From positions 1 through 34,267 of the IMG/VR virus record IMGVR_UViG_3300032282_001237: a DNA stretch of 34,267 nucleotides. The stretch is one strand, 5' to 3'. The position numbers were made by a program, and so were the translations under genes. Shown piece by piece: positions 1 to 34,267 of this stretch (within the stretch, counting starts at the first letter, position 1; every line of letters begins with the position of its first letter). The stretch comes from a virus. Under the pieces are notes generated by a model. That model made no database searches. It saw only the letters and a program-made list of their open reading frames with translations, and was not told the origin of the DNA.

Positions 1-123
1 AATTCCCGTTCAATCAGCATATAAATTAACTCCCGAAGGAACAGCCGTTCAACCAGAACAACCATCTACATCATCATCAATGGGTGACTTGTTAAAACAA
101 TTAAAAGGTTCTACAGGTTTATC
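1..123. repeat. Left copy of 123-bp terminal direct repeat
   Basis: These bases are identical to 34145-34267. The repeat lies inside a coding frame that reads through the junction without interruption. The simplest reading is the overlap left when a circular or circularly permuted genome is assembled, giving a unique length of 34144 bp. It need not be a physical terminal repeat of the packaged DNA. Confidence 0.95.
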
Positions 124-622
124 AAATGAAGCACTTGCTAGATTAGGTTTAACTGGAGCGTTAGGTGCTTTCGGTGCATCACAAAGTAGACAAGCGGCTA
201 CTCAAGGTGCTGAAGCTGCTGGAAAGAAATCTGCTCTTGCTGCACCGTATAAACAACAAGGTCAAGAATTAGTACGTGCTGCACAGTCTGGAGAATTAAC
301 TCCAGTAAATCAACAAGTTATACAACAACAACGTGCTAGACTTGCTCAAGCAGCATCTAATATGGGTGGTGTTGGACAACAACAAATTGAAAATCAGATT
401 AGTAATTTAACTTCCCAATTAATTGAAAATCAATACAAATACGGATTACAAGTATTGCAAATTGGCGATAACATAGAGTTAGGTGCTATCAATACACAGT
501 TACAGTTAGACCAACAATTGAATCAAGCAAACAAATCTTTCTATACAAGTTTGGCTCAACTAGCTGCCGGTAGTCCTATGTATGTACCGGGTATGACAAC
601 TGTTACACCACCTAGGGGTTAA
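1..622 (+). CDS. Internal virion-like protein, C-terminal part (gene begins at 33666)
   Basis: This is the 3' part of a gene whose 5' part lies at the other end of the window. Joining the two at the terminal repeat gives one uninterrupted reading frame of 366 residues. The ATG at position 80 is therefore internal and not the start. The part seen here is rich in Gln, Ala and Asn with long helical stretches (an AALAPYKQQGQELV-like segment and a QQQRARLAQAASNMGG segment), which suits an alpha-helical virion protein. It is followed two bases later by another virion-type gene. The likely role is an internal or ejection protein of a short-tailed phage, inferred from position and composition only. 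Confidence 0.85.
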   Translation, partial: IPVQSAYKLTPEGTAVQPEQPSTSSSMGDLLKQLKGSTGLSNEALARLGLTGALGAFGASQSRQAATQGAEAAGKKSALAAPYKQQGQELVRAAQSGELTPVNQQVIQQQRARLAQAASNMGGVGQQQIENQISNLTSQLIENQYKYGLQVLQIGDNIELGAINTQLQLDQQLNQANKSFYTSLAQLAAGSPMYVPGMTTVTPPRG

Positions 623-624
623 TT

Positions 625-1983
625 ATGGCTGAAATATTAGCAAGTGCTTTAAATATAGATATGAGTGGTCCTAAGACCTATGAAAACTTATTTAAAAAAC
701 AAAAAGAAATTGGTGATGAGATTACCAAAGTAGAGATGGGTGTTGCTGATTTAACAGCTAGTCGTGATTTAACTGCTGCAAAGGCAAGACAAGAATCTAT
801 TTCTAAAGCACAAGAAAAATATGAAACAGAGTCTGGTGAAATACAAAAGAAAATGGATTCTTTTGGGGATGTTAAGTTTCAGCCTACACAAGATAATATT
901 CAAGACATTGCAGGATTGTTTAGTGCTGTAGGAATTATTGGTGCAATGATTGGTGGTAGTGGTCGTAACTCTGCAATGAACGCTTTATCTTCTATGACTG
1001 GTATGTTAGACGGTTGGAAAAAAGGTCGTGGAGATTTATTCAGACAAGAAAAAATTAAATTTGACGCAGAATTAAGTAGAGTTAAATCAGAAAAAGATAC
1101 TTTAATTCAAAAGTTAAGTATGGTTGAAAAAGATTATTCACGTAACAAAGATAAAGCAGAACAAGACTTTCAAGTTATTTTAGCTGAATACAATAGTCCT
1201 ATATTAAAACAAATGGCTAATATGGGTGGATTAAAAAGAACTCTTGATTATGCAACAAATACTCTTGGTAAATCAGTTGATAAAGCTGTAGAGTTAAGTA
1301 ATCAAATGACATTACAAAACGTAAAATTTAACCAAGAACAACAATTAGAAGGTATACGTCAAGGTAATCGTTTACAAATTGAAGAAATAAAATCTAAAGC
1401 TAGAACAGGTCAAGGTTTGTTAAAACCATCTGCTAAGGCTGCTGAAGGCTATCAATCTGTAAATATTTTAAAAGCAGATTTACAAGACCTTAAAAAAGAT
1501 TTAAATGACCCACAATTAGCCAAAATGTTAAACCAGTATCGTGCTGAGGCTTTTGCTACTGAAGAAAGTAAAGTTTTAAATCAATTAATTACTAGTGACA
1601 TTCCTGATAAGTTACAAAAATTCTTGGTTAAAGTAAGAGATATTCGTAACAATTATTATTTAGATATGAGTGGTAAAGCGGTTACAGGTGGCGAAGCGTT
1701 AAGAAATTACGGTACTGTTCCACAACCGGGTGATGACCAAAAAGCCATGTTAAATAAAATTGACGGAATGGAAAAACGTGTAGACCAAAAGATTAGACAA
1801 AACCAAGCATTGTTTGGATTCCCTGATATTAGTTCTGTTGCTGGTACTAAAACAAGTTTACAAGCTAATCAAGTATATGAAGTTGCTGAACAAAATACTG
1901 GTTCTTATTATATAAAAGGTAGAAAAATTATTCCACGTGGTAATCAATGGGTTTTTGAAGATACTGGAGAGGTGGCACAATAA
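625..1983 (+). CDS. Predicted internal virion/ejection protein (452 aa)
   Basis: This is a 452-residue, mostly helical protein with many Lys, Glu and Gln and strong coiled-coil character at about residues 20-80 and 140-260. A short hydrophobic stretch near residues 95-110 (GLFSAVGIIGAMIGG) could touch or cross a membrane. Near residue 345 there is a segment RNNYYLDMSGKAVTGGEALR that looks like a conserved motif of phage virion proteins of this type. It starts two bases after the upstream stop and its stop overlaps the next ATG (TAATG), so it belongs to one translationally coupled block with the genes on either side. No enzyme motif was seen. The role as an internal or ejection protein is inferred from position after the fibres and before the lysis genes. 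Confidence 0.75.
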   Translation: MAEILASALNIDMSGPKTYENLFKKQKEIGDEITKVEMGVADLTASRDLTAAKARQESISKAQEKYETESGEIQKKMDSFGDVKFQPTQDNIQDIAGLFSAVGIIGAMIGGSGRNSAMNALSSMTGMLDGWKKGRGDLFRQEKIKFDAELSRVKSEKDTLIQKLSMVEKDYSRNKDKAEQDFQVILAEYNSPILKQMANMGGLKRTLDYATNTLGKSVDKAVELSNQMTLQNVKFNQEQQLEGIRQGNRLQIEEIKSKARTGQGLLKPSAKAAEGYQSVNILKADLQDLKKDLNDPQLAKMLNQYRAEAFATEESKVLNQLITSDIPDKLQKFLVKVRDIRNNYYLDMSGKAVTGGEALRNYGTVPQPGDDQKAMLNKIDGMEKRVDQKIRQNQALFGFPDISSVAGTKTSLQANQVYEVAEQNTGSYYIKGRKIIPRGNQWVFEDTGEVAQ

Positions 1984-4706
1984 TGGCTGACTTACCTCCA
2001 TTACCTGCTGGAGCAACAACTGAACCTGTAATGACGGGCGGTGTTCCTTCTTTACCAAAGAGTGCTGAATTTAAATCTAATGATGATTTTAGTAATACTA
2101 CTGAAAAAAAGAGTCCATCATTTAGAGAACGTGCTTCAGATGTTTTAGGAACAGCAAGCATATCAAGTGCATTAGGATATGTCGCTCCTGAAATATTAAC
2201 TGGTCTTGGCGGTGCTGCTGCTGCATTTCCTGTAACTGCTCCATTAGCTGCACCACTAATGATGTCTGGACAAGCCTTGCGTGGAAAAAGATTAGCGAGT
2301 GCCGGTGCTGGTTTTGTTAGTGGAGTAGGTGAAGAGATAGCTGGTCAAGTTGCTCAAAAAGTAGCACCTAATTATGAAGAGCCAATACGTTTTGCTGCCG
2401 GTGCATTAACTCCTGAGTTTGCTAAAACTGTAGGAAAAGGAATAAGTTATCTTTTGCCGGTAGCTACTAAAGGAACTGTTAAAGAAGCTATAGCAGATAT
2501 GGCAAGAATGATTGGTGCAGAAGAAAAGTCATTAACTCCTGACCAACGTAAATATTTAGAAAAAATTGTAACTGATATTCGAGGCGGTAAGGTTAGTGAT
2601 AGCCCTGCTCAATATTCATACAATCTGTTGAAACAAAGTACAGATAATATTGTTTCTGATTATTCTAGGCAAGTACAAGCATTAGAAAAACAAGCCTCAG
2701 ATATTCTTTCTGGTGCAACACAACGTACAGCTACGTTAGATAAAAATTTAGCAGATAGTATTGTTAAATTAAATCAGTCTGCAAAAGATTCATCACAATT
2801 TATATTGAATACGGCTGAAGCAAAGGCAACAGCCATTCGTGAGCGAGCAAAGTTTTCAGCAACAAACATACGTGATATATTAGAAATTGATGCCAAGCAA
2901 GCATTAAAAGAAGGTCAGCAACAAGCACAAAACATACTACGTGATGCACAACAACGTACATTAAAACTACGTCAGCAAGCAGGTAAACAAGTTACTAAGA
3001 CTCAACAAGAACTTGCCGGTGCAAAACAACAATTAACAAGTATTGGTACTCCTGCAACTGAAACACAAACAGGTGAAGCAATTAGAGATGCTGTATTGCC
3101 AAGATTTAATTTGCTAAAATCAACAAGAGATAAAAATGCAAGCACTAATTTTGCTGACGCATTTAACTTTGCTTTAATTAAAGAACAGCAAGGTCAGACT
3201 CCAAGGAATACTCAAGCATTTGCAAACTTTAGCAAACAAGTGTCAGATGCTTTAACAGACCCAACAACACGATTAGCTAATGTACCTGAAGGTGCAATAA
3301 AACAACAATTAACATCTATTGCAAAAGCACTTGAAGATAAAACAACAAAAGAAATCGGTGGAGAAGTTGTAGAAATTGCAAACCAACAATTAAGTTTTAG
3401 AGGACTAGAAACATTACGTAGGATATTACGTGATAGGGCATCTGGTTTACCGTCTGAAGGTGCTGACGCAATTAGTCAAGATACTGCACGTAAATTAGCA
3501 GAAGGTATTGAGTCTATTCAAAAAGAATTTTCACCGGGTATTACTAAAGCATTAGACCAATATAAAGCTGATTCTGCTCCTCTTAATGAGTTTAGAGTAA
3601 AGCTAGGTCAAGCTATTTCTGGTAAAGAAGATTTTGATATGGGTCGTTTTGTTACAGACCCAGCTAATGTTGCTAAAAAAGCATTTACATCTGAAACAGC
3701 AATTAAAGATTTAATAACATTTACTGGTGGAAGAACTGAAGGTGTAGAAAACATTGCACGTAATTTTGTTGTTAACAAATTAAAAAATGCTGATGCTAAA
3801 CAAATCCAATCTTATTTAAAGTCTAATGATGACTGGTTAAATGAAAGAACATTTCCTAAGTTATTCAATGACTTAACTACTGCTGCACAATCTGCTGGAC
3901 GTGCTGAGGGTTTTGGTAGTGCAAGGGAAACTTTAGCTTCATCGTTACGTACTGAGGCTAAGTCATTACCAACGTCTGCACAGAGTGCTGCACAAAAAGC
4001 CCAAGAAGAAGCATTACGTTTATCACAAGGATATAAAACAACCGGTAGTAAAGCTGCTGAAGGTATTACTGGAACTGCTGAAAAAGAAGCCTCTAAAATA
4101 ACTAGTGCTGCATTAAAACAAGCAGAAGATATTGCTGCGAGTGCTAGTAAACAGGCTGACGTTACAACTAGAGCAGTAGAAAAACAAAAAGGTAAAATTG
4201 CTACCGATGCTGAAAAACAAGCAGACAAGTTACGTAAACAACAAGAACCGTTAACTGCTCAGGGTGAATCAATCCGTAAATTAATTATGGGTGACGCTGC
4301 TCCGGCAAGACGTATGCAAGAAATTATATTGAGTGGTAGTCCTAAACTTTGGGAAGAGATTGGTCCTATATTGACTAAAGACCCTAAAGCACGTCAAATG
4401 GCTTCCGATGCTGTAAGGCAAGTAATGGCAGATAAAGCCTCACGTTCTCCGGCTGGTGCTATTGATGCGTGGAGAAAAGATGTTGCTCCCTTTGTTGAGT
4501 CAAGCGGCTTAATGAGTAAAACAGAAATTGCTGGATTAACTAAACAAATTGATGATTTAAGTACAAGATTAGATATTAGTCCACAACAAAAACTAACTGG
4601 TATGCAGGATTTAGTTATTCGTACCATGTTTAGGGGGGTGGCTTCTGAAACTGCTAGAGGCTTAACCAGTTTATTTAACCCATTTAATTCATTACTAGGA
4701 AGATAA
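1983..4706 (+). CDS. Large coiled-coil virion protein, likely DNA ejection protein (907 aa)
   Basis: This is the largest protein of the genome. Residues of about 50-125 form an Ala/Gly-rich hydrophobic region (GGAAAAFPVTAPLAAPLMMSG and GAGFVSGVGEEIAGQ) able to insert into a membrane. Two long Ala/Gln/Lys-rich coiled-coil regions follow, at about 215-360 and 680-800. This architecture, and its place in a run of virion genes, resembles the large internal core proteins that short-tailed phages eject into the cell envelope; that is inference, as no named domain or catalytic motif (such as a transglycosylase) was recognised. It overlaps both neighbours by one base (TAATG), so translation is coupled. 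Confidence 0.7.
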   Translation: MADLPPLPAGATTEPVMTGGVPSLPKSAEFKSNDDFSNTTEKKSPSFRERASDVLGTASISSALGYVAPEILTGLGGAAAAFPVTAPLAAPLMMSGQALRGKRLASAGAGFVSGVGEEIAGQVAQKVAPNYEEPIRFAAGALTPEFAKTVGKGISYLLPVATKGTVKEAIADMARMIGAEEKSLTPDQRKYLEKIVTDIRGGKVSDSPAQYSYNLLKQSTDNIVSDYSRQVQALEKQASDILSGATQRTATLDKNLADSIVKLNQSAKDSSQFILNTAEAKATAIRERAKFSATNIRDILEIDAKQALKEGQQQAQNILRDAQQRTLKLRQQAGKQVTKTQQELAGAKQQLTSIGTPATETQTGEAIRDAVLPRFNLLKSTRDKNASTNFADAFNFALIKEQQGQTPRNTQAFANFSKQVSDALTDPTTRLANVPEGAIKQQLTSIAKALEDKTTKEIGGEVVEIANQQLSFRGLETLRRILRDRASGLPSEGADAISQDTARKLAEGIESIQKEFSPGITKALDQYKADSAPLNEFRVKLGQAISGKEDFDMGRFVTDPANVAKKAFTSETAIKDLITFTGGRTEGVENIARNFVVNKLKNADAKQIQSYLKSNDDWLNERTFPKLFNDLTTAAQSAGRAEGFGSARETLASSLRTEAKSLPTSAQSAAQKAQEEALRLSQGYKTTGSKAAEGITGTAEKEASKITSAALKQAEDIAASASKQADVTTRAVEKQKGKIATDAEKQADKLRKQQEPLTAQGESIRKLIMGDAAPARRMQEIILSGSPKLWEEIGPILTKDPKARQMASDAVRQVMADKASRSPAGAIDAWRKDVAPFVESSGLMSKTEIAGLTKQIDDLSTRLDISPQQKLTGMQDLVIRTMFRGVASETARGLTSLFNPFNSLLGR

Positions 4707-4915
4707 TGGCTAAAAAACAAGACAAAGGAATTAATCCTGACTTAGAAGATGCTATCAATAATATGTTGGTAGACATGAAAACCAATGAAGAGTGGACTCT
4801 TACCGACAAAATGAAGATATTGGATAGAGCATTAAAGTTGGAAGCTATTAAATTAAAGATTTCTGACGAAGGGTGGGGTGCTGGATTACTTGATGATAAT
4901 GATGATAACGAGTAG
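4706..4915 (+). CDS. Small acidic protein of unknown function (69 aa)
   Basis: The start codon overlaps the stop of the large virion protein (TAATG). The protein is charged, with a basic N-terminus (MAKKQDKG), a central helical part (TDKMKILDRALKLEAIKLK) and an acidic tail (DDNDDNE). No membrane segment or known motif was seen. Its tight coupling to the virion genes suggests a structural accessory or assembly role, which is inference only. Confidence 0.65.
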   Translation: MAKKQDKGINPDLEDAINNMLVDMKTNEEWTLTDKMKILDRALKLEAIKLKISDEGWGAGLLDDNDDNE

Positions 4916-4952
4916 AATGTGAATACTATCAATCATCAAAACGGGGGTTTAC

Positions 4953-5168
4953 ATGGATGCAGTTGCTGTCGTGCGTATAGCGTTAGGGGTCATTACAGAC
5001 CGCTTACTTACGGTATTGGGTTTAAGTCTTTGTTTCAGTTTATGTTGCTGGACAATGTGGGACCCAAAGTATGAGAGGGTAATTGTAGTTGCCTTATTTA
5101 GCGTGTACAGTTATATTTTACTTATTAAAATGGAGAGTAAAAATGAAAGTCAACAAAAGACCGAGTGA
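4953..5168 (+). CDS. Small membrane protein (71 aa)
   Basis: The protein has two predicted membrane helices, at about residues 5-33 (with CFSLCCW) and 43-60 (VIVVALFSVYSYILLI), joined by a short loop with WDPKYER, and ends in a polar tail. A GGGGG run upstream of the ATG serves as the ribosome binding site. It precedes the holin-like genes and overlaps the next gene by 26 bases. A role in lysis or envelope modification is possible but not shown. Confidence 0.65.
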   Translation: MDAVAVVRIALGVITDRLLTVLGLSLCFSLCCWTMWDPKYERVIVVALFSVYSYILLIKMESKNESQQKTE

Positions 5169-5370
5169 AGTTAATCAACAGATAGCTAAGTCTGTTCGTC
5201 CACAGTTACCACGTGACGGTAGTGCCAACGGAAAGAACAGTACGTTTAGCGGTAATCTACCTTCTGGATTTACTGCCGTATGGGATTTTAGTGGAAACAC
5301 AAATACCAAGTTATCTCCTACCGGCAAACCTGAACCTAAAAACAATAAGTGGAATACAAATGGCGAATAA
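5143..5370 (+). CDS. Small hypothetical protein (75 aa)
   Basis: The start was chosen because GGAGAG lies seven bases before this ATG, whereas an in-frame ATG 54 bases upstream lies inside the membrane protein gene without a good site. The product (MKVNKRPSEVNQQ...) is polar, Asn/Lys/Gly-rich and has a PSGFTAVWDFSGN segment. No domain was recognised. It overlaps both neighbours in different frames, typical of tightly packed phage operons. Confidence 0.55.
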   Translation: MKVNKRPSEVNQQIAKSVRPQLPRDGSANGKNSTFSGNLPSGFTAVWDFSGNTNTKLSPTGKPEPKNNKWNTNGE

Positions 5371-5704
5371 CATTCCTTTTCAGCCGATGGGAAAAACTTA
5401 TCGAGCAAATCTGACAACTACTACTTCTGAAATAGCAATCAATGCAGATAGTCCTTGTAATCAAGTGCGAGTGCATAATGGTACGGCTGGAGAAATATTT
5501 ATACGTTTTACTTCTACTGCCACAAACGCTGCTGCTGTTCCTGTGGTTGGAACTCCTGCCTACGGTATGATTATGCACAACAATGCTACGCAAATATTTA
5601 CCGTACCTCAAGCATTTTCTAGTGGTGCATCAACTTTGTATGTGTCTGGTATTGTTGCAACAGGTACAGGTGTCATGTATGTAACACCGGGCGAAGGTCT
5701 ATAA
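5360..5704 (+). CDS. Small beta-rich structural protein (114 aa)
   Basis: The chosen start is MANNIPFQPMGKTYRANL; an upstream in-frame ATG would only add translation of the overlapping gene. The protein is rich in Thr, Ala, Val and Asn and has the pattern PF.P.GKT, then VRV(H)N.GT, a short alternating beta region and a final GVMYVTPGEGL. The same layout is found in the 110-residue protein encoded at 30059, which ends in YLSPGDGS, so the two are probably paralogues. A virion decoration or head-tail accessory role is likely from composition and location. Confidence 0.65.
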   Translation: MANNIPFQPMGKTYRANLTTTTSEIAINADSPCNQVRVHNGTAGEIFIRFTSTATNAAAVPVVGTPAYGMIMHNNATQIFTVPQAFSSGASTLYVSGIVATGTGVMYVTPGEGL

Positions 5705-5747
5705 TTATTGAGGGTTAATCTATAAAAGTAGGTTAACAAATAGAAAA

Positions 5748-6107
5748 ATGATTCCTGAAGGATTCCTGATTGAAAAACTAGCACCAGCCATAGGTGGTTT
5801 ATTTGGTGGTTTAAGCCTAGCGATGTTCTGGACTCCTGAGAAGTTACAGGAAAAAGGTAAAGTTGCATCTATCTTTATAGCTGGTGGGATAAGTTCAATG
5901 GCAGGATTCTCATTCACCGGCATCGCAGCAGATAAATTAAATGTAAGTTATGACAAGCTCGATATGCTTATTGGATTGGCTTGGGTATTAGGCTTATGCA
6001 GCGTAGCTGTTATTAATTGGGTATCAAACTATATGTCTAAACGTGAACACATGGACATTCAAGAAGTTGCTGCCGAAATCAAGCGTAAGCCGAGAACAAG
6101 AAAATGA
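5748..6107 (+). CDS. Holin-like membrane protein, 119 aa
   Basis: There are three hydrophobic segments, at about residues 10-28 (LAPAIGGLFGGLSLAMFW), 40-60 (ASIFIAGGISSMAGFSFTGIAA) and 72-92 (LIGLAWVLGLCSVAVINWV), followed by a basic C-terminal tail (EIKRKPRTRK). Size, three membrane spans and a charged tail fit phage holins, and the endolysin gene follows three genes later. The next gene starts inside its stop codon (ATGA). The assignment is by topology and context; there is no sequence signature specific for holins. Confidence 0.65.
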   Translation: MIPEGFLIEKLAPAIGGLFGGLSLAMFWTPEKLQEKGKVASIFIAGGISSMAGFSFTGIAADKLNVSYDKLDMLIGLAWVLGLCSVAVINWVSNYMSKREHMDIQEVAAEIKRKPRTRK

Positions 6108-6406
6108 CAGTCCTTCATTGGTTACTATCTGTTTTAGTTCTTGAGTTAATTGCAATATTGACTGTGGCTTATCTAGCATTTAGTGGATTTTTTACTGGTA
6201 TGCGTATTCTGTCAAAGATTGGTATTTTTGTAATGACCACAGGACTCATGGTACAAATCATGCGAACATTGTATTATTTTGAAAATGGTTCTTATCCGAT
6301 AGATAACTTGTTTCCATTGTGGATTACTAAAGATATTGGTGCATCCATTATTATTTTTGACTTAGCATTGCTGTATTTTAAAAAGGATAAAGAATGTTTG
6401 GAATAG
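6104..6406 (+). CDS. Membrane protein of lysis module (100 aa)
   Basis: The protein has three or four hydrophobic segments, at residues 3-28, 36-52 and 74-92 (IGASIIIFDLALLYF), and a short charged C-terminus. It starts in an ATGA overlap with the upstream holin-like gene and overlaps the downstream gene by 13 bases, so all three are translated together. It may be a second holin or a holin regulator. No conserved motif was recognised. Confidence 0.6.
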   Translation: MTVLHWLLSVLVLELIAILTVAYLAFSGFFTGMRILSKIGIFVMTTGLMVQIMRTLYYFENGSYPIDNLFPLWITKDIGASIIIFDLALLYFKKDKECLE

Positions 6407-6804
6407 ATGATATTTTGTCAGTTGGTATGAAGCTAGTAGATAAGTTTGTACCAGACCCACAAGCCAAGCAAGAGGCTCAAATCAAATTGCTGGAAATGCA
6501 GAAGAATGGTGAGTTGGCTCAATTACAAGCCGACATGAACGAGCAGCAAGAAATCACAAAGCGTCAGCAAGCGGACATGATGTCTGATTCTTGGATGTCT
6601 AAAAACATTAGACCCATGACTTTAGTTTTTATTCTGATTACATATACTGTATTTGCAATGATGTCTGCATGGGATATTGAAGTTAATAATAATTATGTAG
6701 AATTACTAGGTCAATGGGGTATGCTCATTATGTCTTTTTACTTTGGTGGTCGTACTCTTGAAAAAATAATGGAAATGAAAAAAGGAAAAACAGATGCTAA
6801 GTAA
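6394..6804 (+). CDS. Holin, 3TM family-like (136 aa)
   Basis: The N-terminal part carries FVPDPQAKQEAQIKLLEMQ and then a Gln-rich helix, followed by two clear membrane helices (MTLVFILITYTVFAMMSAW and WGMLIMSFYFGGRTLEKIM). This PDP.AK.EAQ.KLLEM... plus SW.ARPMTL layout is that of the 'holin of 3TMs' family found in gene transfer agents and many phages. AAGGA precedes the ATG. The lysozyme gene starts before this one ends, which supports a role in releasing the lysozyme to the cell wall. Confidence 0.8.
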   Translation: MFGIDDILSVGMKLVDKFVPDPQAKQEAQIKLLEMQKNGELAQLQADMNEQQEITKRQQADMMSDSWMSKNIRPMTLVFILITYTVFAMMSAWDIEVNNNYVELLGQWGMLIMSFYFGGRTLEKIMEMKKGKTDAK

Positions 6805-7330
6805 TTGGGATAAATCTTGCGACATGGTACTTGCTCACGAAGGTGGCTTTACATCTGACCCACGTGATAAGGGAAATAGCTTGCCTGACGGTAGGGCTGG
6901 CTCGACAATGCTTGGTTGCACACAAGCTAATTGGGAAGCATACGTAGGTCATCAAGTAACTTGGGATGACATGAAGAAGTTAACTAAAGATGACGTTAAA
7001 CCTTTATACAAGAAAAACTATTGGGATGCTGTAAAGGGTGATGACTTGCCAAGCGGTGTTGATTACGCAGCATTTGACTTTGCTATTAATGCAGGTCCGG
7101 GAGCTTCTCGTAAAATGATTCAACGTGCATTAGGTGTAACTGCTGATGGTGCTTTTGGTCCAATGACTATGGCTGCTATTCAAAAGGCAGATGCTAAAGA
7201 ACTTATGCAAAAGTTTAGCGATGCTAAAACAGCGTTCTACAAAAGCCTTGGTAACTTTAACGTCTACGGTAAAGGTTGGTTACAACGAGTTGCAGATGTA
7301 CAAAATATTTCGGAGAAAATGATTGGATAA
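6794..7330 (+). CDS. Endolysin, GH108-type lysozyme
   Basis: The protein cleaves the glycan strands of peptidoglycan to lyse the host. The N-terminal half has the GH108 hallmark HEGGF with the catalytic Glu at residue 16, followed by a DPRDKGN loop, then KPLYKKNYWDA and DYAAFDFAINAGPGA. Residues of about 105-170 (IQRALGVTADGAFGPMTMAAI...GKGWLQRV) form the peptidoglycan-binding type C-terminal domain usual for this family. At 178 residues the length is normal. There is no signal peptide, so it should depend on the holin encoded just upstream, whose gene it overlaps by 11 bases. Confidence 0.92.
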   Translation: MLSNWDKSCDMVLAHEGGFTSDPRDKGNSLPDGRAGSTMLGCTQANWEAYVGHQVTWDDMKKLTKDDVKPLYKKNYWDAVKGDDLPSGVDYAAFDFAINAGPGASRKMIQRALGVTADGAFGPMTMAAIQKADAKELMQKFSDAKTAFYKSLGNFNVYGKGWLQRVADVQNISEKMIG

Positions 7331-7362
7331 TCATTGGGTACTCGGATGTCCGGGAGCGTCTT

Positions 7363-7587
7363 ATGGCAAGTAAGCCGAATCTCTCAGTTGGGAGAGGAGA
7401 AAAGTTATCCGTTTCTGCTGGAGGCGGTTTGACCTCCAAAGGAAGAAAGAAGTATAACCGAGCAACAGGCAGCAAACTAAAAGCACCGCAGAAGTCAGGA
7501 CCCAGACATAAGTCATTTTGTGCAAGGTCCCGTAACTGGAAAGGTCCTAGAGGTAAAGCTGCAAGAAAGAGATGGGGATGTCGATGA
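7363..7587 (+). CDS. Small basic protein, DUF6321-like (74 aa)
   Basis: The product is strongly basic, with SVSAGGGLTSKGRKKYNRAT near residues 11-31, then KSFCARSRNWKGP and a C-terminal RKRWGC. The GGGLT..GR..YNRATG...K.P and FCAR patterns are those of a small phage protein family of unknown function (DUF6321, by memory). A GGAG lies eight bases before the chosen ATG. It overlaps the next gene by four bases. The basic charge suggests nucleic acid or phosphate binding, but no function is known. Confidence 0.75.
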   Translation: MASKPNLSVGRGEKLSVSAGGGLTSKGRKKYNRATGSKLKAPQKSGPRHKSFCARSRNWKGPRGKAARKRWGCR

Positions 7588-7739
7588 AAGCTGGACTCTA
7601 TGCAAATATTCACAAAAAGAGAGAACGTATACGTAAAGGTTCTGGAGAGAAGATGAGAAAGCCCGGAAGTAAAGGCTCTCCCACAGCTTCAGCATTTCGT
7701 AAATCCAAAAGAACAGCAAAAAAACGTGGTAGAAGATAG
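7584..7739 (+). CDS. Small highly basic protein (51 aa)
   Basis: This short frame begins in the ATGA overlap with the upstream gene; an ATG six bases earlier is also in frame and could be used. The product reads MKAGLYANIHKKRERI then GSGEKMRKPGSKGSPTASAF and ends in KKRGRR, with about a third Lys plus Arg. The pattern GLYANIH.KR.RI..GSGE.MRKPG is one I recognise as recurring in phage genomes without an assigned role. It may bind DNA or RNA. It overlaps the downstream gene by 14 bases. Confidence 0.75.
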   Translation: MKAGLYANIHKKRERIRKGSGEKMRKPGSKGSPTASAFRKSKRTAKKRGRR

Positions 7740-7923
7740 TCACTATAAGTCTTTACTAAAAGCTGTTACATGGAGAATTACAGGAAGTTTAGATACTTTC
7801 CTTCTTTCTTGGTTAGTTACAGGACACGCTCAATTAGCCTTTAGCATTGCTTTCTTAGAGTTGTTTACTAAGATTGTTTTGTATTGGCTGCATGAGCGTA
7901 TCTGGTTAAGAATTAAACTTTAA
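7726..7923 (+). CDS. DUF2061 family membrane protein (65 aa)
   Basis: The motif KAVTWRITGSLDTFLLSWLVTG at about residues 12-33 is typical of DUF2061 proteins, and two membrane helices cover residues 20-34 and 40-56. The only good start in frame is a GTG inside the upstream gene. The function of the family is unknown. Its stop codon TAA shares the palindrome TTAA with the stop of the convergent glycosyltransferase gene, so it is the last gene of the rightward run. Confidence 0.85.
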   Translation: MVEDSHYKSLLKAVTWRITGSLDTFLLSWLVTGHAQLAFSIAFLELFTKIVLYWLHERIWLRIKL

Positions 7924-8672
7924 CTAGATTTAATGAGTTGTCCTTCAAACAGATAACTTCCCATGTGTGCAAGATTAATCCAAGGTCCAGCCCATATCTT
8001 TATTCCTGCATCTCTAGCCATCTTACAGAATCCGTAATCTTCAGAAAGTAATCGCTCTGTTCCTTCTTCAATAAATACAGGGAAGTATTCAAAGATTCTA
8101 TCTCTCTTTAGTTCTCCACCTAAGTCATGTACATCATTGACATAAGATTTAACTGTAGTCTGTAACTGTTCCAAGACTTCTCTCTTGATAAGCATGAAGC
8201 CAGTACCACCATTCCATATTTCAACAGGTTCATTGATTGGCACAGTAACCTCAGAGGCATACTCTACAAGGTTAACAACAAAGCTGCCAGTATGATTCTT
8301 GAGACTTTCTTTAGGCACACCGTTATTTATTGCAGTTTTAACAGTCTCCCAATTGATTTCTTTCTTAGGGTAGATACCACAAATCACTTCCTTATCTGCA
8401 CGAACCATGTGTACTATATCTTCAGCATTGTATCGAATATCTGAATCAATAAACATGAGATGCGTACAGTCTGTCTTTAAAAACATATTCGCTAAACCAT
8501 TTCTGGCTCTCTGGATGAGCGACTCATTAAACATAAAACTAAATACGGACTCAATATTATTTGCACTTAATGTAGATGGTGTTGACAGCATAGACTGTGC
8601 GTACACTCCATGACACATTCCACCATACATAGGTGTTGCTATAAATATCTTAGGTTTCTTTTCTTCACTCAT
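7920..8672 (-). CDS. Glycosyltransferase, GT-A fold type (250 aa)
   Basis: The N-terminus IFIATPMYGG starts a nucleotide-sugar binding fold; FNESLIQRARNGLANMFL and HLMFIDSDI follow, with the metal-binding DxD motif at residues 76-78. WNGGTGFMLIKREVL and LSEDYGFCKMARDAG in the C-terminal half match acceptor-side motifs of phage and bacterial GT-A enzymes. It probably moves a sugar onto phage DNA, a virion protein or host surface glycan; the acceptor cannot be read from sequence. It is the last gene of the leftward early operon and follows rusA by two bases. Confidence 0.75.
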   Translation of the reverse strand: MSEEKKPKIFIATPMYGGMCHGVYAQSMLSTPSTLSANNIESVFSFMFNESLIQRARNGLANMFLKTDCTHLMFIDSDIRYNAEDIVHMVRADKEVICGIYPKKEINWETVKTAINNGVPKESLKNHTGSFVVNLVEYASEVTVPINEPVEIWNGGTGFMLIKREVLEQLQTTVKSYVNDVHDLGGELKRDRIFEYFPVFIEEGTERLLSEDYGFCKMARDAGIKIWAGPWINLAHMGSYLFEGQLIKSS

Positions 8673-8674
8673 TT

Positions 8675-9031
8675 CTAACTTTCCTTATATTCATTAATCA
8701 TCACAACACAACTACCACCGGTATGTTTAATACCACGTTCAATAATTAACTTCCAGACCTGACAATCATCATCAAATACACCGGCATCTTGTAGACTATC
8801 TAAGATTGCCTTAGCACAGTTATCTATATCCATTAGCTTCTTACTTCTAGGACGTAAAATAATATCTACTTGAATCGGTATATCCCCCAGCTTAGGAACT
8901 TGGTTTGCAATAACATATTCCTGTACCTGTTCTTTAAAATCCCTACCTCGCTTAGAGAGATACTTCCTCCTACCGGATGTTAACCAGTAGGCATTGACAC
9001 TAGGAGGATAGGGAAGATATAAGATTAAAAT
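8675..9031 (-). CDS. rusA: RusA-type Holliday junction resolvase, apparent ATT start
   Basis: RusA enzymes cut four-way DNA junctions. The 118 residues contain YLPYPPSVNAYW near the N-terminus, KYLSKRGRDFKE, the catalytic segment RPRSKKLMDIDNCAKAILDSL with Asp68 and Asp70, then GVFDDDCQV with Asp87-89. No ATG, GTG or TTG lies between the upstream in-frame stop and the conserved LPYPPSVN region. The best candidate is an ATT inside the end of the SSB-like gene, seven bases after GAGG, giving an N-terminus (MLILYLPYPP) of the usual length. With RecT-like and YqaJ-like proteins nearby it forms a recombination module that can resolve branched DNA before packaging. Confidence 0.88.
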   Translation of the reverse strand: MLILYLPYPPSVNAYWLTSGRRKYLSKRGRDFKEQVQEYVIANQVPKLGDIPIQVDIILRPRSKKLMDIDNCAKAILDSLQDAGVFDDDCQVWKLIIERGIKHTGGSCVVMINEYKES

Positions 9032-9282
9032 GGCACGTCCTCGTCATTACGTGTGTTAACTTCTCTTGGATAAGATACAGATTCTCTATCCATTTCAGTA
9101 GCAGATTTCATCACACTTAAAGAAAATAGATGACCGTTAGCATGAGTTTTTTTCCATGCTGAGATACGAACAATCTTGCCATCTACCATGACTTGACCCT
9201 TGTAATCAGGGTGAGTCTCTGTTTTCTTTTCTAAGTTTTGAAACAATACTCCACGACCTTCTTTTGGTATATGCGAACTCAT
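9025..9282 (-). CDS. SSB-like small protein with acidic DEDVPF tail (85 aa)
   Basis: The core FQNLEKKTETHPDYKGQV, then VDGKIVRISAWKK and HLFSLSV, matches a small phage OB-type protein family (related to DUF736-like sequences) often found with RecT genes. The last six residues, DEDVPF, resemble the acidic tip DDDIPF by which bacterial single-stranded DNA binding proteins recruit partners. This suggests a protein that coats single-stranded DNA and contacts recombination partners. The gene overlaps the HTH gene upstream by four bases (ATGA), and rusA starts within its end. Confidence 0.7.
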   Translation of the reverse strand: MSSHIPKEGRGVLFQNLEKKTETHPDYKGQVMVDGKIVRISAWKKTHANGHLFSLSVMKSATEMDRESVSYPREVNTRNDEDVPF

Positions 9283-9503
9283 AACTTCTCCTTATTTAAA
9301 TGATACCTTGCAAAATGTTTACCGTTAAGTTTTACATCCTCGGTGTAGATGTTATAGCCTTCTTCTCTTAATACATTGATGTGTGCTGCCAATCTCATAG
9401 AACCGAAATGTTCCAAAGCCTCCATTGGTGTAATAGGTTTATCTTGTAACCAACGGAGGATATTATCTTTCTGTGTTCCATAACGACTCTTAGAGACTGG
9501 CAC
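9279..9503 (-). CDS. Helix-turn-helix domain protein (74 aa)
   Basis: Residues 10-50 (QKDNILRWLQDK...TPMEALEHFGSMRLAAHINVL) form a winged helix-turn-helix like that of the HTH_39 family (Pfam PF14090, by memory), followed by a short wing REEGYNIYTE. Such proteins are common next to RecT and RusA genes in phages. It may bind DNA as a regulator or a recombination accessory. It follows the RecT-like gene by two bases and is coupled to the SSB-like gene. Confidence 0.75.
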   Translation of the reverse strand: MPVSKSRYGTQKDNILRWLQDKPITPMEALEHFGSMRLAAHINVLREEGYNIYTEDVKLNGKHFARYHLNKEKL

Positions 9504-9505
9504 GA

Positions 9506-10342
9506 TTACTTTGGGAGTGACTCCACCGGTTGTAATTTCTGCGTTAACAAGATATTCTGATTAATGTTTAATCTTGTAAGTATTAACTGATTAGACATTT
9601 TTAAAGAATCTAGCTTCTGCTTCTTTTCTACACCCTCATACTTCTTAGAATCCCTCACCTTGACGTACAGACTTGCATACGCATCTATCCAGTCATCTAA
9701 CTCTTCATGTTTAGAATAGATAGTATTGTCCGGCAACATGAGAGCCATAGAGGGCTTTGATTCCTCTACATTACCTTCTGGATAGTCATCTTCTATATCA
9801 ATAATAGGAACTTGTTTAGGAGCCTCTATTGCTGTTTTAGGAGGTGTTATGTCCTTTACTGGAGGGTTGTCGAAGTCGGCAACTTCCTCTGGGCTATAGA
9901 AGCCTGTGACGCTTCCCGGAAAAACGCTGCGTATTCCTTCGCTAATACATCTGCTTCTGAGCATGGCACGTGGAAACTTTTGCCATCCACTACCGGGCTT
10001 GACAAGACCAATGTTAGTAGCTTGTTTGATAGTCCAACTAACAGCGAGACTTCCACCGTTCGGGTGAGCAAAGACTCCAGTAACTCGTTCATCTGTATAT
10101 TCTGTCCAGTCAACTTTTCCTCCTGCATTTTGAAACCTCGCTAACATGGCATCTGCTTTTAAAGCTGGTCTGCCTTGAATGATGTGAAAATCTCTGGCTG
10201 CCGTTGCAGGATGTAATCCTTCTGCTTGGGCGACTGCCATGAGGGCTAATACGCTATTTGTATCTTTCATGCCGAACAGATTAGATTTAGCAATTGCTTC
10301 TGCCATCTGTTGCATATCATTGAAACTGACTATGTTACTCAT
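9506..10342 (-). CDS. RecT-type single-strand annealing protein (278 aa)
   Basis: The motif series NLFGMKDTNSVLALMAVAQ, GLHPATAARDFHIIQGRPAL, KADAMLARFQNAGGKVDW and PRAMLRSRCISEGIRSVFPG is that of RecT-family recombinases of phages. The conserved core ends near residue 165 and is followed by a poorly conserved, charged C-terminal region. RecT-type proteins anneal complementary strands made single-stranded by a partner exonuclease; the YqaJ-type gene two positions upstream in the same operon would be that partner. Its ATG overlaps the stop of a 28-codon ORF (ATGA). Confidence 0.85.
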   Translation of the reverse strand: MSNIVSFNDMQQMAEAIAKSNLFGMKDTNSVLALMAVAQAEGLHPATAARDFHIIQGRPALKADAMLARFQNAGGKVDWTEYTDERVTGVFAHPNGGSLAVSWTIKQATNIGLVKPGSGWQKFPRAMLRSRCISEGIRSVFPGSVTGFYSPEEVADFDNPPVKDITPPKTAIEAPKQVPIIDIEDDYPEGNVEESKPSMALMLPDNTIYSKHEELDDWIDAYASLYVKVRDSKKYEGVEKKQKLDSLKMSNQLILTRLNINQNILLTQKLQPVESLPK

Positions 10343-10425
10343 GTAAACCTCTCTAATAGTGTTAGGACTGTATCAATGACGCTACTGGTTGCCATCACAT
10401 AAATTGCTATATCAATGTGGTTCAT
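10339..10425 (-). CDS. Tiny ORF, 28 aa, coupled to the RecT-type gene
   Basis: The frame reads MNHIDIAIYVMATSSVIDTV and ends LTLLERFT. GGAGAGG lies eight bases before the ATG, a strong ribosome binding site. It overlaps the upstream gene by 14 bases and the annealing protein gene by four (ATGA). The sequence could form one short hydrophobic helix. It may be a real microprotein or mainly a translational coupler for the annealing protein. Confidence 0.45.
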   Translation of the reverse strand: MNHIDIAIYVMATSSVIDTVLTLLERFT

Positions 10426-10600
10426 GGGTTAGACCTCTCCAAGATAAATGTTGATTATTCCACTTAAATTGTCTATTTAAGGAAGCCCACCAATACTTGC
10501 CACACCAATAAGCTAATACCCACATATCTTCTCTACCAACTTCATATAAACCCATACGTACTGGTTTAATGTGAGGAGGATACCAATTTGTCTTGTTCAT
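10412..10600 (-). CDS. Small Trp-rich protein of unknown function (62 aa)
   Basis: The protein contains nine Trp residues (for example WYPPHIKPVR, LAYWCGKYWWAS, LSWRGL). W.PP..KPVR.GLYEVG near the N-terminus resembles small phage proteins of the W/P-rich type (DUF551-like), but no function is known. It overlaps the exonuclease gene by four bases (ATGA), so it is part of the recombination operon. Confidence 0.65.
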   Translation of the reverse strand: MNKTNWYPPHIKPVRMGLYEVGREDMWVLAYWCGKYWWASLNRQFKWNNQHLSWRGLTHEPH

Positions 10601-11499
10601 TTGATTAAGAACCTCCTACTTCCTGCCTGTTCTACAACGAATTGCTTGTAAATATCCGGCATAGCACTCTCAAATAAACTAGAACTAAATCTCTTGGTAG
10701 ACTTAGAACTTCTCCATGTGACCAATACATCACCACTAACAGAGCGTATTTCAGAAGCAGTACCCATAGAGTCCCTAAGATATGTTTCTATCTCTTCTGC
10801 TTGGGCTTCCATCTGCTTTATCTGTTCCTTCATTTGCTTGAGGTGTTGAATACCCTTCTCCATATTCATGCTTGCCATGATAGCGTTTTCAGTAGAGACT
10901 GGATAAAGTAACTTAGTCTGCTCAATGGTCTCTGCCGGAGGTTGTGTATTCGCTTTCACATGACCCCAAAAGACTGCCATATTCTTAATTAACTCTTCCT
11001 TCTCAGCATCACTAATATGGAACTCAAAGGTTTGTAATTCTTGACCACCAAAGAGGACTGCTAGGTAAGCATGGGATACATTGTGTACGGTAGCCTCATG
11101 GACAAGTTGTGCGTAGTCTGCCTGTGGAATCCGATTAGTATCCACGTCAAACTTATTACGAACACCAGCAGAATAATTCTTAACCTCCACGATACTAGAA
11201 CCATTAGCAGTAATAAAATCAAAGTGAGAGCGAAGCCAAGGCTCAGTAGGATGAGTAAGAGAATAATCAGCATCTTTTAACTCCAGTTTAAGTCTTTCAC
11301 TTGTGAGTCTACCAATAAGGGGTTGCATGACATGACCCATTTGGACTGCTTCTATGTCGGATAAGTCAACAGGAGGTAATGTACCTTGCTTAGTAAGGAC
11401 TACTTCTACTGCTCTCCCATTAACTGCTTGACGTGTATCAGAAGCCCACCATGCACTATTTCTAATCTCCGGTGCAAAATCATTTCTATCGTTTGCCAT
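10597..11499 (-). CDS. YqaJ-type (lambda-exonuclease-like) recombinase nuclease
   Basis: Enzymes of this family digest one strand of double-stranded DNA and hand the other to a RecT-type annealing protein, which is encoded downstream. Visible motifs are MGHVMQPLIGRL (residues 54-65), WLRSHFDF with Asp94, and IVEVKNY with Glu105 and Lys107, which correspond to the D...ExK metal site. QADYAQLVHEATV is the following conserved helix. An oddity is Gln59 where many family members carry Glu in the first motif. A C-terminal coiled coil (about residues 215-245) and a WRSSKSTKRF segment extend the protein beyond the nuclease core. The gene overlaps both neighbours. Confidence 0.85.
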   Translation of the reverse strand: MANDRNDFAPEIRNSAWWASDTRQAVNGRAVEVVLTKQGTLPPVDLSDIEAVQMGHVMQPLIGRLTSERLKLELKDADYSLTHPTEPWLRSHFDFITANGSSIVEVKNYSAGVRNKFDVDTNRIPQADYAQLVHEATVHNVSHAYLAVLFGGQELQTFEFHISDAEKEELIKNMAVFWGHVKANTQPPAETIEQTKLLYPVSTENAIMASMNMEKGIQHLKQMKEQIKQMEAQAEEIETYLRDSMGTASEIRSVSGDVLVTWRSSKSTKRFSSSLFESAMPDIYKQFVVEQAGSRRFLIK

Positions 11500-11693
11500 T
11501 ACAGAACCTCCGCTAATGATTTAATAATCTCTTTTAAGTGGTCTAAGTCATCTTCAAGAGAACCTAATTCATTCTCTTTATCGTCTAATTGTCTTTTAAG
11601 ATTGGCTTCTACTTGTTCTAACTCTGCTATCTTTTGTAAGTAAAAGTCATTTTCATTGACGACTACTTTTCTTGGTCTGCCTCTGGTAGCCAT
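11499..11693 (-). CDS. AT-hook-like coiled-coil protein (64 aa)
   Basis: Residues 3-9 (TRGRPRK) carry the GRP core of an AT-hook, which binds the minor groove of AT-rich DNA. The rest, from about residue 15, is an uninterrupted charged coiled coil (LEQVEANLKRQL, ENELGSLEDDLDHLKEI). Such a layout suggests a dimeric DNA-binding accessory protein. It overlaps both neighbours by one base and sits just ahead of the exonuclease gene. Confidence 0.65.
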   Translation of the reverse strand: MATRGRPRKVVVNENDFYLQKIAELEQVEANLKRQLDDKENELGSLEDDLDHLKEIIKSLAEVL

Positions 11694-11902
11694 TATCGAC
11701 CTCCAAAGATGTGTGCAAAGTCTTGAAAGATGTCATCCATCATTTGATTGGTATAACTGGGTTGTTGTCTTTTGAGACCGGACTCTGTGCGTATGATGTC
11801 AAAGTCCTCTTGGGTTGCTTGATTGTTTTCTGCTCTTTCAATAGCCTCCTCAAGCATACGTTGTCGTTCTAATGAAAACTGAGCATAATATTCATTACTC
11901 AT
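11693..11902 (-). CDS. Small acidic protein of unknown function (69 aa)
   Basis: The ATG giving MSNEYYAQFSLERQ was chosen because AGGAGG lies four bases upstream; a longer in-frame version would run through this site. The protein is helical and charged (RMLEEAIERAENNQATQEDFDII) with an aromatic C-terminus (DDIFQDFAHIFGGR). No domain was recognised. It starts the block that leads into the recombination genes. Confidence 0.65.
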   Translation of the reverse strand: MSNEYYAQFSLERQRMLEEAIERAENNQATQEDFDIIRTESGLKRQQPSYTNQMMDDIFQDFAHIFGGR

Positions 11903-11961
11903 ACTTCCTCCTAATAAGTTTAATGGTCTGTTTAATAAATCTACTACATACAACAGTTACA

Positions 11962-11990
11962 ACTATACATCATATAATCTATATCCACAA
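11962..11990 (-). promoter_or_regulatory. Possible internal promoter of the recombination operon
   Basis: On the minus strand TTGTGG (11990-11985) and TATAGT (11967-11962) are 17 bases apart, with the -10 box at five of six consensus positions and the -35 box at three. Transcription would begin near 11955, about 50 bases before the next ATG. The -35 box lies within the 3' end of the upstream gene. This is a match by eye only. Confidence 0.35.
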
Positions 11991-12257
11991 TACTTTATTA
12001 TTTGTATTATTTGTTTTTGGTGTTGTATTCTTGCCACTATCTTTTGGGTAAAGTTTAGCCCTACAAGACTCTCTTTCTTGCATTGTGAAGTCTGGACTTA
12101 TATTTACTAGACTACAATCTTTAGTATAAGGTATATGAGAGACATAACCCATTAGGTAGATGAGACTTACTAAAGTAAGTATCAGACAAGTTACAAGTAC
12201 GTACTCGTCTCTTTCTACACTCTTTAAAATAGAGACTGCTTTTGTTGTCATTGACAT
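11979..12257 (-). CDS. Small membrane-anchored protein (92 aa)
   Basis: The start MSMTTKAV was chosen because AGGAG lies eight bases before it; an in-frame GTG further upstream overlaps that site. Residues of about 18-40 (YVLVTCLILTLVSLIYLMGYV) form one membrane helix, leaving a C-terminal part with CSLVNISPDF and ERESCRAKL outside the cytoplasm if the N-terminus is inside. The two Cys residues could form a disulphide. It is the first gene of the second leftward unit and has an unusually long leader. Function unknown. Confidence 0.65.
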   Translation of the reverse strand: MSMTTKAVSILKSVERDEYVLVTCLILTLVSLIYLMGYVSHIPYTKDCSLVNISPDFTMQERESCRAKLYPKDSGKNTTPKTNNTNNKVLWI

Positions 12258-12461
12258 TAGAACCACTCCTTATAATGTACTTCAGGTACGGAAAATTAAG
12301 CATATAAACACCAAACCCCTTATATATATAAAGGGGACTGAGTCTTTTTTACAGACTAACACCATCGTTTATCAGGTTAGATTACCTGTTTATCCCCATT
12401 AACTGTGTCATGTCGTTGGGAGAGCTGGGTTACAAGCTCCGTATATATACAGATTCTAGCC

Positions 12462-12560
12462 AATAAAAAAACCCTTAATTAGATTCTATGTTCAAGCCCT
12501 TTTTGGCTGTTTACCATCAAGGCATAGAACCTAATTAAAGGTTTTATATACAGGCTTGAA
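12462..12560 (-). promoter_or_regulatory. Putative transcription attenuator (22-bp helix, T7 tract, possible pseudoknot)
   Basis: Arms at 12523-12544 and 12469-12490 are inverted repeats of 22 bases. Read as minus-strand RNA, the two imperfect positions become U-G and G-U pairs, so the whole helix is paired; read as plus-strand RNA they are A-C mismatches. On the minus strand the helix is followed by a run of seven T, as in an intrinsic terminator. The 32-base loop has an inner AGCC/GGCT hairpin. An upstream UUCAAGCC (12560-12553) is complementary to GGCUUGAA in the loop (12498-12491), which could form a pseudoknot or a competing antiterminator pair. Confidence 0.65.
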
Positions 12561-12574
12561 TCCGTATGAATTGA

Positions 12575-12603
12575 ATACTACAAAAAAAAAGAGAGACTGT
12601 CAA
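12575..12603 (-). promoter_or_regulatory. Sigma70-like promoter embedded in a terminator
   Basis: On the minus strand a perfect TTGACA (12603-12598) is followed after 17 bases by TAGTAT (12580-12575, four of six consensus positions). The -35 box covers the loop and closing base pair of the intrinsic terminator at 12582-12611, and the terminator T tract forms half of the spacer. Transcription would start near 12568, directly ahead of the attenuator-like helix. Confidence 0.5.
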
Positions 12604-12611
12604 GTCTCTCT
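12582..12611 (-). terminator. Intrinsic terminator of the ardC operon
   Basis: A perfect 9-bp stem AGAGAGACT/AGTCTCTCT with a four-base loop is followed on the minus strand by eight T (plus the last T of the stem). It lies 25 bases after the stop of the last small gene of the leftward ardC unit and should end that transcript. Confidence 0.88.
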
Positions 12612-12636
12612 AAAAGCCTAATCATTTCAGGGATAA

Positions 12637-12801
12637 TTATAAACCTAATTGGACTAACATTCTGCCTAACCAGATTTGATATCTAGTAAAGGGAACTGGG
12701 ACTCTCTCAAGGTTTGTTGTATCGGTAGTTCTTAGATACTTCCATTGTCCGGAGTATCCACTACTAATTAACTCAATACCTCGTCTATCTTGATATCTCA
12801 T
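12637..12801 (-). CDS. Small protein of unknown function (54 aa)
   Basis: AGGAG stands six bases before the ATG. The product starts MRYQDRRGIELISSGYSGQW and ends in a helical RYQIWLGRMLVQLGL. It is basic and contains three Trp/Tyr-rich patches. It begins one base after the preceding gene and is the last gene before the terminator. No homologous family was recognised. Confidence 0.6.
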   Translation of the reverse strand: MRYQDRRGIELISSGYSGQWKYLRTTDTTNLERVPVPFTRYQIWLGRMLVQLGL

Positions 12802-12802
12802 G

Positions 12803-12991
12803 TTAACTCCTATAATCTGCTATTAGTTTAATAGTATCAAATACATTAGACCTTTTCAACTCATCTAGTGTAAGACTACTTGTAATGATAGATGGAGACC
12901 GTCTATAAATGGTATGGGTTATTTCCCTAATTTCATAAACTGATTGATTAAATTTTTTAGCTCTCTCAATTGCTTGCTCTAATTCACTCAT
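12803..12991 (-). CDS. Small protein of unknown function (62 aa)
   Basis: AGGAGG lies four bases before the ATG. The product is mostly helical and charged (SELEQAIERAKKFNQSVYEI, then LTLDELKRSNVFDTI). No motif was recognised. It belongs to the run of small genes behind ardC. Confidence 0.6.
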   Translation of the reverse strand: MSELEQAIERAKKFNQSVYEIREITHTIYRRSPSIITSSLTLDELKRSNVFDTIKLIADYRS

Positions 12992-13028
12992 AAAACCTCC
13001 TAATAATTGCTACATTGATAAAATGATA

Positions 13029-13049
13029 AGGGGGTGATACTAACCCCCT
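13029..13049 (-). other. GC-rich hairpin between small genes
   Basis: AGGGGG and CCCCCT form a 6-bp stem around a nine-base loop in an otherwise AT-rich stretch. There is no T tract on either side, so it is more likely to protect or separate RNA segments than to terminate transcription efficiently. Confidence 0.45.
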
Positions 13050-13058
13050 ATAAACTAA

Positions 13059-13292
13059 TTAAACAACCCTACGCCATTCTTTGACGTGTTTTTCAAGAAT
13101 GATGTAATCACTCCAATCCGTTGTATCATTTTTAATACGATAAGCAACGCAACTACTTTGGTCGTTATTTTCTACAAAATTAATCTCCCATCCCCAACCC
13201 TTATAAAACCAATCTTCCTCATCTCTGATTCTGTCGTCATATCGTTGCCATAACAACTCTTTAAAGCGTTGCAATCTATTCATATTTGGCAT
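13059..13292 (-). CDS. Small protein of unknown function (77 aa)
   Basis: The protein has many Trp, Asp and Arg residues (RDEEDWFYKGWGWEINFVEN, then TTDWSDYIILEKHVKEWRRVV). The N-terminal part is basic and helical, the centre probably beta. A GAGAGGAAA site precedes the ATG. No family was recognised. It is followed by a GC-rich hairpin. Confidence 0.6.
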   Translation of the reverse strand: MPNMNRLQRFKELLWQRYDDRIRDEEDWFYKGWGWEINFVENNDQSSCVAYRIKNDTTDWSDYIILEKHVKEWRRVV

Positions 13293-13294
13293 AA

Positions 13295-13528
13295 TTAGAT
13301 TTCCTCTCTTGCTGGCTCGAATGTCGGTGTAGTTCCATCATCAAGGTAAGACTCTAATTCTGCTTCTATTGCGTAATATAAATCTCTACCCCTATCGGTG
13401 TTTTCAGTAGTCCCTAGTCCGTCATCATCTAATTTAATAAATCCACTATCTAAGTCATCAAGGGATAACTCTTGCAAAACTTTAAAATAAATGGATTCTG
13501 CTAACTCTGCTATGTTTTCAATGTACAT
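13295..13528 (-). CDS. Small acidic protein of unknown function (77 aa)
   Basis: The product is very acidic (LSLDDLDSGFIKLDDDGLGT, LESYLDDGTTPTFEPAREE), a composition often seen in phage proteins that mimic DNA or bind basic host proteins. That is only a compositional remark; no fold or partner can be assigned. It is packed two bases from each neighbour. Confidence 0.6.
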   Translation of the reverse strand: MYIENIAELAESIYFKVLQELSLDDLDSGFIKLDDDGLGTTENTDRGRDLYYAIEAELESYLDDGTTPTFEPAREEI

Positions 13529-13530
13529 GA

Positions 13531-13719
13531 TTAAATCTCCTTTGAATAATCTTCAATGTGATAGTGCCAAGGGTCTGCGTAATCATCCCCTTCAATGGAT
13601 TGTAATAAGCATTTTTCTGCTAATTCTTTGGTCTCAAAATGTCCAATATCATCCATCCACTCACCAAATTGGTTATATGCTCGTACTACATAAACATCAA
13701 TAATATTTGGTATGTGCAT
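13531..13719 (-). CDS. Small protein of unknown function (62 aa)
   Basis: The sequence VYVVRAYNQFGEWMDDIGHF followed by ETKELAEKCLLQSI and WHYHIED suggests a beta-alpha-beta layout. It lies directly after the 31-residue membrane ORF in the ardC unit. No known motif was seen. Confidence 0.6.
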   Translation of the reverse strand: MHIPNIIDVYVVRAYNQFGEWMDDIGHFETKELAEKCLLQSIEGDDYADPWHYHIEDYSKEI

Positions 13720-13721
13720 GA

Positions 13722-13817
13722 TTAAAACCCCTTAGCATAAATATAAACAAGTGCAAGTAAAGAACCCATAAACACCATAAAGATAGTACCTAGTAAGTAA
13801 TCTATAAATGTTTTCAT
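13722..13817 (-). CDS. Single-span membrane microprotein (31 aa)
   Basis: The frame begins MKTFIDYLLG and continues as one hydrophobic helix (TIFMVFMGSLLALVYIYA) with a short KGF tail. It starts one base after the upstream stop and ends two bases before the next ATG, which fits a real gene in a packed operon. The first four residues MKTF are shared with the gene just upstream. Confidence 0.55.
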   Translation of the reverse strand: MKTFIDYLLGTIFMVFMGSLLALVYIYAKGF

Positions 13818-13818
13818 G

Positions 13819-13989
13819 TTAAACCCCTAAATCAAAATAATGATAAATACCGTCATCTAAAAGTCTAACGGGATTAATAGCTTCTCTAATATAAATGTCT
13901 AGTTCTTCCATCATGGAACCGTCGCCTAATTCAGAACCTAAATAAATATTATTCTTAGGTATATCCTCATAATTAATAAATGTTTTCAT
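13819..13989 (-). CDS. Small acidic protein of unknown function (56 aa)
   Basis: The product starts MKTFINYEDIPKNNIYLGSE and has an acidic middle (GDGSMMEELDIYI) and a C-terminus DDGIYHYFDLGV. TGGAGG lies before the ATG, and the start overlaps the upstream stop (ATGA). No family was recognised. Confidence 0.58.
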   Translation of the reverse strand: MKTFINYEDIPKNNIYLGSELGDGSMMEELDIYIREAINPVRLLDDGIYHYFDLGV

Positions 13990-14114
13990 TTCAATACCTC
14001 CAGTTGACCGGATACACTCATTGAAAATTGAATAGCTTTCTTTAAATTCTTAAATGTTTTCCAAGCTATTGCCTCCTGACCGTAACAAAATGTTTTATAG
14101 TAAACACGTATCAT
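13986..14114 (-). CDS. Small basic protein of unknown function (42 aa)
   Basis: The frame reads MIRVYYKTFCYGQEAIAWKT and then FKNLKKAIQFSMSVSGQLEVLK. It starts in an ATGA overlap with the upstream gene and ends in an ATGA overlap with the downstream gene, after a GAGGTGAC site. The double coupling supports it as a gene. No motif was recognised. Confidence 0.58.
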   Translation of the reverse strand: MIRVYYKTFCYGQEAIAWKTFKNLKKAIQFSMSVSGQLEVLK

Positions 14115-14356
14115 AATGTCACCTCTTCAATGACAAAATAATGTCTAATCTCAATACAACAACTATATAAGCCGGTAATGTCACATATACAATGAATGTC
14201 ATCATAAACAATATCGAAGTGACCCATAACCGGTAAACATTCTATCCAGTTATCTAACTGTAATCCTTCCTTATCAGTTAAACATGAGTAATCTTCGTTA
14301 ATTAAAGCACTAGCATAAATCGAAGCAATACGATAAGTATAATAATCAAATTTCAT
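14111..14356 (-). CDS. Small acidic, Cys-rich protein of unknown function (81 aa)
   Basis: The protein has six Cys (DYSCLTDKEG, WIECLP, HCICDITGLYSCCIEI) and is acidic. The CxC and CC pairs could bind a metal ion, though the spacing fits no named zinc motif. It follows ardC across a gap with two hairpins, preceded by an AAGGGG site. Confidence 0.6.
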   Translation of the reverse strand: MKFDYYTYRIASIYASALINEDYSCLTDKEGLQLDNWIECLPVMGHFDIVYDDIHCICDITGLYSCCIEIRHYFVIEEVTL

Positions 14357-14377
14357 AATAAAACCCCTTATAAAGTT

Positions 14378-14399
14378 AAAAATGATTCTAATAAGAATC
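14378..14399 (-). terminator. Weak intrinsic terminator after ardC
   Basis: GATTCT/AGAATC form a 6-bp stem with an AATA loop; on the minus strand it is followed by ATTTTT. It would let only part of the ardC transcripts continue into the small genes. The low GC content of the stem makes it a weak site. Confidence 0.5.
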
Positions 14400-14400
14400 C

Positions 14401-14428
14401 AATAAGAGACTGGTTAGAATCTCTTATT
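14401..14428 (-). other. 9-bp hairpin after ardC stop codon
   Basis: AATAAGAGA and TCTCTTATT are perfectly complementary around a 10-base loop, eight bases beyond the ardC stop. Together with the neighbouring terminator-like hairpin it forms a double stem, which could stabilise the ardC mRNA 3' end. Confidence 0.55.
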
Positions 14429-14436
14429 AGTTATTA

Positions 14437-15285
14437 CTAGGCTACTTGTTTTAATGCTTCAAAGTTTACAATGTAATCCGTAGATTTTTGAGCATATGCA
14501 CTAGCTTTAAATATCATTTTGTTATCATTCTTTAATGCTTTTAACCATGATTGAATATAACCCTCATGTCTAATATCACCTTTGACAGCATACTTTTCAC
14601 ATAAAAATGCACTACCTAACTCAGCTATTAATTCTTCAAAGGCGTATGCTGTATCTGCAAACCTCTTACCCTTAGTTCTGTCTAGTCTATGTTTAGCACC
14701 AGACCAGTGAGTTAACTCATGTAGTAATGTCGCATAATATCCGGCTTCATCGTGAAAGTCTGATTTAACCGGCATATTAATGTAATCTTCACTCGGTCTG
14801 TAATATGCACTATTTCCTGAATGTCTAATACTTGCACCAGTATTGCTAACCATATTGTCAATGTCTACATTGTTTAAGAATGGTTTATCTTCAACATCCC
14901 TAGGCTTAATCTCGATTCCCTCTACCTGCTCGGCATTGAATACATAATATGTCTTCATGCAAGCATAAAAAGACTCTTCACTTTGATTAGTATCCGGATT
15001 AATGCTATTTGTTTTTACTGGTGAATAAAAGACAATCGCTGTACCAGTCTCACCTTTACGCACATTAGCACCTAATTGTTGCCATTGTTTAAAAGAACCC
15101 CAGACATTAGACTGAAAGCCGGACATCCCTAAGATAACTCTATTGATACCGTTGTATTCATTACCGCTATGGATATTCTTATCTAAAGTGTTTTCTGTAT
15201 GCCAAGGTTTAATCCATGGAATACAACCAGTTTCTAGTTTTTCAATGATTCTATTTGTAACTGTATCGTATATATCAGTTTTCAT
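14437..15285 (-). CDS. ardC: ArdC-type antirestriction protein with zincin metallopeptidase domain
   Basis: ArdC proteins bind single-stranded DNA and protect incoming DNA against host restriction. Residues 1-125 match the ArdC N-terminal domain (MKTDIYDTVTNRIIEKLETG, PWIKPW, YNGINRVIL, WGSFKQWQQLGANVRKGE, YYVFNAEQ). The C-terminal half is a zincin-like domain with HELTH at 189-193 holding the catalytic Glu190, and EELIAELGSAFLC at 217-229 offering the third zinc ligand. The length of 282 residues is normal. It is the first gene after a consensus promoter in the divergent control region, so it should be made at once after DNA entry. GGGGAG precedes the ATG. Confidence 0.92.
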   Translation of the reverse strand: MKTDIYDTVTNRIIEKLETGCIPWIKPWHTENTLDKNIHSGNEYNGINRVILGMSGFQSNVWGSFKQWQQLGANVRKGETGTAIVFYSPVKTNSINPDTNQSEESFYACMKTYYVFNAEQVEGIEIKPRDVEDKPFLNNVDIDNMVSNTGASIRHSGNSAYYRPSEDYINMPVKSDFHDEAGYYATLLHELTHWSGAKHRLDRTKGKRFADTAYAFEELIAELGSAFLCEKYAVKGDIRHEGYIQSWLKALKNDNKMIFKASAYAQKSTDYIVNFEALKQVA

Positions 15286-15296
15286 TCTTACTCCCC

Positions 15297-15429
15297 TTAT
15301 AGTTACTACCCTGATTGATTGAAATTGTACTACTTGTATATAATTATATATATAGTTTTATAGTTGTCAATAGTTTTATATAAATATATTTATAGTCTTT
15401 ATTCTTATAGTTTCATCTAGCCTTATAGT
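15297..15429. repeat. Five TTATAGT heptamers around the ardC promoter
   Basis: TTATAGT occurs at 15297, 15358, 15390, 15405 and 15423, all in the same orientation, with a further TATAGT at 15351. The copy at 15358-15364 fills the promoter spacer right next to the -35 box, and the one at 15297 overlaps the ardC ribosome binding site. They may be operators for a repressor or host factor. In such AT-rich DNA part of this may be chance. Confidence 0.45.
15343..15370 (-). promoter_or_regulatory. Strong sigma70 promoter for ardC operon
   Basis: On the minus strand a perfect TTGACA (15370-15365) is followed after 16 bases by a perfect TATAAT (15348-15343). Transcription should begin near 15336, giving a leader of about 50 bases before the ardC ATG. 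It needs only host RNA polymerase, as expected of an early promoter. Confidence 0.85.
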
Positions 15430-15634
15430 CTAAAGAGTAAAAGAGACAATATTGTTAAATACTTATATTGGCTATCTACTTATAAGGTATGGAATAGGAT
15501 AGGGTATAAGGTTGGATATATACCTACACTACACGCTCATTAAACTGAGTATATGGCATATGGGTGTGATATCTATTAGACTGTATAGCATTGATATGCT
15601 TATTATCCTTGATATGGGTAAGGGATAGTAGTAA

Positions 15635-15660
15635 ACTATTATTACAGTATAGATAATAGT
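15635..15660. promoter_or_regulatory. 8-bp dyad in divergent region
   Basis: ACTATTAT (15635-15642) and ATAATAGT (15653-15660) are perfect inverted repeats around a 10-base spacer. Half-sites with centres about 1.7 helical turns apart suit a dimeric DNA-binding protein, and the dyad lies about 75 bp upstream of the rightward -10 box. No matching regulator is identified. Confidence 0.45.
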
Positions 15661-15730
15661 AGGAGACTAAGAGATGGGCATGAGGTTGGTAGGTGCGAGA
15701 CCCCCAACTGACTCCTCCCCAAAAAAAATA

Positions 15731-15739
15731 TGCTATATT
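15731..15739 (+). promoter_or_regulatory. Extended -10 promoter of rightward genes
   Basis: TGCTATATT is an extended -10 element (TG, one base, then TATATT). No good -35 box lies 16-18 bases upstream (ACTCCT or CTGACT region), as is common for extended -10 promoters. Transcription would begin near 15746, leaving a leader of about 20 bases with AGGAGA before the first ATG. Confidence 0.5.
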
Positions 15740-15765
15740 TGGTTTTATATGAATAGGAGAAGTTA

Positions 15766-15978
15766 ATGATTAAGATTAATAAAGATATACCAGTACCTAA
15801 TACTAGAGTAAGAAGAGAGTATCCCTATGATAGTATGGAGATAGGTGATAGCTTTCATGTAGATGGTGCTTCATTAGCTGTTGTATGTAACAGTAATTGG
15901 AGAAATGGTAAGAAGTTAGGGATGAAGTTTATAGCTGCAAAGGATGATACGGGGGTTCGTGTATGGAGAACGGTATAA
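15766..15978 (+). CDS. Small basic phage protein (70 aa)
   Basis: The protein begins MIKINKDIPVPNTRVRREYPYDSMEIGDSF, shown here only in its motifs: IPVP near residue 8, YPYDSMEIGDSF at 19-30, then a GRKF-like GKKLGMKF and a final GVRVWRTV. This layout recurs in small phage proteins with unknown function and a predicted beta-rich DNA-binding-like fold. It is the first rightward gene, with AGGAGA six bases ahead of the ATG, so it could be an early regulator. Confidence 0.7.
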   Translation: MIKINKDIPVPNTRVRREYPYDSMEIGDSFHVDGASLAVVCNSNWRNGKKLGMKFIAAKDDTGVRVWRTV

Positions 15979-16205
15979 AAGACCGTATGAATGGGGTGGG
16001 TATCTTGGCACAAGCTGATGCTAAGGCTAAATACATGGACTCTTTGACTAAGATGAATTGGAATCAGTTGTTTGCTGAGTTGATGAGGGTTCATGCGGAG
16101 AGTGCTAGGATGTTAAATGAGTCCTATGCTGAACTGGATAGAGTAAATGAGTTACTAAACAGAGATGAAGATGGCGATAGCTTCAACACCGAGACAAGTC
16201 ACTAG
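15963..16205 (+). CDS. Small hypothetical protein (80 aa)
   Basis: The central and C-terminal part is helical and charged (MDSLTKMNWNQLFAELMRVH, then ESYAELDRVNELLNRDEDGD). The start is uncertain: the first ATG overlaps the upstream gene by 16 bases and has only a G-rich run before it, and later ATG codons at 15987 and 16035 have weaker sites. No domain was recognised. It may form a coiled-coil oligomer. Confidence 0.5.
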   Translation: MENGIKDRMNGVGILAQADAKAKYMDSLTKMNWNQLFAELMRVHAESARMLNESYAELDRVNELLNRDEDGDSFNTETSH

Positions 16206-16431
16206 TGAAGTGATAGAGCAATTGATGCAGAATCGGCTAGAGTTGAAAGCTGATATGCAGCGTGTACTAGGATGTTTCAGTAATGACGAGAAGAGACAGC
16301 TTGTTGCTGAGTGGAAAGCCAAGTATAGTGAGAGCAAGGTCAACGAATTAGTCCGTTTTGCTAAGAACAAGAAGGCTTGTTATACGATTGCTCATTGGGA
16401 TATAGATAACTTTAGAAGCACAAGAAAATGA
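16165..16431 (+). CDS. Small helical protein next to terminase; possible small terminase subunit
   Basis: The protein is helical and basic: RQVTSEVIEQLMQNRLELKA, then ADMQRVLGCFSNDEKRQLV, and KVNELVRFAKNKKACYTIA. A second ATG two codons in (MAIAS) is an equally good start. It overlaps the large terminase gene by four bases (ATGA). Position and size would allow a small terminase subunit, but no helix-turn-helix that would prove this was seen; the 134-residue protein after terL is the other candidate. Confidence 0.55.
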   Translation: MKMAIASTPRQVTSEVIEQLMQNRLELKADMQRVLGCFSNDEKRQLVAEWKAKYSESKVNELVRFAKNKKACYTIAHWDIDNFRSTRK

Positions 16432-18185
16432 ACTTTAACTTAAATAACTTCTATCGGTTCTGTGATAACCTTTCTGTTGAAACAAAGGAAGATGGTCTCA
16501 AGAAATTAACCCATCGTTTAGGCACCCAGACGTATGTGATGGATGAGATACAAAAAGGTCTTTCTGAGGATGTCCATTTCTTTGTTATTTTAAAAGGACG
16601 ACAACAAGGTATCACTACAATTACATTAGCCCTTGACTTGTATTGGCATTTTATTCATGCTGGCTTACAAGGCACCTTAGTAACCGATACAGAAGAAAAT
16701 AAAGATATGTTCAGGGGTACGCTTACTAATTACATGGATGGCTTACCTAAAGGCTTTAAAGTTCCGATGGTCGCCCATAACCGAAATGGATTATCTTTAA
16801 AGAACAGAAGCCGTTTGTTTTATCAGGTTGCCGGTCTGAGAGCCAAGGGTTCTTTAGGTCGTGGTAAAGGGATTACATATTTACATGGTACTGAGACAAG
16901 TTCTTGGGGAGATGAAGAGGGACTAGCTTCCCTGCTGGCTTCTTTGGCTGAGAATAATCCTAAGAGGTTATTTGTATTTGAGAGTACAGCACGTGGCTTT
17001 AATATGTTCCATGATATGTACGTAACTGCTAAGAGGGCTAGGACACAGAGGGCAATCTTTTGTGGCTGGTGGCGAAATGAGTTTTACTCTGCTGACCCTG
17101 AGAGCAATGTCTACAAAACATATTGGGATGGAAAGTTAACATCTGAAGAAAAAGAGTGGACTAAGGATGTTAAGAAGTTATACAACGTGGAAATTAATTC
17201 ACGACAAATGGCTTGGTGGCGATGGAAACTGTATGAAGGTATTAAAGATGATGCGTTAATGTATCAAGAGTTTCCTCCTACAGAAGATTACGCTTTTATA
17301 ATGACTGGTAGTAGTTTCTTTTCAAATGCGAGGTGTACAGATGCTATTAAATTGGCTAAGAAGATTCAACCTGACAACTATAGATATTCTTTCGGTGCAA
17401 ACTTTCAAGATACACAGGTTCTTAAATCAACAGACCGTTTGGCTACGCTCCGGGTGTGGGAAGAACCAATTGATACAGCTTATTACGTTATTGGTGCTGA
17501 CCCCGCTTACGGTAGTTCTGATTGGGCTGATAGGTTTTGTATACAAGTTTTCCGTTGTTATGCTGATGGCATGGACCAAGTTGCGGAGTTTGCTACATCG
17601 GAATTAAACACATACCAATTTGCTTGGGTTATTGCTCACCTTGCCGGTGCTTATAAGAACTCAACCCTTAACCTTGAAATTAATGGTCCGGGTCAAGCAG
17701 TTATTAATGAGATGCGTAACTTAAAACGTCTAGCAGCAGCCATGAAAACAGCAATGGGTAAAGACCTCATGGATGTATATGCTTCCATGTCGAACTATAT
17801 ATGGCGAAGAAACGACACTCTTGGCGGACCAAGTAACAGTATTGGCTGGTTAACAACTAGTGCAACTAAAGAACGTATGCTTTCCTACATGAAAGATTAC
17901 TTTGAACGTAACATGATGCAAGTGTTAAGCCTTGATTTAATTGAAGAAATGAAAACCATTGTGCGTGATGGTGGAAGTATTGAGGCAAGTGGTCGTAATA
18001 AAGATGACCGGGTAATTGCCGCAGCCCTAGCAGCCGCAGCATTTGCTGAACAAGTACAACCAAGACTAGTAGCACAAGGCATTAGTCGAGCAGTCTCTCA
18101 AAAACAAGAAGAGTACACTCCTGAACAAATTGCTGTGGGTAAGAATGTAAGTGATTATCTAAAGAAGATTGGGGTATATGGATGA
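16428..18185 (+). CDS. terL: Terminase large subunit
   Basis: The protein drives DNA into the capsid and cuts it. The ATPase part has a variant Walker A, LKGRQQGITT at residues 55-64, with Arg-Gln in place of the usual Gly-Lys run as in many terminases. A Walker B-like ITYLHGTE lies at 149-156 and the coupling motif ESTARG at 185-190. The nuclease part shows GADPAYGS with Asp358, LEING with Glu418 and KDDRV with Asp526/527, the three acidic positions of the RNase H-like fold. The full length of 585 residues suggests an active enzyme. It is coupled to both neighbours by ATGA overlaps. Confidence 0.95.
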   Translation: MNFNLNNFYRFCDNLSVETKEDGLKKLTHRLGTQTYVMDEIQKGLSEDVHFFVILKGRQQGITTITLALDLYWHFIHAGLQGTLVTDTEENKDMFRGTLTNYMDGLPKGFKVPMVAHNRNGLSLKNRSRLFYQVAGLRAKGSLGRGKGITYLHGTETSSWGDEEGLASLLASLAENNPKRLFVFESTARGFNMFHDMYVTAKRARTQRAIFCGWWRNEFYSADPESNVYKTYWDGKLTSEEKEWTKDVKKLYNVEINSRQMAWWRWKLYEGIKDDALMYQEFPPTEDYAFIMTGSSFFSNARCTDAIKLAKKIQPDNYRYSFGANFQDTQVLKSTDRLATLRVWEEPIDTAYYVIGADPAYGSSDWADRFCIQVFRCYADGMDQVAEFATSELNTYQFAWVIAHLAGAYKNSTLNLEINGPGQAVINEMRNLKRLAAAMKTAMGKDLMDVYASMSNYIWRRNDTLGGPSNSIGWLTTSATKERMLSYMKDYFERNMMQVLSLDLIEEMKTIVRDGGSIEASGRNKDDRVIAAALAAAAFAEQVQPRLVAQGISRAVSQKQEEYTPEQIAVGKNVSDYLKKIGVYG

Positions 18186-18586
18186 GAGACCCCATCATGC
18201 CAAAGGCTCAATTACTTAGAGAAATTAAAAGATTCATTAAAGACAAGAATCGTGGTATCTCAAGGGAACTCTTTGCGGAACTATGCGGAATTAGTTTAAC
18301 TTTGTTGCGTGATGTTTTTATCAATGAAATCATACCCATGACAGAGAACACACAGATACGTGTGTCTAGGGGATACGCTGCTTACAAGCGTGGTGAAGTA
18401 GCAGTAATGATGAACCGAGACCAAACAAGGTTTGTACAGTTTAGGAAAGAACCTAAACCAATGTATGAAAGAAGTACGGGTTTACAAGTAGTAGATGGTC
18501 AGATTAAGATTAAGTTAGGTATTCGCAATGCAGCAGATTATTCAGGTAGTGATTTAAACGAACAGCTAGGGGGAAAGTATGGCTAA
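18182..18586 (+). CDS. Helical DNA-binding-like protein, possible small terminase (134 aa)
   Basis: The start overlaps the terL stop (ATGA); a second ATG five codons later (MPKAQLL) is possible. Residues 10-50 (LREIKRFIKDKN then ISRELFAELCGISLTLLRDVF) look like a helix-turn-helix, and SRGYAAYKRGEVAVMMNRD follows. The C-terminal part is beta-like and basic. It may bind DNA in packaging as a small terminase subunit or be a structural adaptor; no signature settles this. Confidence 0.55.
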   Translation: MRDPIMPKAQLLREIKRFIKDKNRGISRELFAELCGISLTLLRDVFINEIIPMTENTQIRVSRGYAAYKRGEVAVMMNRDQTRFVQFRKEPKPMYERSTGLQVVDGQIKIKLGIRNAADYSGSDLNEQLGGKYG

Positions 18587-19073
18587 GGTATTACACGACT
18601 ACAAATGTAGTGAACATGGTTACTTTGAAGGTTACAAATCAATCTGTCCAATGATGCAATGTCAGGGTGAGGTAATGATGGTTTTCTTACAACCACCGGG
18701 ATTAGTTGGTGAGAAAACAAAAAAGAACGATAAAACCTTGAAACAATTAGCGATTGACTTTAAGATGACAGATATTAAGTCAACACGTGAAGGTGAACAC
18801 CAGTCTGGATACTTGAAAAAGTATGGTGTTACAGAGGAAAAAGTAGAGAAGGCACCGGATGTTCCACGTGAAGCAAGACCGGGTGATTCTGCTGTTTGGG
18901 GTGGAGGCTTCCAAAATCTCAATATGGCGAGTATATTATCGGGAAGAGCAGTACAATCAGTAAAAGGCGAGGCTGTCGGTTTAACTCCATCTGAAGCTGG
19001 TATTCGCAAAGGACCGGTGATAGACCCAAATGCTACCATGCGTGACCACGAAAACTTGAAGATTAAAACATGA
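18579..19073 (+). CDS. Protein with N-terminal zinc-ribbon-like Cys/His cluster (164 aa)
   Basis: The N-terminus holds YKCSEHGYFEG and ICPMMQCQGEV, with Cys9, His12, Cys23 and Cys28, a pattern like the zinc-ribbon proteins found near phage terminase and portal genes. The middle has a TREGEHQSGYLKKY segment, and the C-terminus is Gly/Pro-rich (AVWGGGFQNLNMASIL, TPSEAGIRKGP). It overlaps the upstream gene by eight bases with AGGGGG before the ATG, and the portal gene by four. The role is unknown, probably DNA packaging or head assembly. Confidence 0.65.
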   Translation: MAKVLHDYKCSEHGYFEGYKSICPMMQCQGEVMMVFLQPPGLVGEKTKKNDKTLKQLAIDFKMTDIKSTREGEHQSGYLKKYGVTEEKVEKAPDVPREARPGDSAVWGGGFQNLNMASILSGRAVQSVKGEAVGLTPSEAGIRKGPVIDPNATMRDHENLKIKT

Positions 19074-20722
19074 TAATTCCACCAAAAGCAGAAGAGCGTG
19101 AGTTTTTTTACAAAGAACTGATAATGAAATGTCAGGTGTCTATTGATGAACGTAGGTCTGATTATTCTAATCTACGCTCTTTCTACTTGTTTGGTAACTC
19201 GGAAGAACAGTCACCTGCGGTATTTAATAAGATTCATCCGCACATTGACCAACTAACTAGCTTTCTTTACAGTTCAGAAACAACAAGGTTCTCAATTAAT
19301 TTAGGTGCCTCTGTGGATGACCGGGAACATTACAAGGTTCCTAAACTTACACAAGCACTAAATGATGAATGGCTTAACTCCAATGCTGACCAAGTTTTTT
19401 CAACTGCTCTTACATGGTCTTTAGTTTATAACTCATCGTTTATTAAACTAATTTACAACAAAGGTATTCAGCCTTTTATGATTGAGCCTAGCAGCATCGG
19501 TGTTCTCAGAGAAGATGTACCTTACACCTCTAGGCAAGAAGCACTTGTTCATACGTACTACATCACTAAGTCTGAACTCTATGCACGACTCTATGACCAT
19601 CCTAGACGGGAACAAATTGTCTCAAGAGTAAACTCTTCTTATGGACAACAAATTCACAATGAAGTACCGGACGGATTAACTGTTATTTTGTCGCAGTCTC
19701 AAGTCAATATGGTTGGTAACGTCAATATGCAGATGGGTCAGTACAACAAGTACAAGGCAAGAGTTGCAGAAGATACAATTGAAATGAAAGAGTTGTGGGT
19801 TTGGAATGATGAAATTAATGATTATCAAGTTGTTACTATTGCTAATCCTGATGTAGTTATCTATGACAGACCGGGTGAAAAAGTATTCCTTAAAGGTGAA
19901 TTGCCTTTTGTTCAGTTATGTCCTAATCCTCAGTACGATTACTATTGGGGACAAAGCGAAGTACAAAGAATGATATTGCTACAGCAAGCTAGAAATAAAC
20001 GCTTTGATGAAATTACACAACTTCTTGCCAAACAAGTTAATCCTCCAATGATGATTAGTGGCTTCTCTGGAATTATGGATGAAAAGAATTTTGCTTTAAA
20101 TCGTGCAGGTTCTTTCTTATCAAGTGATATGCCAAACGCTAAGGTAGATAAATTAGCACCACAGATGCCGGCAGATTTATTTAGTGAATTAGACCGTATT
20201 GATTCTATGTTTGAAGAAGTGTCTGGTATTACCAACGTATTATCCGGCAAAGGTGAGTCAGGAGTACGCTCTACAGGTCATGCGTCACAACTAGCAAGGC
20301 TTGGAAGTTCAAGGGCAAAGAAACGTGCGTTAATTATTGAAGATAGTTTAGAAAAAGTGGCAACACTTTATTTAAAATTAATGGCTGTTTATGACAATAC
20401 GCACTTTACAACTGAAGGCGAACCTGAGAAGATACCATTTATAGCAGAGCAGTTTACAAAAGATTATGATGTTAAAGTAGATGCACATAGTAACTCACCA
20501 ATCTTTATGGAAGATATGAGAAACTTAGCATTTAATTTATTAAAAGCTGGTGCAATTGATAAAGAATCTTTGCTTGACTTATTAGAGCCTCCAATGAAAC
20601 AATTGCTTAAAGAGCGATTGAAGAAAATGGAAGAGAAGCAAGAGAAGCAACAACAAGCAGCACAAGCTAGTAAACAAGAATTATCTCCACCGAAAGGTAA
20701 ACCAGATTTAAAGGTAATGTAA
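19070..20722 (+). CDS. Portal protein
   Basis: The 550-residue protein forms the ring through which DNA enters and leaves the head. It shows the layout of portals from short-tailed phages: an N-terminal helical part (SNLRSFYLFGN), HPHIDQLTSFLYSSETTRF near residue 60, a middle wing (MKELWVWNDEINDYQ, FLKGELPFVQLCPNPQYDYYWG), the helix QSEVQRMILLQQARNKRFDE, a stem-like GVRSTGHASQLARLGSS, and a charged Gln/Lys-rich C-terminal coiled coil (RLKKMEEKQEKQQQAAQA). It lies between terminase and scaffold, the usual order. The start overlaps the upstream stop. Confidence 0.88.
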   Translation: MIIPPKAEEREFFYKELIMKCQVSIDERRSDYSNLRSFYLFGNSEEQSPAVFNKIHPHIDQLTSFLYSSETTRFSINLGASVDDREHYKVPKLTQALNDEWLNSNADQVFSTALTWSLVYNSSFIKLIYNKGIQPFMIEPSSIGVLREDVPYTSRQEALVHTYYITKSELYARLYDHPRREQIVSRVNSSYGQQIHNEVPDGLTVILSQSQVNMVGNVNMQMGQYNKYKARVAEDTIEMKELWVWNDEINDYQVVTIANPDVVIYDRPGEKVFLKGELPFVQLCPNPQYDYYWGQSEVQRMILLQQARNKRFDEITQLLAKQVNPPMMISGFSGIMDEKNFALNRAGSFLSSDMPNAKVDKLAPQMPADLFSELDRIDSMFEEVSGITNVLSGKGESGVRSTGHASQLARLGSSRAKKRALIIEDSLEKVATLYLKLMAVYDNTHFTTEGEPEKIPFIAEQFTKDYDVKVDAHSNSPIFMEDMRNLAFNLLKAGAIDKESLLDLLEPPMKQLLKERLKKMEEKQEKQQQAAQASKQELSPPKGKPDLKVM

Positions 20723-20887
20723 ATGGCGACTAGAGGAAATGTACAACCAAAAGCAGACCAGCCGAGAGTTACTCAAGGCAGTTTAAAAAAGGATACTGGT
20801 CCAAATTTACAATACCGTAATACAGATATTAAAACGGTAGGTCGCCAAATGGGTGGTCGCCCGGTTAGAGAGTACGGACGGGGGTAG
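20723..20887 (+). CDS. Small basic protein (54 aa)
   Basis: The ATG follows the portal stop without a gap. The product starts MATRGNVQPKADQPRVTQGS and ends VGRQMGGRPVREYGRG; it is rich in Arg, Gly and Gln and probably disordered. It may be a head or portal accessory protein. No family was recognised. Confidence 0.65.
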   Translation: MATRGNVQPKADQPRVTQGSLKKDTGPNLQYRNTDIKTVGRQMGGRPVREYGRG

Positions 20888-20907
20888 TCAACTTGAAGGA
20901 GAGCATT

Positions 20908-20943
20908 ATGGCTTACAAAAAAGGTCGTAAAGGTTGTCGGTAA
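20908..20943 (+). CDS. Micro-ORF, 11 aa, basic
   Basis: The peptide MAYKKGRKGCR is read from an ATG preceded by AAGGAG. The 17 bases AGGAGAGCATTATGGCT around the start are identical to those around the start of the major capsid gene, so it should be translated very well. Peptides this short are rarely annotated; the evidence is the initiation site and the absence of any other gene in the gap. Confidence 0.45.
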   Translation: MAYKKGRKGCR

Positions 20944-21017
20944 ATATTTCCTGTGAGAAGGAGAAGGGCTGTGGCTTCCTTGCCCTAAATAGGTCGCCGC
21001 CTCGTTAGGAGATGAAT

Positions 21018-21056
21018 ATGCGTAAAGCTAGAAAAGGACGTAAGGCACGTAAGTAA
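21018..21056 (+). CDS. Micro-ORF, 12 aa, Lys/Arg-rich
   Basis: The peptide MRKARKGRKARK consists almost only of Lys, Arg, Ala and Gly. AGGAG lies six bases before the ATG. Its stop codon lies in a stable hairpin. It resembles the 11-residue peptide upstream in composition (KGRK in both). It could bind nucleic acid or be a remnant of a longer protein. Confidence 0.42.
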   Translation: MRKARKGRKARK

Positions 21057-21072
21057 TTCTTCGGAATTGCTT
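21051..21072 (+). terminator. 9-bp hairpin with UUCG tetraloop
   Basis: AAGTAATTC and GAATTGCTT pair over nine positions (one T-G) around TTCG, giving the very stable C(UUCG)G tetraloop. The stem includes the stop codon of the 12-residue ORF. No T tract follows, so it may act as an mRNA stability element or weak terminator. Confidence 0.5.
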
Positions 21073-21088
21073 TGTACTTACAAAGAAA

Positions 21089-21104
21089 CCTCCCATGGGG
21101 GAGG
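21089..21104 (+). other. GC-rich hairpin upstream of capsid genes
   Basis: CCTCCC/GGGAGG form a 6-bp stem with loop ATGG in AT-rich surroundings, 17 bases after the UUCG hairpin. Both together separate the packaging genes from the capsid genes and may set relative mRNA levels. Confidence 0.5.
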
Positions 21105-21125
21105 GAATAGAAATATATCCCCCAC

Positions 21126-21153
21126 TTGACAAACTGACAGAAAGGTTTAATCT
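21126..21153 (+). promoter_or_regulatory. Possible promoter of capsid gene block
   Basis: A perfect TTGACA lies after the two hairpins; 16 bases later stands TAATCT, which matches only three of six consensus positions. Transcription would begin about 20 bases before the Pro-rich gene. The strong -35 and weak -10 would suit a regulated late promoter, but this is a match by eye. Confidence 0.35.
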
Positions 21154-21179
21154 TTCTTGTAATTGAATAGGAAAACATT

Positions 21180-21680
21180 ATGGCTGCTTCACAAGATAGA
21201 CTGATGGAATTAATGAGTAAAGGCAAAGGCGGTGGTAACGCTGGACCAACACCTACTCCACCTCCAGTTCCTCCTATGGAGGGAATGTCAGATACAGCCA
21301 CTCCTCCTACATCTTCACCTATGTCAACACCAGAACCTAAAATGGGTTCACAAGAAGGTGCAATGATAAATCTATCAATGGCTATGGACTTAATTGAGCA
21401 AGCCTTACCTGCTCTTGGTTCAGAGTCAGAGCAAGGACAAAAAGCATTAGCTGCTATACGTTCACTTACCGGTGTTATCGGACAACGTAAAGGCAAAACC
21501 AACGAATTGCAACAATCTGAGATTTTACAGATGTTACAATCCCTACCAAAAGGTGTAGGACCAGAATCAATGGGTTCTCCTCCAATGGCAGGTCCAGCCG
21601 GAGGTGGTATGCCTCCTCCACCAGTTCCATCTGCTCCCCCTCCCCCAATGGGCGGTGGTGCAGTACCACAACCTATGTAA
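21180..21680 (+). CDS. Pro/Gly/Met-rich head protein (166 aa)
   Basis: Low-complexity ends (PTPTPPPVPPMEG near residue 25; AGGGMPPPPVPSAPPPPMGGG at the C-terminus) flank a helical core at about residues 60-120 (MINLSMAMDLIEQALPALG, GQKALAAIRSLTGVI, SEILQMLQSLP). It lies between portal and scaffold. The role may be in head assembly or connection to the scaffold; no named family was recognised. Confidence 0.65.
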   Translation: MAASQDRLMELMSKGKGGGNAGPTPTPPPVPPMEGMSDTATPPTSSPMSTPEPKMGSQEGAMINLSMAMDLIEQALPALGSESEQGQKALAAIRSLTGVIGQRKGKTNELQQSEILQMLQSLPKGVGPESMGSPPMAGPAGGGMPPPPVPSAPPPPMGGGAVPQPM

Positions 21681-21691
21681 AGGAAAGAATC

Positions 21692-21877
21692 ATGGATTTA
21701 TTTAGACCTAAAGGAGCCGGTCAGCCACGTAGACCGCTTGATGACAACCAGAAGAATGGTCAAATCATTAACACCCCACGTTATTCACGTTTTGGTGGAT
21801 TAGATAATGCTCGTAAGACAGCAGAAAATAATCAAATGAAGATTGTTCCTCCCGGTGACGGCAAAAAAGTTATTTAA
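21692..21877 (+). CDS. Small basic protein (61 aa)
   Basis: The product (MDLFRPKGAGQPRRPLDDNQ then GLDNARKTAENNQ and PPGDGKKVI) is polar and probably mostly disordered. GGAAAG precedes the ATG. Located just before the scaffold gene, it may be a minor head protein. No family was recognised. Confidence 0.6.
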   Translation: MDLFRPKGAGQPRRPLDDNQKNGQIINTPRYSRFGGLDNARKTAENNQMKIVPPGDGKKVI

Positions 21878-21894
21878 TTAAATAAGGGGGTAGT

Positions 21895-22428
21895 ATGTCG
21901 TTAGAAAATATGAGTTTTGATGAACGGGATTCTTTGGCTGAATTGTCTAAGAAATTAGCAGATAATCCAAAAACCCGTAAAGCATTTTTACGTTTGACAA
22001 AAGAAGTTAATCCGGATTTAAATATTCCTGAAATTGAGATTGAAGATTCAACAAGTTCTGCTTTGATGAAAATGCAAAAAGAAAATGACTCTTTACGTAA
22101 CAAGTTCAGGGAGAAGGAAGCGTTAGAAGATTTAGAAAAACGCAGGAATAGCTTAATGAAAAAAGGTTTGGCAAAGTCAGATGATGATGTTGCAGCAATT
22201 GAGAAAGTAATGCTTGAAGAAGGTATTACTAATCACGAAGCAGCAGCACGTCATTGGGCTTGGATGCAGCAAGCAGCAGCACCAACACCATCTCAATTTC
22301 ATTCAAACGTAGCAAAGAACCAAGGTTGGGATTTAACAAGGTTTTCTAAAAACCCAATAGGTACAGCAAGAGACGTTGCACACGAAGCATTAGCAGAACT
22401 CAGGAAGAATAGACCGATTGGGTTCTGA
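21895..22428 (+). CDS. Scaffolding protein, predicted (177 aa)
   Basis: The protein is highly charged and helical with a coiled coil at about residues 60-95 (MKMQKENDSLRNKFREKEAL) and a basic C-terminal segment with ARDVAHEALAELRKN. HHAAARHW-like EAAARHWAWMQQ lies near residue 115. Composition, size and position directly before the major capsid gene fit an internal scaffold that guides shell assembly. GGGGG precedes the ATG. Confidence 0.72.
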   Translation: MSLENMSFDERDSLAELSKKLADNPKTRKAFLRLTKEVNPDLNIPEIEIEDSTSSALMKMQKENDSLRNKFREKEALEDLEKRRNSLMKKGLAKSDDDVAAIEKVMLEEGITNHEAAARHWAWMQQAAAPTPSQFHSNVAKNQGWDLTRFSKNPIGTARDVAHEALAELRKNRPIGF

Positions 22429-22496
22429 TGTAGTATTAGGGGGTGGTAGCTGCGATAACATCAAGGCATTTTGTTGAATTTTTATAGGAGAGCATT

Positions 22497-23507
22497 ATGG
22501 CTATAGGTGGCGGTATTTTACCTGCGGCTGGTACCTCGCAATATACGGAATTAACTTACGTTACAAGACGTGCATTTATTCCTAAGTTGGTTGTCCAGCT
22601 ATATAACAGCACTCCCCTGATGGCAGCTTTGATTGCAAATAGTCAACAAGCCACCGGTGGTGTGTCCCAAGTAACAGTCCCGGTTCAGGGTTCACAGTTT
22701 GTTAATGCACAATGGTCTGACTATTCTGGTTCTTTTAACCAGCCGTCAGTACAGCAAGGTGCATACAATGCTGAATTTAACCTTAAACTAATGATTGCAC
22801 CAGTACCGTTCCTTGGTATGGAAGGTGCAGTACAGCAAGACCATGCAATTATCCCTCTCATTGAAGCTCGTATGAATGATGCGACTAACGTAATGATGGA
22901 CGCAATGGCTACTGCCTTGTACAACAATACGACTAATACACAACAATTTATTGGTTTACCTGCTGCTGTTGATGATGGTACAGGTACAGCAACTTACGGT
23001 AACATCAACCGTAACACATATACTTGGTGGAAATCCAAGCAATATGCTGCTGGTAACGTCAATCCAACACGTCAAAACGTACTCCAGTATATTTCTGGTA
23101 CAGTCAAGAACGGTGCTGAAGTGCCTACTTTTGGTGTGTGCGGATTTGGTACATGGACATTGTTAGCACAAGATTATGTTGGTCAAGAACAATATGTCAT
23201 CACTCCGGGTAACGGTTTTGATGGCGATTCAAATGGTCCTCAAGCCGCTTTTCGAGCATTGATGGTCGCTGGTGTTCCAATTTATCCAGACCCATATTGC
23301 CCTGAAGGTACAATGTATTTCTTGAACTCAAACTACCTTAGTCTGTATATCCATGACCAAGGTTCTTTTGTGTTCACAGGCTTTGAGTCTACTTTGCCTA
23401 ACTGGCAGATTGGTTATGTAGGTGCAGTTTTAATGATTGCCGAATTGGTAAGCACTAAACCTAAGTCTATGACCAAAGTGACCGGTTATAACTCACTCAA
23501 CATTTAA
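22497..23507 (+). CDS. Major capsid protein
   Basis: At 336 residues it has the size and place of the shell protein. Visible features are an N-terminal TELTYVTRRAFIPKLVVQLY arm, GGVSQVTVPVQGSQFVNAQW (an E-loop-like region), VPFLGMEGAVQQDHAIIPLIEAR (long spine-like helix) with a following MDAMATALYNN, and a beta-rich C-terminal half ending in LNWQIGYVGAV-like strands. This agrees with an HK97-type fold, inferred from layout rather than a motif. AGGAGA precedes the ATG, as expected for the most highly expressed gene. Confidence 0.85.
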   Translation: MAIGGGILPAAGTSQYTELTYVTRRAFIPKLVVQLYNSTPLMAALIANSQQATGGVSQVTVPVQGSQFVNAQWSDYSGSFNQPSVQQGAYNAEFNLKLMIAPVPFLGMEGAVQQDHAIIPLIEARMNDATNVMMDAMATALYNNTTNTQQFIGLPAAVDDGTGTATYGNINRNTYTWWKSKQYAAGNVNPTRQNVLQYISGTVKNGAEVPTFGVCGFGTWTLLAQDYVGQEQYVITPGNGFDGDSNGPQAAFRALMVAGVPIYPDPYCPEGTMYFLNSNYLSLYIHDQGSFVFTGFESTLPNWQIGYVGAVLMIAELVSTKPKSMTKVTGYNSLNI

Positions 23508-23518
23508 GGAGATATAAC

Positions 23519-23848
23519 ATGGCATTAAGTTTACAAAAAATCATATTATCCGGTGCTGGCAGTAATACCCCCGGTGCGTATTTTCAAACCCAAACGGTTG
23601 CTGTTGGTGCTACTACAACAGCTTTAGTACCTGCTGGTTTATATGTGTTGATACCTTCAACAAACATTAACGTACAAGCAACAGCAGATAATGGCTCTAA
23701 TTGGAGTACATTTATTGCTGCTAACGTAGGTGGTGTATTGTTTTCTGACGGTGTAAACATTCGGTTTAACAACGGTTCAACTGCTGCTAACGTCACATTG
23801 TTGACTGTAAACGGTGGACAAGCTGCTTCTGGTACATACAATACTTAA
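23519..23848 (+). CDS. Small beta-rich head protein, likely capsid decoration (109 aa)
   Basis: The sequence is rich in Val, Thr, Ala, Gly and Asn with alternating hydrophobic residues (TVAVGATTTALVPAGLYVLI, VNIRFNNGSTAANVTLLTVN), which suggests a beta sandwich. It lies eleven bases after the capsid gene with its own AAGGAG site. Small beta-rich proteins here often bind to the outside of the shell; this is inference from context. Confidence 0.65.
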   Translation: MALSLQKIILSGAGSNTPGAYFQTQTVAVGATTTALVPAGLYVLIPSTNINVQATADNGSNWSTFIAANVGGVLFSDGVNIRFNNGSTAANVTLLTVNGGQAASGTYNT

Positions 23849-23863
23849 TTAAGGAGAATTGAT

Positions 23864-24319
23864 ATGGCAAATGCAGATGCAGTCGGTCAGTTGTATCTCG
23901 ATAGTTTCGGCTATGGTCGTGTTGGTATTGTTGTAGCTACTCCTTTAAATACGGCAGGTAATGCAGTTGTTACTATTCCGTTATTAAGTGGTGGCTTAAC
24001 AAATGCAAATGCTACAGTTGGTTCAGGTTCATTTATTCCTCGTAGAATAACTGTATTGAATCCATCAGGCTCTATTGCTTCGGCAAACGTATCAATTACT
24101 ACATCAAATGATGGAAACATCTCTAATGCAGTAGTTGCCAACGTAGTTTTATCTTCAGTTTCGGCTGCTGGTAAATTTCAAGACTTGACAGTTGCATATA
24201 CAGCCAATACAGCTATTACTGGTTATCAAACTTCTGCTTTATATGTTAATGTAAATACTGCGTCTGGTAATGCAAACACAGTAACCATTGCCGTATATGG
24301 TGATGTTGTTTCATTCTAA
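23864..24319 (+). CDS. Beta-rich structural protein (151 aa)
   Basis: The protein begins MANADAVGQLYLDSFGYGRV and continues with Thr/Ala/Asn/Val-rich strands (NAVVTIPLLSGGL, ANVSITTSNDGNISNAVV, NTVTIAVYGDVVSF). Composition matches that of the preceding decoration-like protein. AAGGAGAATTG stands before the ATG. It may be a second head decoration or a head fibre. The stop overlaps the next start (TAATG). Confidence 0.62.
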   Translation: MANADAVGQLYLDSFGYGRVGIVVATPLNTAGNAVVTIPLLSGGLTNANATVGSGSFIPRRITVLNPSGSIASANVSITTSNDGNISNAVVANVVLSSVSAAGKFQDLTVAYTANTAITGYQTSALYVNVNTASGNANTVTIAVYGDVVSF

Positions 24320-24657
24320 TGACAACACTATACGTAACAAACAATACGGATACCGTTCTGACAGATAGTTGGGACGGTAAACCGTTTGTGTTTGAACCGG
24401 GTAAAACCATTGAGGTACCGGAAGAAATAGCAGTACACGTATTTGGTTATTATGCAAAAGATAAAGCACCTTACCTTGCTAGGTTTGGATGGGCTAAAAC
24501 TTTGAATGATATACCAGAAGGAATAAAAAAATTGGAGCAATTTGTTATTAGCAATGAGGCTCCAAGAGTAAAGAACCATTCGATACCCCCGGTGGTGGAA
24601 AGAGTACCTTTACCTGCCTCAAAACAGGTAAGGGGAAAAGTCCTTAGCCCTGCTTAA
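24319..24657 (+). CDS. Small structural protein (112 aa)
   Basis: The N-terminal half (LYVTNNTDTVLTDSWDGKPF, then VFEPGKTIEVPEEIAVHVFG) is a small beta domain; AKDKAPYLARFGWAKTLND follows, and a Pro/Lys-rich tail ends the protein. Similar short proteins stand between capsid and connector genes in related phages by my recollection. A virion accessory or head completion role is likely; not proved. Confidence 0.62.
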   Translation: MTTLYVTNNTDTVLTDSWDGKPFVFEPGKTIEVPEEIAVHVFGYYAKDKAPYLARFGWAKTLNDIPEGIKKLEQFVISNEAPRVKNHSIPPVVERVPLPASKQVRGKVLSPA

Positions 24658-24670
24658 ATATGGATAGAAT

Positions 24671-25543
24671 ATGTCACAATCAACCTTGCAAAGTTATGTT
24701 ACAGAATGTCAACGGCTTCTGCACGATGCTAATGCTGTATTCTATTCAGTTCAGGAATTAACTGATTATATTAATAATGCTAGAGAACGGGTAGCGAGAG
24801 ATACAGGCTGTACAAGAAGTTTACAAATTACACAAGTCCCTGCAAATCCTACTGGATTAACCTCTGTTAATACTCCAATACAATGGGTAGCTAATGCAAC
24901 AGCTACAACGGGAACACTTGTATTTTTTAATATTTATACGTATTCTGTTGTGTCGGGAGGAACATTTGCTTCTACTCCTCCACCCTATCCGGGTAATACA
25001 GGTTCTGCACAAAGTGTATATCCACCATCAACCCCATTTACTAATGGTACAGTAACACTACAATATGCTGGTCCTGTTGAGGTAATTCCTTTTGTATCGT
25101 TACCGCAAGGTATTAATACGCTTGATATTATTAATGTCAACATATTTTGGGGTAATACTAGGTATCCATTACTTTACAAACCTTGGACACAGTTTAATGC
25201 TGAGTTAAGGTATTGGCAAAACTACATAGGTCAACCAGTTTGTTTTTCTGTTTATGGACAACAACAAATTTATTTGTCGCCCATACCAGACCAAATATAT
25301 TCTTTAGAAATAGATACCGTACTTTTAACAACATCACTTACTAATTTAGCTGATGTAGATACACAATTAAATGACCCATATACAACACCTGTTGCTTATT
25401 ACGCAGCTTATAAAGCTAAGTTTAAAGAACAGAGTTATGGTGAGTCTGAAATATTTAAACAACAATATAATCAACAAATACAAGCAGCCTTAGCGTCTAC
25501 ATTTACTAGACGGATGCCAAGCCCTTATTTGCCGGTAATGTAA
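24671..25543 (+). CDS. Head-to-tail connector/adaptor-like protein (290 aa)
   Basis: The N-terminal STLQSYVTECQRLLHDANAV and YSVQELTDYINNARERVARD is the helical start seen in phage adaptor proteins that dock below the portal. A Pro/Thr-rich beta region follows, then LPQGINTLDIINVNIFWGN, YWQNYIGQPVCFSVYGQQQI and a C-terminal YYAAYKAKFKEQSYGESEIF helix. It stands between capsid accessory genes and the nozzle gene, as the connector does in short-tailed phages. Confidence 0.72.
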   Translation: MSQSTLQSYVTECQRLLHDANAVFYSVQELTDYINNARERVARDTGCTRSLQITQVPANPTGLTSVNTPIQWVANATATTGTLVFFNIYTYSVVSGGTFASTPPPYPGNTGSAQSVYPPSTPFTNGTVTLQYAGPVEVIPFVSLPQGINTLDIINVNIFWGNTRYPLLYKPWTQFNAELRYWQNYIGQPVCFSVYGQQQIYLSPIPDQIYSLEIDTVLLTTSLTNLADVDTQLNDPYTTPVAYYAAYKAKFKEQSYGESEIFKQQYNQQIQAALASTFTRRMPSPYLPVM

Positions 25544-25544
25544 T

Positions 25545-27542
25545 ATGGCACAAAGTCCTGAACAGAAAAAATCGTATCAGGTCATTAAACAGTTTACTAC
25601 TGTTAATACCAAAGCGAACCGTACAGCAATAGATGAATCAGAGTTTTCATGGCTAGAAAATGCTATGCCAATTGGATACTCTAATTTAAAAATTACTGGT
25701 CAACGGTCAGCCGTAACTAATAGTGCTGGCAATGCTGTTGTCTTTTCTGCTAACGTAACTTATTTAGCCTCTGTTAATCTTGGTTTAGATGATTACGTTG
25801 TTGCATTTAAAGATGACGGTTCAGCACAAGCGTTTAATTTACAATCTAAAACATTAATTACTGTTGGTAATGCTGGTAAATTTTCTAATAGCGGTATGGC
25901 AATTAGCCAATGGAAAAACCAGCAAATGCTAATTATGGACCCATCAAAAGGTTATTACGTATGGGATGGAAACAATACTGTATTTGTAGGTAGCGTAGGA
26001 CAGTTAGCACTTATTAGTGGTGGTAGTGGTTATACTGCTGCTCCCGGTGTTGTACTATCAGCACCTAACGATGCTAATGGAATACAAGCAGTTGCTGTAG
26101 CTACGGTAGCTGCCAATGTAGTAACTTCAATTACTTTAACAGAAGCTGGTTCTGGATATACACAAGCACCTACTGTATCATTTTTTGGTGGTGGAGGTTC
26201 AGGAGCAAATGCAGTTGCAAGTATAGTTACGTTTGCTACTGGTACTGTATCTATTGCTGTAACTAATCCCGGAGATAATTTTACCTCTGCACCTACAGTT
26301 AGTATTACTGGCGGTGGTGGTACAAATGCTGCTGCTACGGCAGTTGTTCGTGGCAATGCGTTAGCTACAATTGTGATGACCAATCCGGGTTCTGGATATA
26401 CTAACTCTGCCAATTTAGTAGTAGCTTTATCTGGCGGTGGAGGTTCAAATGCAACTATTTCGGCTACTATTAATAATACTCCTAATGTGGATATTGCTTC
26501 TTTTAGCGGTAGAGTATGGATTGCTGCTGGTCGGCAAGTGTACTACTCTGCTGCCGGAACATTTAACGACTTTACTAGTGTGTCAGCAGGAAACATTATA
26601 TTAACTGACTCTACATTACATGGAGTTTTGTTTAAGTTACTTGCAGCAAACAATTTTTTATATTTATTTGGCGATGATTCAATTAACGTGTTTTCAGATG
26701 TAAGAGTCCAAGCCAACGGAAATACTTTATTTACTAATACAAACGTCTCTGCTTCTGTAGGTTCTAAAAGAGCAAATACAATATTTCCGTATTTTAGGTC
26801 TGTTTTATTTTTGAATGATTATGGAATTTACGCTTTGGTAGGTTCTACAACTTCTAAAATATCAGACCCGTTGGATGGTGTTTTCCCTAATATAGATTTT
26901 ACGTATCCAATCTATGCCGGACAAGTATTGGTTAATAACATTTTATGTGCAGCATTTAACTTTAGATATTACGATGCAGTATTTTCTAATTCTTACCGGT
27001 ACATACAAGCTGTATTCTTTGAAAAAAAATGGTTTTTTACAAGCCAAGGTAATTCATTACAATACGTGACTTCAGCACCGGTTGAAGGTAAAATCAATTT
27101 ATACGGTACAGAAAATAGTGCTTTGTATCAGTTATACGCTAATAGTACAGCTAACGTATCTAGTATCATTCAAACTGCTTTAATGCCAATGAGTGACCCG
27201 ATACGTGATAAACAAGCACTTAAATTTGGTGTTGAAGCAACAACAAGCGGTAATACTACAACAGGTACTGTTTTTACTATAACTGTTGATAGTCAGCAAG
27301 GCTCCAGTCCACCGTATACATTACAGAATAACGTAACATGGGTTAACAATGCTGGAGCAACAATTACTTGGATAAATAATAGTTCTACGGTAATATCATG
27401 GTTATACAATACTGGTTATTATTTATATAAGTCAGATGCACAACAATGGGGTAAATACTTAGGGTTAACACTACAATCCAACTCTGCTGCATTTGTTGTG
27501 AATACGTTTGAATTTGAACATGAATTAAGAGCGAGGTTCTAA
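25545..27542 (+). CDS. Tail nozzle-type protein with four tandem repeats (665 aa)
   Basis: The N-terminus with DESEFSWLENAMPIGYSNLK, and the later SGRVWIAAGRQVYYSAAGTF and DSTLHGVLFKLLAANNFLYL, match the layout of beta-propeller tail tube/nozzle proteins of short-tailed phages. Residues 158-310 carry four repeats of about 41 residues, each with G.(S/N).(Y/F)T..AP...V followed by a GGGG or similar turn and an alternating Val/Ala strand. The repeats interrupt the propeller region. It starts one base after the connector stop, as expected for parts of one tail machine. Confidence 0.78.
   Translation: MAQSPEQKKSYQVIKQFTTVNTKANRTAIDESEFSWLENAMPIGYSNLKITGQRSAVTNSAGNAVVFSANVTYLASVNLGLDDYVVAFKDDGSAQAFNLQSKTLITVGNAGKFSNSGMAISQWKNQQMLIMDPSKGYYVWDGNNTVFVGSVGQLALISGGSGYTAAPGVVLSAPNDANGIQAVAVATVAANVVTSITLTEAGSGYTQAPTVSFFGGGGSGANAVASIVTFATGTVSIAVTNPGDNFTSAPTVSITGGGGTNAAATAVVRGNALATIVMTNPGSGYTNSANLVVALSGGGGSNATISATINNTPNVDIASFSGRVWIAAGRQVYYSAAGTFNDFTSVSAGNIILTDSTLHGVLFKLLAANNFLYLFGDDSINVFSDVRVQANGNTLFTNTNVSASVGSKRANTIFPYFRSVLFLNDYGIYALVGSTTSKISDPLDGVFPNIDFTYPIYAGQVLVNNILCAAFNFRYYDAVFSNSYRYIQAVFFEKKWFFTSQGNSLQYVTSAPVEGKINLYGTENSALYQLYANSTANVSSIIQTALMPMSDPIRDKQALKFGVEATTSGNTTTGTVFTITVDSQQGSSPPYTLQNNVTWVNNAGATITWINNSSTVISWLYNTGYYLYKSDAQQWGKYLGLTLQSNSAAFVVNTFEFEHELRARF
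26019..26475 (+). repeat. Four tandem ~41-codon repeats within nozzle gene
   Basis: Repeat starts are GGSGYTAAP, AGSGYTQAPT, PGDNFTSAPT and PGSGYTNSAN, at residues of about 160, 201, 242 and 282. Glycine clusters (GGGG) recur in three of the four units. The DNA copies have diverged, so the repeat is visible mainly in protein. Confidence 0.75.
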
Positions 27543-27543
27543 C

Positions 27544-29532
27544 ATGGCAGTCCCATATACATTTGCTACGGCAACCGCATCTATACCACTAAGTCAATTA
27601 GACTCTAACTTTGCTACTGGAATAACTCTTGGTAATACGACAGTTTACTTAGGGAATACCACTACTAGTATTGGTAATTTAACTTTAACTAATGCGACTA
27701 TTAGTTCTGTAGCTAGTACATTCCCTAACAGTTATTTAGCAAACTCAAGCATTACATTAGGCACAACTAATGTCAGTTTAGGTGGTACTGCTACTACATT
27801 AAATGGTCTTACTTTTAGTAACGTAACAATATCTACAGGCAATGTTACTGTATCTTCTTTGACAGACTCAGGACTTACAAGTGGTCGAGTAACGTATGCC
27901 GGTACAGGTGGATTGTTACAAGATAGTGCTAATTTAGTATTTGATGGTACTACATTAACCACTTTAAATACTGCCTACACAGGCACATTAACTGGCGGTA
28001 CAGGAATAGTTAATCTAGGTTCAGGACAGTTTTATAAAGATGCTAGTGGTAATGTAATGGTTGGAACAACAAGCGGTTTTGGTTCAGGAACTTATGGTTT
28101 GCGTGTTTCTAATACTGCTGTTAGTGGGTTTGGTACTCTTTCATTGCAAGGCAATAGAACGGTTGCTGAAGATACTATTAGTCTTGTACAGTCATTTAAT
28201 TCATCTACCGAAGTCGTTAGAATAGCTACTATTCAAGGAGCAAATGCTACTTCAGGTCAGATTGTATTTCATACGGCATCAACTGGAACTCTCGCAGAAA
28301 AGATGCGTATTACTTCTGCTGGTGATGTAGGTATTGGTACTGGTAGTCCTAGTTCATGGGGTAAATTAGCTGTTTATGGTACTTCGTCAGGGGGTCAAGT
28401 AGTATCAGCAATTGTAAATTCAAGTGGTACTGCTAATACACAAGCTGTTCTGTCTTTTGATACAAGTGCTAGTGGATTTAATGTTCGTGATAGCCAAATT
28501 AGGTCAACTAATAATGGTTCAAATCAAACAACACTACAATTTTATACGTCAAATGCCGCTACTCCAGCCGAAGCAATGCGTATTGACTCTAGTGGTAATG
28601 TAGGTATAGGTACTAGTAGTCCTTCAACATTTAGTGCATATACAAAATTAAGCGTATTAAATGGTGTTGCTGTTGGAGTAGATGCTTCTAACGCTGGTCG
28701 TATCGTTGGTTCAACAACAACTGGAACAGAATTGTCCTATTTATCAATGGGTGGTAACTACAATATTGGTTCTACTGGTGAAATTGCGTTAGCTACGACA
28801 ACTGCCAAAGCTATGTTATTTGGGACTAATGGCACAGAACGGATGCGTATTGATTCTAGTGGTAATGTAAGATTATCTGCTGGAAACTTATATTGGGATG
28901 TGGCTGGAACAAGATACATATCTAACGTAGGTGATTCTAGTTCAAATATTAATATTCAAAGTAGAGGTTATACAACATTTTCTTATGGTGGTGCAACTGT
29001 AGGTGCTGGTACTGAAGCGATGCGTATTGACGCTAGTGGTAATTTGTTGGTTAATGGAACAACAGTTAGAAATTCTGCAAAAGTATCTATTGATTATAAT
29101 GGTAGCACTAATGGTGGTATGGGAATTAACGATACTGCGTCTGCTAATGGTTCTTCATTAATTGCGTTTTTAACAGGTGGTACATTTAGAGGTGGTATTA
29201 CTAATAATAACAATACTGGAGTTCTTTACAACGTAACTTCTGATTATCGCTTAAAAACTGTTATTGGCTCTGTATCTAATTCAGGTCAAAGAATTGATGC
29301 TCTTGAACCTATTGAATTTGAATGGAACAAAGGTGGTAAAACAAAAGGTTTCTTAGCCCACAAGTTTGCAGAAGTTTATCCAAATAGCGTTAGCGGTGAA
29401 AAAAATGCTGTGGATGAAAATGGAGAACCAAAATATCAAGGTATGCAAGCATCAAGTTCTGAAGTAATGGCTGACTTAATTGCTGAAATACAATCACTTC
29501 GTAAACGTGTAGCACAACTAGAATCTAAATAA
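27544..29532 (+). CDS. Tail fibre with C-terminal S74 intramolecular chaperone (662 aa)
   Basis: Residues 1-100 are Thr/Asn/Ser-rich with ITLGNTTV-type repeats, probably a beta-helical shaft. From about residue 245 a unit like MRIDSSGNVGIGTSSPS recurs four times with changes. The last 97 residues are a Peptidase_S74 chaperone: SDYRLK with the cleavage Ser at 566, then IDALEPIEFEW, GFLAHKFAEVYPN and a final coiled coil (AEIQSLRKRVAQLE). Such fibres trimerise and then cut off the chaperone. It should be the main receptor-binding protein. Confidence 0.88.
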   Translation: MAVPYTFATATASIPLSQLDSNFATGITLGNTTVYLGNTTTSIGNLTLTNATISSVASTFPNSYLANSSITLGTTNVSLGGTATTLNGLTFSNVTISTGNVTVSSLTDSGLTSGRVTYAGTGGLLQDSANLVFDGTTLTTLNTAYTGTLTGGTGIVNLGSGQFYKDASGNVMVGTTSGFGSGTYGLRVSNTAVSGFGTLSLQGNRTVAEDTISLVQSFNSSTEVVRIATIQGANATSGQIVFHTASTGTLAEKMRITSAGDVGIGTGSPSSWGKLAVYGTSSGGQVVSAIVNSSGTANTQAVLSFDTSASGFNVRDSQIRSTNNGSNQTTLQFYTSNAATPAEAMRIDSSGNVGIGTSSPSTFSAYTKLSVLNGVAVGVDASNAGRIVGSTTTGTELSYLSMGGNYNIGSTGEIALATTTAKAMLFGTNGTERMRIDSSGNVRLSAGNLYWDVAGTRYISNVGDSSSNINIQSRGYTTFSYGGATVGAGTEAMRIDASGNLLVNGTTVRNSAKVSIDYNGSTNGGMGINDTASANGSSLIAFLTGGTFRGGITNNNNTGVLYNVTSDYRLKTVIGSVSNSGQRIDALEPIEFEWNKGGKTKGFLAHKFAEVYPNSVSGEKNAVDENGEPKYQGMQASSSEVMADLIAEIQSLRKRVAQLESK

Positions 29533-29541
29533 GGAAATAAA

Positions 29542-29859
29542 ATGACAACATTTAATTGGCAAGTAGTACAAATGGACAGACTTACTAGCGACAGCTTTGT
29601 TGTAACGTGTCACTATACAGTTAATGCTACAGATGGCGATTACACAGCATCTACATACGGTACAGTAGGCTACACACAAGAACAAGGTGAAACATACATA
29701 CCTTACGCTGATTTAACAGAAGATATTTGCGTAGGATGGGTGCAAGATAGTTTAGGCAAGGACACAGTAGAAGCAAGCCTACAAGCACAGATTGACGCAT
29801 TACAAAATCCTGTACAAGAATCAGGAGTACCTTGGACAACATTAGAAGCACCGATTTAA
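29542..29859 (+). CDS. Small protein after the fibre, DUF7936-like (105 aa)
   Basis: The sequence FNWQVVQMDRLTSDSFVVTC, then GDYTASTYGTVGYTQEQG, YIPYADLTEDICVGWVQDSL and a C-terminal VEASLQAQIDALQNPVQESG matches a family I recall as DUF7936, which regularly lies beside fibre genes. The function is unknown; fibre assembly or attachment is likely. AAGGAAATAAA precedes the ATG. Confidence 0.75.
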   Translation: MTTFNWQVVQMDRLTSDSFVVTCHYTVNATDGDYTASTYGTVGYTQEQGETYIPYADLTEDICVGWVQDSLGKDTVEASLQAQIDALQNPVQESGVPWTTLEAPI

Positions 29860-29888
29860 TTAACAGTAGTACATCAATAGGGGGTTTT

Positions 29889-30059
29889 ATGAAAACTTTT
29901 ACTTTAGAAGATAATGAAGCACAATTTGTATTGCAAGTATTAGGACAGTTACCAACACAATCAGGAGCATTTCCTTTGTATCAAAAACTTGCAGAACAAT
30001 TTAATGTTCAAATGCAAGCAGATACTCCAGCACCTGAGCAAATACAGGAACAAGCATAA
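29889..30059 (+). CDS. Small protein of unknown function (56 aa)
   Basis: The start MKTFTLEDNEAQFVLQVLGQ was chosen because GGGGG stands five bases upstream. FTL...EA.FVL..LGQLPT.SGA.PL...L..Q is a pattern common to small phage proteins near tail genes. It is helical, with an acidic Gln-rich tail. Its stop overlaps the next start (TAATG). Confidence 0.65.
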   Translation: MKTFTLEDNEAQFVLQVLGQLPTQSGAFPLYQKLAEQFNVQMQADTPAPEQIQEQA

Positions 30060-30391
30060 TGAGCGTTAATGCACCATTTACACCAACTGGTAACACCGTT
30101 ATCATAACGGCTGCAAATCCATCTCCAACACCTGTACAAGTTACATCCTATAGTGGTGGTAGCAATCAGTACCGTATTCTCAATGCTGGTACTGTAGTGG
30201 CTTTCTTAGGCTATGGTGGTAATGCTACAACTGCTACTGCTGGTGCTAATACTCCCAATACCTCACTTGGTAATTGTTTACCATTGTTACCGGGAACGGA
30301 TGAGATTATTACGTTTCAACCTAACGCATACTTTACGGCTAATGCCTCAACATCGTGTGTGTTATACCTAAGTCCGGGTGATGGTAGCTAA
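30059..30391 (+). CDS. Small beta-rich structural protein (110 aa)
   Basis: The product has PFTPTGNTVII, then VQVTSYSGGSNQYRILNAGT, VVAFLGYGGNA and ends CVLYLSPGDGS. The same order of motifs is seen in the 114-residue protein at 5360. It overlaps both neighbours by one base (TAATG twice). It probably is a virion accessory protein; location among fibre genes suggests tail or fibre attachment. Confidence 0.65.
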   Translation: MSVNAPFTPTGNTVIITAANPSPTPVQVTSYSGGSNQYRILNAGTVVAFLGYGGNATTATAGANTPNTSLGNCLPLLPGTDEIITFQPNAYFTANASTSCVLYLSPGDGS

Positions 30392-31494
30392 TGCTAAAGA
30401 CTGCAAGTTCCCTAATTAATCAACTGTTTTATGCAGGGACTTGGAACGCTTCAACAAACACTCCTACGCTAGTATCAAGTGTAGGAGTCAAGAATACATA
30501 CTATATTGTCTCAACTGCTGGTAACACAAACCTAAATGGTATTTCTAATTGGGCTGTGGGCGACTGGGTTATTTTTAACGGAACAGTATGGCAACGCATA
30601 CTTGGCGGTGATGCTGAGATATTTTCTAGCCTTACTGTAACTAGTCTTACTGGATATATGTACGCTAACGGCAATAGTGCTGTTACGGCATCAACAACTA
30701 TTCCAGTAGCTAATGTAACTGGTGCAGTAGCCAATACAGTATATATTCTTGCAGGGACCAATTTAACTGGTGGGGGTGCCTTAACCGGTAACGTCACTAT
30801 TAACAATCCTTATACCGGAACAGTAACTAATATAGCAACAGGCACCGGACTTACTGGTGGACCTATTACTGGTACAGGAACAATTAGTTTAGCAAATACA
30901 ACTGTAACGGCTGCCTCTTATGGTAACGCTAGTTCGGTTGGTACATTTACCGTTAACGCTCAAGGGCAACTTACAGCAGCATCTAATGTTGCTATATTAA
31001 TTGGTAATTCAGGACTTACAAATAATTCAGTAACTTATAACGGTGTAGCTGTAGCTTTAGGTTCTTCAGGAACAATTACGGCTGCAAATCCAAGTGCTTT
31101 AACTATTAGTACCGGATTGTCTGGAACTAGTTATACAGGTTCGGCACCCGTAACAATTGCTATATCCAATACTGCGGTAACTGCTGCAAGTTATGGTAAT
31201 GCTTCTACTGTAGCTACATTTACAGTCAATGCACAAGGACAATTAACTGCTGCTGCTAATACAGCCATTTCTATTACAAATGGTCAAGTGTCTGGTCTTG
31301 GCACAATGTCTACACAAAATAGTAATAACGTAACTATTACCGGTGGTTCAATTTCTGGTAACTTAGTTAACTTAACAACCACAACTGCTGCAACTGCTAC
31401 GTTTGCTACAGCTAGTTTGCCTTTAGTCCCTGCTGGATATTTTTCTTTAAACTTAAATGGTGTTGTAGTTAAAGTACCATACTATGCGGTGTAA
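30391..31494 (+). CDS. Second fibre-like protein (367 aa)
   Basis: An N-terminal domain (YAGTWNASTNTPTLVSSVG, then YYIVSTAGNTNLNG and WAVGDWVIFNGTVWQRI) resembles small attachment domains of phage fibres. The rest is low-complexity Thr/Ala/Asn/Gly with two copies of TAASYGNAS.V.TFTVNAQGQLTAA. This repeat is typical of beta-helical fibre shafts. The C-terminus FSLNLNGVVVKVPYYAV could be the tip. It may bind a different surface structure than the S74 fibre. Confidence 0.75.
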   Translation: MLKTASSLINQLFYAGTWNASTNTPTLVSSVGVKNTYYIVSTAGNTNLNGISNWAVGDWVIFNGTVWQRILGGDAEIFSSLTVTSLTGYMYANGNSAVTASTTIPVANVTGAVANTVYILAGTNLTGGGALTGNVTINNPYTGTVTNIATGTGLTGGPITGTGTISLANTTVTAASYGNASSVGTFTVNAQGQLTAASNVAILIGNSGLTNNSVTYNGVAVALGSSGTITAANPSALTISTGLSGTSYTGSAPVTIAISNTAVTAASYGNASTVATFTVNAQGQLTAAANTAISITNGQVSGLGTMSTQNSNNVTITGGSISGNLVNLTTTTAATATFATASLPLVPAGYFSLNLNGVVVKVPYYAV

Positions 31495-31496
31495 AC

Positions 31497-31718
31497 ATGG
31501 ATAATCAACAAATATTTAATGTCATTATGGTAATTGCTGGATTTTTAGCTGCTTTTTTTGTTAACAAAGTAACTAAGGACATAACTCGTATGGAAGATGA
31601 CCTTAAAGATTTACCACACACTTATGTTGCAAAAGATGACTATCGTACAGACATAGCAGAAATTAAAACTATGCTTGCTAAAATATTTGATAAGTTAGAC
31701 AAAAAGGTGGACAAATGA
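31497..31718 (+). CDS. Single-span membrane protein with coiled tail (73 aa)
   Basis: An N-terminal membrane helix (FNVIMVIAGFLAAFFVNKV) is followed by a charged helical tail with YVAKDDYRTDIAEIKTMLAKIFDKLDKK. The YVAKDDYR.DI.EIK.ML..IFDKL pattern is known to me from short phage proteins beside fibre genes. It might be a lysis accessory (holin- or spanin-like) or an envelope anchor; none is proven. It overlaps the HNH gene by four bases. Confidence 0.65.
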   Translation: MDNQQIFNVIMVIAGFLAAFFVNKVTKDITRMEDDLKDLPHTYVAKDDYRTDIAEIKTMLAKIFDKLDKKVDK

Positions 31719-32128
31719 GAAAAGATTGTCATAAACCATCTTATTATTCATGGCGTGCATTTAGAAATAGATGCAATAGCGACAAAATGTATAACTACGC
31801 AAAATATGGTGGTTCTGGCATGACATACGATTCTCGATGGGATTCTTATGATATTTTTTTAGAAGAGATGGGACAAAGACCAGACGGTAAAACTTTAGAC
31901 CGTATTGATAATACAAAAGGTTATTATAAAGAAAATTGTCGTTGGGCAACACCAAGTGAACAACAATCTAATCGTAGTTGCACTTTATGGATTGAATATA
32001 ACGGTGAACTTAAAACAGCAAAAGAGTGGGCAATTGATTTAGGTCTTGCACCCGGTGCTGTTTGGAATAGAATTAAATTACTTAAATGGGATATTGAAAA
32101 AGCTGTTACAACAAGGAAGGCAGGGTAA
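31715..32128 (+). CDS. HNH-type homing endonuclease-like protein (137 aa)
   Basis: The N-terminal half has YYSWRAFRNRCN, a YAKYGGSGM segment and DGKTLDRIDNTKGYYKENCRW with ATPSEQQSNR, the layout of a broad HNH-like endonuclease family common in phages. The C-terminal ELKTAKEWAIDLGL and AVWNRIKLLKWDIEKAV is a helix-turn-helix type DNA-binding part. It stands as a lone enzyme among structural genes, as mobile homing nucleases do. ATGA coupling to the upstream gene shows it is integrated in the operon. Confidence 0.75.
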   Translation: MRKDCHKPSYYSWRAFRNRCNSDKMYNYAKYGGSGMTYDSRWDSYDIFLEEMGQRPDGKTLDRIDNTKGYYKENCRWATPSEQQSNRSCTLWIEYNGELKTAKEWAIDLGLAPGAVWNRIKLLKWDIEKAVTTRKAG

Positions 32129-32138
32129 ATCTATTAAT

Positions 32139-32471
32139 ATGGAGACGCTTTCCATTGTTCAATTTGGGGACAAAGAAGGTCTCAAAGAGTTTTTGTTTGA
32201 AAACGGAGTACAACACCTCTTATTTTGGGAAACATTGACTGATTTAGGGCAAACATACTCTAAATTCCCCCTTATAGATGCTAATATAGACAACCTAGAT
32301 GACTGGTTATTGTCACATCAAACGGAGCATCAAGCACTTGCAGGGTACTTAAATTTAAGTAATCCTTTCAATATGTTAGACGTAAACTTCAATAAAGAGA
32401 CTGAATTTTATGACTGGTTAGGGTTACATTTAACAATACATGAGCAGATAGCTTCTGCGTTAGGACTTTAA
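32139..32471 (+). CDS. Small acidic protein in virion region (110 aa)
   Basis: The start METLSIVQFGDKEGLKEFLF was chosen because a longer frame would overlap the HNH gene. QFGDKEGLKEFLFENGVQH, then LDDWLLSHQTEHQALAGYLN and NKETEFYDWLGLHLTIHEQI fill most of the protein, which is helical and His/Asp-rich. The pattern is known to me from similar phage genomes without a function. A weak ribosome site precedes the ATG. Confidence 0.65.
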   Translation: METLSIVQFGDKEGLKEFLFENGVQHLLFWETLTDLGQTYSKFPLIDANIDNLDDWLLSHQTEHQALAGYLNLSNPFNMLDVNFNKETEFYDWLGLHLTIHEQIASALGL

Positions 32472-32473
32472 AA

Positions 32474-32518
32474 ATGTTCTCCGTCCATAAAAAAAATTCA
32501 ATTTTTGGAAAAAGGTAA
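32474..32518 (+). CDS. Micro-ORF, 14 aa, in frame upstream of the next gene
   Basis: The peptide MFSVHKKNSIFGKR ends at a TAA that is separated from the next gene's ATG by one codon (ATC) in the same frame. AGGA lies about eight bases before its ATG. It may be a short leader, a former N-terminus of the next protein cut off by a stop mutation, or chance. Confidence 0.35.
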   Translation: MFSVHKKNSIFGKR

Positions 32519-32521
32519 ATC

Positions 32522-33664
32522 ATGGATGAAATTGATTTCGGTGGTGGAGGCGATGGTTCTTCGGTAAGTATTATCGGAGATTTTGGCTCTGACCCATCTT
32601 TATATAGTCCGGGTAGTTCTGGATTTAATCTTCCTGATTTTGGAGGGTCTGCGGAAGCACCGGCAGCACTTAACCAACAATTTTTAACACAATTACCAAA
32701 CTTAACTTCAGGTGACTTTGGCTCATCATCAAATGCACCAGTATTTGCAGGGGAATCACAAAAACTAATTGAGCAACAACAAAGCATTTCTAAAGCAACT
32801 CAAGATTTAATTAATCAACAACCTCAAATAAAAAATAGTTATCAACAATATCAACAAGCATACAGCACTAATTTGCCTCTTTATAATCAATACATGAAGG
32901 CTTATTCAGGTTTTTTAAACGCATACAATTTTAATATGCAACAAGGATATGGCGATGTTGGTAATATGGGACGCTCTGCAAGTGCAGCTTTAAAACGTGC
33001 GGAAGAATACAAACAAAAAATTAGTGATGCTGCAAAGACATATACAACAATTGTTAACGACTACAATACCAATTTGGAAAATGTTAAAAAATCTTTAACA
33101 GATTATCAAGCAAATTATGAAAAATTCCAAAATGAAGTAACAAATAGTAAAGCAGCGTCACAAACTCCGTCTACTGGAACATCTGATACTACTACACCTG
33201 CTGTACCGGGTTCAGGAGATGTTAATATTCCAACAACTCCTCCGGCTCCACCAGTTCCAGAAACTCCAGTAGCTACAGCACCGGATATTGTTGTAACTCC
33301 ACCAAAAGATGTTGCTCCTGTAGATAAACCCGTATTACAACCAACTGAACAACCGATTGAACAGCCTGTTGAGGAACCTGTCGATAAAACAGTAAGAGAT
33401 ACAACTAAACCATCGGACCCAACTAAGTCTCCTAGTACAGATATATCAATAAATTTTAATCCGTTATTTCCCCCAGAAAAAGGTACATTACCAAAAAGAG
33501 GGGGATTGAGTAATGCTCTAGGAACTGATACATTATCAAGTACATTACTAGGAAGTAGTTTAGCTTCAACACCATCTTCTGCTGACCCATATTTGTTAGG
33601 TTCAGATGAAAAAGCAAGAAATGTTTGGAACACCGAATCTTTAAGAAACGCACTAGGAATCTAA
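32522..33664 (+). CDS. Pro/Thr/Gln-rich virion-type protein (380 aa)
   Basis: The N-terminal 80 residues are Gly/Ser/Asp-rich (FGGGGDGSSVSIIGDFGSDP). Residues 80-210 are helical and Gln/Tyr/Asn-rich (QQYQQAYSTNLPLYNQYMKA, AALKRAEEYKQKISDAAKTY). A Pro/Thr/Val/Asp linker follows (PTEQPIEQPVEEPVDK), then a short C-terminal part (NALGTDTLSSTLLGSSL). Disordered and helical parts without enzyme motifs suit a virion protein; it lies just upstream of the ejection protein-like genes. AAAGG precedes the ATG. Confidence 0.65.
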   Translation: MDEIDFGGGGDGSSVSIIGDFGSDPSLYSPGSSGFNLPDFGGSAEAPAALNQQFLTQLPNLTSGDFGSSSNAPVFAGESQKLIEQQQSISKATQDLINQQPQIKNSYQQYQQAYSTNLPLYNQYMKAYSGFLNAYNFNMQQGYGDVGNMGRSASAALKRAEEYKQKISDAAKTYTTIVNDYNTNLENVKKSLTDYQANYEKFQNEVTNSKAASQTPSTGTSDTTTPAVPGSGDVNIPTTPPAPPVPETPVATAPDIVVTPPKDVAPVDKPVLQPTEQPIEQPVEEPVDKTVRDTTKPSDPTKSPSTDISINFNPLFPPEKGTLPKRGGLSNALGTDTLSSTLLGSSLASTPSSADPYLLGSDEKARNVWNTESLRNALGI

Positions 33665-33665
33665 T

Positions 33666-34267
33666 ATGGCACTCACAAAAGCACTTAAAACTGACTTATC
33701 AGCGTTAGCACAAATTATTCAATCCAAAGGTCGTGGAAAAGATACGGTGCTTGCTCACATTACTCCTCAAGAAGCTGCTCTTCTTAAAAAAAGAGGTGGT
33801 AGTGGCACAACTAACCCTGATACTGGATTACCGGAGTTTGAGGAAGAGAGTGGTGGTTACAATCCACAGCCTGTTCAATTTGACCCTGCTCAATATGAGC
33901 AAACAATTCAACAACAAGATTACGCACAAACTTCACCAACTCCTTATGCAGATACAGGTTTATATCCCGGAGGAAATGCTCCAGACGGTCAAGCAACTGT
34001 TTATGGTTCTCAAGCACCCTACTACACTTCGGCTGACCAACCCGTTATAACAGCAGGAACACAGGCTTTTGGTTATGAAGGTGACGCTATGGGAGGTCCT
34101 GCTTCTATTGGTCCTGCTATGGCTTATACAGGATTAGGAAGAGAAATTCCCGTTCAATCAGCATATAAATTAACTCCCGAAGGAACAGCCGTTCAACCAG
34201 AACAACCATCTACATCATCATCAATGGGTGACTTGTTAAAACAATTAAAAGGTTCTACAGGTTTATC
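33666..34267 (+). CDS. Internal virion-like protein, N-terminal part (continues at 1)
   Basis: This gene starts one base after the upstream stop and runs off the right end; the remainder is at the left end of the window. The N-terminus has MALTKALKTDLSALAQIIQS followed by KGRGKDTVLAHITPQEAALL and KKRGGSGTTNPDTGLPEFEE. The motif D(T)VLAHITP.EA.LL...GGSGT.NP.TGL.EF is one that recurs in virion proteins of environmental phages. The middle is Gln/Tyr/Gly/Pro-rich and disordered. Joined length is 366 residues. Confidence 0.85.
   Translation, partial: MALTKALKTDLSALAQIIQSKGRGKDTVLAHITPQEAALLKKRGGSGTTNPDTGLPEFEEESGGYNPQPVQFDPAQYEQTIQQQDYAQTSPTPYADTGLYPGGNAPDGQATVYGSQAPYYTSADQPVITAGTQAFGYEGDAMGGPASIGPAMAYTGLGREIPVQSAYKLTPEGTAVQPEQPSTSSSMGDLLKQLKGSTGL
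34145..34267. repeat. Right copy of 123-bp terminal direct repeat
   Basis: These bases equal 1-123. Removing one copy restores a single uninterrupted gene across the junction, which shows that the ends of the window belong together. Confidence 0.95.

Follow-up and report, generated by a model that had tools for sequence, protein, structure and literature searches.

Introduction

Among described RNAs, Betaproteobacteria-1 RNA (Rfam RF02932) is a candidate sRNA for which we found no described function in the literature searched. Intrinsic terminators and attenuators consist of a hairpin with a GC-rich base that leads into a U-tract, a short distance downstream of a promoter, and an attenuator always lies between that promoter and the genes it regulates, on their strand. 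The c4 immunity RNAs of phages P1 and P7 and the CI immunity RNA of P4 are short phage RNAs from early leaders, whose complementary segments vary from phage to phage in a compensated way. The pRNA of phi29 is a phage RNA with covarying complementary loops. Riboswitches are marked by a conserved ligand-binding core sequence.

Here we describe an RNA carried on the minus strand of an IMG/VR phage record (IMGVR_UViG_3300032282_001237, positions 1 to 34,267; this entire 34,267-nucleotide stretch is called the window). Its 5' domain, module 1, combines a long hairpin, P2, with two complementary "kissing" segments, K1 and K2, and a second structured domain, module 2, follows. Betaproteobacteria-1 RNA takes the position of module 2 in 11 sister loci, although its Rfam model lacks module 1. 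In sequence, module 1 has the features of an intrinsic terminator: a stable hairpin with a GC-rich base and a U-rich tract directly after it. Unlike known terminators and attenuators, it has a stem of 22–25 bp, a loop of 22–47 nt and conserved kissing between a loop and a bulge, and it has neither a leader peptide nor a known ligand class. Whereas the partners of the c4 and CI segments lie elsewhere in the leader or mRNA, both partners here lie within one 105-nt domain. The RNA differs from phi29 pRNA in fold, phage group and gene neighborhood, and the terminase and portal are those of another group of phages. Across clades module 1 retains its shape and not its sequence, in contrast to a riboswitch core. 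An earlier note on this DNA had supposed that the element has no known family name, and indeed no Rfam family matches it.

Results

Collection of related loci

About 300 loci were collected by three scans with YqaJ-like exonucleases of the window's lineage, one scan with a more distant relative, and DNA patterns; they are numbered with an L prefix. Near relatives can be aligned across the entire interval, and a covariance model of P2 and the apical hairpin P3 detects the element in relatives at 62–66% identity, the E-values of models built here being rough. A structural scan that required a long hairpin and a T-tract, and not kissing, returned 129 elements; in 116 of them K1 and K2 pair over an uninterrupted 6 bp or more (3 of these were judged spurious). 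Collapsed to distinct elements, the set numbers 65, among which K1 takes 39 different sequences, and 26 more elements bring the number of K1 sequences to 54; all such counts come from elements that share descent and are not independent. Negatives from our first genome search were set aside, as its model, R1, had failed to detect known copies.

A search for similar DNA in annotated phages gave no match to the window. At the protein level, two relatives came up in GenBank, MW202753 and MW202825, and one further relative sits in a beta-proteobacterial bin. The terminase and portal place the phage in a freshwater group, a label that rests on the origin of the GenBank relatives in Manatee Spring and on our reading of sample identifiers. 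The window contains no tRNA or tmRNA.

Anatomy of the kissing-loop domain

Module 1 spans 12567–12465 on the minus-strand RNA, from hairpin H1 through P2 to a U7 tract. Its parts are as follows.

12548–12567, minus strand: H1, 5' hairpin (ATACGG/CTGTAT) at the predicted RNA 5' end (stem around K1 in homologues)
12553–12560, minus strand: K1, UUCAAGCC, the kissing segment carried by the H1 loop (complementarity, conservation)
12523–12545, minus strand: 5' arm of P2, a 23-bp helix (folding, covariation)
12499–12522, minus strand: P3, apical hairpin with an AAACA loop (folding; length and sequence vary between clades)
12491–12498, minus strand: K2, GGCUUGAA, the kissing segment that abuts the P2 3' arm on its 5' side (complementarity, conservation)
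12468–12490, minus strand: 3' arm of P2 (folding, covariation)
12465–12471, minus strand: U7 tract closing P2, terminator-like (sequence, conservation)

P2 pairs 12545–12523 with 12490–12468 around a 32-nt loop. The earlier note had rightly described a fully paired helix, which is 23 rather than 22 bp long; its seven closing T are also present, at 12471–12465, slightly off the 12462 it had given. Four U of the tract lie inside the helix. The folding energy is −51.5 kcal/mol, compared to −22.8 ± 3.4 kcal/mol for shuffled sequences (z = −8.5), and P2 is the longest hairpin in the window on either strand, where no second copy of it was found. No Rfam model reaches the gathering threshold in the window, where most of the weak hits are to microRNA precursor models that fit the long hairpin.

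The complementarity to the loop noticed just upstream of the helix is exact, with TTCAAGCC (12560–12553) the complement of GGCTTGAA (12498–12491); the upstream 8-mer lies within H1, a hairpin absent from the earlier description. A stem of at least 4 bp surrounds K1 in 97% of 65 homologues, compared to 36% when the flanks are shuffled, so H1 is real. Taken together, the anatomy of the kissing-loop domain is well supported.

P2 covaries and is built for the minus-strand transcript

Covariation in related genomes, on which the earlier note had staked its proposal in advance, was found both in P2 and in K1/K2. Eight of the 23 P2 pairs are changed on both sides, and 94.6% of cells remain paired. 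The two non-Watson-Crick positions of P2 in the window, the only ones it has, become G-U in the minus-strand RNA alone, as had been noticed. The homologues agree: in fixed register, P2 contains 144 G-U against 24 A-C, and in 65 of 65 distinct elements the helix is longer when G-U is allowed than when A-C is. This count led us to reject a plus-strand RNA. The T-tract is likewise conserved, in 79 of 82 elements found without requiring T (background, 7.7%); two elements that have K but were scored low for T in a later table proved on inspection to carry T5–T6.

The kissing pair changes its letters and keeps its pairing

K1 and K2 share 6–8 complementary bases in every phage examined while the letters change. 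All distinct homologues pair with their own partner, in runs of 6–10 bp, and pairing with other elements is exceptional (non-cognate runs of at least 6 in 39 of 1482). The seven K columns are all variable on both sides, with 98.9% of cells paired compared to 48% in shuffles, a figure inflated by the selection of K1. Because K1 was chosen by its pairing, a fairer test fixes the position of K2 from P2 alone. Located in this way, K2 has a 7-mer complement in its own 5' flank in 35 of 39 cases, compared to 1.1% for the flanks of other elements and 1.2% for shuffled flanks. The K1/K2 duplex energy is −11.5 against −3.3 kcal/mol. An ordinary terminator with chance complementarity would account for the hairpin and the U-tract, which do exist; conservation of cognate pairing and P2 covariation refute it, and we give it next to no weight.

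In close contrasts, K pairs change at about twice the rate of P2 pairs (14.7% versus 7.4%), and several pairs of phages have an identical P2 with 2–3 compensated changes in K. This pattern shows a sequence that is free to vary, or is diversifying, while complementarity is strictly kept, and by itself it does not prove positive selection. One conceivable explanation, which we consider distinctly improbable, is that K1/K2 acts as an identity tag: an RNA copy would capture a nascent RNA of the same type and set its termination, allowing the phage, with nothing more than RNA pairing, to sense its copy number or exclude close relatives. The K pair would then diverge more quickly than other parts of the RNA, with selection acting on identity and not on sequence.

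The K1 and K2 8-mers are each unique in the window, where no other target for either was found; across 65 loci, K matches elsewhere in the same locus number 17 compared to 27 expected, and with no surplus we see no second K target. In this respect the RNA departs from c4 and CI, whose complementary target lies elsewhere in the transcript, and no Rfam family connects it to them. In 53 of 65 elements the end of K2 is at most 1 nt away from the P2 3' arm, and K2 lies outside the helix, so kissing and P2 are able to coexist. The suspected pseudoknot thus gains the backing of covariation, but the competing state that was offered alongside it does not fit. Pairing in cis looks geometrically possible: by our estimate, H1 and the kissing helix together reach along about 12–14 bp of the 22–25 bp P2, and the linker from K1 to P2 is 5–16 nt.

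The private, fast-changing loops could also join RNAs to each other, K1 of one copy pairing with K2 of the next in rings or chains like those of phi29 packaging RNA, which would explain why each phage has its own pair. Yet both segments sit on one short RNA for which cis pairing appears feasible, the genome lacks a phi29-like organization, no Rfam match links the two RNAs, and the element is linked to recombination rather than packaging genes. We regard such multimers as very unlikely.

A promoter fused to an upstream terminator

Directly upstream of H1, two features overlap.

12590–12611, minus strand: intrinsic terminator (9-bp stem, T9) that serves the leftward genes upstream, with the −35 box of the next promoter in its loop (invariant in near relatives)
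12575–12603, minus strand: sigma70-like promoter TTGACA-17-TAGTAT, with the terminator T-tract as spacer and a predicted start near 12568 (sequence)

A promoter site scoring at least 10/12 lies within 60 nt upstream of H1 in 38 of 51 same-strand homologues (0.4 expected), and in most same-strand elements the 5' hairpin begins within about 10 nt of the promoter. The arrangement at 12611–12575, with the −35 box in the loop and the T-tract as spacer, recurs with other sequence in L028, which has TTTACA in the loop.

A second structured domain follows P2

Downstream of the U-tract, the minus strand encodes module 2.

12384–12445, minus strand: module 2 core, comprising hairpin P4 with an ACCCA loop (12439–12422), P5 (12421–12417 with 12398–12394), then AUAAAC (covarying helices; 63.5 bits in the window)
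12316–12373, minus strand: rest of module 2, comprising GAUAAACGAU, an AGUCU/AGACU hairpin, a terminal CCCC..GGGG hairpin and a U-rich tail, likely the 3' end of the long RNA (sequence)

The same series, an ACCCA-loop hairpin, a UCCC/GGGA stem, AUAAAC and GAUAAACGAU, follows P2 at near-constant spacing in both orientations of the element, and its first two helices covary. A covariance model of the core matches many further loci, including some without the kissing element; module 2 was not recognized in some homologues (L002, L009). We had first favored the idea that module 1 ends the transcript and module 2 is unrelated, and dropped it once module 2 was found recurring downstream. Between module 1 and the next genes, promoters show no excess (5 versus 4.2 expected), so read-through is the probable route to module 2.

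In the 11 sister loci, ten from phages and one on a phage-like contig of a beta-proteobacterial bin (L331), Betaproteobacteria-1 RNA occupies the place of module 2, shortly after P2, at 66–97 bits. It directly follows the kissing domain in L114:3858–3973, L109:1084–1203, L139, L104, L122, L148, L112, L155, L145, L017 and L331. The window itself gives no match to the RF02932 covariance model, even at E ≤ 10. Module 1 is absent upstream of bacterial copies at the six chromosomal loci inspected, and the neighbors of bacterial copies were uninformative. The isolated Acidovorax phage AP1 (OM049504) carries an unannotated DNA-level match in the gap between the primase and the next gene (L340:3001–3099); this copy lacks module 1, for which the room is too small.

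Other arrangements were also seen. In L010, L012 and L015, modules 1 and 2 stand apart, with a frame of about 80 codons (MTRPIITLKK...) between them. The RNA domain 3' of P2 is of yet a third type (GUAC-CCCGCACGAUAGUA ... GCGAUAAACGGG), with no Rfam match, in L111, L115, L117, L121, L124, L136, L163, L018, L031 and L102.

The element is not tied to one orientation

In the window, the RNA is followed on the same strand by a small gene and then by recombination genes.

11979–12257, minus strand: first gene after the RNA, a small membrane-like protein with no family match (open reading frame)
11499–10597, minus strand: YqaJ/RecE-like exonuclease, downstream of the first gene
10342–9506, minus strand: RecT-like gene, after the exonuclease
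9282–9025, minus strand: SSB-like gene, after the RecT-like gene

The earlier note had read the element as a switchable terminator of this operon, that is, a riboregulated attenuator. In its favor, the element lies on the operon's strand, 0.6–2.2 kb ahead of it, in 71 of 92 loci, the window included, and three terminator-like sites precede the first gene. But in the other 21 loci it is opposite to YqaJ, so it is not simply the attenuator of the recombination operon, and module 2 with its terminal hairpin intervenes. We consider this reading unlikely. The flipped loci fall into two clades on the YqaJ tree and have a conserved TTGCAY-17-TTTAAT-like promoter, read by eye.

An ArdC-like antirestriction protein is encoded upstream in the same early region (14437–15285, minus strand), and in several relatives too the RNA is located between antirestriction and recombination genes. 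In MW202753.1, a hypothetical coding sequence that may be spurious (UOF81610.1; 32238–32669, or L102:2972–3403) overlaps the RNA gene.

Both the flipped loci and the promoter bear on the possibility of a stand-alone, trans-acting sRNA, for which P2 and the U-tract would be an ordinary, efficient terminator and kissing would provide stability and compactness. Its targets would be in the host or the phage, and module 2 would arise by leak or processing. In favor of such an sRNA, the element has its own promoter and U-tract, occurs against the operon as well as with it, and in most same-strand cases has its 5' hairpin close to the promoter. However, module 2 recurs at fixed spacing with no extra promoter, K shows neither surplus matches nor a second target, and the P3 sequence is not kept between clades. 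We find this account possible, though on the unlikely side.

The 5' domain exists as two alleles

Ahead of module 2 we found either the U-tract, H1 and kissing pair together, or a long helix that lacks every one of them. The alternative domain is a helix of 20–25 bp with a 3' bulge; the U-tract, 5' hairpin and kissing pair are absent, and the promoter type and module 2 are shared. It occurs, on the minus strand, in L184, L047, L186, L194, L213, L235, L244 and others. Our allele table reads 48/3/2/17, and its five exceptions are artefactual, arising from the slice (L010, L012, L003; K recorded in the structural scan) or from helix over-extension (L310, L316). On the YqaJ tree, the alleles replace each other at least seven times. 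The association suggests that kissing serves the terminator, although the exchange of whole modules keeps it from being proof.

Discussion

Our preferred explanation, held tentatively and with somewhat less than even confidence, is that the element belongs to a dedicated early noncoding transcript of these phages, as its 5' domain, and that the kissing-loop terminator sets whether a short (about 105 nt) or a long RNA is made. The upstream promoter would start the RNA at H1. As the P2 5' arm, P3 and K2 emerge from RNA polymerase, the H1 loop would pair with K2; the P2 3' arm would then close the 22–25 bp hairpin with the U-tract at its base, forming an intrinsic terminator. Termination would yield a compact RNA, about 105 nt long and protected at either end, and read-through a 250–330 nt RNA that includes module 2, or Betaproteobacteria-1 RNA in the sister phages. 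In the window's clade, read-through RNA could extend into the recombination operon. Kissing would most likely tune the terminator by fixing K2, and hence the inner end of P2, while P2 closes. Termination at the U-tract, its partial nature and the effect of kissing on it are all inferred.

Several points count against this explanation. The allele association may reflect the exchange of whole modules rather than mechanism, and a 22-bp stem may simply be a good constitutive terminator, in which case module 2 would rarely be made. Inspection revealed no antiterminator helix mutually exclusive with P2, with which K1/K2 is compatible.

The kissing-loop domain is a structured 5' RNA domain new to Rfam that is carried by many freshwater phages, and Betaproteobacteria-1 RNA gains a phage context. 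A kissing pair that is compensated and specific to each phage amounts to a natural compensatory-mutation experiment. It opens direct tests of whether loop-bulge kissing tunes termination and whether RNA pairs serve phages as private identity tags.
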